DNA of 64,000 nucleotides from Bisporella sp. PMI_857 (lineage: Eukaryota > Ascomycota > Leotiomycetes > Helotiales > Helotiaceae): the NCBI GenBank assembly GCA_021307315.1, contig JAJSPD010000042.1, positions 124,001 through 188,000 of the forward strand. Direction: 5' to 3'. The notes under the pieces are model-generated. The model was not told the DNA's origin and did not search any database. It saw only the letters and a list, made by a program, of their open reading frames with translations. Shown one piece after another: positions 1 through 64,000 of this stretch. Positions within the stretch are counted from its first letter, which is position 1; the number at the start of each line of letters is the position of its first letter. Made by a program: the position numbers and the translations under genes.

Positions 1-252
1 AATGCTCATCAGCAATACGGTGCCAAGTATGGTCAAGCAGCATTGACATTCGTGAAGAGCAAATTGGCTGCTTCACCTGGTACCCCAGTTACCACGACAA
101 CTGCGCCTGGTACCACACCTACTGCTCCGTCGGGAGGTGGAACTCTACCAAAATATGCTCAATGCGGCGGACAAGGATGGACTGGTAGCGGAACCTGTGT
201 GGCAGGCACGACGTGCACTTACTCTAACCAGTGGTACTCACAGTGCTTGTAA
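1..252 (+). CDS. 3' end of a secreted CE5-type (acetylxylan esterase/cutinase-like) enzyme with C-terminal CBM1
   Basis: The gene is cut by the left edge. Reading in frame from base 1, it starts with [17 protein letters not shown], which resembles the C-terminal catalytic-His segment of carbohydrate esterase family 5, with H at residue 3 the probable catalytic His. A Thr/Pro/Gly-rich linker follows, then a fungal CBM1 with its Cys residues and aromatic binding face (YAQCGGQGW ... WYSQCL), ending at a TAA at 250-252. CBM1 binds crystalline cellulose and tethers secreted plant-cell-wall esterases to it. The CBM1 is certain. The CE5 assignment rests on about 20 residues and is moderate. No start, signal peptide or Ser nucleophile is visible here. 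Confidence 0.75.
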
Positions 253-1485
253 GGTGGAATTACAGCTGAATTCTACTTGGCGAGAATGAAGAGTCCAGTC
301 TTGAGCTAGGATCGTAGATGTGGAGGGGGTATATTATGAATTGTGTATATAAGCTACAATTTCAAACACTATTTTCAAGACTATGGTAGTGTTATGTCTT
401 TCAAGGTCACGAAATTTGTCTTGTTTCGGAATTCAAGCTAATTTTCAACCAGGCGAGAGGTGTTTGCGTAATACGTATACCAACTCGCCCACACAACAGA
501 AGCCGTTGGGCAACAGTCTCGCCTAGCTGAACATACTAGTGCAAGTTTGTAGCTCAAATATGCATCCTTCATAATTCATTCTTAAAACAACATCTTACTT
601 ACGTGATGATTGTATAACATCCGAGGTGTCTTACCGAATGGCTTATCACCGACCTTTGATAACCTCATACATAGAGAGTTAGGCATTTCACAGTGCTGTA
701 GACAACCTCAAGAGACTCAAAGATTGAATTATTCACAAATTTTATTTCTTGCAATGTTGGCTAATTCATTAGTTGGGCATGACTATACTTATTGAAGATC
801 TCAGCTTTGTCCCTTCTCGGTATTGGGCTTAGTTCCGTACTTGTATTGGCCAATTTTCGATGTATCGAGGTTTATGCCTCACACCTTAACACCTCACGAA
901 TTGCACTACTACCCTCTTTTCTGTGCCAATTGATACAATTTTTTTGAGATATGCCACAACTGAATTGAAAAATTACTTAAAAAATTCAGGTATAGATTAA
1001 AGGTAGATAAAATATTCAGTATCAAAGTGTGTTCCCGCCAATGACTTCTCGGAAAATGAAATCTTCTTCAATTTTTAAGTAAGCACCGTGATCATTTCCC
1101 AAGGAGACAAACAAGGAGCGTAACGGTTATTATAATAAGAAGTTAATTTATGCAGGACTACTCTTGAAGCTCGCATCTTTGCTCTGTATCCGTGGAAATT
1201 AATGACAGATATTCTCTTGGTAAAACAAACTTCCATCTCAGAAATCGTTGCACATGTTATACTGTGAATCCTGACTACGGCATTCCAATCCACCAAGCGG
1301 ATATATGAGCATCCAAATAACCTTTTAGGGCCAGAACCTTCCATAGTTTAGAGTTGAGCGTTCTCAAGCGTGCAATAGAGTTATAGACTCAGAAAAAGAA
1401 ACAACAAAAAATCTTAAACCCAAAAGTGGCTATCTTTCAGAATCCACTATATGTCGTCTATCGCAATCTCTCTTCTATAAACCAT
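253..1485. other. Gene-poor region, no supported gene
   Basis: About 1.2 kb of AT-rich DNA downstream of the CBM1 gene. The first part is the 3' flank of that gene. Open frames here are short, lack splice continuity and match no family I recognise. It runs into the decayed maleylacetate reductase on the minus strand. Confidence 0.5.
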
Positions 1486-2387
1486 TATAATCACCTCTTA
1501 CGCGAGATTTCTCTCAATTTTGCGCGGATTATAGTGCAAATCAGTGACAACATCGGCACCCTTGCAAATATCATATTCTTTAAGCCTAAGTTTGTTTAGA
1601 TGCGATTTACTTTGAGACATACCATTCCGATAGATCCGAATAAAGACTGCAAAGAGACGCACCATACCGAGTCTTTGTACGCGCCAGATGGTAGGCGCAT
1701 TAAAAATTATGGGAAGCGACTCTAAGAGTGCCTTTATGCTCTTTCAGCCAACTAAGCGCCACTGTGGTGTTAATGCAATCGCCCATTCTGGTAATATGAA
1801 AATCTACGACACATTGCTGATTGTCGCAAACACTAACTATATTATATTTGAGGCGCTATATCCTCGGAACAAAAATCTTATAATTGCGTTCCTTGGCCAC
1901 AAAGGTTAAGGTGAAGTCCATATGGTATATAACTATTCCTGGCAAAATTTTGGGATCGGCTTTGGTCAATTTCAGACTTGCAAATGCTTCCCCTAAGATT
2001 GGGATCATTTCTGATCCAGCATAGGTTGTCGGAATGCAAATGTGAACTCAGCTGGAAAACAAACGAACTCTCCACGGCCCACCATGCTCCTGCTGCCGAT
2101 CGATATTACTACATTAACATGAACAGATTTGGCATAAATGACCGCTCACTGGGTAATGCCCACCGGAGTATGGATTATCGCCTCTGCGACGAAACCGGCA
2201 ATTTGGCCGTCAAGAATTTTTCGCAATACAGTGATCAGATTTACCTGTTCTGGAGTACAGAGAAGTAAAAGTGCTGTCAAATTCTGCTGAAAGTTTCTTC
2301 TGGGAGTCTCTTGATAGATCCACTTCTAAACAAGACCCGAGTTGGAGATCCCTCATAGGTAAAGCTCTCCATAGCATCCATGGCCAT
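1486..2387 (-). pseudogene. Decayed maleylacetate reductase (iron-containing alcohol dehydrogenase fold) with internal inversion
   Basis: The minus strand from an ATG at 2387 (or 2372) reads MESFTYEGSPTRVLF, then after a frame break PEQVNLITVLRKILDG and HTPVGITQ, an in-frame TGA, AVIYAKSVHVNVVISIG and CIPTTYAGSEMIPILGE. These are the N-terminal and nucleotide/metal-binding blocks of maleylacetate reductase, in family order. The next family block (GVNAIAHS ... EALYPRNKN) lies on the PLUS strand at about 1760-1890. Minus-strand homology resumes near 1738 (IKALLESLP, RTKTRYGASLC) and ends with the family C-terminus NPRKIERNLA at about 1500-1540 after roughly 90 residues are missing. Stops, frame breaks, an inversion and a deletion show a non-functional gene. 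The enzyme reduces maleylacetate to 3-oxoadipate in hydroquinone/resorcinol degradation. Confidence 0.85.
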
Positions 2388-4127
2388 TAGAATTAGTCCT
2401 TAATTTCCTTGAGGAATAAAAAATGAGACTTATAGTAGCTTCCTTCTCAATGAGTGTATTTTCCGTAGCACAGTTTGTTATCTGTCGGATACTTCCAAAT
2501 CTATGTTGGGGGCAAGAAGCAGTGGCTTCCCCCACACGTTTCGTTCACAAAGCGGTTCGGACTAGAGGCTAGTTTTCTAAATTGACGCGGAGGCCTGACT
2601 GAGGCCTTGTTGGCATCACGCAACCTGATATCGATTTTTAACAGCTGCAGGACTTGATCTTTTGGTGCTAGCGTACGACATTAGCAACCATTCGACTGGC
2701 TAATGTTAATCTACTGCCCAATAATTCTATGCTCGATAAATACAACATTACCCGATATCAGAGGATATATAGGCTTGTTAGTCTTATATCTGCCAGGGGC
2801 GTTTGACACATTTCTGACCAAAGGTCCGGAAAGCGCCTTCGAAGATGATAAGTTTTATAGGTGGGCAAGCAAACAGGGACGGACCTTTAGTTCTTATATA
2901 ACTAGACCTAATAATATCTACCAAACTGGAATAGCTCCAAAGTTCGCACACACCGCCGCACACCAGCTTCTCTGAGCCTCTGTCAAGCCTGCTCACGCAG
3001 TATGTTATCGTACTGATCTGGAGCCAATCTCCTAGGTGTTTCATCATGTCCTCAGACCGTAAAATGACGCTTTATCATGATGCCTTGATAGTCCCGGTTT
3101 TTTCTCCTTGGAGAAAAGAATGAATGCCTTTCCCATTTCCCTTCCAACAGCTTTGGACTTGAAACTGAGAATACCATGACAGGTCTGTAATGCATACGCG
3201 ATATCTAGGGCATGGGAAGAGATACTTATAAACGGCCCTTTAAAACGGATAGGCATCCTATACAGAAATTATATAGAAATGAGGACACTCCAACATTATA
3301 ACAGTACGATTATGAAGACTAAACTTTTCCTGTTTCACCACACAATGCTGGGTTTCAAACTATAATGGAAGGTGGCAACCTGTCATCATTTAGACTTCCA
3401 GTCTTGCTCTCCCCTGCCTCCTAGGGAAGACTGGTTCAGCTACCTAGTTTTCAGGATGTTGGCAGTTAAGAGGAATGCCGTCAAGAAGTGAGTATACCGG
3501 CTACTAATGAAATAGAGGCTGTAGATAAATACTGAAATAGGCAAGCCAGTGGATATGTACAAGGTAGTTGGAGATCCACAAGGTGCCTTGCATCCCGTTC
3601 ATCTTGATACCACCGGCTTCCACATTTTTTCAGAGAGGCTTCCCTCGTGGCACAGTCGATCTTCGATATATCGAAAGCCAGAGTAATATAATAGTATTCC
3701 GAGACAAAAAAGTTTTCGACGTCCATACGATGCATGAATATACAAAGTATACAATCTGCACAAACTATTCGTAATGCTTAATGTACGAGTTCATAGACAC
3801 TGACTAGATCGCGATTCATAAAAACCTTAAGAAATCATGGTAAGTTGCATTTTGACTACGAAGTCTAATCTCCGTTCACCACCTACTAAGCGTCCAGATA
3901 TTGCGATCCATGGTAAATGACGCACTCATGTTCACTAAATTCAGAATCAGGCTCTAAACATGTCTAGGCCCGTAAATATGCATGCCATCTTTGGGTCATG
4001 GGCTGGACAAAACAATTGCCAATAAATACTGCCGTCATCAGCTCAAGAAGAGTAACTATACCCGTTATGGAATTGAGATCAAGCTCCATGCGAAGTGGAA
4101 TCCGCGTTAAGGGTGTGACTTATGACA
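2388..4127. other. Gene-poor region between two pseudogenes
   Basis: About 1.7 kb with only short frames on both strands, for example near 2784-3256 and 3481-3735 on the minus strand. I could not tie any to a family. Given decayed genes on both sides it may hold further relics, for example the rest of an aromatic-degradation cluster, but I see no direct support. Confidence 0.4.
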
Positions 4128-4765
4128 CTATTTAAACCAACCACGATTTCCCTCCCGTGGATGAAGAATTTCTCTCAGCAAGAACTGGAGCACGCCGCCG
4201 GCATACGCATTTTTCTTGGGGAAGTACTTCTCTGTCGCGATGGTATAATCCTGCAAGCTCTCCACATTCGGAAACACTTCTATAGGGGCCAGTTCGTTGG
4301 GTGTCCACTAGGTCGACAAGATTGACGTGAGTCTGACGAACCCGCTGATCAATTATGCTGTCAGTCTCAGAATCTGCAAGCTGGTGCTTTGGCTAGAGGT
4401 ACTGCAGTATATCTGATGAAATGTATCAAATACCGACCTTTCAGCACTCTTGCAGCTGTGTAGGCAAGGGCGAGATATTCAAGATATGGCACAGGTTGTG
4501 CCACGACCGCAGATCCATTTCATCCGTGCCATAAAGAGCATTAAACTGCTGGACCATCGCCGTCTTGAAATTTCTTCTCACTTTCCGCATCTGGAAGTCC
4601 TCGGTATCCCATCCGAAAGTCTCGCACATGCGATTGAATTCCGCCCATACTGGGGCGGTTGAATCATAGTCAAATTGAGAATGCTCGGTGAAGAAATCAT
4701 CGATATGGCTCGTAGAGCGCCTTACTTCACGATTTGCTGCTCCTGATAGCTTGTTACGCTGTCTG
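4128..4765 (-). pseudogene. Broken copy of a conserved uncharacterised fungal protein (APVWAEFNRMC / HVNLVDLVD family)
   Basis: The minus strand reads SHIDDFFTEHSQFDYD, APVWAEFNRMCETFGWD, MVQQFNALYGTDEMDLRSW and LPTQLQEC, followed by an in-frame TGA at 4441-4443. After an intron-like gap it continues with QTHVNLVDLVDTQRTG and, one frame over, PIEVFPNVESLQDYT and AYAGGVLQFLLREIL, ending at a TAG at 4128-4130. The blocks are co-linear with a widespread small fungal family of unknown function. The TGA sits where the family usually has a basic residue, so it may be a CGA-to-TGA change. The frame break between RTG and PIE cannot be repaired by an obvious intron. No convincing 5' exon or start was found; a frame opening at 4964 (MAVFSILGLAL) could be unrelated. 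Confidence 0.75.
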
Positions 4766-4859
4766 GATCTCCGATCAAAGGACTGTATACCATGAGATGG
4801 TTTAGTAGGGCCCCGTACCGCGGCGGAGGTAGAAGATATGTGAAGAGAGAAATATGATC

Positions 4860-6030
4860 ATGAACGTACCTTAGAGCTATCACCTTTCCTGGTCTCGTCA
4901 TGGGTGAACTTACACCTCGATCCAAAACGGCAAGTGCCAGACCTAATATACTGAAAACAGCCACTGCTACGCTTGATATTATCCATATTTAAGCTAGCGA
5001 AGTGATAGACGCGTAGTAGTGACTGAAAATCCTCAAAAATCTCAATGAGAAAATATTTATTTGGTTATTTGCACACAGACACAATCTCACTCATTGAAGC
5101 GCTTTCCCTCCGTACTTTAAATCCGCACTCGAGATGGAAAAGCAAACATAAGTGGAGGTTTGGCCAATCAATGCAAGCAAGTGTCTCGTCGGAGAAGGCA
5201 TGAAAAACACAAATGCATTGACAGTGAGGCCGGTGAGGCCGGTGAGGCCTACCACTGAATGCAATGCAAGTGCTGCTGGGAAAATAATGCACCTTATTGC
5301 TTTTTTGTTAATGGCTGGGTAGATGTAATGTAGCTGCCGACGAATGCATCTTAAACAATCTAGAGCTCAATTGAGTGGATATGCATGTGTCTCGACCACC
5401 AAAACTCCAATCATCATGAAGCCATCCAACATGCATGGAAGCTCAGTGGCTGGAATTCGCTCAATACATGTATGGTGCATGTGACTCATCATATGATACA
5501 GCACTCTGTGTAACACGAACGATTAATTACCCAATGAGAGTTTAAGGAGAAGTGTTCAGACAATAGGAAAAGAAACGGATTGCAGCGACGTCTTACAGAA
5601 AATCGATGTCGCCAACTGGTTTGGCTTCGGTCATATATGGGATGCAATACCAACAAGTTTCGTATGAAATGATCGCACCATCACCGCACTTTGAATTGCT
5701 TCCCATTCCTCACGCATCAATTTGGTGACGAATCTCTATTTATTAGTCGTTCTTATGCGAAGGAACTTTTCAAGTAAATATTTCTGTCTTTAATATTCTA
5801 TGGGCCAATTGCCTAACCACAGGTTCTCGATAACGAGAGAACGAGAAACCACATCTCTCGAGGCAAATTTGGACTTAGTAAGACAGTCTATCGCACGACA
5901 CTTTACAAGGCGGGGATCGAGACGACATTTCCCACCTACACTACCTAAGGTAAACAAACTTCGCTCACTTATGTCGCCCAGAAACGGACTTCAACTAATA
6001 TACATGACATATCAGCGGTTGGCGTCCAGC
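4860..6030. other. Intergenic region with a short 9-bp tandem repeat
   Basis: No supported gene. A GGCCGGTGA-type 9-mer is repeated about 2.7 times at 5224-5249. The right half is the leader/promoter of the coiled-coil gene. An upstream in-frame ATG at 5800 would extend that protein by 77 residues. Confidence 0.5.
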
Positions 6031-8061
6031 ATGGGTAAGAATAGCAAAAGAAGAGGAGACGAAGTCGATTGGGACCAGGTGGATGCAGATAATAGCAATG
6101 AAGATGAGTCAGTATCAACCAAGAACAAACAATCTCGCAAGAAGACCGGGGACAGGATTGGAGGCTCTAACTCCCAACACTCCAAAAAGAACGGCAATAT
6201 CCTCGAGCTCCCAGATTCACAGGATGATTCCAACTTCGCGCCATATCTCGAGGCTGTGGAGGATCTGAAAGAGCAACTAGTTGCTTGCCAGAAAGCCATG
6301 AAAAGTGTTCACACCTTCTATGAAATACAGAAACACGCCATACAGGACGCCGTCGAGATCCAGGAGCGGCTGGACAAGATGACGACGCAACACGAAGGTC
6401 TCAAGACCACGATTCGGACCCTCAAGGATCTTGAGAGAGAGAAAAACGAAGAATTAGACAAAAAAATTGTAGAAAATAAAAGGGAAGCTGAAGCTCTGCT
6501 CCAAGAAAAAGAAAAGGTAGAGAAATCCAAGGCCGATTTGGAGAGTGAGAAAGAGAAGCTCGACAAGAGAGCGAAAGCAACTGAGGCGGAGCAGAAAGCC
6601 GCATTACAGGAGAAAAGATCACAGCTCGAGAAAGAACAGCAACAGAAGTATGAGAAACGGGAGGAGGCGCTGGAGAAGGAAACCCAGGAGCGCCGGAATA
6701 ATGATAAAGCCAAAATGACCAGTTTGGAGGCCAAGAACAAAGAGCTCACACAGAGGATCGAAGAACGAGAAGCCGAACTAAAAGCAACTCAGAAGCGCTG
6801 CAAGAATGCGGAAACATTGCAGACACTATACGAGGAACAGGCGGAGAACCTAAAGAAGGAATTGGCGACAGCGGAGAATGAGTTTGGGCTGAACTGCAAC
6901 ACAAATGACTTTTAGTGAGTATATGAATATTACCACGGTCGTGGCGGAGCAAATTAATTTGACGTATAATAGTGCGAAAGAGTTTTCAAAAATAGACAAT
7001 GAAATAAAGAATATCTGCTCACGTTACGTTAAGGAGCTATATGCCACGGTACAATTTATCCCGTTACAACCCCGCATGCTACCTCACTAACATAATAATA
7101 GGATCTTAATGCTCTACACGAAGAGGTTGAAAAATCAGATAAAGTATTCAAGACTGTTCCCATTTCTCACAGCAAGATTTCCGAGGAGCTCCGCCCGTTG
7201 CACGGTCGACGCGTCATTGCCGAACTATTGGTGGATGTGATCTGGCAGCCTTTCTCGTCCGATGCTGCTTTCCAGAATCAAGAGACCGACCGCTTGTTCG
7301 ACAGCATTTCTGAGGGGTTGGTAAAATTGCGTGGTACAAATGGCGGCCATCGCGCAGCAAGAGTTTGCACAGCACTTGCCATGCGAGGTCTTCAACAAAA
7401 CGCTAGCCTTTCGTCCACAACCACAAAGACCTCCACCTCCACTCCAATTGGACGTGCTGAAACTTTCGCTAGCAAAGCCGTGGGCCGCCTATCGATGTTA
7501 GTTAAGCCTGGCCTCCGCCCGAACTTCAAGAATAATCTCCTCGAGCTCGCTAAGTCGGCCATCGCCTTGTGGAATACTGCTCAAACTGATCAGCGCGGGT
7601 TCGAAGCCCTTTCAACCCTTGACCCCAAAAGCATCGACGGATGGGGTGAGGGCATATCTGCAGTAAGCGACGGAGTCTATGTTTTGTTTCCACGTATCAT
7701 CGCGCATAGCTATCCTAGGGGAACCGATGCTCGGCCTGTTGGGCCGCCTGGTGGGTGGGTAGACCCTGAGCCCGAGGCGCTCCGTGAAGGAACTTGTATC
7801 CATGCCGGAGAAGGGCTACCAGAATGGGCGACGCTGGTAATAGATGGGGAGGAGGAGGAGAGTAAACGGAGGCAGAAAGAGGCCGAGAAGAAACGCGAGG
7901 AGAAGATAAGATTGATTGACGAGGACTTCAAGAGAGAAAAGGAAGACTCCGATATTGGACACAAGCGAAGATCGTCGCAGAGCAAGAGGGATTCCGTATC
8001 GAGCCCAAGCGCAGCGTGGATGAAGAAGGGAGGGCAGCAGATAACTGAAGGGGCGGAATAG
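6031..8061 (+). CDS. Uncharacterised coiled-coil fungal protein
   Basis: Exons 6031-6914, 6973-7048 and 7102-8061 give 639 residues. The introns of 58 and 53 bp use GTGAGT and GTACAA donors, and the second has a CTAAC branch site. The N-terminus is basic/acidic and disordered (MGKNSKRRGDEVDWDQVD). A long E/K/Q-rich coiled coil covers roughly residues 80-280. The C-terminal half is globular (ELRPLHGRRVIAELLVDVIW ...) and ends in a charged KE-rich tail. This layout matches a family of uncharacterised Pezizomycotina proteins, probably cytosolic or nuclear; I cannot assign a function. The start at 6031 was chosen because the sequence upstream to the in-frame ATG at 5800 looks non-conserved. If 5800 is used the protein is 716 residues. 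Confidence 0.8.
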
Positions 8062-8839
8062 ATGACGAGTTATGGAGTCAGCTAATAAAATTCTTACATT
8101 CTCGGCTTGATGATGAGATGTGCTTGAAAAGCTGATTACTAAGCTAACATGAGATAGCAAACAATAGAGAAACCCAGCGAGATGGCCGGAGAAAGGAAAA
8201 GGTCCTGCCTAGGTACCGAACTCAGATGCCTGAAATCGGGTTATCATGTGACAAATATCCAGCCCTCCAGAATGCCAAAGTAGGATATATCAGAGTACCA
8301 TGAACACCTACTGATGCTAGCCCTCGGGGCTTGTCCTCCTCCATTTATCAAACGGTCCAAACCTACATTGGCGCTGAACAGTTTCCAGCAGCCAGAATAC
8401 GGGGGGAAGAGGAGCCGAGAAAGTATCGTTGTGACGAGGACGTTGGATTAGGGCGGATATGGAACAGGGAGCAGCCGCGAAGGTAAGGCACCTATGATAT
8501 CCAGCTCCAGCGATTTCTAGTTTCATGGCTAGGTAGCTGGCCTTGTTGAAATGATGCATGAGACGCTCACGCTGAACAAGAGAGGCGGCACTTGAAGGAC
8601 CGCAGTTTTGTATTATTATTATTTTATTTCTAGGTTCTTTGCCATCTATTTCATGACTATATATAGCTCGCAACAAGTGTGTACCTGAACCGAATTGTCA
8701 TGACCTCGTGTATATTTCCCCGGATACCCCTTCTATATGCATAGGTCCTAACCTAAATGCGAAATGTGTACAGAAATTCCTATATCGTTATATTCAAGCT
8801 TGTTGTTTTTGAGATTTACAAGATCCATTTTTTTGGATG
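8062..8839. other. Convergent intergenic region
   Basis: The 3' flanks of two converging genes. I see no RNA gene or supported ORF. Confidence 0.5.
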
Positions 8840-11800
8840 TTAGAACTCTAGGGTAGCTTTTCCAGAATTCCGATCCGCCTTCGCTTGATCAAACCAGTAA
8901 AGATTCAATCTTCCCCCACTACCACAGAACTCGCTCGAGTTTCCGGGACAAGTGAAACTACACAGAGAGTCACTCACGTTGGTTGAAGGTGTGGCACCAG
9001 TGTTTCCGGCAACGTTGAGGGTGTTACCGCACCAACATTCTCTCCCGCTAAAGAGTAGTCAATATCTGGCGTGAGATTGAGGATAAATTAGGGTGGGACG
9101 TACTATTCAACACCTGCATAGGCGTATTTCCAGCAAGTTTCTAGACATTTTTCGATCGTCATCGCTGCTCCATCGTTCAAGATCTGGCTAGGGAGTAGAC
9201 GACCAGAAGACGGCTCAGTAGCACAAGAGTAATATGTAAAGTTCACATTCCCGTTGCTGACTACTGGAGGACCGGTGTAGGCAGGGTTAGCGACGCTCGT
9301 GCTTGATGACGAGACAACCGTTGACGACGAGGATGATGAAATCGAAGCAGAGGATAAAGTGGTCGAAGAAAAAACCGAGGATGTAGAAGTGAGTGTTTCT
9401 GATGTAGACGAGGGGGAAGTTGAGGACGGTAGAGAGCCAGACGTTAATGTTGAGCTGGACGTCGGCGGGGTCGCAGCATAAAGCTGTAGTCTGACACCCG
9501 CACCACAGTATTGGAGCTTATTGCCAGGGCAGAGGAATTTGCAATCAGCCTGATTAGCAGCCAGTACACTTCCCTTGTTAAGAGTATTGCCACAGTAACC
9601 TAGAAGAAGATATCAGTGCTAGTAAAACATTTACCGAAGGATAAACCTACACTCCCGACCATACTCGACGCCGAACATGGCATACCCTTTGCAGAAAACA
9701 CCGCAAGAATCAAGCGTCATGTTATCATTTGCATAGGTCTTGGAAGAGAGGGCACGGCCAGTATCAGATTCGGTATAGCATCCAAGGAAGGTCCAGTAGT
9801 CGATCTGAGGGCTGACCGCAGGCCCGGATTGTGTTGGTGCAGCAGATGATGTGCTTGACGTACTGGTGAGACTAGTACTTGTGACTGATATGGTCGGTTG
9901 TACATCGGAGCTTGATGATGAGGGGCTGGTAGTCGTGCTCGAAACGGACGATTGCACAGCAGAGCTTGAAGATGACAAGCTTGTGCTCGAGGTTGGCAAA
10001 CTCGAGCTAGATAGTGACAACGACTGACTTGTAACACTCGTGAGGCTTGCACTAGATTGCGACGAGACAGAACTGGACGAAGAACTGGCTCCGAACTGAT
10101 ATACATTCAGTCTTGACCCTGCGCCACAATACTCGGTAGAATTGTCTGCCTGGTCAGCTTTGAATCAATTGAGCCGGGTGACTTATTTACCTGCACAAGG
10201 AGTCTTGCAGTCTGTGATAGTAGTAGGGACTGATCCCGCACCAAAGGCGTTTCCGCACCAACACTGGCAAATGTCAGTACGCTCGGGAACCAATACGGAT
10301 CCAACCTACCTCTTGACCATATTCGAGACCCGCATATTTGAAAGAGGATGCAGCGCAGGCAGTGACGCAGTTTGCGACAGTCTTGAGGGTCATGGTCTTC
10401 CCACTAGACAACGCTCTACCGGTGGTAGCTTCCGTGTAGCACCCGATACTCGTATATCCGTTGACACCAGGGTTCGCTACAGGTCCAGAGGGAGTTGTAG
10501 GAGAAGTCGTGTTACCATTAAACTGTTTTGAGTCGGCGAATAGCGAGATATATGATTTGCCTTGCCCATCACCAAATCCATTGCCGCCACAGATTTGATT
10601 GACGTCTCCCTTACAAGGGTAGTCGCAGTTTCGTTCGTCGACCTTCAGGTTTGGGATGGTTGGGCCACCCCAGCATTCGCGATTGTATTGTGTCCCGCAG
10701 AATACGTAATTGCCAGCAGCGCATGCGGCAATACACATATTGGTCGTGCTATTGTCGTTTCCATAGAGTTGCTGTTTGAGTTGGCGCCCCGGGTTGTTCT
10801 CCAGGAAACAGCCGACATACCTGTACTGGCCATTTCCATTTGGTAACAACGGCGGGGACTGCTCAGCGACTGCGTTACAGACAAATTGAAGCTTCTGGTG
10901 TCCAAAGGAGAGATCGTTAAAGTTTATCTCCCAGGTAGCACTTCCAGAATAGGAGTCAGTATTCCATTGGGTTTTAGGAACTGAACAATAGATCGATGCT
11001 GTTGCGTTTTGCCCTGGAGCTATCGTAGTGCCTTCAGCAAGATCTATCTGATTGTTAGCACTGATCAAGCCGCCAGAACCAAATGGCGCCTTGGATATGG
11101 TCAGCGACAGTGCGGCTGAATCGGTCGTTGCATTATTGGTGATGCGCATCTTGAGTGTTCGCGTCTGGTTTTCAGTGACATTTCCGAAAGTAAAGTTCTG
11201 TCCGCTGTATGTAACCCAGCCAAGCCCATCGGGAGTTTGGAACTCAACAACGGCTTTTGGTGCATCTCCAGCTGTCCCCACAACATCGAATATTTTATTG
11301 CCGCCATCAGATTTAACCGTGACGTAAGTAGCAAAATTGCCGCTATGGCTTGTGTCAAAGTTGATGGTGACAGGTGCAACCGAGTTAGGTGGAATCGTCG
11401 TCGGGAGATCGTAGAAGGTAAACGGGCCGACGGATGGACCTGCAGATGTGTCGTTGGGGCTGATGTACGGACCTGTCTCGCTAGTCTGTGAGTATAACAA
11501 AGTTGATATTGTCAAATCTGTATTTCCGTTGTTTAAGAAGAGCATTGTCTGATTCACGCCTCCTGGCTGTTGTCCAGTGATCAGACCTTGGAAGGCGACT
11601 GTGACGGGGCTCACAGCAAGCAGTGGAGCAACACTCTGACCAGTACCTCGCAAACTGATGGGAGTGGTCAGACTGTATCCACCAAGATTATTCGAGGTAG
11701 TAACGACAACATCAGAGGAGAGTACACCAATAGCGGTAGGGTTGAATACGGAGCTGAGACTGAAGATTCCTCCATTAGCTAAAGTAAAGGGAAGCGTAGG

Positions 11801-13685
11801 TAGATTGCTGATTGCGAAGTCGGGGTTGCCGGTCATGGCAATGCTAGAAACTGACTGAGCAATCAATGACTTGCAAGTGATGGTTTTTGGAGCAGATGTT
11901 TGAGTCAGATTGGCAGTGCCGAACTCATAAGGTGCCGAGCAATTAAGGGGTTGATTGACTGGTGCGCCGAAGCCATATAGATATCCTTGGTTTGTTGCAA
12001 TATAAGCCCGTCCATTGCCAAACACAGGTCGAGAGAATTTAGTAACACCAGGTATATTGAACTTGTTGATCAAAGTGAGGTAACCATTGGAAGGTACGGC
12101 GTTATAGATACGAAGATTATATCCATTGACATCTGTAAGCCAAAAGAGGCCAGTACCGGCGGCACCATCTAAGGATGTGGTTGTTCCATGGCTGACGCCA
12201 AGACCGCTGAAAGCATTGCTCTCTGGGGTGCGAGCCACGACAGTGAAAGTAGGGAAGTTATTGACGCAACTGAATTTGAAAATGCGACTTGGATAGTTGA
12301 TGACTTGAAGAAGTTAGTGTGGATGTTGAGGCTTAAGGTGTGAGTCTTACCATTGATGTAGATATATCCTCCTTCCCCAGGGTAAACGCCTGCGCCTGCA
12401 TAGACGGAGTTTTCATGTTGGTAGACATAAATGACATCGTCCAACTTATTGGGCCCATTTTGGTATCCTCCCAAATCATCCAAGTTCAGAAAGTATGTCT
12501 TCCCACTCTTACCCGTGAGCACGCCGATTCTTTTGTAGTCGCCACAAGCAAATTCACTGGGCAGAATCTCAAGCGGAGTGGTTCCTAAATCTCGATCTGC
12601 ACCATCCAGCTGAGTTTTCTCCCACGGCATGAAAAAGTCGGCTACCGTCAAAGTACCATCGGTATTAATGGACATGTGGACTGCAGCCTCTTCCAGCGAA
12701 GTGGGAGGGTTACGGCCATTGACAGGAATGGTTGACAACTGGGATGCATATCCGTTTCCAGTTGAGAAGAACATAGAGCCTGCATTATCAGAAGCGAGCC
12801 CACCACCGCTCATCCAGACTCCGGCTCCCTTTGTTTGCGAATCGACACCAAGTCCCTGAGTCGCAAACCTTTCCACGATAGCACCCGAGTCTTTGTCCCA
12901 TCCTATGATCCATCCCGTAAAGTTATCATGCACGCAATGGGACGCAAAGCCAGCATAGATGTATTGACCACTATGCAACAGGCCCGGGCGTTGATGATGG
13001 ATTCCACCGCCAAAGGTTCGCACCGGATTGTTACGCGCTACTGTTCCTTCTAGTGCAACAGGGAAATTTGGACGCTCGCTCAAGTCATTGAGACTGATGG
13101 CATGAATGTAGTAGCGACCATTCAGCAATCCTTGCGCACCATTTCCACCGGCTTGGTTTGCATACGTCTTGGAAGTAATATAGTACGTTTCCGTGTCCGG
13201 GTCGATGACGCCAGTAGCAGTGACACCCACCAAAGGGTTGATATCCACGCAGCCATCCAGATCGGCTACCAAAAATGGAATGTGCAAATTTCGTTTGGCG
13301 ATAATGGTTCCTGTCTTTGCGTCGAGTTTGTAGACATTGTTGTGTGTGGTCGCCAAGAAGATGTATTGTACCCCATCTGACAGGGTATATACCAGGGGCA
13401 TGGAGAAGATTTGCTCCTTGGCTCCATTGTAGACTCCTGGTAACGCGGCTCTAAAGATTTGGCCAAACTGAGCGCTGGCCACAATGGTTGGGTCCATATT
13501 ATGATTACTACCATCGAGGTTAGAAATCACGGTGTAGAAGGAAGGGAAAGAACTTGCTCTTGATAACCAGTCCTGGAGTTGTCCCCTCCCCAGGTGATGG
13601 TGTCAGTTTTAGCCAAAGAGGCGACATGACTAACAAGTAAAGACCAAAGAAAAAGAACGAGCGTGTTGGGTATTATTCCGCGCAT
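8840..13685 (-). CDS. Secreted PQQ-like beta-propeller protein with four WSC domains
   Basis: Exons (minus): 13685-13558, 13507-12351, 12303-10310, 10263-10191, 10145-9651, 9599-9104 and 9047-8840, giving 1516 residues. Residues 1-25 are a signal peptide (MRGIIPNTLVLFLWSLLVSH...). Residues ~30-480 begin TWGGDNSRTGYQ and form a quinoprotein-like propeller. Residues ~480-900 resemble Ig-like ASH/choice-of-anchor repeats. WSC domains (Cys-rich, CWCGN/CYCGN motifs) start near 919, 1048, 1230 and 1400; the last three are separated by Ser/Thr-rich linkers likely to be O-mannosylated. No transmembrane or GPI tail is seen, so secretion or wall association is likely. WSC domains are thought to bind glycans. 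The first intron (13557-13508) appears to be GC-AG; all others are GT-AG. The catalytic role is unknown. Confidence 0.9.
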
Positions 13686-15289
13686 ACTGACGGGTGGGTA
13701 AGTGATCCAAGTGATATGGGATTAAGGAATGGAAACGACAGTGAGGTAAAGTCGGCCAAGTCAGGCAACAGATCACACAAGGAGAGCCTCTCAATTCATC
13801 AAGGCAAGGTTCCGTCTTCCTAGATTTGTATATGATATGTATACCGAGGAGTGAGTGAGTGAACCCCTAGGTAGTATCTCCTCCACGTGGATGACTAAAG
13901 GTGAGAAGAGGGAAGAAAGGCCATGAGGGTAGCGGTCACGTTCCTCTTGCACAACACGGTAGTTCAAGGCTGAACGGAGAGGAGGAGATGAGAAAGATGG
14001 CAGCACTTGGTGGTGTTGGAGAGGGAATCACATCAAGGCAGTTTACTGAAGAGTAGTCATAGTAGTTTGTCGTCTTCTTTTGGGAGCATGGAAGAAGTAA
14101 GTACTGTATGTATGGCCATGGTGGCCGCCCATGTTGTTATGCTGGGCCATACCAGGAAGGGGGGTGCAGCGATTGCTTGTGCATTGCTCAAGAGGGAAGC
14201 TCCAGAAGCAGTCACCCTGACAATCTCCTTGACTGTAATTTTCTAACCGAATTTACCCATCCCGGCAACCCACCAATGGACAGGGGAGATTGAGGGGTAT
14301 CTGCCCCACTTGCCCCGCCCTTTCACTCTCCGACACCAGAAAATAGAAAGAGCAAAATACAGAATACAGGCACAAAAGGGTGATCATCAGGGAATATGAG
14401 CCAATCATAGGCTTCAGAATAAATTATACAGTAGAATATAGAAATGTTCGATCTTGGCAGGCAGGATCCCTGTTGGATCCAGGAACCAAAACCTTCCTCT
14501 CCATTTTACTGATTTCACTTACCATAGTACATACTGTAGTAGTAAATTAGTACTAGTAAATTAGTAGTAGTAGTAGTAGTGGTAGTAGTAGTATACTTGT
14601 ATTTACAAGCCAATACAAGCCAGCCCCAGGTGGGAAGGAGACTGACGCCACCACCGAACCATATCAACGGCCCCTGCCTAATTCCATGTCGCATGTGCAT
14701 TGCATTCTTGACTCCCCTCCACTCCAGTCCTTAATTATCGAATTCTCCCCTTCTAAGTAAAAAATGAATTATCGACATCATACTTTGCAGTACGCGATTA
14801 ATCCAGCCGACGCATGTATCGACTGCACCCATTCTTCTTCCCTGATCGTGTCTCAATCCGATGTGGGATGCTCTTCCCACCACAGATGTGGTCTTGTTGT
14901 TTGTCGAGAGGGTTCATCTTATTTGAGGTCGTATAGCCCAGCTAGCTTCCGCTTGATATCAGGGACAGCAGTAGGCCATGGCATGGCGCGAAAGCATCCT
15001 GCCGCACCATCAGCAACGAAGTTTATTTACGTTTTGGTGCTAGATTCCACCTTCAACACAGTCCCCATAGCAAGCAAACACACCGCGATATGTGTTCCAA
15101 GACAGAATAGGTATGGTATAGTAGTAGTAGTAGTTCTATTACGCCCAAGACAGGGTGCGAAACCCTCAGGCAGCTATCGAAGATCCGCTAAGCATACACT
15201 AGAATTGTCCAAACTCGGTGCTGAGCCCTACACAATCAAACCCGTAGCAATCCAATGTCTGTTCTCTATAGCGTTTTTTATCCTTTATA
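13686..15289. other. Promoter side of the WSC-propeller gene plus gene-free DNA
   Basis: The first ~850 bp upstream of the WSC-propeller gene contain three TACTGTA/TACAGTA heptamers (14102, 14427, 14532) and a TAG trinucleotide run near 14562-14592. An open frame at 14764-15294 (176 codons) has no recognisable domain, and its right end abuts the LINE remnant, so I do not call it a gene. Confidence 0.5.
14562..14592. repeat. TAG/GTA trinucleotide microsatellite
   Basis: A run of TAG units with one interruption (TGG), in the region upstream of the WSC-propeller gene. Confidence 0.8.
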
Positions 15290-16670
15290 CTTAACTTCGC
15301 CTACTTTACCTCAATTCTGGAGCCTATAACTAAGGTTTAAGACTACTTTTTTCTATCGCAATTTAATGAAAAGTATAACGTTGTATAATCGTCAAATATA
15401 GCTAACTTATTTAAACGCGGGCAACTACGTGCGGCAAGTAAAAAGATTGTGCTGGATTGAAATAAGCTAGAATAAATAGCGTTAGTTATACGAATGTAAT
15501 AGTAATGGTCGTAACTTGGCAAGTTTTCGTCGATATACTAGACACTTTAAATCCGTTGCTTTGTAAGCGCTTTTTCCACTACACGCTGCGCACTTAAAGA
15601 TCGTCGAAGTGCATGTCGATGCTGCGTACTCCGAAAATGCACACTGTCCGCAAACAAAAGCCGGCGCTCGGCAACGGTAATGTAGATAGCTATAAAAGTG
15701 ACAGCGATAGCACTGCGCAAGTTGACGGCTTATAACGAATAAGCGAGTGTATGTACACTTTCCGTTAGCTATAGTAACAGTCATTTTCGCAAAAAGCTTG
15801 TTAACTTTTTTTTTAGTATCCAGATATACTACTATCGAACAATACTTTTTATTTACAAACACATTTCCGAGCTACCGCATTTTATGAATCTTGACTTTAT
15901 TTAACCGGCCGAAAAAAGTACAGCTAACTTCGTTCGTAGTTACTTCGTAATATACTTTATCGACTTTTATAGAATACTACTGCTTTTTGTACAGCGTTCT
16001 TTTATTAAAGTGTGTTTTGAGCTAAGTGTCGTTTTTCCGTACTTTATCGATATCGTCGCTATAAAAAAAAAGCCGATAACGACCGTTCTTTTTTGAATTG
16101 ACTTTTAAACAGGTTATACTTTTCTTTTTAAGAGTTTCGTTTACTCGTTTGCGCACTGTTTTCGCGTTTTTTTTTTTTGATTTCCGGAATAGCAACTCGA
16201 CTTAAGTCGAGTTCAACACTTGGAATCTGTTTAAAAGCGATAGACGGCGATAGAGATAAAGGAGGCGATAGTAGCGAAAAAGCATTGGCAGTAAAAGTTG
16301 TGCCAATTTTAAAGAAAAGCTCGTTTCGTATAAACTTTTTTAAAGCTTCGATGCGCTTTTTTGCTTTTTCTGCTCGTTGCTCCGCGCTGGCAAAAGCCGT
16401 TTTTACGCGCGTAAAAAAGTCTTTAACTTGCTTTTACTTTTCGGAACTTAATATTGCTGATACTGGCCTAAGTATCGTAGCTTTGGTCGAGTTCGTTCGC
16501 TTTGCTCGTGGTGGTAAGTTGGGTTCGAACAGTTGCGTACGCTTCAGAAGGCGCCCGCGGGCGCTCGTAGTATCGACAGTAATTGACTCATCATCATTCG
16601 ATTCGCTCAGCAATTCAAACGAATTGCCTTTTGGACTGTTTTTGCTGTTCTTGCTGTTCTTCGGCATTTT
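15290..16670 (-). mobile_element. Degenerate LINE (Tad-like) ORF1 remnant
   Basis: On the minus strand an ORF1-like start at 16667 reads MPKNSKNSKNSPKGNSFELL, followed by a lysine-rich helix (QRAEKAKKRIEALKKFIRNE) in a nearby frame and then several stops. From 15862 to 15482 a clear frame contains three successive Cys-rich knuckles (CYRC...C, CGQC...C, CAAC...C), the nucleic-acid-binding end of fungal non-LTR retrotransposon ORF1. The first two knuckles have Tyr at the expected His position. No reverse transcriptase or endonuclease ORF follows, so this is a truncated, mutated, immobile copy. Its AT-rich, stop-rich character would fit RIP. Ends are approximate; I found no poly-A tail or target-site duplication. 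Confidence 0.75.
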
Positions 16671-18672
16671 TTCTCCCCAGCTTTATGGCTGTTCGCTTCA
16701 TCTCGTCGAGTCGGTATGGTATAGTTACAGTTGAGGGAACATTAATATTCAGTAGGGTGCCACGTGAAAGGCACCCAGTCCGATATCCAAAGCTTTGGCT
16801 GGCATTCTTCCATTTTCCTGCTTGCTTCGCTCTAAAAATGGCAGCCCACAACACCCTTCTTTATCTTGGTATCAGTGCCTAGTGTTTAGGATAGAATATT
16901 CCAAGCTTGCTTTGAGGTTACTTCATCAACATAATTCTTGGATAGGGTACCAAAAACCTCTGCATTCGCAGCGAGTACATGGCATTTCTAATAGCGATCC
17001 TCCATGCGATGCTGCCCTGACCGTGTTGCTGCAAGGCCGGGATGTAGAGTACATCCATTGCAGAGGGTGCTGCCCTGTACATGTATTGCATGTACCTTTG
17101 TAGATCTGCATCGTGCCGTACATCCGAATTTTGCCTTTACCTTTTTAATTTCGCCGTATACTTTGCACACCTGTAAGTAGTAAGGGGGGTTTGCACAAAC
17201 GAATTGCTGCACCAGTTCATGGATACCAGCATGTCAGCCTGAACACAATACACCTTGGCACCGCCTCCCGTCTTTTCTCAACGTTCTTGACGTCGATGGC
17301 ATCGGGATGGCGTCGCGTAATCTTGACTTCCAATTGGTTTGAGATGCGCGTAACGATACGAGATAAAATGTGCTTAATTATGAATGCAATTCAGTGAATC
17401 CTGTCGCTTCGTCACAAAATGAACACATCTCGATACAATCGATGAGTGACGCATCACGGCGCCTCGGATTTCGATATCCTCCTGTCGGGCAGCTCTAAGG
17501 GAGCCTTAAAGCTTCAATTTTGGACAGTGACCCGAGTCTAGCTAAGGACGTTTAGTCCAGGAACCACCGCAGCGCGACGCGTGCTGCCACCCTAATACAC
17601 CGCCATCACTAGCCTTGGAACCAAACTCAAAGCCTAGACTCAACTCCAGAACAAGTCCCCCCCAGCCAATCTTTGAATACACGTTTTCTTCTTGAATATC
17701 TCAAACACGAACCTCATCCACCGAATTGCTTTAAGCACTTCCCCACTGCTGGGAACTTGCAACAATGACTTAGGGACCCCCTTCAGAGGTAAAATTATAC
17801 CGCCTCAAGCGTTCTTTAGGCTTCAAGGTCTATGCATGAAAAGCTTGTTTACGAGCAGCAGGTGCAATGACTCTGATTTCACAGTGTTGTCAGAATCAAA
17901 ACGTTTTCACAAACTCGGCACTCCTCTACCCAGTAAGATACGCAAACTCCAAATACTTACAGAATGTCGTGAGCTTGATGCCCTGGGGGATCGACCGAGG
18001 TAACCCTGCCCCTGGGCGGCTCGATTTGTTCCAGAATCGCCAAAGCTTCAGAAGTACGCTAATTGTTAGTTTCTTATTTCAACTACATCTCTAGATTCCG
18101 GGCATGGGCTGTCTACAAGCATGCATTGGATACGAAGCAGCAGAGTCGTCTGTGCTTTGGAGGGAAACCCTTGAGCGGTGCGGCTGCTGAACTCGCTGTA
18201 AACTTTCTATGATACGGTTCTGTAATGAAATGAGCAGGCTCAGAAGACTTAGTAAAAACACCCTCTCAGCAAAGCTTACTTACATTTCATGCTACTCCAG
18301 TTCGAGGAGTGAAAATAGTCGGTGGAATTTAAATGTGAGAAGTATAAAACTCAAGTCCATGAACCATCAGTCTCTATATGTATTTCTAGGTTTAGCAAAT
18401 GCTGGAAGAAAATTGCCATGAGAAAAAAACATTAGCATCTCGGTTTCAAGACGAAATAATGGGGCTAATCACTGTATGGAAGTACCTGACACCTGTTGCT
18501 TTCGAGATTTAAGGCTCTGCATATTTAAATTCATTTTCAGTAGTTCAGGCTGATACCAAAGTAACTGCGGTGGCCTTGAACCATTTGATCATTATCGTTA
18601 TCGATAAGGATTGCCAAGCCTGGAAAATATCCTTTGGCTTGCGGCCTTTCATCATCCTTCATAGGGATAAAG
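16671..18672. other. Gene-free region upstream of the helicase gene
   Basis: About 2 kb between the LINE remnant and the helicase gene. The left part may still belong to the 5' region of the element. Short frames on both strands show no domain. No tRNA-like cloverleaf was recognised. Confidence 0.45.
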
Positions 18673-20584
18673 ATGCTTACCCTCACAAAACCATTTCGAC
18701 GCAATCAACAATTTCTCACGGGCATCTTAAATGTTGCAATGGCAGATTCTAAAAGAACCCCAATCAGAAAACACGGTAGAGGCCGAGGAAATAAGCACTT
18801 TGGAACCAATGCTCCTCGTGCTTCTGTTGCAGCAACAGCATTCACGCCGCCTCCACGAGTTGCAACTCCACCACGCACCGAAGCAGTTCCCCTAGATACG
18901 CCTCGCTTTGCAGATCTAGCCAAAGAGAGTCTCATCCACCCTATCATACTGCAGACGATCACTGAAGACCTCAAATTCGACCATATGATGCCCGTGAGTG
19001 TCCATAAAATTGAGCTAGTTCTCAAAGTCCCTCGAGTTAATTGCTCTGAAAATATGCCGATACTTGAGGATTATGTTTTAATAACACGAAACTTCTGAAG
19101 CAATAATTTAGCTAAGACAAGGTGCTAATTCTCGGATTCTTTAGGTCCAAGCCGCAACTCTACACGACCTCCTTGCTGAACGACTCGATTGCCTGGCACA
19201 AGCGAAAACTGGCACTGGAAAGACTATTGCTTTTCTACTTCCTGCTATTCAAACTCTCATCAATAAAAGACGGGCCCCCGGATCGGGTGTCTCTTTGCTT
19301 GTCATCTCACCCACTCGTGAATTGGCCATGCAGATTGCGAAGGAAGCTGTTGCACTACTCGGCCGATTACCACAATACAAGGTCAGCTTTGCTATCGGAG
19401 GGACAAACAAAGATAGAGAGGAAGCGGCAATTCTCAAAGGTTGCGATATTCTCATCGCAACACCAGGAAGACTGCTTGATCATCTCAGCTCCGAGGAAGT
19501 CAGATATGCTTTCAGCAACCTAAATACCTTGGTACTCGACGAAGCTGATCGTTTACTCGACATGGGTTTTTTGAATGACCTGAAAAAGATCGTTAGTCAT
19601 CTTCCAGATAAAGAGAAGTCCGAGAGACAGGGAATGCTGTTTTCTGCCACCATCGCACCACACGTCGAGAATGTAGCTCAACTTGTTCTATCCAAAGGCT
19701 ATAAATTCATCTCTACCATTCCTAAAGGCGAGATCAACACGCACGAGCGTGTTCCGCAACAGCTCATTGTTGCACCTTCGTTCTGGGATGTTGCTCCCGC
19801 CATGATTGGTGCCATTAAATCCGAGATCAGCCAGAACGGTGCTAGCTCCTTCAAAGCGATTGTCTTCGCACCTACCGCCGCTCTTGCGGATTTTTACGGG
19901 CACGTTATATCAGAAATTGGTGGCACTCCCCCAGTCAGCATCCTGCATTCGCGTGTCAGTCAGAGCCGACGAACTAAGACCACCGACGAGTTCCGCAAAG
20001 CCACAAGCGGGATTCTGGTTGCCACGGATGTTGTTGCTAGAGGGATGGACTTTCCCGCTGTGACCAACGTCTTCCAGGTCGGCATCCCCTCAGACAAGGA
20101 ATCTTATATCCACCGTCTTGGCCGCACTGCTCGTGCAGGAGCTGAGGGTCGTGGGACATTAATCATTGCACAAGACGAATCTTTCTTCAGCACTTATACA
20201 CTCAAAGAGATCGACTTTATCTCCCACCCAGCCGACCTGTCTTCCTCATCCGATATCCTCTCTATAGCAGAAAAGATGGATAACCAGGCAAAAACATATC
20301 AAGCCTGGTTAGGATACTACAAGAACTACGCAAAGCCGCTGAAGTGGGATAATGCGGAGTTAGTCAGAGTTGCAAACGAGTATGCAAGGAAGGGGCTAGG
20401 TGCACCAGAGACGCCGGCTCTGTTTAAGACGACGGTTGGGAAGATGGGTTTGAAAGGCGTGAAGGGCTTGGTTGTTGTGCCAGACCCACCTAGAGCTCCA
20501 AGAGGAGGAGGCGGCGAGGGCAGATCTGCTGGTAGTGGAGGCAGAGGCGGTGCGTCGCGAGGTGGGAGAGGAGGCAGAAGGTGA
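18673..20584 (+). CDS. DEAD-box ATP-dependent RNA helicase, Mss116/CYT-19-like, probably mitochondrial
   Basis: Exons 18673-18993 and 19145-20584 give 586 residues; the 151-bp intron has a GTGAGT donor. All helicase motifs are present in order: Q-motif region (RFADLAKESLIHPIIL), I AQAKTGTGKT, Ia PTRELA, Ib TPGRLLDH, II DEAD, III SAT, IV IVFAPT, V ATDVVARGMDFP, VI HRLGRTARAG. The tail is rich in RGG/Gly, typical of the Mss116/CYT-19 group, which act as chaperones for mitochondrial group I/II intron splicing and translation. The N-terminus is basic and hydroxylated without acidic residues (MLTLTKPFRRNQQFLTGILN), fitting a mitochondrial presequence. An in-frame second ATG lies near 18739. The subfamily call is from motif flavour only. 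Confidence 0.93.
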
Positions 20585-20999
20585 TGCGGGAGCTTCTCAC
20601 ACTAGAGTTCGCCATGTCTACGAAAGCGTAGTTCCTGCATTCACCGGATTGCTCTCCTTTGAACATGTATACATAAGTTTCATGGTTATCATAGATAGCA
20701 GAGTTTTGTACGATAGACGACAGAGAACCCCGTAATTTGAGATTCGGGATTCCAAAAGATACCCTTAATTTATAGCATAGCACAAAATAAAAGTATGATA
20801 TCCCTTTCCCTACTAATTCCTCGATAAACCCTCATCCAGTCTCATCCATCGCCTCCCTCCACTTCCCCCCAAGCCATAGCCCGTGATTACGTAATCTCTC
20901 TCTCTCTCTCTCCATCCCCCATCTTGGCAACCCTCAACCTAATCCCAACCTCTCGCATCCTCCCGCCTACGTAATATCATATCCGGTCCCCCGTCAACA
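20585..20999. other. Intergenic, with a CT-rich promoter tract
   Basis: The 3' flank of the helicase gene and the promoter of the hydrolase gene. A run of CT repeats near 20899-20912 lies about 90 bp upstream of the ATG. Pyrimidine-rich tracts are common in fungal promoters. Confidence 0.5.
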
Positions 21000-22513
21000 A
21001 TGGCCTTAAGCGCAGGGGAGAAACGCAGCTTCCGAGCCAACGACGGGGTTACGTTGCGGTTCCTCGATACCGGCGGCCATGGTGCGTCCGCTCCGGGTGC
21101 GAAGCCGCTTTTGATCCTGGTAGGTTATTTCATTTGGGCCTTTGGTTCTGGATTTCTTGTTTGTGGCTATGAGCGTGTTTGGATTTTGAGGAAGAGGGGG
21201 GGAGGGGGGATGCGGTGGTTGAGAGGTTTTGTTCCGTGCGGGTCTTGCGTGGTGAGGTGGTTTTGATATGGGTGATGTAGCTCTTTGGTGGAGGTTCCTT
21301 GATGTGCGGTGGTTGCGTGGGATTGGCCTGGAGGCATGGATCTGTATTTCCTTTGCTGATCAAGGGGGTCAACGTGTGGGAGGCCAGTTTAGGAGGTTCG
21401 ATTTGGGTGTTTTTCGCATAAGAGTGGAGAACTGTTGAGGTCATCACGACGATGACTCTCATCGAATTGTCTCTTTCTACCAGGCAATGCTTCCTTTGTG
21501 AGCATCATCACTTGTGTAGTGCAAGCACCTATGATCATTTTGCATTTTTTTGTTTTCTCTTTCAAGTCAGGCTGTTTATTATTATCACATCATGTATCTC
21601 AATGCTAACCCGCGCCTAGATTCATGGCTTTACCGGCTCGGGAGCCGTCTGGCAGCGGAATGTCCCGGCTTTCGCGGACAGGTACCGCGTTGTTGTGCCA
21701 GATCTGAGAGGTCATGGGGATAGTGACAAGCCGAAGCATGGATATCATGTCTCGAGACTAGCAATGGATCTCAGGGAACTTCTGGTACATCTAAGCGGAA
21801 GTCAGAATCTCGAGGGGATGAAGGTTAAGGTTATCGGTGGAAGCTTGGGATGTTCGATATTATGGTATGTTTCTCTTTGACTCTCACACTTATTTCTCCT
21901 TGTTCATTTCAATGATCTTAGGTGCTACGCTGAGCTATTCGCCACGTCTCCTTTCACACACACGATATTCGTCGATCAATCGCCTTTGCAAAACTCCACT
22001 CTCGATGGCTGGGACTCTCGGTTCTGCAACAGGGGAATGAATTCAGCTCCAGCTGTTGCCGCACTCCAAGCCACGTTATCTCTAAAGCCAGAGCTCGCCC
22101 ACTTAGGAACCATCGCCGCCTGTCTATCCTACATATCACATCCTCAAGAATCAGACAATATCTCCCAGTCGACCTTCAAAGAAGACGAGGAATTCTTCCT
22201 TGGTGAAGCAATGAAAGGAAATCATGAATGGTATGGGAAGTTAATGGCCGACCACACTTCTCTGGACTGGCGAGACAGTATTGCATCAACGTTTGGGCCT
22301 GAAAGTGGAAGCTCCACAAAAGTTCTGGTTATTACGAGTACTAGAAGCGGATGTTTCCCGGCGGAGGGGCCACTAAAAGTTGTTGAATATGTAAACGGAG
22401 GACATACTGCAACTGGGCGAGCAAGTGGGATAGCTGTCGATTGGGGAGGTCACTGGTGCTACTGGGAGAATCCAGAGAAGTTCAATCAGCTTTGCCTCGG
22501 CTTCTTGGCTTAG
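21000..22513 (+). CDS. Alpha/beta hydrolase fold protein
   Basis: Exons 21000-21119, 21620-21864 and 21922-22513 give 318 residues. The oxyanion-hole motif IHGFTGSG opens exon 2, the nucleophile elbow is GGSLG with Ser115, an early DLRGHGDS segment is typical of the fold, and the likely catalytic His299 sits in GGHWCYWENP near the C-terminus. It has no signal peptide, so it is cytosolic. The reaction cannot be inferred; relatives include epoxide hydrolases, esterases and haloperoxidase-like proteins. Intron 1 is about 500 bp, ten times the local norm, and contains a G-rich tract near 21197-21210. Its ends (GTAGGT ... CTAACCCGCGCCTAG) look sound, but a small unseen exon inside it is possible. 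Intron 2 is 57 bp. Confidence 0.88.
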
Positions 22514-22942
22514 CTGATGGCGCTCATATTATGCTTTGAATCGGATTTGAAACGCCAATATGATGACAACATGATTTTAGAATGCTCGCCTCGGCGAGGA
22601 ACATAGGTGCACCTTTGATGTGGTACGCGCAAAATTATCTCAAGACAAGCTACACTTGTCATTGCACTCAAAAGAACTACCATTTCTCCACGATTACCAT
22701 TTCCCTAGGAAAAGCGTACAATAAATTTTGCTTGCCAAGGGATGCAAATTCTGAGCTTCCATTCCTCGCCACATTCGGGATATTAAGCACATTCTTTATC
22801 AATTCCTCCAGCTCCATATCCCTTCCCTCTGTCTACTCCCATTAACAGAAGACCTTCTTTACACTCATCACTCTCTGTTTGCCTGACTACAGTTCGACAA
22901 AACTCACGTTCCTTACCTACAATTTCAGACACAGCCGTTACA
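22514..22942. other. Intergenic promoter region
   Basis: The 3' flank of the hydrolase and the CT-rich leader of the GPI-type WSC gene. No other feature seen. Confidence 0.5.
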
Positions 22943-24006
22943 ATGAAGTCTAAATTGTTATATATCGTCGCTCTCTTCACCGCCTCAGTTCTTGCAGTGG
23001 TACCCAATACAACTGACACAAAATGGCTGTACGCAGGATGCTACTTCGCACCAGCAGGACACATGCTGGACCACTTCACAGCGCAGAACCTTACTACCAC
23101 CAGCATCATGTCATGTTTCGAGGCTTGTGCAGATGTTAGATTTGCCGCGCTAGGAGCAGGACAGTGCTACTGCGCAAAGGAGATCATCGCGACCTTGAAG
23201 CCGAATGCGGATGATTCGAATTGTACAGTCCCTTGTGGTATCGACGGTGCGGACGCTGTACGTGTTTCTCTCCCACTATACAATAAAAACTGACATTTGC
23301 AGTGCGGCGGCCCTCTCTCCCTCGAAATGCGAGAGCCCGTCTCACTCTCCCTCTATGACTCTCTTCCTCCAGTTCCCATTTCCTACCCGGGCTGGAAATA
23401 CGACGGGTGCGTGCAACATAATTCGATGGTTAAGAACCTCACGCATCTGGCCACAATCGGTGAGCTAACCGTAAATCGATGTCTCGCTGTCTGCGACGTC
23501 TCTCCGGTGGAGTATGTTTTCGCGGGCGTAAGCGGAGATTCTTGTTTCTGCGGGGGCAAGAACTCTGTCACCAAGGCACCGCAATACGTAAAAGATGATT
23601 ACAACACCTGCAACTTCCCTTGCGCAGGTAACAAGGCCCAAGCTTGTGGAGGAACGTTCGCGGGATATGATGGGGCTGTGTATGTTCTTTCTCTCCCATT
23701 CCCTCTTTTATTCTCCAAGCCGCGAGAGCTGGAATATGCTGATGAGTGACCAGGAGTTTCTATGAGAGGGAAAGCGGTCCATCGGATGCATCTTCGATTG
23801 ATCCTAATCAGACCGGTCAGCTCATGACGAGGACGGTTCAGCATGCGGAGGCGACGAGTGTGACTACGGGGACGGATGGCAATCCTACGCCGGTTATCAC
23901 GAGTAGTTCGAAGGGGAGCCAGGAGACGAAGAAGAGCGATGCTGGAGCTGTGAGGATTGGAGGAGAGATACTAGCGGGTATGGTTGGGTTGTTGGCTGTT
24001 CTGTGA
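22943..24006 (+). CDS. WSC-domain cell-surface protein with predicted GPI anchor
   Basis: Exons 22943-23257, 23303-23679 and 23754-24006 give 314 residues. Residues 1-19 form a signal peptide (MKSKLLYIVALFTASVLA). Two WSC modules follow: residues ~28-115 (WLYAGCYFAP ... GQCYCAKE ... CTVPCGIDGADACGG) and ~135-225 (YDGCVQHNSM ... DSCFCGGKN ... CNFPCAGNKAQACGG). A Ser/Thr-rich stretch leads to a small-residue site (KKSDAGAVRIGG) and a short hydrophobic C-terminus (ILAGMVGLLAVL) with no cytosolic tail, as in GPI-anchored wall proteins rather than Wsc-type stress sensors. Introns are 45 and 74 bp. Function is probably cell-wall glycan binding. The partner WSC protein lies 9 kb to the left. Confidence 0.88.
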
Positions 24007-24458
24007 AAGGCTCTTGGAGGCTGTAAAGATACAAGGTGCTTGCGATCTAAGTGACCGTAGTCGAAGGTTCAGGCTTTTGGGCATATTTGTCGAGAGTCAG
24101 CTCCAGGCGTAACACGATCTAACTGAAGTCACAAGTCACATTCCTTCTCTTGCTCTAATGTACTAGTATTCAAGAATGATAAATAGTTGCATTCACGAAA
24201 AGGCATGCCTGGTTGCTTCACAAAGTACTGTGCTTCCAGGTACATTTACACATTAAGAAAGAGCCCTGTCCAGTATCTTCCAAAATGTAAGTCTTGGTGT
24301 ATTCCTTTACGTTCCTCGTCTGCTCTATGCCGACTAATGCAGCTACCGGTAGAGCAATATCTAATCTACAATCCTCTAACTGAGCTCCACCGGTCGGAAC
24401 GGAACTAAGTTACCAGATTTATAAAGCGCAGGCACTATAACGACACCGCGATTCCGTC
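24007..24458. other. Convergent intergenic region
   Basis: The 3' flanks of the WSC/GPI gene and the minus-strand coiled-coil gene. Nothing else seen. Confidence 0.5.
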
Positions 24459-25813
24459 TCAAGTTCGGTTCAAAGCAATTGCTCTCTCCATCATACCCAT
24501 TTGAACCAAGGCTCTCAATTTTTTCTGACTTCCATGCGCCAGTGGCAGTTTCAGCCATACTTTCTGGGACTTCTTCTCCCGATAGTACTGCAGGTCGTCC
24601 TCAATGGACGCCACTGCCTTTGTGTCAGATGCGTTGCTGCTAGTAAGCATATCTCTTTCCTCCTCTAGCCGACTAACTTTACTAAGGTAATATTCCTCTT
24701 CATCATGCACATATGTTTCGTGAGATTTCAGAATAACCTCTAGCTCAGTACGGTACCGACGGATCTTAGTAGCTATTTGGTGATGCTCTAGATATTCCAC
24801 GAACTCGATTGCGTTCTTCACTGCTCTAATGAGAACCTCTAACCACATAAGATACTTGTGGACGGTGACATTGCGAAATATTCTCATGCATTCGAGTAGG
24901 AATATGAAGCGTCGAAGCTCACAGACGACCGCAAGCTGTGGCAAGGCATCATAAGGGACTTCCACATTAGCCAGGATCTTCTTCCACTGATTGAGCTCTA
25001 TCTCCTTATAATGCGTTTTGCCAAGCTTCTTGAGTAGTTCTGGCATGTATTTGTGGACCCTGGTGAAAGCTGCTTGTTCGCCTAGATCCTGGATAACCTC
25101 CATCAGAGCGATAGATAGTCCAACGTCCAATCTCACATCGTATTTTGCCTTTTGTATAGCACGAGTCGACAGCTTATCGTGCCTTTGGTACTTGGGGTCA
25201 TACATCCAAAGAGAGAAGTTCGACTTTCCGCCATAATCCTCCTGCGTGTTGTTTTCAAGTTCATTCTCTATAGAAATGCGGATTAGTCATGCAAATTGGG
25301 TAGCAGTGAACCATGTAACGCACGGGGAATCTTTATCACAATGGGCTGTGTAAACTCCTTTCGTAGTCTCTTAGACACATGGTTTACAGTTTCTTTTTCG
25401 TCACCTAGCCTATTTAGTTGGGGATACCAGCCAAGAGATGGTGAAGACATACACTCTACCTCGGCTCCGAAGTGAGGGTTTCCTTCATCATGTTCTTTGA
25501 GAAGCACATCTTGCTGCGCTCCAGAAGACTCCAGAAGTTCTTGTAATCCTTTACGTAGCAACACCAACCCAAGTTCTTGCCCCGCCTTCATCTTACGTAG
25601 TGTCAAAATCGTGCTTTGGTAAGACTCAAACGCAGAAACCAGGTTGGAATATTCTTCTTCCCGTTCTCCATCAACCCCTTTAAGTTCGAGACTCACAGCA
25701 TCAATGGTCTTTCGATTTTTGACTTCGAGCTCCGTATAAAGCTGTGCGGCATCCTTAGACTCGGCGGAGTTATTCCCCTCGCAATCACATTTGCGCTTTT
25801 TGGTGTTTGGCAT
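24459..25813 (-). CDS. Uncharacterised coiled-coil protein
   Basis: Exons (minus) 25813-25324 and 25267-24459 give 432 residues; the 56-bp intron has a GTGCGT donor and TATAG acceptor. The start at 25813 (MPNTKKRKCDCEGNN, context ACAATG) is preferred; an in-frame ATG at 25894 would add 27 residues. The protein is charged and mostly helical. A first helical block covers about 20-100 (LYTELEVKNRKTIDAVSLEL), the middle is less structured, and C-terminal helices (VSRLEEERDMLTSSN) precede a basic tail. I recognise no domain and propose no function. The lysine/arginine-rich N-terminus could be a nuclear signal. Codon use looks like that of its neighbours. Confidence 0.75.
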
Positions 25814-26358
25814 TGTTATAGTAATCGATTTGGAAAGCTTGTAAACTGTATGATACAGTTGCTGGAGGTAAACAGATAGCTTATATTGTCTCATGCGACT
25901 CTTCAAGGTATGCTCGAGCTCCAGTTAGTCGGTTATGTTTACATTGAGTTTGTAGCTACTGCCAGAACTGAGTACAGTCGCTGAAAATTCGACGAGGCTG
26001 TGGCGGTGAGATGCTTCATGGCTGTGACCTTGAGTGAATTGACATCTTCACCTTTGCTTGGCCTTGTCGGGTCTGTTTTTGGAAGTTGCATAAATAAAGC
26101 CATATTCAATACCGTTGAACTTCAGTATAAAATCCCCACTAGCGCTACTTAATTCAAAACCTAACATCATCTCCAAAGCTGGATCTCCCAACCTCTTCTG
26201 CATAAGCTGCCTCATTTTCTCCTTCTTGATTCCTCTACTCTCTGTTCCATTGGAACAGTTGCCCTCTTTCTGCTCCCCGCCTATCCATTAAATATTCCCA
26301 CTATGACTAACTTCTTGCCAGATCACTCCTCGAAGTTACAAAGGTGGTTGCCACCTTC
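25814..26358. other. Upstream region of the coiled-coil gene
   Basis: No gene seen. The region leads directly into the 279-bp tandem duplication. Confidence 0.45.
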
Positions 26359-26932
26359 CGATAATCTAGTATCACCTTGAGGCACGACTCAGCTGGTCTA
26401 CACAGGGGGTATCACGTTAGACCATGCTGGTTGGCATGGCAGGTTGCCTACACCAAACTTGTGATGTTTGAAGCGGTTCGCGAAATAAACCTACCCACCT
26501 TCTGGGGTCCTTTGATTGCTCTTGCCATCCGAGCGATCACTGGTTGGCTGGCTTTCCCTCTGACGCTGGCGACAGCTGGCCGATGGGGTTTTCAGGTGAC
26601 GGCGCCTGGCGAGACCATTCGTGGTCAATGGATGTGCTTTTTCGACTTCGACACGATAATCTAGCATCACCTTGAGGCACGACTCAGCTGGTCTACACAG
26701 GGGGTATCACGTTAGACCATGCTGGTTGGCATGGCAGGTTACCTACACCAAACCTGTGATGTTTGAAGCGGTTCGCGAAATAAACCTACCCACCTTCTGG
26801 GGTCCTTTGATTGTTCTTGCCATCCGAGCGATCACTGGTTGGCTGGCTTTCCCTCTGACGCTGGCGACAGCTGGCCGACGGGGTTTTCAGGTGAACGCAC
26901 CTGGCGGGACCATTCGTGGTCAATGGATGTGC
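26359..26932. repeat. Two direct copies of a 279-bp unit (period 295 bp)
   Basis: Copy 1 is 26359-26637 and copy 2 is 26654-26932, in the same orientation, separated by a 16-base spacer. By hand alignment they differ at about nine positions, seven of them transitions (roughly 97% identity). Both keep the same open frame of about 92 codons (e.g. ...MFEAVREINLPTFWGPLI...), but it opens at a TTG and has no recognisable domain. The unit is more GC-rich than the flanks. No terminal inverted repeats or LTR signature were seen, so the origin is unknown. Confidence 0.9.
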
Positions 26933-28846
26933 ATCTTCTCGAAAGAGTAGAGCTGAATATCGCCTAATTGCCCTCATTTTTAGGCGATCAGCTCGTATCT
27001 CGAGGTTTATTGATTACTTCATATAGATATTCTCATGGTATACTTGCGAGTTGCACATAGTTACGGTGAAATATCTAGGAAGTTACATATTATCTTGATA
27101 AGAAAATCTTCCGTTGGCGTAGTTCGGTCGAGAATGAGACAAGAATTAAACTCATACTGCTTGCTCGCCTGCAGTTAGTAGTGTAGGTGGTATTCTCCCT
27201 TTTCAATATCCAAATGATATATATAATGACATTTGTCAATACGAGTTGCCAATGATTGTCGAGATACCATTACACTTCATCTGCTGCGTAAATGGTGCAG
27301 CTAATTTATGGTGATAGCGGTAGAAAGTTATTCAGCCCTGCCTATTCTATTCTCTTTAACTCAATAAAGATCCTCCGTTTCACTTGATAATACATGTATG
27401 GTCTTAACAGCTTTGTTGAAATATCTACCATTCTGTCCTATTCATCCACAAGATCTGTCCATTCAAATCCCAGCTTTCCAACTTACCCTCAATCAAAGTC
27501 TCTCTAACGAACATAAAAGCAAAACGCGCGAGGAAAACTTCGCAGTGTCGAGAGGATACATTTGCAAGACACGCCTAACGAGACGGCACTACAATCTACT
27601 TCATGCTTGCACATCAGGTCTCGAAAATACAGACGCGGGCATATTCCAGGCAACTTCGCTTCGAGCGAATTTGTAGAAGACAACAAACACATCAACCATT
27701 ACCCGCTCCCACGATTCGACAATTCCTTCCGAGTCCCCGCCTTGCTGTCGACCTCACTCGGCGAAAAGCTTGCAATACACATACTTGGCGTAACACAATG
27801 TCATGTTGGAAAAGCATTATGAAATCTCACAAAGCTTTATATGTATAGGATCATACGAAAATTGAGTTCTCGCTGAAGGATATGATGCATGTAGGCGATC
27901 TTTTTACGTCACAATGAATGCACTAATGGCTTGACTCTACAGACATGATTTATATACTTGGCTACTTAGACGATTGGGTCATGGTTTTGTAGACTGATGA
28001 TAAGAAATCTGCTGCAAAAGTTTGCGCGTTATAGCCTGCGGCAAAATGGTTCTTCTGAATTACAAGCACAAATTTCAAAAGCGTATGCTAGCTTTTATCT
28101 GTTTAACATATCTCTGCCTTTGCTTACTCAGTACGTTACCACAAAGTTAAGTAACTAAGGTTCCAGAGTGTCTAGATGTCCAGACTTTTATTTAGACAAT
28201 GTAGTCGTCTTGAGCTCAGAATCGCTTGCCTAGTTTATAACTACCCTTTTTGAACAATTCTTACCAAACCATCCCACCAGCATTGCCTGTTCCTACCGCT
28301 ACTAGACAATGAAAACATGCTAGGATCTAAGTACTGACCGGTAACCCAGTACAGGCAATCACACTCAGATGAACTCCTAGAGACTGCTTTTTAAAAACTT
28401 GATAATCGTCAGGTTCATCAGTAATTTGACAAGCCAAGATAACCACAGGAGCGTTATAATTGCTATTTGAGACTCTGAAGTTGGAGAATTGACTTTTGCT
28501 ATTGAAAATAATGGCCCGCTTAAGCTCGTATACGAGTTCAGCTTTGGTTGATAGAGGTGATCTTAAAACTGGCTTTGATGACTGTTTAAAAGTGCCAGGC
28601 GATATTAAAAAGGATAAGCTATTCCTTCTTTGCTCTACTGTGACCCCACTTCCCGGTTTTCTTCCGTTGTTGAATCTTTGAGCAGTTCCGGGTGCCGAAA
28701 TGTGGCCTGTATATTCGGGTAGTGGGGACTTTTATTTTTTCCAAGTTTCCTGTGCCGAGACCGGCACCATCGACTATATTTCCACTTCCTGAACCAGAGT
28801 ATCAAAAGCAGACTAGGTTGCGCAGTCCCATTCTGCTCCCCTCAAG
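26933..28846. other. Gene-free region
   Basis: About 1.9 kb with only short frames and no domain, RNA gene or repeat that I can support. The right end is the aminotransferase promoter. Confidence 0.45.
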
Positions 28847-28854
28847 TATATAAG
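28847..28854 (+). promoter_or_regulatory. Probable TATA box of the aminotransferase gene
   Basis: TATATAAG lies 135 bp upstream of the ATG at 28989 and is followed by a pyrimidine-rich tract (CTTTTTCTTC), a common fungal core-promoter arrangement. Confidence 0.55.
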
Positions 28855-28988
28855 CGACTTGCTTTTTCTTCAGATTTACGCTATTTCAAGCTTCTTACGT
28901 GTTGGTATTCTTCATAGTTGTGTAAATATCTTTATTGTTTGGAATACTAGTTTCTAAACGTTGTTGAGAGCGGTCACTACGAGTTAGG

Positions 28989-30363
28989 ATGTCTTCTATA
29001 TTTCATAGATCACTTACGAAGTCTTACCCGGAGGTAGTCGCCGGCGATGGTCCGTATTTAATAACCTCGGATGGACAACGAGTGTTGGATGGTAGTAGTG
29101 GAGCTGCAGTATCATGCCTTGGTCACAGTAACTCGGAAGTCGTCGACGCAATAGTCAGCCAAGCTCGAACGCTTCCATTTGCACATACATCTTTCTTTAC
29201 GAATAGGCCATCAGAATTGCTGGCTAAGCTTCTTATCGAGCAAAGTGATTCGGCTTTTGAAAAAGTTATCTTTCTGAGTTCAGGTATATTCATACTCTCA
29301 AGTCTCACTCTGTCTCGAATTCTTAACATAGTTCCTAGGATCTGAGGCTGTCGAGTCGTCTATCAAACTTGCACGTCAGTACCACAACGCCAACAATCAG
29401 CCAAATCGCGTCAATTTTATTGCACGTCAGAGTTCCTATCATGGCAACACCCTTGGTGCACTCTCCGCTGGTCATAACCCACCACGAAGAGAGCCATTTG
29501 CACCCATTCTCTCGCCAGCCTTCCACCATACCTTGCCATGCTTCTACTCACGCGATGGCAAACCCAATGAAACCGAAGACGAGTACGTATATAGACTCAT
29601 GGCTGCTCTCGAAACCCAGTTTCAGGAACTCGGCCCCTCCACCATCGCAGCCGTCATTGTTGAGCCTGTGAGTGGCTCAACCTTAGGCGGCGTTGCAGCC
29701 TCCCCTGTTTATCTCTCACGTCTTCATGAACTCTGCAATAAGCACGGCGCGTTGCTTATCTTTGACGAAGTTATGTGTGGCATGGGACGTGCCGGGACTT
29801 TGCACGCATGGCAATCGCTCGGCAACGTCAAGCCTGATTTGCAGACCATCGGTAAGGGACTAGCAGCCGGGTACCAGCCGCTTTCTGCTGTGCTCGTGAG
29901 CGGAAAGGTTCATTCGAAACTTTTAGAGGAGGCCACGACGAAGCCGTTTCTTAGTGGGCATACTTATCAAGGCCATGCGATCGCTTGCGCCGCAGGGCTG
30001 GCGACCCAAAAGTACTTGATCGAGAGGAACTTGTTGGAGAATGTGAGAAATATGGGGGAGTTACTTGTTACGTTGCTGAAAGCAGCGTTACCAAAAAATG
30101 TGGTAAAGGAGATTCGCGGTGTTGGCTTGTTTCGTGGTGTGGAATTTCAACCTGTTGATCCTAGTGGTAGTCAAATTGCCAAAGAAGTGGCGGCGCTGAC
30201 CTTTGAGAAAGGCGCAGCGGTTTATTTGTGCTCGTCAGCAGTCGACGCTGTGCTTTTCGCGCCTCCGTTTATTATCAATAAAAGGCAAGTGGAGGAGCTT
30301 GCTACGACTTTTAATGCGGCGGTAAGGGAGGTCTTGACGCGCAGAGGGATATCATCTAAGTGA
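28989..30363 (+). CDS. Class III PLP-dependent aminotransferase
   Basis: Exons 28989-29283 and 29339-30363 give 439 residues; the intron is 55 bp (GTATAT...CCTAG). The PLP-site features of class III (ornithine/GABA-type) aminotransferases are present in order: a GSEAVESSIKLAR cofactor-phosphate segment, SYHGNTLGALS, the Asp motif LLIFDEVMCGMGR, and the Schiff-base Lys in IGKGLAAGYQPLSAV, then SGHTYQGHAIACAAG. The length is normal for the class. It has no targeting signal, so it is probably cytosolic. The amino donor cannot be read from sequence; fungal relatives are annotated as beta-alanine/omega-amino-acid or unknown transaminases. It stands alone, with no obvious pathway partner adjacent. 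Confidence 0.93.
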
Positions 30364-30935
30364 CCCTTACCGGCTGCGTAAGTAGATCAAAAGATATTCT
30401 AGATTACTCAGAAATGATCGACATAACCTTACCACACTTAGTCCTCTACTTTCTACTTCATGTGAGCATTTGCCAGATTCAGACAATAAATCAAGAATAA
30501 CCGAGCAGAATGTTAAGTAAATAGCATTAAGTACCATCTTCCAAGGGTTAAGTGATTTAAAACACTTCGATTACCAATGTATAATGTATGAGAAGAATTG
30601 CGCAGCGCAGGCATAGCTTCCTAAGAAAGGTTGCGAAATACGTATTAAGCAAACAATAGGCTTGGATGCATACAACCAAATGGGAAAAGAAAGTAAAAGG
30701 TTGCGCATGGGTATTCAAGCCTCGCTGCAGCTTCTGCTTCTACGACTGCTGGGATATCCAGTACTAAAGCACACCCTCTCACCAGCCTATGCTCTGCTTG
30801 CATAGTTACACTTATTGGGACTTTCTCATAGACAGCTTGGGAGAATAAAATATAGAACACTGCGTATGAAATGCCGTGGGGCTAAAAATATATAATATCA
30901 ATTTCATCTAAATATGACAATATTCGTACATCATC
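30364..30935. other. Convergent intergenic region
   Basis: The 3' flanks of the aminotransferase and the CLC channel gene. No feature recognised. Confidence 0.5.
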
Positions 30936-33820
30936 TTATATTGGCGTATCGTCATCGATAGGGTCTGAGTTTAATAATCCCCTCTCTTCGCCTTCACCTT
31001 GTTCCCTCGTAAGTCCTGTATTCAAGCCAACTCCATCGGCAGCATTTGACCTTCTGGTTTCTTCTGCTCCATTTAGAACATACCAGACATCTTTCTTGGT
31101 CAGCAAGCCTTGTAAAACCCCTCGATCGCTGAACAAAACATATCGGAGCCCTAATTTTTGAAAGTAATTGGCCGTAAGTAGGAGGTTGGATCGTGACGGC
31201 AGGGTCAGAGGTGTTTGATCCATCCAAGGCCGTAAATCCAGAGTGGTCCGTGGGTCCGCTAAAGGCTGATGAGAGAAAAATGCTTCGGTCGTTAGTGGAA
31301 GGGAACGAGGCGCTGCAGTGGAGGTGCGAAGATTGTACGTGAGCTCTGCACGAGATATATATCCAAGTAGTATCGCATCTCTTGGATCGGAGATTACTGG
31401 AAAGCCACGAAAAGGATGTGTGGCCAGTATGTTTGTCAATGATTCGATGGTGTGTCCAGCAGCAGTTAAAACCACGAGATCTTCGATCTTAGTCATGATC
31501 TGGCTGACTGGAATATCAGGAATAGGGATTTCGTCGCTGTTGTCGAGGAAAGGATATTCATTGAAATGAATCCAGCTTTCATAGATACCACGCTTTCCAA
31601 ATGCGTCCCCAACCCATTTGCTAATCATGACAGCTATCATAATAGGCAAAACATAAGTAAGGGCGCCAGTAAGCTCAAACATTATAACAACGATTGAGAC
31701 TGTCATTCGTGTGACACCGCCAAGGGCTGCCGCTGCGCCGATAATAGCGTATGTACCTGGTGTGACACAAGGTATATCAGGCTCGCAATTCTCAAAAGCA
31801 AAGAAGGTTGGGTGATTGTGCACCCAGATCTCCATAATACTGCCCACGACACGCCCAAAGAGTGCCCCAATAGCCATGGATGGCAAAATAATACCAGCGG
31901 GGATTTGGAGTCCAAAAGTAATCGACGCAAGAAAGAATCCCAGGATGGAGGCGCACATGAGTAAGAATATGGTCCCTGCGGTCGCAGTTCCAGTCTTACA
32001 GAGCCCAAATTGATCATCCAGCACTTGTGAGCATTCCGCAAAAAGCGAGTAAACGAGCTCAGAGGATTGAGCTCGCATGTATAGATTGGGGTAGTTGATG
32101 AGCGCGGTAAGAAGAGCTATGAGTACAACCTGAGTGATGGGTCCTGGTAACCAGGTCGCGGATTTCTTCCATTGAGCGATCTTCATATTCATTTTAATGA
32201 ACAAGCCGCCGTAAATTCCCTATGGCTGTCAATCTTTTACATTAGATTGAAACGGAGACATCCACTTACACCAAAAATACCTAGTAGAGCAAATGGCACG
32301 ATTTCGAACCCATGCCAGCCAGTACTATACTTAACTTGGTACAAAACAAGTTTCCCGCTGCGAAACGGATCGAGCGCCTGCAATGTAACGGCAGCTGTCA
32401 TTGCACAGACAAAGCTCTGCCACATTGTTTTGTCAGGGAAATAATACGACAGTTGCTAATATATAATTAATCGATTGAGTTTGTGATTACAGAACTACAA
32501 ACCTCGAGACTGAATAACACACCACCAATAGGAGAACCAAAGGCTACGGATATTCCGCTAGCTGCAGCAGCTGACAGGACCTCTCTCTTTCTAGCTGTGA
32601 AACTATGAGTATCCAGTAGAGAGAAGTGGGTACGCTGGGTGCTTTACCTTCATTTCCGTTGATATTATTGAATAGCTTCATGAAGAGGGCTGCACAACAA
32701 CACGCAACATGGACAAGAGGACCCTCCTTCCCGAGCCACATCCCGGATGCAACCGCTAGACACTGAAGAAGTTAATATATACTCCAGTGGTAAGAACCCT
32801 GGAGAAATTACTTACCAGACCCAAAGACTTTATAACTAATGTCCACGTTCCCATGAAGCGTCTTATAACAAAACCGCCAAGGACTGTTTTGATTTCTGGG
32901 ATTCCGCTGTGTTTAGCATACAGAGCATACTCTTGTACTAGAATGCTCGCCACCAAAGCAAATGCCAACTGCCAGCGTTAGGCTGAACTTTGAACCAAGA
33001 GTTCACAGTTTTGACGTACCGAAAATACAATAAAGAAGATATATTCCACAAACCATTTCCCACCCCCAGAGGTGACATGGAGCGCAAGACTCCAGGGTAT
33101 CCAATCCTGGCACTGTGCCGACTCATCGTACCCCAAGCAACAGAAGTATTTGTTCAAATAAAAGCGTCCACCGTCTCCTCCAGATGAGCAATATCCAGTC
33201 TTCAGGTCCCCGAGCCAATCACTCGCAATATCTATCCCAGCGGCGAATACGCCGACTAATAAGCCTGTTAGGATGAGGAGCACCCATATTTGACTTGCGT
33301 CCATAAGCTGTTGTACATATCCGACCAGCCCTGATGCGCTTGAATACAAGATGCGTAATCGCTGTCGCTCTTTTGTGTATTCGAAGATCCAATCGATGGC
33401 GGTCATATCTTCGTAACCTACTCTTCGGCCGGGTCCCTCAATATACCAATCCAATGAACCACCATCTTTCGCACTCTGCTCCTCATCTTGCCCATCACCA
33501 CGTCCATGTGCGCCGAATCCATGTTGTGGTATGCTAAGGGTTGGCGTGCCTGACCGCGACGATGGCGTTGCTTGTCCGGAACCTATCCCATTGCCTGACA
33601 AGACGGAAAAAAACCTTAACCCAGCTGACTGCTTCTGTTTCCGCTTGAAGGATATCGCATCCCTACCCAGGGGATCGTCTGATAACACAGCTTGATCTTC
33701 AAGATAGTTCGAAGGTTGATCATCGTTATCGCTATCGTTCTCGACTGTCGCGCGTGGCGGATATGGCTGATTCGACGATGAGCTTCTCTGTTCTATAGGC
33801 CCCGTGGATGTACTGGCCAT
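30936..33820 (-). CDS. CLC-family voltage-gated chloride channel/transporter with CBS domains
   Basis: Exons (minus): 33820-33020, 32968-32816, 32762-32648, 32594-32503, 32455-32270 and 32219-30936, giving 876 residues; all introns are 47-53 bp. A disordered Ser-rich N-terminus is followed by the CLC membrane core. Signature segments visible: [18 protein letters not shown] (selectivity region), [11 protein letters not shown] with the gating glutamate, [12 protein letters not shown], and [20 protein letters not shown]. Two C-terminal CBS domains cover about residues 680-840 ([14 protein letters not shown] ... ; ...[21 protein letters not shown]). Yeast Gef1 and relatives acidify and balance charge in endomembrane compartments, so a Golgi/vacuolar role is likely. 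The ATG at 33820 was chosen over an upstream non-ATG extension. It shares a 200-bp promoter with the neurochondrin-like gene. Confidence 0.95.
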
Positions 33821-34020
33821 GTCTATACATCTGCTGTGGCCTGTCGCATTCACATCCCAAAGGCTGGAATGCTGTTTGCTTGTGAGCCTGTCGAGGCTGA
33901 CCGGCCGCGCCAAGGCTCCTTCGGCTGCAAATGCCTAATCTAGCAAAATCAAAAGTCAATAACTCAAGTTTGGAGACACCAAACACATGTCCTATGTTTA
34001 GGCACTGTGTACTTCTAGCC

Positions 34021-36395
34021 ATGGAACCGACGTCTTTAAGCGCGAATAATGCGCCAGAACCAGCTCATTCAGAGTCAAGTGGCCTGGTAGATACTGCCTT
34101 TGAGAGAATGCAAACTTTTCTCAAAGCCAAAGACGACACATCCAGATTCGTTGGTCTAGCTCTACTCAAGTCTGTGCTTGACAATGATGGCCAGCTTGTA
34201 CATAATGCCGACCGAGTGCGTATTATATGGGAGTCATTATCCCCCAAGTTCTTCGATCGGCTTCTGCGAGCTCATGGGAATGACAAGCTCAAGAAATCAG
34301 ACGCTCAAGACATGGTGGATCTTGCGGTTTCAGTGTTGCATACGTTCTCTATTATCCTACCAGAGGCATCAAAAAAAGAAAAGCGGCTGACTGGAAGGAC
34401 ACATCCTCTAGTAAAAGCACTGGTAGAAAGGTAAGACAATATTTGCCCTTTCTTTCCTACTTTCTGATCCTCTGCAGTCCTGCCGAAACAACACAACTGA
34501 TATTGCAGACCGTCGCTACTATCACTAGTCAGCCTGAGGGAGCTTTGGAAATGCTGAACTTTGAAGACACATCTCCTTTGACAGAAATAGCTCTTCAGCA
34601 TCCCCTGGTGCTTGATATTTTGGGATTCACTTGGATCAATGCATCAACCATTGAGAGTAAAGCACTTGTAGTACAAGCAAGGATTGACAAAACCATGCCA
34701 ATTCTTCTCAAAATCTTTGAGGGAACAGATGCTGTGACGTTGCTAGCTTTTGCTGAAACGTTACTCTCTAGTATACCCCAAGCAGTAAGTCCATCTTCCT
34801 CACCATAGTTTTCAGCTAACATCCGATCTTTCTCAGTCTCTTCCTCCAAATCCAAAATGGGTGGGTAAACTAATCAAAAACTTGAGAGGGCTCGTCATCA
34901 GCAAACCTACACTAGCAGGACGGTCAGCTTATACACAACTTGCTGCTACCCTTCTCCAGTTATACCCCACCATTTGTCCCGAACTCCTTTTTATGGATAA
35001 GACTTCTCATGAGGATAAAAAGCCTTTCTCGTATCTTTTTGTCAATCTCTTGCTCATTGACCTACGATCATCATTTCCGACCCTCTTAGAACTACTCAAT
35101 AGCGAAAAGTATCCTACCATTTCGCGACGACTTGCAGCTGCATTTGATATCGTTTCTAGTTTCACTGGCTTTCTCGTCAAAAGCCTAGATGAAAATGCGG
35201 CATCTTCCACTTTTAGCATGCCTCCAGACCTTCTGCTGAAGCTTCGCAAGGATATTGCGGAAACCATGTCACTGACAATAGAGTATCTCCGGGATAGATG
35301 GGACGCATCTATTGCAGGAGCATCAGGGTTGCACCCATCTGCCCGCGCAGGGACTGCTGCTACCTCGGAAGGCAAGCGCCTCACGATTACCTGGGAGTCA
35401 ATGACTGACAGTGTCAATACCGACATGCTAATATTGTCAGCAATCAGAACTCTAGCAATATGGATTCGAGAAGATGAAAATGAAAATCTACGTAATGAAA
35501 GCGCTGGTCTTATGGATATGTTCATCGAGCTCTACCAAATTAGCTCCCACAAGGCTCTCGACTTTCGATATCCGATATTACTTGCCTTGGAAGGTATAAT
35601 GACGACTGAGGATGGTGTTGATAACTTCCTCGGCCAGGATGGCTGGAAGGCTCTCAGCGAAGATCTAGATACAATTCTGAGAAGAATCTCAGATGGTCGT
35701 GGCACGTAAGTCCATTGCAAAAACTTCCATGAATCTACTTCTATCAAGTCGAATAAAAGGGTATGTTGTAATGATGCTAACATTGACCAGAGACGACGAA
35801 GCAGCAGGACTAGCGGCTCGTGGACTAGAAATCATTCGCGTCCTGCTTGCTGTTGTAGACCATCCTACTACTCACTTGCTTGAAGACTGGATACCCGTCG
35901 TCAAAGCAACAACTTCTTTGAAGTCACCATCTAGCAGCTCCCCAGCAATTATTATTGAAGTAAGTGTATCAAGTGACAGCTGGATATACCTCGCTCTCAC
36001 GATTCCTGCATCAGAAGCTGACTCTTACCGAATTTCGTAGGTTCAGATAGCGATGCTTCAACTTTCAACAGCTCTGCTTGCAAACGCTGCTGGCGGGGTG
36101 CAGAAAAGATACGTGACAAGTAATGCTGCGCTATCAGGTCTTACTCAACAATTGAAAAAGATTGTAGCGGGCATGGATGATGGAGGCGAAGCTGCAGAGT
36201 GCGTAGAGTCCTTTCCCTACCTTTGCATCTCTAAATATGTTATGGTTGCTAGGCTTTCCAGTCCTGGGAGACTTTATACAACATGCTATATTTTTGGAGT
36301 AAGACGAATTGAGAGTTTAGCTAACGGAGTCGCATAGGTTTTTCAATCTCTTAGAAGGTGTCGCGCTTGATCTGGAAAATTTGGGCATGAACTAG
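34021..36395 (+). CDS. Neurochondrin-family protein
   Basis: Exons 34021-34430, 34478-34784, 34837-35705, 35791-35959, 36041-36198 and 36338-36395 give 656 residues. The protein is almost wholly helical, with repeats resembling an ARM/HEAT solenoid (FVGLALLKSVLDNDGQL, WESLSPKFFDRLL, YTQLAATLLQLYPTICPELLF) typical of the neurochondrin family, which is conserved from fungi to animals. In animals it is linked to dendrite outgrowth and signalling scaffolds; the fungal role is poorly known. It is cytosolic with no signal or membrane segment. Introns are 47, 52, 85, 81 and 139 bp; the last encloses a weakly open stretch but both ends fit consensus. It is transcribed divergently from the CLC gene. 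Confidence 0.88.
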
Positions 36396-37551
36396 TGGTT
36401 ACATGATAATCAAACAACGAGCGCCATCAACACTTGAGAAGAAAAAAGACTGTTCATGCAATTGATAATTGGGCCCACGCCCATAATATTCACGACTTCG
36501 CATCTTTTGCTCTCAAGCTAGACTAAAGCGATATGCTAGCTTTCAGATTTATACGACGCACTTAGCCGTGGTAAGTACAAAATTGATCTCTAGATTGTAG
36601 AATCTTCAGATCCTGTGAGATGGTTAAGTCCCGCTTTTTATAAAACTTGACGGACGATCAAAAGGCAATTTTGAAGGAGGCTACACCTAAGAAAATATAT
36701 TACACGTCTAGAACTTGCAGGAAACCGATGAATTCTAGAGAAAAGCACGATCAGGTTCGAATACGCTTTGGCCAGTAGTATCAGTAGTCGAATATTACGG
36801 AAAGGTTCTCAATGCTTATTCAAGCAACGCCTCGCTATATGTAGGTCCAATATAGGGGAACATACATGGCAGGTTCTACGGAAAGATGCTCGATAGATTA
36901 GGCCGGATTGGGGATATTCTACTGCCTCTGCACATGTACTACCGGCCCCGGTCAGTCGGCCTATTCTCGGTTCTTTTATCAGGTGACTGCCATATGATGC
37001 TTGGAGAAAAACATGAAACGATGATAGATTCCTTATCGATGACTGCATATTTAGACATCATTCTACCACGCGCTGCTGTAATGCGACTACCCTAATCTGA
37101 CTTCTTTCAATACTTGAGGCTTAACAGGACTCTGGTTCCCTCGCCTGATCTAGGCATTCTCGCATGAACTCGATAAATTCCCAAGGATGGACACCACCAC
37201 GATTACTACTTCTTTGTCCATGTAATGTACTGCTGGAAAGGCCGAGGACGTTTGTCAACCACTTTACCTTTATCCAGCATGTTTGACTAAAATCAGACAA
37301 CCGCAACAATGCGAGCTACAATCTTGTAAGGCACAGAATAAGCCAATTCTTGAGAAAGATATGGAGATGTGGCAGGTGGAAGGATATAGACATATTCTCT
37401 AGATACGTGCTTGGCTCCGCCCAAGGCTGATGCACCTTCAACTGAAGTGAGTGTAGGCCAAGAACCACATCTTGAATGGGTGATTTGCAGGCTCTAGAGA
37501 CAATACGAATAGTTGTCTATACAAGTCTATTTGAATATTGAACCCAATGAT
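36396..37551. other. Gene-free region
   Basis: About 1.15 kb. A minus-strand frame at 37121-37309 (…GGVHPWEFIEFMREC…) looks protein-like but could not be extended or assigned, so a gene remnant is only a possibility. Confidence 0.4.
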
Positions 37552-38041
37552 CTATTTTGCGCCAATAAATGCAGCATTTGCTATCGCCTGACACATATAA
37601 CGATCTTCTGGTGCTACCTCAAAATCAAATCTTGTAACATCCTCCTTGAAAGGCCAAAGATATTCGCTTGTAACGCTATACAGTCAATTGAGTCAGCGTT
37701 AACAGTTAAATCGCACGAAGGCTAAGTTTCAGCACCTATGATGTTCTTTGCTGGCCTGGTACTCAGCTAAGGCTTCCCTGTTTTGATGGAAACTCAGCAA
37801 AGCAAAGTGGTAGCCCTTGCTGCGTTCAATGGGGTCCGTGATTGAAGGTCCTCCGACGATCAAGCGTTGATCCTGGACGCAGGAGAGGTTCTTGAGTTTC
37901 TTCAGCTCGATAATGAACTTCTCTTTATGCGCCTCCGAAACATCATGGCGAAATTTGAACAAGACTTTTTTCCTGGTATCAGCAAAAAAATTGAAAGAGT
38001 AGAGCATCTTAGAAGGGCATACCAATATGCACGACCGTCAT
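37552..38041 (-). CDS. Small Dabb-domain (stress-responsive A/B barrel) protein
   Basis: Exons (minus) 38041-38023, 37964-37736 and 37675-37552 give 123 residues. The first exon is only 19 nt (MTVVHI + one base). The assembled start MTVVHIVLFKFRHDVSEAH is the classic Dabb beginning, followed by LKNLSCVQDQRLIVGGPSITDP, GYHFALLSFHQNREALAEYQ and, after intron 2, VTSEYLWPFKEDVTRFDFEV. Dabb proteins are small dimeric ferredoxin-like barrels; some act as polyketide or olivetolate cyclases, many are stress-induced and of unknown function. Splicing at the AG after a six-A run, rather than at the CAG 8 bases earlier, is needed to keep frame. There is no signal peptide, so it is cytosolic. Confidence 0.88.
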
Positions 38042-38401
38042 TGTATAGAAAAGTCAGCCAGACCTTCGCTGGATTGGTTGGTTGTGAGAATGTGTTCTGG
38101 CGTAAGACTACTTTCTTCACCAAGGTTGAGGAATGCTTAACTGGGGGGCTGTTCCGGGTTACGGAAGGGGGAATTGACTCTAACGGTGGATTGTTTGACT
38201 AGTCTGTTTCTCTTTGAAGTAAGTAGAGTTGGGAAAGCGGACAGCATCCGTTACGTGGGGCCGGCAACGGGACGTGTCCGCATATCAAAACCCACATCAC
38301 TACGTTAGCAATGATCCGACGCATGCTTTGCCGTTTCCCACGGGCCTTCAGGTACTTCCAATTTAGCTGACTATAACAATTAAATTGATAGTCATTCAGG
38401 T
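38042..38401. other. Intergenic region between Dabb gene and 5S rRNA
   Basis: Promoter of the minus-strand Dabb gene and the 5' flank of the 5S gene. No other feature seen. Confidence 0.5.
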
Positions 38402-38520
38402 ACATACGACCACAGACTGAGGAGAACTGGGCATCCCGTCCGCTCTGCCATACATAAGCCTCAGATCGGTAGACTAGTAGTTGGGTGGGTGACCACCAGC
38501 GAATCCCTACTGTTGTATGT
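38402..38520 (+). rRNA. 5S ribosomal RNA (dispersed copy)
   Basis: The 119-nt sequence begins ACATACGACCA, contains the conserved core CCCGTCCGCTC and TAGTAGTTGGGTGGGTGACC, and ends CTGTTGTATGT, so the terminal ACATAC/GTATGT helix I pairs. Helix II pairs as CTGAGG/CCTCAG and helix V as GTAG/CTAC even though these arms differ from the common fungal sequence as I remember it, which suggests a paired, functional variant rather than a decayed copy. Isolated 5S genes transcribed by RNA polymerase III from internal promoters are normal in Pezizomycotina. It encodes the 5S component of the 60S subunit. Confidence 0.9.
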
Positions 38521-38529
38521 TTTTTTATT
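38519..38529 (+). terminator. Pol III T-run terminator of the 5S gene
   Basis: A run of seven or more T residues follows the 3' end of the 5S rRNA directly, the usual RNA polymerase III stop signal. A second T-run lies near 38547-38553. Confidence 0.75.
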
Positions 38530-38941
38530 TTTACTTTTTGGGGGGGTTTTTTTTAGGAGGCCTACAGCGGCTTGAATGGATCGAGAGCGAGCTCCACCTT
38601 TCAGGACCACAGTAACTGGGGAGTGCTTTACAAATGGAAATGTTGATCACTTAATGAATTAATACAGCCCTGGAATATCAATCGGTAAGTCATGGCTTTC
38701 TGATAATTCAGAATGCTGTGGCAACTCCGGTTGGATGATTTCCTGGTGAAGTACGGAACTCTTCCAGGGAGAAGCTAGCATCAACCGATCCATAGAAATT
38801 CCTGGGAATAAGCTACCTGGGCGGAAAACAGCCCATGCGGACGGATATCATCAAGGTAGGACTTCTCATTAAGAGCGTAGAAGCAATTATTGGAGCGGTC
38901 ATTATGACTATGATTTAAGAATTGTACCTCGTCATAATCAA
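38530..38941. other. Intergenic region left of the catabolic cluster
   Basis: About 400 bp including a poly-T/poly-G stretch just after the 5S gene. No gene seen. Confidence 0.5.
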
Positions 38942-39751
38942 CTATGTTCGCCCTGTGGAGGAAGTGATTCCACCATCTACCACAATCTTCTGTCCAGTAA
39001 TGTATCTAGCCTCATCTGAAACCAGAAACAAAGCCGCATTGGCAACATCCCATGCATCTCCCATTCGGCCCATTGGGACCTGACCATCTCTCATTCGTTT
39101 GAACTCCCCATAGCCTCCCTCGGTAGGAAAACGAGTGGCAAGACTTCGGGTATATGGCGTTTCCATAAGACCTGGTACCACTGTGTTTAGTCTCACGCCT
39201 CTCTGAGCATAGATAACTGCCGTTGCTTTGACGAACTGCATGATTGCGGCCTTAGTCGTGTTATATGCAATTTGTGGTTTTCCAATATAGCGCATCCCTG
39301 CGATGCTCGAGACGCACACGATTGCACCACCATCAGGCTGTTTCTCCATAACTGGGAGAACATGATGACATGACAAATACACGCTCTTGAGGTTAATATC
39401 CATCTGAGCATCCCATATCTCCTCTGACATGGTGGCTGGACATCCTGGCTGCGACTGTCCGACATTTGCTATTAAAATGTCTATGCGGTTGTGCTTAGCC
39501 ACGCAAGCTTCGATCAACTCCTGTACCGACGCAGATGATGTAGCATCAACAGCCATAATGTCACACTGTCCTCCTTCATTCTCGATGGTTTCCTTTGTCT
39601 TGGTGGTTGATGTAATCGTCCTATTCCCGCCGAAGATGATAGCGCCTCGTCGAGCAAGCACGACAGCACAGGCGGCGCCAATACCCCATCCCACAGACCC
39701 AGTTTGGCCCAGGCCAATGACCACAGCTACCTTTCCCTTGAGGTCATGCAT
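38942..39751 (-). CDS. Short-chain dehydrogenase/reductase (candidate sugar dehydrogenase)
   Basis: A single exon of 269 residues. It has a Rossmann N-terminus KVAVVIGLGQTGSVGWGIG (a glycine loop one residue longer than the classical TGxxxGIG), a NVG motif (ILIANVGQSQPG), catalytic Ser in CVSSIAGMRYIG and YxxxK in YNTTKAA, and the usual C-terminal ITGQKIVVDGG. The ATG at 39751 (MHDLKGKVAVV) was chosen because upstream codons lack an ATG. It is cytosolic and NAD(P)-dependent. It is transcribed divergently from the IlvD/Edd dehydratase 337 bp away and lies in a block with a lactonase and a transporter, so oxidation of a free sugar to its lactone is a reasonable hypothesis; a keto-acid reductase step is the alternative. 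Confidence 0.93.
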   Translation of the reverse strand: MHDLKGKVAVVIGLGQTGSVGWGIGAACAVVLARRGAIIFGGNRTITSTTKTKETIENEGGQCDIMAVDATSSASVQELIEACVAKHNRIDILIANVGQSQPGCPATMSEEIWDAQMDINLKSVYLSCHHVLPVMEKQPDGGAIVCVSSIAGMRYIGKPQIAYNTTKAAIMQFVKATAVIYAQRGVRLNTVVPGLMETPYTRSLATRFPTEGGYGEFKRMRDGQVPMGRMGDAWDVANAALFLVSDEARYITGQKIVVDGGITSSTGRT

Positions 39752-40088
39752 TGCGGATACAGAAATGTTAAAAGTCGTTGTATATAGGGATACAGTTGTC
39801 AGCACCTAAGTAGGAATTCAAATAATGTCACAGACGAGAGTGGAGCACGCTTAGTCAAAGTTCTCGAGTACATAATTCCATTCAAAAGGCGCATTTATCC
39901 TCGATTGATAGTTGCCGTTCCTGTCTATTAGGTCTGGCGAGCCAGTTAGCCTATCGGAATAACCCCGTAGTGACTTACCTTTGGCGGACTTTCCCCGTCA
40001 ACATATATTGTGGGGAAACTCTGCGTATGTCATCATTCAATAAATTCGTTGTCGGATAATCAGATCAAGTCGGTAGTAGTCCATCCCA
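39752..40088. promoter_or_regulatory. Divergent promoter SDR / IlvD-Edd with paired CGG-N7-CCG sites
   Basis: The 337-bp shared promoter contains two CGG-N7-CCG inverted pairs at 39955-39967 and 39985-39997, spaced exactly 30 bp start to start (about three helical turns). A TATATA element near 39780 faces the SDR. CGG/CCG pairs are the usual targets of Zn2Cys6 dimers such as the one encoded at 42.2-44.5 kb. Confidence 0.5.
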
Positions 40089-41979
40089 ATGGAACACAAA
40101 GAAAAGAAGCAATTGGGTGAAACAGACATGTCGGCTTCAGATTATGACATCTCGACGCCGATACAATCCACACATGGGCTGCGTCAAGGCCTCACGTCCT
40201 ACGGCGATGCCCATTTCTCTCTATTCCTACGCAAAGTCTTCATCAAGGCTCTGGGTTACAGTGACGATGCGCTATCTCGGCCAATCATTGGTGTCATTAA
40301 TACGTATTCGAGCTTCAACCCATGTCATGCCAACATTCCACAGCTTATTGAAGCTGTGAAGCGTGGTGTTCAACTTAATGGCGGTCTTGCCATAGACTTC
40401 CCAACGATTAGTATTCATGAGTCATTTTCATCGCCGACGAGTATGTTTCTACGAAACCTTATGAGTATGGATACAGAGGAGATGATTAAGGCTCAGCCCT
40501 GTGATTCTGTTATTCTCATTGGTGGTAGGTCGACCCAGTATTAAAAGTCGAACTGAGTCTTTAACAAACCTAGGCTGTGACAAAACCACCCCTGCCCAGC
40601 TGATGGGGGCCATCTCAGCAAACAAACCTGTAGTGCATCTTGTCACAGGTCCCATGATGCCGGGTAGCCATAGGGGAGTCCGCATTGGCGCCTGTACTGA
40701 CTGCAGAAACAACTGGGCATCTTACAGAGCCGGAACGCTTGACATTGAAGACATTTCAGCCATCAACGATGAGCTCGCCCCCACGTCAGGAACATGCGGT
40801 GTCATGGGGACCGCGAGTACAATGGCGTGTATACTCGTCGCGCTTGGCCTCATGCCCTTCGCTGGAGCGTCAGCACCAGCTGTGTCGTCCGCGCGGTTGC
40901 GTATAGCCGAGGAAACTGGTCGCATTGCTGTCAATCATGCAACAAACAAAGTTCTCCAGCCTCAGACACTATTAACGCGTTCATCGTTTTTGAATGCAAT
41001 AACGGTTCTTCAAGCCATCGGTGGTTCAACGAATGCCGTGGTGCACCTTATGGCCATCATTGGAAGGCATCCAAATGTTGCTGGCACTATCGACCTAAAC
41101 ACATTTGATGAAATTGGACGCAAGACACCACTGTTGGTTGATTTAAAACCCAGTGGCGATAATTACATGACCGATTTCCACAATTCGGGTGGCATGCTTT
41201 CACTTCTCTACGAGCTCAAGCCGTTGCTTCATCTTGATGCAACAACCTTCACGGGGAGAACCTTAGGCGAAGAACTAGCCATTGCTACACCCATGCGTGT
41301 ACCGCGCAGTCTCAGCTGCATTCAGCCATTTGACGACCCGCTCTACCCGGCATCATCGCTGGTGGTACTGTGGGGTAATCTTGCACCCCGTGGAGCAGTC
41401 ATCAAGGCAAGCGCCTCTAAAGATCGGCGCTTGTTGCACCACTCCGGAAAGGCCGTTGTGTTCAAGAACTCTGAGGATCTGGCCCGAAGACTGGACGATC
41501 CTGAGCTCCCCGTGACTGCCGAGAGCGTTCTTATTTTGCAAAGCATTGGGCCAAAGGGAAACCCCGGCATGCCAGAAGCTGGATTGATACCTATCCCGAA
41601 GAAGCTCGCAGCTCAGGGGGTTATGGACATGTTGAGACTTTCAGATGGAAGGATGAGCGGAACTGCTGGTGGCACCATCGTTCTCCACATCTCGCCGGAG
41701 TCTGTCGATCCATCATCGGTTCTGGGAATCGTGCGAGATGGAGACCTGATTGTATGCGACGCGGAGCGCCGCCTGTTAGACGTGGATATCTCCAAAGAAG
41801 AGATCGCTGCACGTCAACAGCAAAGACTGGCTTCCGCTGACTCCCCAGTCTCGGTGGAAGCCAGAGTTACTGTCAAGACAGAGAGGGGTTACCGTGGTCT
41901 TTACAAGCGATCAGTATTACAGGCAGATAAGGGAGCGGACTTTGACTTCTTAACTGCTCAGGGACTCCTGAACGAATAG
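40089..41979 (+). CDS. IlvD/Edd-family dehydratase (candidate sugar-acid dehydratase)
   Basis: Exons 40089-40524 and 40574-41979 give 613 residues; the 49-bp intron ends CAAACCTAG. The three family Fe-S ligands are visible: C79 (NPCHANIPQ), C147 (GGCDKTTPAQ) and C220 (SGTCGVMGTA), together with the conserved IGGSTNAVVHL and SDGRMSGTAGG segments. The family includes dihydroxyacid dehydratase (Ilv3), phosphogluconate dehydratase, and pentonate/hexonate dehydratases that make 2-keto-3-deoxy sugar acids. There is no evident mitochondrial presequence, unlike housekeeping Ilv3, and the neighbours are catabolic, so a sugar-acid dehydratase is more likely than branched-chain amino-acid synthesis. Substrate is unknown. 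Confidence 0.93.
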
Positions 41980-42182
41980 TACCTTCAGTTAAGAACACCG
42001 TGCATCGTGATCAGCGGAAACTATCCTGAATACATGGACCAAAACCTGGCTAAGGAGACAAGACATGTACACTAGGTTGGTAGCTATTCGAATGGCTATA
42101 TGAACGTTAGGTATCAAGCGGAAATCGGTTACAAATATATTTGCATAATTTTGCTATTAGGCGTATCTTTCATTGATTGATG

Positions 42183-44548
42183 CTACAAGAAGTTCTGACT
42201 TAATGATGAAAAGTCCTCGAAAATGTAGTCCATCCAACCCTGAGCATCTAAAGGCTCGCCGAGTAGGTTCTGCGCCAAAAATTGGTCCAGTTGGTCCTGC
42301 ATTCCAGTCACTTGCGCCGTCTGTGCTTCTGGGTTTGAATAGTTAGGGCTCCGCATTTCCACACAAGGCTCATTGAAGCTCTCCGTAGCGCTACTTCGTG
42401 TAATGAAGGTGGCATCGCGCCGTGCAGCTTGCAATGTCCCGTTAGTATTTTGCCCTTGCTGACTGAGTTCCCTGTCTTTCACCCAACGAATCGTAAACCC
42501 TGCCAGCTTGTCAACAAGGTCTCTGCACCGCCTAGCCCGTGACCAATGCTCTCCAATGGCACTGAGCAGGCTTAAGCAGATCGAAATGTCAGTCATCAGC
42601 ACATCCAGTCCAGCTTGCGTCGCAATGCTTGGGTTCATCCTGATGCAATATATCATTGAAATAGCACTGATGGTTATTGAGTGCAGGGCCGTCCAGCTAG
42701 CCGCAAGCATATCTCGTTTGTATAAACGATCATACAGGCGAATAGCCTGTATAGCGCTATCGTAACATTTCGTCAATGCGTCGGCAGACGGGTTTGGTAT
42801 TGCTGGACTAGGGCTCATGAGGAGCATGCGTATGTTATGGTATCGCACCTGACAGAGAAGCCGCGGGTATGCTTTATCTGGTTCAGCAAGGGGTATGTCA
42901 TCTGCCCATGCATCCAGGCGTTGTAAAACTTGTTCTTGCCATGCGTTGATATTAGGTATAGTAGGTAGCGCATAGGCCGGAGCGTCCCTGACAATGCTAT
43001 TGGCTACATACTTGATTTCAGAATTGATTTTGGCAAGTGCAAATAGATGTGTGGCAAAACGCATATGCGATGGACTGGAATGCGCCTGTTCAGGATTTGG
43101 CATAGCGAGCGCATCATCTGATATGTCCTTTGGAAACTATAATTAGTTAGTCACAATCTCGAGCATCTCTGTCTTTCACATACCCGTAATTCGCAAGCCT
43201 CATCCCTCAAACCAATAGGCCTTCCCATTATTGTCGCAATGGTCCTATCTAGTGTATACACACACCAAAATAGCCTAGTTCTCATCTCTTGCTCGAATAA
43301 CGATATACCAGATAAAACATTAATATTTCTCTGTAATCCCAGGTCTAAAAGAGCCGCTATGCAATGATAATTCAGGTACCAGATATTCAGCCTTGCCGAT
43401 GGGTTATGGATCGCATAAATCGATAAAAGCAATAGACACTGTAAGCCCTGTAGTGAATTTTCCACGTTGATGCGATCAAAATATTGCATTGCTGCGATAC
43501 CATAAGAGTCGCCCAGTACCCCAGGCCGCGGACGGCGAGAGCATACAGAAGCACCAATAGCGAGTACCATAAAAACCTGGAAAGCGGCGACACAGTCCGG
43601 TTCCGTTGGTTCATACATCTGGTCAAGCATGCTCATAAATGTTGGTTCGTGTAAGATCGGATACTGGGGATGGATGAAGTCAAAATAACTCGAATACAGA
43701 TATCTGGCACCTTCTTTCGTTGAGGGTATGGGAAGCGGGCCTTGTATCGATTCGATAAGCTCACAAGGAAACGGTACATTAGCAGTACCTTCGCCATTGA
43801 AGTCTCTAAGCGCAGGCCCACCACCTGCCCTATCTGAGGACTGTAGCAAAACGCGTGCGAGGAAGTAGCCACTTGAAGGGCCAATATACCTTGGATCTTG
43901 ACCACCGCCAAGTGCGATCAGGCCAATTTGATGAGCGGAAGTACGCGATGTTTCAAGTTCTCTATCATTTTCAGATGGTTTGAGGATACCGCTGAGGGGT
44001 TCCCTTGGCTGGCTGGATGATGTAACTGCTGTGGCATTATGGTCTGCAGTATCTACATCACGCGGGGCCTGTTGGGCAACCCGATTATCTATTGGATCAA
44101 CATAAGATAGCTCGTTCGGAGCTGCCTCTGACCCAGATGCTGTGCTTGATGCGCCCAGAGATAGATCCACATCCGGGCATCTAGCCCGAATAATAGACTC
44201 TAGCCAGGCAGTGCGGTTCTTCAAAGCGGTTATATGTCTTCTTTCTTGTCAGTCATTCCTGAAGCATTATAGGCTATGTCTTACGCTCTGGGCAGTTCTC
44301 GTGTGCGAAGACTCGCACCATCTGTGCAAGCAACGCCCACATTCCTGCAATTGCTGCACGCTGGAATACCGCCATCGCACTAGGCAACTTTCAGTACAAG
44401 CCAATCTAGCTGTCTTTTGAGGGGCTTATACCCTTATCTTCCTCTTCTGGCAGCGGTGGCAGGCCAGACGCAGACGGGGACGATTCCGCCCTTCCCGTAT
44501 TTCTAAATCCGACTGTTGCTGTACCTGTTCGCCCACTAAATCCGCCAT
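42183..44548 (-). CDS. Zn2Cys6 transcription factor with fungal-specific regulatory domain
   Basis: Exons (minus) 44548-44432, 44379-44285, 44237-43184 and 43136-42183 give 739 residues from the ATG at 44548 (MADLVGEQ); an in-frame ATG at 44749 would add 67 poorly conserved residues and swallow a promoter site. The zinc cluster is ACHRCQKRKIRCDGG ... ACSNCRNVGVAC (CX2CX6C...CX2CX6C), interrupted by a 52-bp intron as is common. A linker and a middle homology region follow (fungal_trans; YLYSSYFDFIHPQYPILHEP, ...GLRDEACELR). It is probably the pathway-specific regulator of the surrounding catabolic block. All introns are 47-52 bp. Confidence 0.92.
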
Positions 44549-44813
44549 TTCCTGGTTATGTTGCGGGGAAGTCCTTATGAATAGCAATCCGAAGAATATA
44601 ACGGAGATGCCGTGCCAAGGCTTTTCCTCCACGGTGCCGGACCGAAACCGGCTCACGTGATTGCCGTGTATATAACTTGGGCGGGCGGGCGGGGGGAGTC
44701 CCGTCATTGTGCCAGCTGCGGAGTACTCCGAGTCATTGGGCGTAGCCATATAAAGATTGCATATTAACTAACAGCTCTTGCGTTTCCGCGACAAGACAAC
44801 CCGCTTGAACAAA
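44549..44813. promoter_or_regulatory. Divergent promoter regulator / Ldh2 with CGG palindromes
   Basis: The shared 265-bp promoter holds a perfect 12-bp palindrome CGGAGTACTCCG (CGG-N6-CCG) at 44719-44730, a CGG-N5-CCG at 44602-44612, a CACGTG at about 44654 and TATATAA near 44668. These fit autoregulation plus control of the Ldh2 gene by the cluster regulator. Confidence 0.5.
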
Positions 44814-45877
44814 ATGGCCGAAGAACGCGAAGGACAGGTTTATGTTGATGCAGCAGAGGCGAAACGCTTTGTGGAAGCCGTTCTACAGGGTAATGGTGTA
44901 CCCAAGGGTAACGCTTCCATAGTAGCCAAGTGCCTAGTCGCTGCTGATCTCCGCGGCGTTGATACACATGGCGTTAATCGGATTCCATCCTATATGGAGC
45001 GGATTCGACAAGGGGTTCTTGATGCAAAAGCTGAGCCCGAAGTACGACAAGTCACACCAGTAGTAGCTCACGTCGACGGGCACAATGGTTTCGGTTTCCT
45101 CGGAGCGCACGCGGGTATGGCTGCTGCTATAGAATCGGCTCGTACCTACGGCATTGGCATGGCCAGCGTTGCGCACTCAAATCACTTTGGAATGAGCGCC
45201 TGGGTGGTACAGCAGGCCCTTGATGCTGACATGATGAGTCTAGTCTTCACAAACTCCAGCCCTGCGCTTCCAGTCTGGGGCGGCAAAAGCAAGCTCATGG
45301 GCGTTTCTCCCATCGCTTGTGGCGCTCCGGGCAAAGACATGCCCTTCATTTTGGATATGGCCCCATCGATTGCTGCTCGAGGCAAAATATATAAAGCCAA
45401 GAGGCGAGGCGAGAAGATCCCTATGGATTGGGCTCTGGACTCGGAAGGCCAACCAACGGATGACCCCGAAGCAGCTCTTGGGGTGTCATGCTTCCTATGG
45501 GAGGTCCGAAAGGATCAGCATTGGCTGTTATGATGGATGTATTCTCAGGTGTGCTATCAGGATCAGCCTTCGCAGGGCATGTCACCAACCCATATGATCC
45601 ATCTAAGCCAGCAAATGTTGGCCATTTCCTCGTTGCTATCAAACCTGACCTCTTCCTCGACTTAAATGAGTTCCGGGAAAGGATGTCATATCTCTACCAG
45701 AGGGTTGTAGGGTCTGATAAGGCTGCTGGGGTGGAAAGAATTTACTTCCCTGGAGAACTCGAGCAAATTGCTCAAACTGAGAGAGAAAAGACGGGAATAC
45801 CATATGTAAAGGCGGAGGTTGATGCTCTGAACAAGGAAGCCCGTAAGGTCTCAGTTATGGCTCTAGTTACAAAGTAA
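44814..45877 (+). CDS. Ldh2/malate dehydrogenase-family oxidoreductase, with an apparent 1-base frameshift
   Basis: The frame from 44814 (MAEEREGQVYVDAAEAKRF) carries the family marks RGVDTHGVNRIP (catalytic His52), NGFGFLGAHAGM, VAHSNHFGMSAWV, MGVSPIACGAPG and the FILDMAPSIAARGKIYKAK segment, then loses homology after DPEAALG near 45480. Homology continues without a gap in another frame with GVMLPMGGPKGSALAVMMDV to ALVTK and a TAA at 45875-45877. The shift falls in a run of four G (45480-45483) where five would keep frame, and no intron fits. So it is a real frameshift or a homopolymer base-calling error. This NAD(P)-dependent family (YiaK, ureidoglycolate and sulfolactate dehydrogenases) acts on 2-hydroxy/2-keto acids, fitting a late redox step in sugar-acid breakdown. 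Confidence 0.88.
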
Positions 45878-46342
45878 TCCAGCGAACTGCAAAATCATTA
45901 GGTGGGTTTGTAAAAATAGAAAAAAAAAAAGTCAGTTCTTCGATTTTGCGCAGTCCTCAACGTTTGTGATATTATTGGTTTGGGTCCCCATGAATCTATC
46001 CCTCGCTATATCCTGGACACTCTGTCCATCGCTTCGAGGAATAGAGCAAGGAACGCAGTTGCTCATACTTCAAACATTCATTTAAAACCCCCCCATTTAA
46101 CAGTCGAATCCCGAGTAGTTCCTCATAAGTACATTGAGATTACAATATGGGACAATTAAGCTTTATTCACCCTTAGATTCCATTCTAACGTAAGGATAAG
46201 GCTCGGACCACATCAATAGCCGGTGACAAAAGGATACGGGGGTCATTGTTAAATTTAAATCAGAGCTGAAGGTTATTCCGGCTCAAATCCATGTATCGGC
46301 GTCATATAGTCCCCAACTCCATGGTAATCAATCTCCTAAAAG
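45878..46342. other. Convergent intergenic region
   Basis: The 3' flanks of the Ldh2 and MFS genes, with a poly-A run near 45918. No gene seen. Confidence 0.5.
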
Positions 46343-47958
46343 TCAGATCTCGTACCTGTAGTCGTGTGCCATGTCCGCATCACCTCCCATATCAATGGGA
46401 ACGCCCGCCTCAGGTTTCCCATATCTCCTATCCCTAGATGTATTTTCTTTGTATAACAGGATGCTCATGATGAGAGCCGCTAGTGCTGTTGTGAACGCCA
46501 AGCTACCCGAGACTATGTTACCCATCAAATAATACGGCGCATCCTTGCTAGGATATATATTGGACGCAGCTATGCCGACAGCGTGAGTCACAGCAATGAC
46601 CACACCAATGCCGACACCTGCCTTGGTGTCGCCAGCGAAGGTAGATGCAATCCAAGCAAGAACAATAGGAAACGCCATGTATGTGCCCTTGAGGTTAGTA
46701 TCAGCAGATAGCTCCCTAAAGGTTTAAGACAAAACTTACCGTAACAGCAAGCACACAAGCGCCGTACCTCATCTTCTCATCTTTGAGAGTTCCTAGCAAA
46801 ATGTATCCTATGCCGGATAATAATCCCCCAATCATGATTGGAATGCCTCTCACATGGAAGTGATCAGAGACCCAGGCTGTAACTAGCAGAGTTGCATACG
46901 CTGTACCATACACAGGTGCTGTCATCAAATTTGCAGTGACAGATTCATAACCTAGCGTCTGAACGATAGAAGGCAAGAAAACAGCTGCAACTGCAAGGGA
47001 CAATGACAAGCCTGAGTAAATGAGAACAAATAGATACAAGCGATAATCGAGGAATGCTCTGTTTTGTGTTAGCTATGATTCCCAAACACAAACAGAACCA
47101 GAACTCACCCTTTGACTTGAGCCAGGCTAACTCCGCTGTCTTCATTTTTGGTAAACCTATTGCGACGGCTCAAGATTATCACATATTCTTCGTCAGTGAA
47201 CCAGTGTGACCTTTCTGATTCGGGACGCCCGGGTAGCATCCATAGAGTCAACACTCCGACCACAACTGTTGGCAAACCCTCGACTATGAACAAGGTTTGC
47301 CAAGAAGTTGGCCTTTTCAAGTGAGCCAAACCCACTCCGTATGCTATAAGTCCCGAAAGGACGCCACTCAAGGCGCTCATGCCAGCATATGCGGCAATAC
47401 GCAAGGAGAGTTCCGACTTCAGGTACCAGAAGCTGAGGTACAGCGCACAACCAGGTGCAAAGGAGGCTTCAAAGACACCAAGGAAGAAGCGTACTGCTAT
47501 CAGGCCCCTAGGATTGGTACATACGGCTTGCAAACAGCTAACAGCCCCCCAGCCAATTGCACATACGCCGAGCCATATAGATGGTTTCACAACTTTAAGC
47601 ATCAGTCCGCCAATGGTGCCGAAAACGGTTGTTCCAATGTAGAAGGAGGCTGACGCAAGTTGATACTTTGGAGCACTGAGTCCTATATCCTTAGCAAGAC
47701 CGATATTGCGAGCGTTTCCCATATTACTCCTATTACAAAATCATCAGTCAAGTCGTGGTTCCTTTACATAATTGAATGTCGTAAGTACCTATCAAGATAG
47801 GAGAGGAAATAGAGAAGCATGATCCAAACTAAGATCGTTCGGTCAAGTTTTCTAACAAGGTGGCGTTCTTTTGAAGCATGGTGGGCAGATGATACGGTAG
47901 CTTCCATAGCTTTCGCACTTTCGACATGGCTACACGCCACCTTCATTGAAGGATCCAT
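46343..47958 (-). CDS. MFS transporter, Dal5/Tna1-like anion:cation symporter group
   Basis: Exons (minus) 47958-47789, 47729-47109, 47058-46740 and 46687-46343 give 484 residues with 12 predicted membrane helices. TM1 ends in LSYLDRSNMGNARN, the hallmark of this fungal symporter subfamily; GVFEASFAPGCALYLSFWY and ARFFLG-like segments follow, with a central cytosolic loop containing FTDEEYVIILSRRNRF. Introns are 59, 50 and 52 bp; the third has a textbook ACTAAC branch site. Members import small organic anions (allantoate, nicotinate, sugar acids). Next to a lactonase and a dehydratase, import of a sugar acid or lactone is plausible. It is transcribed divergently from the SMP-30 gene; a TATATATA lies near 48061. 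Confidence 0.92.
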
Positions 47959-48596
47959 ACGGCCTTTCCCTTCGTTTTGTATTATTTTCTTCAATGTCTA
48001 TCCTGGAAAATAGAAATAACAGACAGAAGTTGGGTCGAGTTGTATTGACAGAAATTTGGCCGTATATATAGGTGTAGAAGAAAGCAAATGCCAAGCCTGG
48101 GATGGTCTTCTCCAAGTTGGGGTCCCCGCACTCCCCAACTCACCCTCATAAGCCAAAGGCCTGCTCGGCTTGTACCGAATTGATAGCGGGCTTTCGCCGT
48201 GTCTCAGTATGTAGCATAGCTGCGGAAGGTACTAGCATGAGAGCATGATACCCACGGAATAGTCCGCTCACCCGATGGTCACGGGTATTTGCTCAACCTC
48301 AACACAACTCTGCGTAGTTATTATCGGCTTCACAACGTTTCCGCTGACGGGCGTAGCTCAAAATATGGCTTTAGGTAACGGAATCCGTCCATAGGTGCAA
48401 TAGTGTTTCCAATGGCAGCATCTACTGCAAGGCACTTGTGGGTGGCGATGACGGGATTGGTCTGTAACTAAGTCAAATGTGTTTCGTCCATTACTGAAAC
48501 AGTTATCCCCATGCTTAAGTTTTATCGAAAGAAAGATTCGCTTGAATTAGTCGATGCTCTTTAAACGCCGTCTGCGCATGTTTCCTGATTGACACA
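47959..48596. promoter_or_regulatory. Divergent promoter MFS / SMP-30 with three CGG/CCG inverted pairs
   Basis: The 638-bp shared promoter contains CGG-N6-CCG at 48166-48177, CGG-N7-CCG at 48187-48199 and CGG-N6-CCG (CGGAATAGTCCG) at 48255-48266, plus a CGG-N3-CCG at 48379-48387. The first two are 21 bp apart. These resemble the pairs in the other two divergent promoters of the cluster. Confidence 0.5.
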
Positions 48597-49508
48597 ATGC
48601 TTTCTACGCTGTGGAACGAGCCCGCTCAAATCGAAGCCCAATTGTTTACAGCCTTGCCTAAGCCCTTCCGGCAACTTGGTCAATCCGAACATTCCCGAAA
48701 TCAAAAACGCGGGCGACCGCTGGACTCATTTCTTGAGGGCCCGCTGGTTCGGAACGGGATCCTGTACCTGACAGATATCCCGTATGGTCGAATATTTGCT
48801 GTTGATTTAGTCAGTAAGAACTGGAAGCTGGTGATCCAATACGACGGTGAGCCTAATGGCTTAGCTTGGCACGAACAGCGCCAGAAGATACTAATTGCCG
48901 ACTTCAAGTGTGGCATCCTGGAACTTGATCCAGAAACTCAGCAGCTGACGACCGTGATGGATCGCTTCAATGGCGAAAGACTGAAAGGGCCAAATGACCT
49001 AGTTGTCACCCGTGACATGAGTATCATATTCACAGATCAGGGGATGAGTGGGCTCCAAGATCCGTGCGGGCGGGTTTATCGAATATGTGCGGATGGCAAA
49101 GTCGACATACTTCTACGAAACTGCCCCTCGCCGAATGGTTTAGTCCTTGACGCTGCTCAGGCCAATCTTTTTGTTGCCATGACGAGGGACAACAGTATTT
49201 GGCTTGCTCCGCTATATCCCGATGGAAGTGTTCAACGTACAGGCCGCTTTTCAAGTTACTTCGGCGTGGGCGGTCCTGACGGCATGGCGATGGATACCGA
49301 AGGCAACGTATTTGTAGCACATTCGACACTAGGCACCGTCTTTGTACACCGAAAAGATGGAAGCATCATGGCACGGATCGCCACGAGACATGTTGGGTCA
49401 GGAACAACTAATCTGAATTGGGGCGGAGATAGGGGGAAGACGTTGTATATCGTTGAAAGCGAGAGTGGCTCTATTATGACAGTTGAATGGCATTGTCAGG
49501 GAATATGA
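48597..49508 (+). CDS. SMP-30/gluconolactonase-family lactonase
   Basis: A single exon of 303 residues, normal length for the six-bladed SMP-30/gluconolactonase/LRE propeller. Metal-ligand positions appear conserved: Glu in FLEGPLVRNG, Asn in LKGPNDLVVTRD, PNGLVLD, and Asp in GGPDGMAMD. The family hydrolyses sugar lactones to sugar acids using a divalent metal. There is no signal peptide, so it is cytosolic. In context it would open the lactone made by the SDR (or imported) and feed the IlvD/Edd dehydratase. Alternatives in the family (diisopropylfluorophosphatase-like or drug-responsive lactonases) are less likely here. Confidence 0.92.
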   Translation: MLSTLWNEPAQIEAQLFTALPKPFRQLGQSEHSRNQKRGRPLDSFLEGPLVRNGILYLTDIPYGRIFAVDLVSKNWKLVIQYDGEPNGLAWHEQRQKILIADFKCGILELDPETQQLTTVMDRFNGERLKGPNDLVVTRDMSIIFTDQGMSGLQDPCGRVYRICADGKVDILLRNCPSPNGLVLDAAQANLFVAMTRDNSIWLAPLYPDGSVQRTGRFSSYFGVGGPDGMAMDTEGNVFVAHSTLGTVFVHRKDGSIMARIATRHVGSGTTNLNWGGDRGKTLYIVESESGSIMTVEWHCQGI

Positions 49509-50438
49509 ACTAGCCCTGTACTTCGACATATCGCTACCGTAAAGAAAGTAGGGTCAGGCAGGCACTATCAGATAACTTCTGAATATATTTATCAGTGATC
49601 CGTCCAGGAATTGTAGATTAAGGGAATATTTTGTTCAGCGTGGATCCAATGTTATCAAAGCTGCTATTAACTACCATATCTCGTAAGCTTTATGGCAACC
49701 TATAGCTCGCTCTTGAAAGAAAACTAAGGAAAATTTACATACATTAATATGCCCAGTTTTGGTGTTGGTAACAACTGACGAGGAAATCCATTCTAGAGAG
49801 CTAGAAGCTATCGGCTGTCTGATCATACATCCATTTTGAAGACAGGCCACTCTAGCTAGGGGAGAGGGACCGAGAATGACGATGCTTGTAGTGAACATAT
49901 TGGAGATAATATTTGTCCTAGATGGGAAAATACTTCGCCTTTCTTTTCCTCACTTTTGTTAGTGCAGAGGAATCGAGCTAGAAAAGAGGCAAAATTTCAC
50001 TATGAAAGTCCCTTTCATTGCAATAATAGATAGAACATATAGTGTGTGCTTAAGAAGAGAAGATAGTGAAATTTAGAACAGGTGAGCAACATTAAGGGCG
50101 CCCTAAAGGTTTATTAAAGCCTCGAGATGGTGGAGGAGAGGATACATGGGTGAACGAGAGGCTGAACGGGAGCCAAGGCCGAGAGCCCCCACCAAAGCTC
50201 TGAAAACGTGGGCTAAACGCCAACACTTTGGTTCCCCCAACGTCATCCATGAAATGCTCTACAGTATAATCCATAATTTAGTTATTGCACAAACCGGCTG
50301 TATATCATTCTCGATAGCTTTAATCAAGTATCAAACTGCCCCCTCTACATACTACCCACAACATCAATTGATTGCTCGAGCTACTCATCTGAATGGCTGA
50401 GGACCTCTAATCTAATACTTCGTTCGTCAGTTGGAACG
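49509..50438. other. Gene-free region right of the catabolic cluster
   Basis: About 930 bp: the 3' flank of the lactonase gene and the promoter/leader of the RMD1-like gene. No supported ORF. Confidence 0.5.
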
Positions 50439-52280
50439 ATGGCCTCCACCAACAGATCATCCGAAACCACTCCTCTCCTTCCATCTCCTGCTCCAGTTTC
50501 GCCCGAGCCCTCACGGAAGCCGCCTCGAAATGTGACTTTCAATCCGAATCCAGCGGTAATTTCGCTGAGCGGTGACACGACCGCAAAAGTTCGTACCACG
50601 CAGAATGCTACGGCACTTGCGCAGCCTAATCATACTTCGAATCTAGCCACACCTGCAGGACCGCCTGTTCTTACGGCGCTGAATAATAGGTTGAGGCGGA
50701 GAAACAGTTCTGGTTCGACCCTTGTGAACTTTCAATCCACCCCAGTACCCAAAAGCGGCCCTCAAAGATCGACCAAGAAAACAGAGAAGCTTCAAATCTT
50801 GCCCAATATAGTATGGGATCTCCTTTTGCCCTTCCCTTTCGCTACAGCATACTGATCTGCGCCATATAGGAACCTAGAGATGATGGACCTGACGAGGAAA
50901 GTGGGAGGGAAGTATATTCACAATATACACGCATCAAGGACCCAACGGCTCGACGTGATGCGGCACGGCTAGGAAAAGCAGATAGGGATGTTCTGCCTCG
51001 TGTAACAGCATATTGTACGGCCAACAAATATCAATTGGGTGATATGATGCGATATTTTACTGGACGGAAGTCGAAAGGTGCTAAACCGAAATTGTTTGAC
51101 GAATGCCTATACACTCCTTATAACTACAAAAAACACTCAGATCAACCATCTCGAAGGTCTATCGAGGTGCAGTCAATGCCTGCGCAAGTATGGCAGAGGA
51201 GACACTCAGACAGTGCTATCGAAGTAGATGACAATAATCACCAGAGGAGGGAGGAGTTGATTGATCAGCATACAGAAAGTGGAGATGCTAGCTTAAGTAA
51301 TGGAGACCACACTGAGCCCAATGGTCGGCATTCCGAAGCTGTAGAACGACGAATTTCAGAAGAATCTGTACATCATCCCGAAAGAGACGCCGAGTTTGAC
51401 ACCAAAGTCCACACGCCAGAAGTTTTCCTTTTCGAATATGGAGTTGTGGTCATATGGGGCATGAGCATAGAGGATGAGCAGCGATTCTTGAAAGAAATTG
51501 GGAAGTTTGAGGTTGAGAAGTTGGCAGCCGAACATGTCGAGGAAGAATGCTTCAACTTTTATTACACCAAAGAGTACCAGGCGCGAATATATAACGATTT
51601 CATTACATTGCGAGAAAAGAACGACTACATGGGAAAGTTGGCAATTTCGCACGCATTGGCGCAGAGTGTCAAGGTAGGTGAACAATTGGATATAAAGTGG
51701 GCAATCAGCTGATTGGCGAACCAGACCTCCCTGTTCGAAGAATTGGTTGACAACACAATCGAACAATGCAAAGATATCCCCACTGAGATCGCGAACACTG
51801 GTAAAATATCACTTACCGGCAAAGAGATCAATATGCAGATTGGGGAGCTTTTCATATTGCGAATCAATATCCATCTCAGTGGCTCGATTCTAGATAGCCC
51901 AGAACTATTCTGGACTGAGCCGAAGCTAGAGCCAGTCTATAACGCCGTTCGAAGTATGTCTCTTGTTCTCCAGTTGCAGTTTGACTGTTAGCAGTAACTT
52001 ATAGATAAGGTGCTAATAAAATTTGTGCAGATTATTTAGAAATGGAGCAACGCGTGAAGCTCCTTACCGATCGACTGATAGTCATAAAGGACCTCCTCGA
52101 AGTGCTTAAAGACCAGTTAAGTCACGGCCACGGAGAAAAACTAGAATGGATTGGTACAGTAGCTTCGCCATTTTCCAACTGTCTCTAACTTACACTCTAT
52201 TAGTGATCGTGCTCATCGCCGCTGAGATTCTCGTGGCGATTGTAAATATAGTGGTGGACTTGTATGCTGGCGACTCGTGA
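50439..52280 (+). CDS. RMD1/SIF-family (DUF155) membrane-anchored protein
   Basis: Exons 50439-50810, 50870-51673, 51725-51953, 52031-52153 and 52204-52280 give 534 residues. The N-terminal ~190 residues are disordered and Ser/Pro-rich (TTPLLPSPAP...). The DUF155 core follows: VTAYCTANKYQLGDMMRYF, then EVFLFEYGVVVIWGMSIEDEQRFLKEI and ECFNFYYTKEYQARIYNDFITL, ending with NYLEMEQRVKLLTDRL and a C-terminal membrane helix VIVLIAAEILVAIVNIVVDLY. Yeast Rmd1/Rmd8, fission-yeast Sif2/Sif3 and animal RMND1 share this layout; fungal roles touch sporulation/meiosis and the nuclear envelope, and RMND1 is mitochondrial. Introns are 59, 51, 77 and 50 bp. Confidence 0.92.
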
Positions 52281-52777
52281 GCATTCTATTTTAGCAGGGC
52301 GTTTTGCAGGATAGGAACATGGATGCATAGCAAGTTTACATGATCTTGTATAACGCTGGGAAAAGACCGAGCGGGTTGGATTCTATAAATGTATATCACT
52401 TCATAAGGCCAGGCTTATTATGCCTCCTGTTTTTCCATACAAATTCAACAGCTGAATCGAGAATCTCTCAGACGAGTATAACCTCGATCACGCACTAAGA
52501 AGATATTTGTCAATGAGCCCCAAAAAAAATACATAATCGCGCTCTCGCGCTCCCCCCATAACTCGGGTTTTTATTCCAAAGCACCCCAGAAGCTTCAGTC
52601 GCCAACCCAACCCGTGCGAACCAGCAAACACAAGCTCCAATACCCAATTTAGCAGACCAAGCAGACCAAGCATCATACAAAAATAAATGATTGGCATATC
52701 TGACTTATTATCATCAAAAAAGGTCAAGTGTTCAAGTCCCTCGTTCGAGCATTACCTGCCTCCTTCTTTCCTTCCAC

Positions 52778-52811
<34 letters not shown>

Positions 52812-53553
52812 CGACAAGGATACCCCCTAAAAAGTATTTCCCATCTATTTCGTTCAAAGGTAGACGCTCACGCGGGGGGGGGCATGCTGGTTTGGAGGAT
52901 GGGATCACGATCACGCGGCGGGGGAATGAGAAGGATATTTCTTGCGGCCGCATGGCTGGCGTTGGGAAACATTCCCATCAGGCGCTGAAATGTAATGCGG
53001 GAAGGGGGTCTTAGGCGACCACAACATAGGTGACGAGAAGAAACGGTAGTTCTTGGTGATAGTGATAAATAAACACTAACGATTAGAGCAGTAACATAGA
53101 GGAATTATTAATATGCGCCTTGTAGTCGGAAAGGTAGAATCATTTCGTATTCCCATAACCGCATATCTGGGTCTATTCACTCAGCTAAAATCATCAAGCA
53201 TGCTTGCTTTCCCGCAACCTCCTCATTTCCCCCCTTTCCCGTGATGCCGCTATTCAGTCATCCAACAAACAAAAAAGAGATACATCAATGTAGTCAGCCT
53301 GTCCTGGCAAAATGCCCATGTGTGATATCAATAACCGGATCCAGAAAACAAGAAGGGTATGTCCGATAAAGCTGCCCGCCCGAAAGAGCCCTGAAACGGT
53401 ATAATAATGTACAAAATAAAGTGTATCTGGTGCTGAAATGCGTAAAACCGGCCGTTTGTCGTGACTCCGTGGTATATATGTGAAAAAATTTAACGTGGAA
53501 TATAGACAGATATTCATAGCGGTGCCGAGAAGAGGAAGTGCCAGTGCCATCAT
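52281..53553. other. Convergent intergenic region with (AT)n
   Basis: About 1.3 kb with no supported gene. It contains an AT microsatellite and G-rich patches near 52875. Confidence 0.5.
52781..52808. repeat. (AT)14 microsatellite
   Basis: Fourteen perfect AT units. Confidence 0.9.
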
Positions 53554-56500
53554 TTAGCTCTCCTCCATGATACCAATATCACCACCGCCTTCCTCTCTCC
53601 ACTCTCGGCTGCGTTCCGTGAGCCTCTTAACACCACCCACTCGTGCAGCCCAGAGACTTTCCACTGGCGTTCTGAAAGTGTATCCTCTCTGGCTACTGAT
53701 GACGCCAATGGCTTGAAGGACTGCTTTCCTACTGTCTCTTCCGAAGACTGCTGGATGGTTGATCCATTCCAGGCTGGACTCGAGTTCGGCGTCAAGAGCA
53801 GCTACTGTAATTGGGTCGATACCAGGAGAAGTTGTACCCATTGATAGAGCATCATTTGATTGATGACGAGGAATTTGGGCGGGTGGATTATGTGATGTTG
53901 TGGTCGATGTTGGCGATGGTGTCCGCTGGTTCTCAGGAGTGGCCGTAGATATAGGCGAAGAGGCTGTTGTGCCTGAGGAAGGATTTGGTGATTTCATCTG
54001 AGTTGGAGGGATGGGAGGAAGACCACCTTTCCCAAGACCTTTGAGGATTGTTCGTGTTTCGTTCAGTAGATGCTGGGCACGATCGTGCTGACCTCTGGAA
54101 ACAAGAGTAAGAGCACGGGTAAGCATGTCGGATGTGAGAAGTTCCATTCGTCGCTGTACAACAAGTGGGTGAGGGGGAATAGGAGGGGTATTTGGCCAGG
54201 CGGACTTCTTCTGGTTTGGTGTAGCCGGAGGAAGCATTGTAATTGCGAGAAGAGAAGGCCTTGGTAAATGCGTAAGGGTACCATCACGAAGAATATCTCC
54301 CCACGTAACATCAGCCTGAATCAAGGGCACCTCTTCGACTGAAAGTGTTCTTTGATCCTCTGAATCCAGAGGTCCACCAAGAGCCTCCAGGCCTGAGACA
54401 ATGGATTCCCAAGGATCCTGAGGTAGTTGATCCTGCGAAGCATTATCGGGAGCTATGACTAGCTGTACGAGGATGTCTCGCTTGTCACCAAACCTTAGAT
54501 CACCTAAGGAAGCCTCAGCATCTTTGCCAGTCGCACGTTTTGTAATCTGCAAAGCTCCACTGATCTTGACAAACTTTGCGGGCGAACCTTCTGGAAGTCT
54601 GAGTTTTAGCTTCACATTTTGGTGAGACATGGTCTGAAGCGCGCCTAGACAGCCACCAAGACACTCTCGAAGCATCATCCAATCTTTGACATATGTATAA
54701 GATGCCTTTGTGCGGGTCGATAGCTCGATCATGGTGTCAGGCTTATGCGTCATGCCTAATCCAAACGAGTGTATCGCGATCTTTGCAGCCTCTGCTCTTG
54801 AGACAACAAAATCAACACTCTCAGCATCCGAGGTAGAGGAATCGCTGATCAAAAGAATTGTAGCTATTGGGTTATTAGACCTTCTCTGCATGAGCAAGTC
54901 CATCGCCACATTGGCACCATCAACCACATCAGCACGGTGACTCTTCTGTCCTACAGGTCTGATAGAAGCGAGTACCCCTGTCCACCCGTTCCACGTCTTC
55001 GTAGTCATACCAACAAGTGGCGCTGCACCGCTGCTCGATCCAAATGTTACCAGGCCCATGCGGTCACGTTCCCCGAGATTTTGCACCATAAATTTGAGAG
55101 CATCTCGGACTAGGCTGATCTTGACTCCTTGCATGGATGAAGAAATGGGAACCACAACGACGATATCGATGGGAACATGAACCGCAATAGGCAGTCTGGT
55201 ACTTCTAGCATTGGTATACTCGGTTGGCGCCGTAGTTGCGGATCGTCCAGCTCCATAAGAAGAAGAATTAAGTGACGAGACTCGCTTTGGATTGTTCACG
55301 CGCTGCCAATCATCCTCCTCCTCAGAAAACTCGTAATCTGGACTGCGAATTGGGGATCCTTCGACCGCATTGAGATCAAGAAGAGCTTGTTGCCACAGCT
55401 TCAATTGATTTCGGTTCTCAAACTTGAGATGAAATGATGGAAGTTCCGCGACGGATAAACTGAGAGTTAGTATATTCTCCTCAGTAGGTCTAAGGTTGGC
55501 AGCTGTGATTTTCTCGGTTTGGCCGAGGTTTGCTTTGCCTCCCGATTCAGTGACCTCGTTCAGGTGTTTCTTAATTAGAATAGATCCCTTAAGAGTGCAT
55601 CGCGTACTCTTGGGCGGAACATTCGACTCATCCCATGATTGCTGCGCGACTGGGATCTTTTTCTCTTTCACACAGATGAGCATCTCAGCAAAGAGAAAGC
55701 ATTCCAATTCTTGCCACGATTGTTTATCCTTACCAACACGAATAGTTCCGTAAAGACGTAGTTTACCAAATCTTGCACTTATTAGCAATTGCTCGTTCAG
55801 TTTAATTTGCATCTGATGACACTCACCGGTTGAAATCAAGCCCATGCCAGTTTTCCACACGCAGTCGTAGACTTTCAGTGATTTCGTCCAAGACCTCCTG
55901 TGATTCATAAGGATAGAACCGAGGAGCACTTTGTGCGGGTGATGGTGGTCTTGCGTAGTTCTCCTCGACTCTAGTATTTGGCATGGGCGGTGCACTACGC
56001 AGATCATCTGGATCAGGCCGCCATTTATTGTCCGGCACTTCAATAGTAATCAAGCATGTTAAAGTCTGCTGTTGTCGGGAACGGTTCAGTGTAGGAAATT
56101 CTGATCGTACACTGACGAACGGTGACGGGATTGGATTCCTCGTGACACTTGCTCTGGGACTAATCAAATTTGTCTCCATGGCTTGAACGTCGTAGTCATG
56201 GCGCCGAGGAGGACCGCTAACTGCAGTCTCAGGGTATCCAACAGACGATCCTGCGCCAGTAGCTTCTGAGTCGTTACGGTTATGTGAGCCCCGGCCAGTC
56301 GTGTATCTTTCAGCTCGGTCACGGCTATCACGGCTGTCCCTACTGCTGCTGCCGCCATGGCTATTTCTGCCGTCTCTGCTGGTATCTCGCAGGTCACGAG
56401 ATCCTTGCCGATCTTGTCGATTGCTCGACTCTCTACTCTGTGGCCGTACCGTCTGGTTATCCCACGCAGTAGGTGTAGGAGTTTGTTGTGATCTGACGGA

Positions 56501-57252
56501 CTGGTCGCTGTTGGCAACTGATCGAACGATTGTACTTAGCTTCTCTAAACAATGGACAAGTCTCGTTAGCTATCAGCAGGCACTGGAACAGAAACCACTT
56601 TGTAAAGATCTTACCGATATCTAGAACATTTCCTCCCCTGCTTGTATCAAGGCCTAAAGGTGCATTGCAAGTTGGACAATACTGCGAGTCGAACTCCTTA
56701 ATGTATTCGTAAAAACATGCTTCATGAGAGACGTGAGCACAGGAGAATTGAAGGATTCGTTCGCCGCGAAGGGTATGTTCCAATGGCTCCTCGCATACTG
56801 CACATTCGCTACCAACGAATGTTCTCTCCCGTCGAGTCCGACTTCTGTCCGTGTCTAACATTCCAGCCATTCCTCCACCTGATCTCTTGCGCAGTTCACT
56901 CGATCCCGTACTCCCTTTCGACCTTTGTGTGTTCGCCGACGAAGTAGATTTCCGAGCATGCGATGAGTCGGTGGTGTGAGAATCTATGGGAGCAAGGTTA
57001 GGTTGAACAAAGTCAAGAAGGTCTAGAGGGGCCAGGAGAGGAAAATTGGAGCGCACCCTTTTTGGGATGGGATCCTGCAGTGGCCTTGCCAGGTCCCTCC
57101 CTAGTTCCCTTTCTCCTTGGTTTTTGATCCCTGTTGTTGAGGAGCCCAAGCTCATACAAGGCCGAAACTGTTTCCACTTGCTGGGCTAGTTGCTTCTGTT
57201 CCTTTGCTGCCGGGTTTCGGTTGGAAGAGTTATGGCCGAAGAAAATCGACAT
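53554..57252 (-). CDS. RING / PH / vWA protein, Far1/Ste5-like scaffold
   Basis: Exons (minus) 57252-57057, 56983-56615, 56544-55827 and 55771-53554 give 1166 residues; introns are 73, 70 and 55 bp. A RING-H2 (CAVCEEPLEH ... FSCAHVSHEACFYEY ... YCPTCNAPLG) occupies roughly 120-175. An Arg/Ser-rich spacer follows. A PH-like region lies near 425-570 (FGKLRLYGTIRVG ... ENILTLSLSV ... LKFENRNQLKLWQQALLDL) and a vWA domain near 640-830 (PIDIVVVVPISSSMQG ...). RING+PH+vWA is the layout of the pheromone-pathway proteins Far1/Ste5, so a signalling scaffold or ubiquitin-ligase role at the plasma membrane is likely. The vWA MIDAS lacks its first Asp (Pro instead). A 6.7-kb region without genes lies upstream. 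Confidence 0.88.
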
Positions 57253-59481
57253 GTAATTGTCTCGTCTCAAGCTCCTGTATAGCCAATGATTTCTATCACA
57301 AATTTACACAGGCTTGAATGTCCGGTGGGCGATCGCGGTTGCTCTCTAAGACAACGATTTCCTATAGCATCTCCAATATCGCGATCCCAGAAATTGCCGA
57401 CACAATTGGCACAAAAGGATATCCACTAGCATCCACTGTTCATTCGAGGGAGAAGATCGCAACAGCAGCTGCCACCGGATGAATCCTTGGAAGCCTTAGC
57501 TATTGATGGGAAGTGTATAAGATAGACGGCGGCCAGGGAAGAGACTAAGTTAATTCTCTGATCTGCGCGTTTCTGCAGCGGAGCAGACAGGTGAATACTG
57601 TAGATGGTAGAGATGCGTAAGTCCTATTGGTCGCAAAGGCCGGAAATGTTTTGCTGTTGCGCGCCCAGAGACAACTGGGGATGGGAAGATTGTTGTGTTT
57701 GAGGATATGACTCCTGAGCAAACAGTAACGGCCGGTACGCTACAGAAGAAGCGAGGATGTGTTTGGGGATAGTTGCAAGAAAGATAGAGAGAAGTGATAG
57801 CAAAACCGCGGGCGGGTTCATAGGAAATGGAGTGAAGTGGAGTGCAGTGCAGCGCAGCGCACTGCAGCAGGGCAATTCTGAATGAATGGGCCAACCTGCT
57901 AGCATTAATGACGGGGTTTGGCAGGGTCCCCCCTTTGCCTGTGCCCTGGTGCATGTTCATGGTCCTGAATGCCCTTGTAGCTCGGACAAGTGTGTAAGTA
58001 TTATTTTTTTGCCATTGACTTGAGCCCGTTTGGGATAGGTACCTGGGATGGGTGGATGGAGTGAGTTAGGATGGGGTGGTTTTTCTCTTTGCCTACTGTA
58101 CAGCATTCGGAAACTTGGGCGAAGTTTGGTAAGGCGGGGCAGTCAAAGGGAAAGTTTACAGGGGGACAAGGGGGTTATGCTACAGGGATGTAATGGTGGC
58201 CGATGGTACTGTAGCCTGCCGGTCCCGGGTCCGCAGTTTACTTACTAGTACTGTAATGGGTAGTGGGTAGTGAGCGGTACAACAGAGCTGGCTCGTCTAG
58301 TCTAGAGCAAGCTCCCCTTGCGGCATTAGACGCGGTTTACAGTAGCACCATATTCGCAAACTATTCCCGGCGCAGTTCTTTCTTGGGGGGGAGGGGGGGG
58401 AGGAAAGGGTGGTGGAAGAGGCCCTAGTTTCAAAAGGTCACACACACAGTACCCTACCAAGTATATTCCCATCCTTCAGGCCACATGCGCCTCTACTTGT
58501 AGTGTGTGTGATGCACTGTAAATCAACCGTTTTGGCGCTGCTTGACTTGCTCTTTTCCTCCATCACTATAGACTCTAGGTCCCAAGTCGACTTTGTATCT
58601 AGGTACTTAGTTCCAACACAATGCTACAGTACAGTTACTTATTGCTCCGTATACTATCAGACACTATCAGAATTCAGGTCTTGAATGCGCCGTTCCCGTG
58701 CGTTCCCGTGTGTATCAATCAGGGCAAGGGGATCCATTGGCAGATTAGGCTACTCCCGCCTCATTCGAGCTTTCAGTTGCGCTTTGTTATTGGAACAGCT
58801 ACTTTGCCGTGACAGAGTGAAATCTGGTTAGACACTGTCCTTCTCACCATGCCGTCCCGTGTAATCTAGATTTGGGTTTTGCGCGGTCGTGATGAGCAGA
58901 GGGGGGCTACTGGTGGTGAATGGTGGCTGTTCGCGATGCGCATCAGTGTGTCTGCTCGATATTTATATCCGCGGTATCGTTTCCGATACGATTCAACGGG
59001 TTCTGATGTGAAGTTCGTCGATCAAGCTAGAAGAAAGATGACAGCGGCATGGATCAAGGTACAAAGAGAAGAAAAAACAAGTATACAGTAAAGTAAAATA
59101 CTTTTGAACGCAAATTGTGTGGAGAAAGTTTGATGTTGGAGAGTGGAACGGCCTCCGCTTCACTGACAGGCAGGTTATACAGTACGCGGAAATATAATTA
59201 CCAGCATGATGGGACAGTAAGGAGAGGATCTTTGAGTCAATGATTTACATTAAAGAGCCCCCTTTTACGAGGTTTTGAGGTAGAACATGGGGGGCGAATT
59301 GGGTAATATAAACGTAAACTCGAGATGGATCCAGGAATAATCTGCGGATTCTTTCTTCCCTACTCTCTCTCTCTCCCTTGCGCAACCCTGCTGCATCGGA
59401 TTTTATCTACTTTAGACCCATTGTCAAGTACCAGCACCAGCCCCCTTTTCCAGGGTTAAACTGTTCATGATTCAAGCACAC

Positions 59482-59484
<3 letters not shown>
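57253..59484. promoter_or_regulatory. Upstream region of the Far1-like gene, rich in TACTGTA/TACAGTA
   Basis: No supported ORF. Eight copies of TACTGTA or its complement TACAGTA were located here, starting at 57596, 58094, 58207, 58249, 58338, 58625, 59084 and 59178. Chance would give about one in 8 kb. Their position upstream of the Far1-like start suggests regulation or a long leader, but no binding protein is known to me. Confidence 0.45.

Positions 59485-59524
<40 letters not shown>
59485..59524. repeat. (CT)20 microsatellite
   Basis: Twenty CT units in the upstream region of the Far1-like gene. Confidence 0.9.
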
Positions 59525-59529
<5 letters not shown>

Positions 59530-60196
59530 GTTTGCCATGAGGCATTCCACCCATAGAGTATTGTATGAGCTATCCTCAGGACCAGTCTCCGCGATCAACA
59601 AGAGCTAAAAGAATGACTATTGTATGGGAAATAGGCCTCGATTTCTTTAGCCCGTCTTGTAAAATTATTCTGTACGTGCTTTTACCGCGTCTAGTCTAGA
59701 AAAACATTGGCGGCGGGGCGATCCTCTTTTCTTACCCTGTCTCCTCCTGTCCTTCCCTCCGGATGGGTACTGCAGCACAGTAAGGGCATCTTTGCGCCGG
59801 TACCAGTTCCAGAACCAATATCTGTACCTGCACCAGCACCAACCAACAGGGGTGATGAAAATGCTTTGCTAGGCTATGAAACAGAAAACAAAAATCAATA
59901 CAAAGTATACTCACTCACTCACCTTCATCCATATACGCCAAAATACAAATCCAGAACAGCTTGCATACGAGGGAATGGACGAGCTCTCGTTTCATCTCGT
60001 CTTGTCTTCCATCCCAGGAGGAGGGCATTTTAGGCCTCACGTGCCGTCATCAAGCATAAGCGGTACTGTAGTCCCCAGGCCACCAACTGCACACAGTGCA
60101 GGTACAGTTATCTTTCATCTTCAGTACAATAGTCACAACGGGCTGGCTCTCTTCAACTGCCGTCCTCCTCCACTGCACCTCAATTGGGCATCTTAT

Positions 60197-60231
60197 CTGT
60201 ACTGTACTGTACTGTACTGTACTGTACTGTA
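60197..60231. repeat. CTGTA pentanucleotide repeat, seven units
   Basis: Seven perfect CTGTA units. Each junction recreates the heptamer TACTGTA, which is also scattered singly nearby (60064, 60433). Confidence 0.9.
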
Positions 60232-60439
60232 ATCTGGAGGAACTCTGCTGTGCCCTTACAGCATTGCGCAATCCTCCTTCAGCTCGAAACACGAAAGATG
60301 TTATCCTCCAGCCGGTTTCCAGCCAACCACGACCAGGTGTTTGTCTGAAGTTGGCTTTGCATCCCCCAACATAATAGTAAGAATTTAAAAGAAGATGGCT
60401 GGGGGGTTGGCAATCAACCTTTCCTCTCGGTGTACAGTA

Positions 60440-63400
60440 ACGGTTTTATCCGCAGTGCAAACATTCCAACCACCACCATAATCATCTTCCATCAAATCGA
60501 CCCCCTTGACGCCTTCCTAATGGGTTGGCCAGTCTCCACAGGACCATGTGGCAGCCACAGGCACAGGAACAAGATCGCAACGGAGATCCCACCTCAATAA
60601 TACAGGTGATAAGTTGGAATCCCTTGGCGGAACCGTTTCTGCCAACCTTGCACCACTTATCATGTTTCAAGAAATGTTACAACAGAATCATATGCAGAAT
60701 AATTGATTACCAACAAGTATTTCTATGCTCCATGCGATCACCATTCTCAATGCTTTCCACCTTCAAGAGTCTACGCACCGGTTCGGCGTTACTTATCGAC
60801 GTAAGCAAAAAGTAAGCGTGGGTACCTATATTGTGTGTGATCGCGCTTGAGGAGGCTGGTAACTACACCACTTCAATATCTAACGTTTGGAAGCGACAAG
60901 TCATCACCATAAATGGAATCAGGAACCCTTGAACAAGCGCGCTCATTTCAATATTCATCAGCATGGCTGGTCTCATGCCCGACCGAACCGTCCAGTCATC
61001 GATGCTGATTAACACCCAAAGTTGTTCCGCGCCTCACCAGCCTCAATCTACAATCCTACATGTACATCATCACACGCAATCTCTCTTGCATCCATCCCAT
61101 TCATTTAAAAATAGCTAATTAGATGAAAGTTTGCCCTTGCAGATGCGACGACTGCCGTTGGAAAATCATCCGCAATCCTTTGACCAAGAGATGAACTCGC
61201 ATTGAAGCTTTGGTACCTTTCCCAACTGATGCATTCTCGTCTTTACGTGCCCCTTCGATGCTACACAATCTTTATCCCTATGCTTTATCCTGCTGCGCCA
61301 TGGTGGCAGTGGCAAACCCCTCCTCATGCAGAGCGTCAGTAAGAAAACTACCTCGTGAGACGCCTCTTATATTTTCAAGGAAGAGGCTCCAAATGGCTTA
61401 ATAAAGTCGGGAAAGGTACACACCATTTTCCAAATAACCACGTGGGACATCAAATCTCCCATTGGCTTATCTATCAATGACAGGTACGTTCTGCTGTCTC
61501 TCATGTCAGGACCTGCGTCGTACTGACGGTTGGCGTGGCCTTCAATACCACAGCAACCAGAGGGGCAACTGCCAGACTATCAATTGATGCTGATCTTAGT
61601 TCTGCTTACATCAGCTCTAGAACTTGAGGATACTCGTGATAAAATTGCTGCTTCAGAGCATGCAGCCACATCAATGGTTATGACCTGGACACTTACTGAA
61701 CACTATGGAACGTCTCAAACATTAATGCCCATTCTATTCAAACGTAGCAGTTGAGACATGTTTTATTCTCTCCAGCCAGAAATGAAGAATTTTGTCCGGG
61801 CAATATTGCTCCTCATCCATAGGCTTAATCAACGGACGATGCCGTGATGATTGTACTAGATGGACCGGCACACAGCTCCACAACAATATCGTTTTCGCGT
61901 GGCTCTGACATATGCGTTTTCTAGTTTCGTTAGCAGACCTTCTAGCTTGAACTAATGGTTCGGTGGCTCAGCCTAGGTTCAGCCCAAAGTCCCACTTCAT
62001 GTTGTGTATCGAAGGGCTTTGGCTAGTCAACCACAAGTAGGCCCTATTCAGTTCACTCATTTTCTTGTTACATGAGATGGGATTTGTGTCACGCCGTCGC
62101 TGGATTTGCCATATACGTCGGGTTTTTAACAGCAAAGGATATTACAAGGTTCATGAAATATCTCGTGGAACAAGGGCAGTTTTTAACGGCCCAAGCTTGA
62201 CCAAAGCACAATACGCTTAACACTTATGCACGGTTAATCTCCTTTCGTCTGGAACAACATGAAATGTCTCTAATATCGGCAGCATTGCTACGAATCAGGA
62301 TCAACAACAGGAGATGGTAATGTGATGCCCTATGGGAATGCTACAAATGGGGCTTGTCGGCTAGCCCGTACATGTCACCGATCATAGATGTTGCGCTGCA
62401 GTAATTTTGACCCTTATAGATCCCTATTGGGATGTAACAAAGGATCACGTTGCTATCACAAACATCAAGCTGCATTTTCCCGACTTTTAATAGCCGCTAT
62501 CGTCACCATATATTGAACACCTCTGCGAATGATTAGTTAGGTCGTGAAAGGTGCATGCATCACAAGGCAGAGCTTGGACTCCGATCCTCTTCTTTGTCGC
62601 GTTCTTGGAAAAAGGTAAACAAATCAACCATATTGCAAATGACACTGTACAATATGTCTACAGTACCTTTTTGTCATATAAACTACTTTCTTAAGTGCTA
62701 ATAAGAACGACAGTGCACCTTAGCTCTGTACTTTAAGGAGGAAATAGGGCAGGGCTGCAGGGCTAAATCGGAACTTAAATGCCCAGTCTACCAGTGTGGA
62801 TTTCAGCCATTGCACTAGGTGGTCTACCAGAAAACAATTTTAACACAATCTGCCCAATCATGCTTTTTAGCTGCTTCAAGACGGCATCTTTGTGGATGTG
62901 AGGCTAGAAGGCACTAAAGGCTTCCTTGCATCTTCATTTCCATGTGGAACTCACGAGTCAGCGACCAGGTGGGACGGCAATCTGTTTTATTCGATGAAAG
63001 ATTTGCCTTTCTAACAGGGAGAGAACTAAGATTCTCAACATCATACATGAACACGACAGCACGAGGTGCGACGTACGGCATGTCTCAAGATGTGTAATGT
63101 ATGAAACTTACTCGAGGTCTCGGTCAGTCCGGAATAGATCCGAGATAGAGCCATGAATATCTCAATGGCGTCATGACACTCCTTTCATGCAGAGCTGAAC
63201 TTTTTTCGCCTCAATAGCTCCAAATTTACGCAATCAGTTTTCGCGAAAGCTCCAGGTCAAAATTTGACAATTGCATATTCTTTTAGTAGACACGCGGATA
63301 CGGATAGGAAAGTCTAAAGTTTCCAAGCCGAAATCTTAATTGGATCGCCTACCTAGTCGCCACTATTGCATTCTTATTCTTATTTTTCCTGGGGGACAGC

Positions 63401-64000
63401 TTGACGCATCAAAGCTTGACATACATCAAATCTCCAAAAATCCTGCTTTGTCGAACTTGTTTAGTGGATGCCTTCAAGTCCCAAGTTCATATTTCAACAA
63501 GCGGCCGGCCTCCTTTTGGGATGCTGCCGTGTGTGTTCAAGGATTCAACCCCGCAACTCGCTTCTCCCAACGGCTGGCCATCCGCGGCCTTCCTCGTGGG
63601 CACCGAGTTTCATGCTTCGCGTATACCCGCAATCAATTATTCATATCATTGCGAGGCAATTTCTGTATTCGCCTTCCCGTGCCAATTCGGAAATGAACAT
63701 AGTCATCAGAGCTGCGATGGACCCTGATTTCTTCCTCTTTAGTTGAATTACGGTCCCTATGTTACTTAGTGATATGCATTGATAGCGAGCCGCGTGCCTG
63801 ACTATTGATGTGTTTCCCATGTGCTGCTCCCTTACTATACGTTGAAAAGCCCATCCAGTAACTGGTCGGCCTTGGCAGAAGCCGAGAACAAGATCTTCCG
63901 CGGATCATTATGATGACCGATCTAGATAACCTGACCAGGAGGCGATGAGACGAGACTGGGCCACTCACTGGCTTGCTAGAATCGTTTGAGCAGAAGAATT
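60440..64000. other. Gene-free right end of the window
   Basis: About 3.5 kb with many short frames but none with a recognisable domain, splice continuity or convincing codon pattern. One further TACAGTA lies at 62659. No tRNA, rRNA or transposon signature was recognised. Confidence 0.4.

Follow-up and report, generated by a model that had tools for sequence, protein, structure and literature searches.

The genes for an SDR oxidoreductase and an IlvD/Edd dehydratase form the conserved core of a six-gene locus spanning about 10.6 kb in Bisporella sp. PMI_857 (Leotiomycetes). From the families encoded, we propose with slightly more than even confidence that this locus is a non-phosphorylative catabolic cluster for an aldose or an aldonic acid/lactone, the exit being encoded elsewhere. 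Sugar dehydrogenase, lactonase, and dehydratase families are found together at the locus, and an exit enzyme is not among the six genes.

Gene content of the locus

The window, that is, the whole stretch of 64,000 nucleotides analyzed, contains 63 stop-to-stop open reading frames (ORFs) of at least 120 aa, 10 of which are pieces of the six genes; 20 others were scanned, and many of these were without any family. Pfam matches were obtained for all six families where a sequence-only reading of this DNA had placed them (Table 1). The flanks are unrelated to the cluster, with a neurochondrin-like gene at 34.3-35.7 kb and a DUF155/RMND1-like gene at 50.9-51.7 kb. The same reading had noted the lack of an aldolase. 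This was borne out within the window: no aldolase was detected among the 20 scanned ORFs, and none of the nine genome-wide matches to the aldolase family PF00701 lies there. The exon-by-exon search that gave these nine matches gave 24 for PF01557.

Table 1. Features of the six-gene locus (positions in the window)
Feature	Position	Strand	Remarks
SDR oxidoreductase	38942-39751	-	269 aa, no intron; PF13561 191 bits
Divergent promoter region, SDR/dehydratase	39752-40088	none	337 bp, from gene models
IlvD/Edd sugar-acid-type dehydratase	40089-41979	+	613 aa; exons 40089-40524, 40574-41979; PF00920 326 bits, PF24877 180 bits
IlvD/Edd intron	40525-40573	+	sole intron in gene model
Zn2Cys6 regulator, intron-bearing	42183-44767	-	PF00172 44.6 bits (spliced zinc-cluster piece), PF04082 97.5 bits; start codon uncertain
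Ldh2-type dehydrogenase gene, PF02615	44814-45877	+	frame broken at about 45464-45533
MFS transporter	46343-47958	-	PF07690 77 bits on largest exon piece 47108-47740; exon joins and start inferred
SMP-30/gluconolactonase-family (SGL) lactonase	48597-49508	+	303 aa, no intron; PF08450 113 bits

Ser149, Tyr163, and Lys167 of the SDR are invariant in the 120 listed homologues. Its closest solved structure is 5jc8 (212 bits; next 124 bits), which carries a generic name only, and its family does not reveal which position is oxidized. One near bacterial relative of the SDR, H53 of Sphingobium herbicidovorans (52%), lies outside any sugar operon; it is not the best-ranked relative, which is H51. The best family for the MFS transporter was the D-galactonate transporter TIGR00893, at 126 bits against a cut-off of 395 for the largest exon piece only. 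The lactonase shares 49-51% identity with named proteobacterial relatives. A CGG-N7-CCG pair was found in the SDR/IlvD promoter region and in both other divergent regions; as a common Zn2Cys6 site it was not significant, 44 of 500 shuffles also having some common spacing class. Prediction of the substrate from recognition-helix residues was dropped, as the published numbering was not matched with certainty.

The Ldh2-type gene is not the single open gene that had been described. Its halves lie in two frames, PF02615 positions 1-214 in the frame of 44814-45530 (290.8 bits) and positions 216-332 in that of 45464-45874 (122.9 bits). A consensus GTRNG donor was present in none of the 238 frame-keeping splice combinations, and the shortest listed GT-AG option (104 bp) would remove conserved core; rescue of the gene by an intron was rejected for lack of a consensus donor. 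The gene is predicted to be either a pseudogene or the result of an assembly indel. Its C-terminal part is open to the natural end, which points to a recent break or an assembly error. Because the frame is broken, Ldh2 probably does not contribute in this copy. No other substantial Ldh_2 gene was detected in this genome; a relic-like fragment was seen at C280. Among equivalogs of the sulfolactate, ureidoglycolate, and 2,3-diketogulonate types, L-sulfolactate dehydrogenase scored best for the N-terminal piece (201 bits, cut-off 500). This score prompted the idea of a sulfoquinovose (sulfo-ED) route, which was rejected because the score is below the cut-off and the gene is broken.

Class of the IlvD/Edd dehydratase

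The window dehydratase, identical over 600 aa to the Bisporella sp. PMI_857 protein P0001, reached 712 bits on NF004784 (NCBIfam; cut-off 539). On ilvD (TIGR00110), the family of the housekeeping dihydroxy-acid dehydratase Ilv3, it scored 392 bits, below the cut-off of 618, versus 726 bits for the C156 copy of the same genome. After the catalytic Ser, the window and C244 copies carry SGTA, and the Ilv3-like copies SGGS (C156) and SGAS (C252). By these scores and motifs, the enzyme is classed as distinct from housekeeping Ilv3, as the sequence-only reading had supposed.

The cluster cysteines C79, C147, and C220 are present in the gene model, together with D148 and K149 of the CDK motif; all five residues are conserved in 118-120 of the 120 listed homologues, the cysteines in 120, 118, and 120, respectively. 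The CDK motif and three [2Fe-2S] cysteines, the Cys60-type being restricted to a subfamily, are given for the sugar-acid (pentonate-type) subgroup in the available portions of PMC5770437, where both pentonate dehydratases under comparison have Thr in the SGTA place (Thr482/Thr492). The closest solved relatives are 8ej0 and the L-arabinonate dehydratase 5j83. The three cysteines, CDK, the catalytic Ser, and the SGTA Thr are shared with the bacterial L-arabinonate/D-xylonate dehydratases RlArDHT (5j83/5j84) and CcXyDHT (5oyn). Unlike these, in which a C-terminal His (His579/His591) sits in the active site of the partner (same portions of PMC5770437), the window protein ends LLNE without this His, and its score on the L-arabinonate dehydratase family NF009559 was 566 bits, below the cut-off of 882. 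Only 2 of the 120 listed homologues have His among the last three residues. Because the fungal family lacks the C-terminal His, a pentonate processed in the manner of those enzymes is an improbable substrate, and the enzyme was assigned to the sugar-acid type and not to pentonate dehydratase.

All named organisms among the 120 listed dehydratase homologues are fungi. The sequence-only reading had called an IlvD/Edd-based fungal route unusual; the mere presence of an IlvD/Edd enzyme in a fungus is not: filamentous fungi commonly carry such paralogues, and the ILV3 'group 2' members, A. fumigatus Ilv3C and Ilv3D, cluster near alpha/beta-proteobacterial sequences, apart from Ilv3 (PMC3445565, in part). 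The window dehydratase seems to resemble group 2 in this: it has bacterial relatives, plasmid-borne ones reaching 58.8%, and the housekeeping copy is separate. Ilv3C and Ilv3D are presented without function or gene neighborhood in the available portions of PMC3445565. Fungal group 2 ILV3 paralogues are mostly entered in the source databases as dihydroxy-acid dehydratase, dehydratase, or hypothetical protein.

Linkage in fungi and relatives in bacteria

In 15 other fungi the SDR and IlvD homologues lie on one contig; with jittered lengths, the expected number is 0.009. Since several of these contigs are megabases long, contig sharing alone is not adjacency; the SDR and IlvD locus tags were consecutive in 6 of the 6 genomes showing both. 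A second cluster in the Bisporella genome (C244:181.9-190.6 kb) contains an IlvD gene, the SDR match that ranks second in the genome, and an MFS gene, likewise nearest the D-galactonate family and below its cut-off; a regulator at this site received no Pfam confirmation. The view that the six genes are unrelated chance neighbors could draw on the lack of support for six-gene synteny and on the large size of the MFS and SDR families. The contig sharing, the consecutive tags, and the recurrence of SDR, IlvD, and MFS at C244 stand against it, making it quite improbable for the locus and already contradicted for the SDR-IlvD pair; Ldh2 and the regulator may still be such neighbors.

Conserved co-location, as expected by the sequence-only reading, was found for SDR and IlvD, in a comparison covering these two and the lactonase. 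For 3 of 119 other listed lactonases, the SDR is on the same contig, and 14 of the 15 other SDR-IlvD contigs carry none of the 120 listed lactonases. The listed lactonase lies off the SDR and IlvD contigs in Dactylonectria macrodidyma and Ilyonectria destructans, and on a contig separate from IlvD in D. estremocensis. With the dehydratase outside Ilv3 and the SDR/IlvD co-location kept, two of the three outcomes on which that reading was to be given up did not occur. We infer that the lactonase and Ldh2 joined the pair later, as optional members. Trees suggest a transfer of the pair into this Leotiomycete, with a Xylariales-like fungus as donor.

An ancestral bacterial operon with both lactonase and dehydratase was considered and rejected. 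No dehydratase was near the lactonase at 80 bacterial loci (the best 80 of at least 575 confirmed lactonase relatives, within the fetched stretch), and no lactonase was near the dehydratase at 13 loci taken from 25 listed matches out of 861 records; nothing sampled thus suggests that the whole cluster was taken over from bacteria. At the 13 loci, weak SDR matches (27-28%) were found in two, Ldh2 (30%) in one, and weak MFS matches in two. Among the 11 annotated dehydratase loci, tricarboxylate, TRAP, or sugar-ABC transporter genes occur in seven, a dihydrodipicolinate-synthase-family gene in three, an Ldh gene in one, and an SDR directly downstream in one. At L120 and L123, no sugar-related neighbor was seen beside the dehydratase.

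Proposed route and its alternatives

In the favored reading, the SDR would act on a free sugar, oxidizing C1 to yield a lactone, which the SMP-30 enzyme, as its family suggests, would convert to the aldonate. The IlvD/Edd enzyme, whose motifs are present, is predicted to dehydrate this aldonate to a 2-keto-3-deoxy acid, relying on a [2Fe-2S] cluster together with a carbamylated-lysine Mg site. Uptake, of sugar acid or of lactone, may fall to the MFS transporter, and activation of the cluster to the Zn2Cys6 protein. For the 2-keto-3-deoxy acid, the exit enzyme would be encoded outside the locus; the genome contains several genes of the DapA (PF00701) and FAH families.

In bacterial route III, 2-keto-3-deoxy acid leaves via a dehydrogenase and a hydrolase. 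This dehydrogenase-hydrolase exit is named in PMC12370193 (in part), and the SDR might likewise act after the dehydratase: an imported aldonate would give the 2-keto-3-deoxy acid, the SDR would oxidize its C4 hydroxyl, an FAH-family hydrolase encoded elsewhere would cleave the product, and the lactonase would serve external lactones. The transporters here and at C244, which come closest to a family for acid anions (D-galactonate) but score under its cut-off, agree with this order, as do the near-absence of listed lactonases from the other SDR-IlvD contigs and the 24 PF01557 matches. An FAH gene is, however, absent from the six genes, and neither the SDR family nor the generically named 5jc8 indicates the oxidized position; we regard this order as a doubtful though serious alternative. 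That the route no longer runs in this strain, the locus being a decaying remnant with Ldh2 already a pseudogene, is unlikely. The frame break without consensus intron and the fragment at C280 fit such decay, but the SDR, dehydratase, and lactonase are full open models with their motifs, the regulator and MFS pieces are open, and the intact end of Ldh2 speaks for a recent break or an assembly error. DHAD copies are known in biosynthetic clusters, for example for the DHAD inhibitor aspterric acid, and by this precedent the IlvD gene could serve self-resistance or biosynthesis in a secondary-metabolite cluster. The enzyme belongs to the sugar-acid group and not the Ilv3 group, and the scan of 20 other ORFs in the window revealed no synthase, P450, or terpene cyclase; on both counts this role is highly improbable.

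The fungal L-rhamnose, D-galacturonate, and T. reesei L-fucose routes use dehydratases of the enolase (MR_MLE) superfamily, LrdA and GaaB/LGD1. The MR_MLE matches of this genome lie on contigs other than that of the cluster, which differs in this from those routes. It would resemble them in being non-phosphorylative, with a dehydratase leading to a 2-keto-3-deoxy acid, and the rhamnose route also includes a dehydrogenase and a lactonase (PMC9781776, PMC12370193, both in part). The proposed chemistry is also that of fungal non-phosphorylated De Ley-Doudoroff/gluconate routes (PMC9781776) and of D-galactonate breakdown in Aspergillus terreus, for which enzyme activities were reported in 1991 (cited in PMC11219438); the available portions of these two sources draw no link to an SDR-IlvD cluster. 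The aldolase step is still called elusive in a recent fungal sugar model, with aldolase genes unassigned (PMC9781776, in part). No paper describing the cluster was found in the literature searched, mostly outside subscription journals. Sugar acid dehydratases of A. niger were reportedly treated by Motter in 2014.

We tentatively propose, as a possibility short of even likelihood, that an oxidative sugar-acid module, mobile and so far undescribed, occurs in Pezizomycotina, in which an SDR and a proteobacterial-type IlvD/Edd enzyme were joined by a bacterial-type lactonase of separate origin and by other genes, and that this module passed between fungal classes. If so, it would supply the missing genes for those non-phosphorylative aldonate routes of fungi of which only the enzyme activities are known. 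The conserved SDR-IlvD pair offers concrete genes to test for fungal non-phosphorylative sugar-acid breakdown, and would suggest a possible function for the group 2 ILV3 paralogues of fungi.

Gene content and the Ldh2 frame

The window lies on contig C222 in a genome of 55.6 Mb. Its dehydratase is the same protein as P0001 of Bisporella sp. PMI_857, a member of the Leotiomycetes (Helotiales). The sequence-only reading had placed six gene families in a single cluster within it, and Pfam confirmed every one of them. Unrelated genes flank the cluster, a neurochondrin-like one to its left and a DUF155-like one to its right. Of 63 window ORFs of at least 120 aa, 10 are pieces of the six genes, and no aldolase was found among the 20 ORFs scanned outside these genes. 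None of the nine genome matches to PF00701 falls inside the window either.

Located features in the window and on other contigs (C) of the same genome, with fetched stretches (L)
Feature	Position	Strand	Basis or remark
SDR	38942-49508, first of six	-	Pfam
IlvD/Edd dehydratase	38942-49508, second of six	+	Pfam; 613 codons, one intron
Zn2Cys6 regulator	38942-49508, third of six	-	Pfam
Ldh2	38942-49508, fourth of six	+	Pfam
MFS	38942-49508, fifth of six	-	Pfam
SMP-30	38942-49508, sixth of six	+	Pfam
Two ORFs	10277-12313 and 22787-23290		WSC domains
Dehydratase, SDR and MFS cluster	C244:181.9-190.6 kb (L012/L013)		second cluster
ORF near C244 cluster	L012:789-1229		GDSL-lipase-like
ORF near C244 cluster	L014:2869-3927		SHMT family
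Dihydroxy-acid dehydratase	C252:128.6-130.0 kb (L009)		second Ilv3-like, in addition to C156 copy
Ldh2 fragment	C280:144408-144596 (L021)		relic-like, 64 profile positions; nearby ORFs resemble, by eye, parts of a fungal transcription factor
SDR relative	C112:598849-599532		third-best, 45%; six internal stop codons in matched part (introns or pseudogene)

The sequence-only reading overlooked that Ldh2, the one Ldh_2 gene of substantial size detected in the genome, lacks a single open frame. Its profile matches fall in two different frames that overlap at 45464-45533, with 290.8 bits for the N-terminal 214 positions in one and 122.9 bits for the last 117 in the other. By splice-pair search across the break, a consensus donor was found in none of 238 frame-keeping pairs, and the shortest listed GT-AG pair would excise 104 bp of conserved coding sequence. 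As the frame is otherwise clean, the break is either a recent event or an assembly indel.

Nature of the dehydratase and the proposed route

Against NCBIfam, the window dehydratase passed the cut-off of NF004784 only (712 bits, cut-off 539), and stayed below it for ilvD (TIGR00110; 392/618 bits) and L-arabinonate dehydratase (NF009559; 566/882 bits). In contrast, the copy on contig C156 passed ilvD with 726 bits and is the housekeeping Ilv3. Two further paralogues, represented by gene pieces and hence scoring under the family cut-offs, gave top scores on Ilv3-type families for C252 (487/644 and 455/618 bits) and on NF004784 for C244 (329/539 bits). The motif is SGTA in the window and C244 copies, SGGS in C156 and SGAS in C252. 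By scores and motifs, the window enzyme does not group with the housekeeping Ilv3, a grouping that would have counted against the earlier reading. Three cluster cysteines are conserved in 120, 118 and 120 of the 120 listed homologues. According to excerpts of PMC5770437, Thr two residues past the catalytic Ser is present in both pentonate dehydratases compared and substituted in other members, and the active site of pentonate dehydratases includes a C-terminal His. This His is absent from the window dehydratase, and therefore a pentonate substrate is not assigned to it. As judged from its sequence, the enzyme is of the sugar-acid type.

An IlvD/Edd enzyme in a fungal sugar route had been called unusual. 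This holds when the comparison is with the characterised rhamnose and galacturonate routes, the dehydratases of which belong to other families. Carrying such a gene is not in itself unusual: filamentous fungi have IlvD/Edd paralogues clustering with alpha/beta-proteobacteria, named group 2 by Oliver et al. 2012 (PMC3445565) and given no function in the section consulted. In excerpts of other papers, the aldolase of the non-phosphorylative routes by which fungi use D-galactonate and gluconate is called elusive (PMC9781776), A. terreus is described as degrading D-galactonate on the evidence of enzyme work (PMC11219438), and LGD1 is given as the likely dehydratase of L-fucose use in T. reesei (PMC12370193); an SDR-IlvD cluster is not described in these excerpts or in those of PMC13158570.

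In the proposed order of reactions, the SDR would convert an aldose to a lactone, SMP-30 the lactone to an aldonate, and IlvD/Edd the aldonate to a 2-keto-3-deoxy acid, which would leave through an aldolase or hydrolase encoded outside the cluster. Candidate exit families in the genome are PF00701 with 9 matches and PF01557 with 24 (exon-by-exon count). The MFS protein would take up an acid and the Zn2Cys6 protein may regulate the cluster; the outcome of the promoter test was weak. The main rival to this order is action of the SDR after the dehydratase. What has been observed is the families, the motifs, the order of the genes and the linkage of SDR and dehydratase; the reactions and their sequence, acid uptake and regulation are predictions.

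Conserved neighbours and descent

Contig sizes, species names and locus tags were compared across lists of 120 dehydratases and 120 SDRs. Both genes share one contig in the window and 15 others, the species names in the two lists agreeing each time, against a chance expectation of 0.009 (sizes jittered up to 10%, 2000 trials). Many of these 15 contigs are long, and sharing by itself is no proof of adjacency. Tags are adjacent, however, in all six cases where both names bear a tag from one genome, with steps of 100 in one scheme and 10 in another taken as adjacent genes: Conoideocrella (QQS21_001662/3), Neopestalotiopsis (G7054_g13724/5), Stylonectria (G7046_g8387/8), Fusarium falciforme (NCS54_00616700/800), Cosmosporella (Fc.00g107500/490) and Kalmusia (N0V90_001173/2). 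The pair is the conserved core of the cluster. Co-location in relatives was less clear for the lactonase. Among listed homologues it shares a contig with the SDR in three others besides the window (chance mean 0.17; at least 2 in about 1% of trials); in Thozetella, lactonase, SDR and dehydratase all lie on a single contig of 3.1 Mb, whereas the other two are short contigs from metagenomes (6065 and 3645 bases), matched between lactonase and SDR by size alone. Against linkage, the listed lactonase lies on a different contig from SDR and dehydratase in Dactylonectria macrodidyma and Ilyonectria destructans, and from the dehydratase in D. estremocensis.

In the C244 cluster, the dehydratase pieces are 67% and 78% identical to the window enzyme, and the SDR is the second-best match of the genome (58-60% over the larger piece, 42-46% over the smaller). 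Its MFS protein, as that of the window, is closest to the D-galactonate transporter family, both below the cut-off. Regulator-like ORFs between these genes gave no Pfam match, and tblastn found neither lactonase nor Ldh2 within 173-193 kb of C244. SDR, dehydratase and MFS therefore recur together.

The dehydratase is 51-59% identical to the 25 best plasmid records listed, from which 13 loci were taken, 11 of them annotated. Among these 11, tricarboxylate, TRAP or sugar-ABC transporter genes occur in seven (L107, L108, L109, L118, L119, L121, L122), a dihydrodipicolinate-synthase-family gene in three (L106, L107, L109), an Ldh gene in one (L109) and an SDR directly downstream of the dehydratase in one (L122); L120 and L123 have no gene beside it suggestive of sugars. 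L109, a Loktanella plasmid, is a rich sugar-acid locus with IlvD, Ldh, DapA-family, altronate dehydratase, lactate racemase-domain and larB genes. By tblastn against the 13 loci, the window SDR (27-28%) and MFS each matched weakly in two, Ldh2 (30%) in one and the lactonase in none. Around the best 80 of at least 575 confirmed lactonase relatives (43-51% identity), the fetched stretches, some of a few kb, contained the dehydratase in no case, with weak MFS matches in 14, weak SDR matches in six and Ldh2 matches in two. The fungal cluster thus looks like a composite of separate parts.

In a quick tree of 47 sequences chosen from 119 other listed dehydratases and rooted with the C244 copy, the window dehydratase groups with Conoideocrella (Hypocreales), Pestalotiopsis fici and Neopestalotiopsis (98% SH-aLRT), Conoideocrella being its closest partner (87%). 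This group lies inside a ten-row clade (96%), the remaining rows of which, one unnamed row aside, are Xylariales in the wide sense. In the tree with 41 other SDRs, of lower resolution, the window SDR falls in a clade of 16 rows (95%), most of them from these groups too. No other Leotiomycete was recognised by name across three lists of 120, part of the rows being without names. This placement fits transfer from a Xylariales-like fungus; retention in Bisporella with loss elsewhere may be the alternative, the trees being restricted to close homologues with Bisporella as the sole recognised Leotiomycete. Overall, the six genes probably make up a genuine catabolic cluster, in which two genes form a conserved core, the dehydratase is of the sugar-acid type and one gene is broken.
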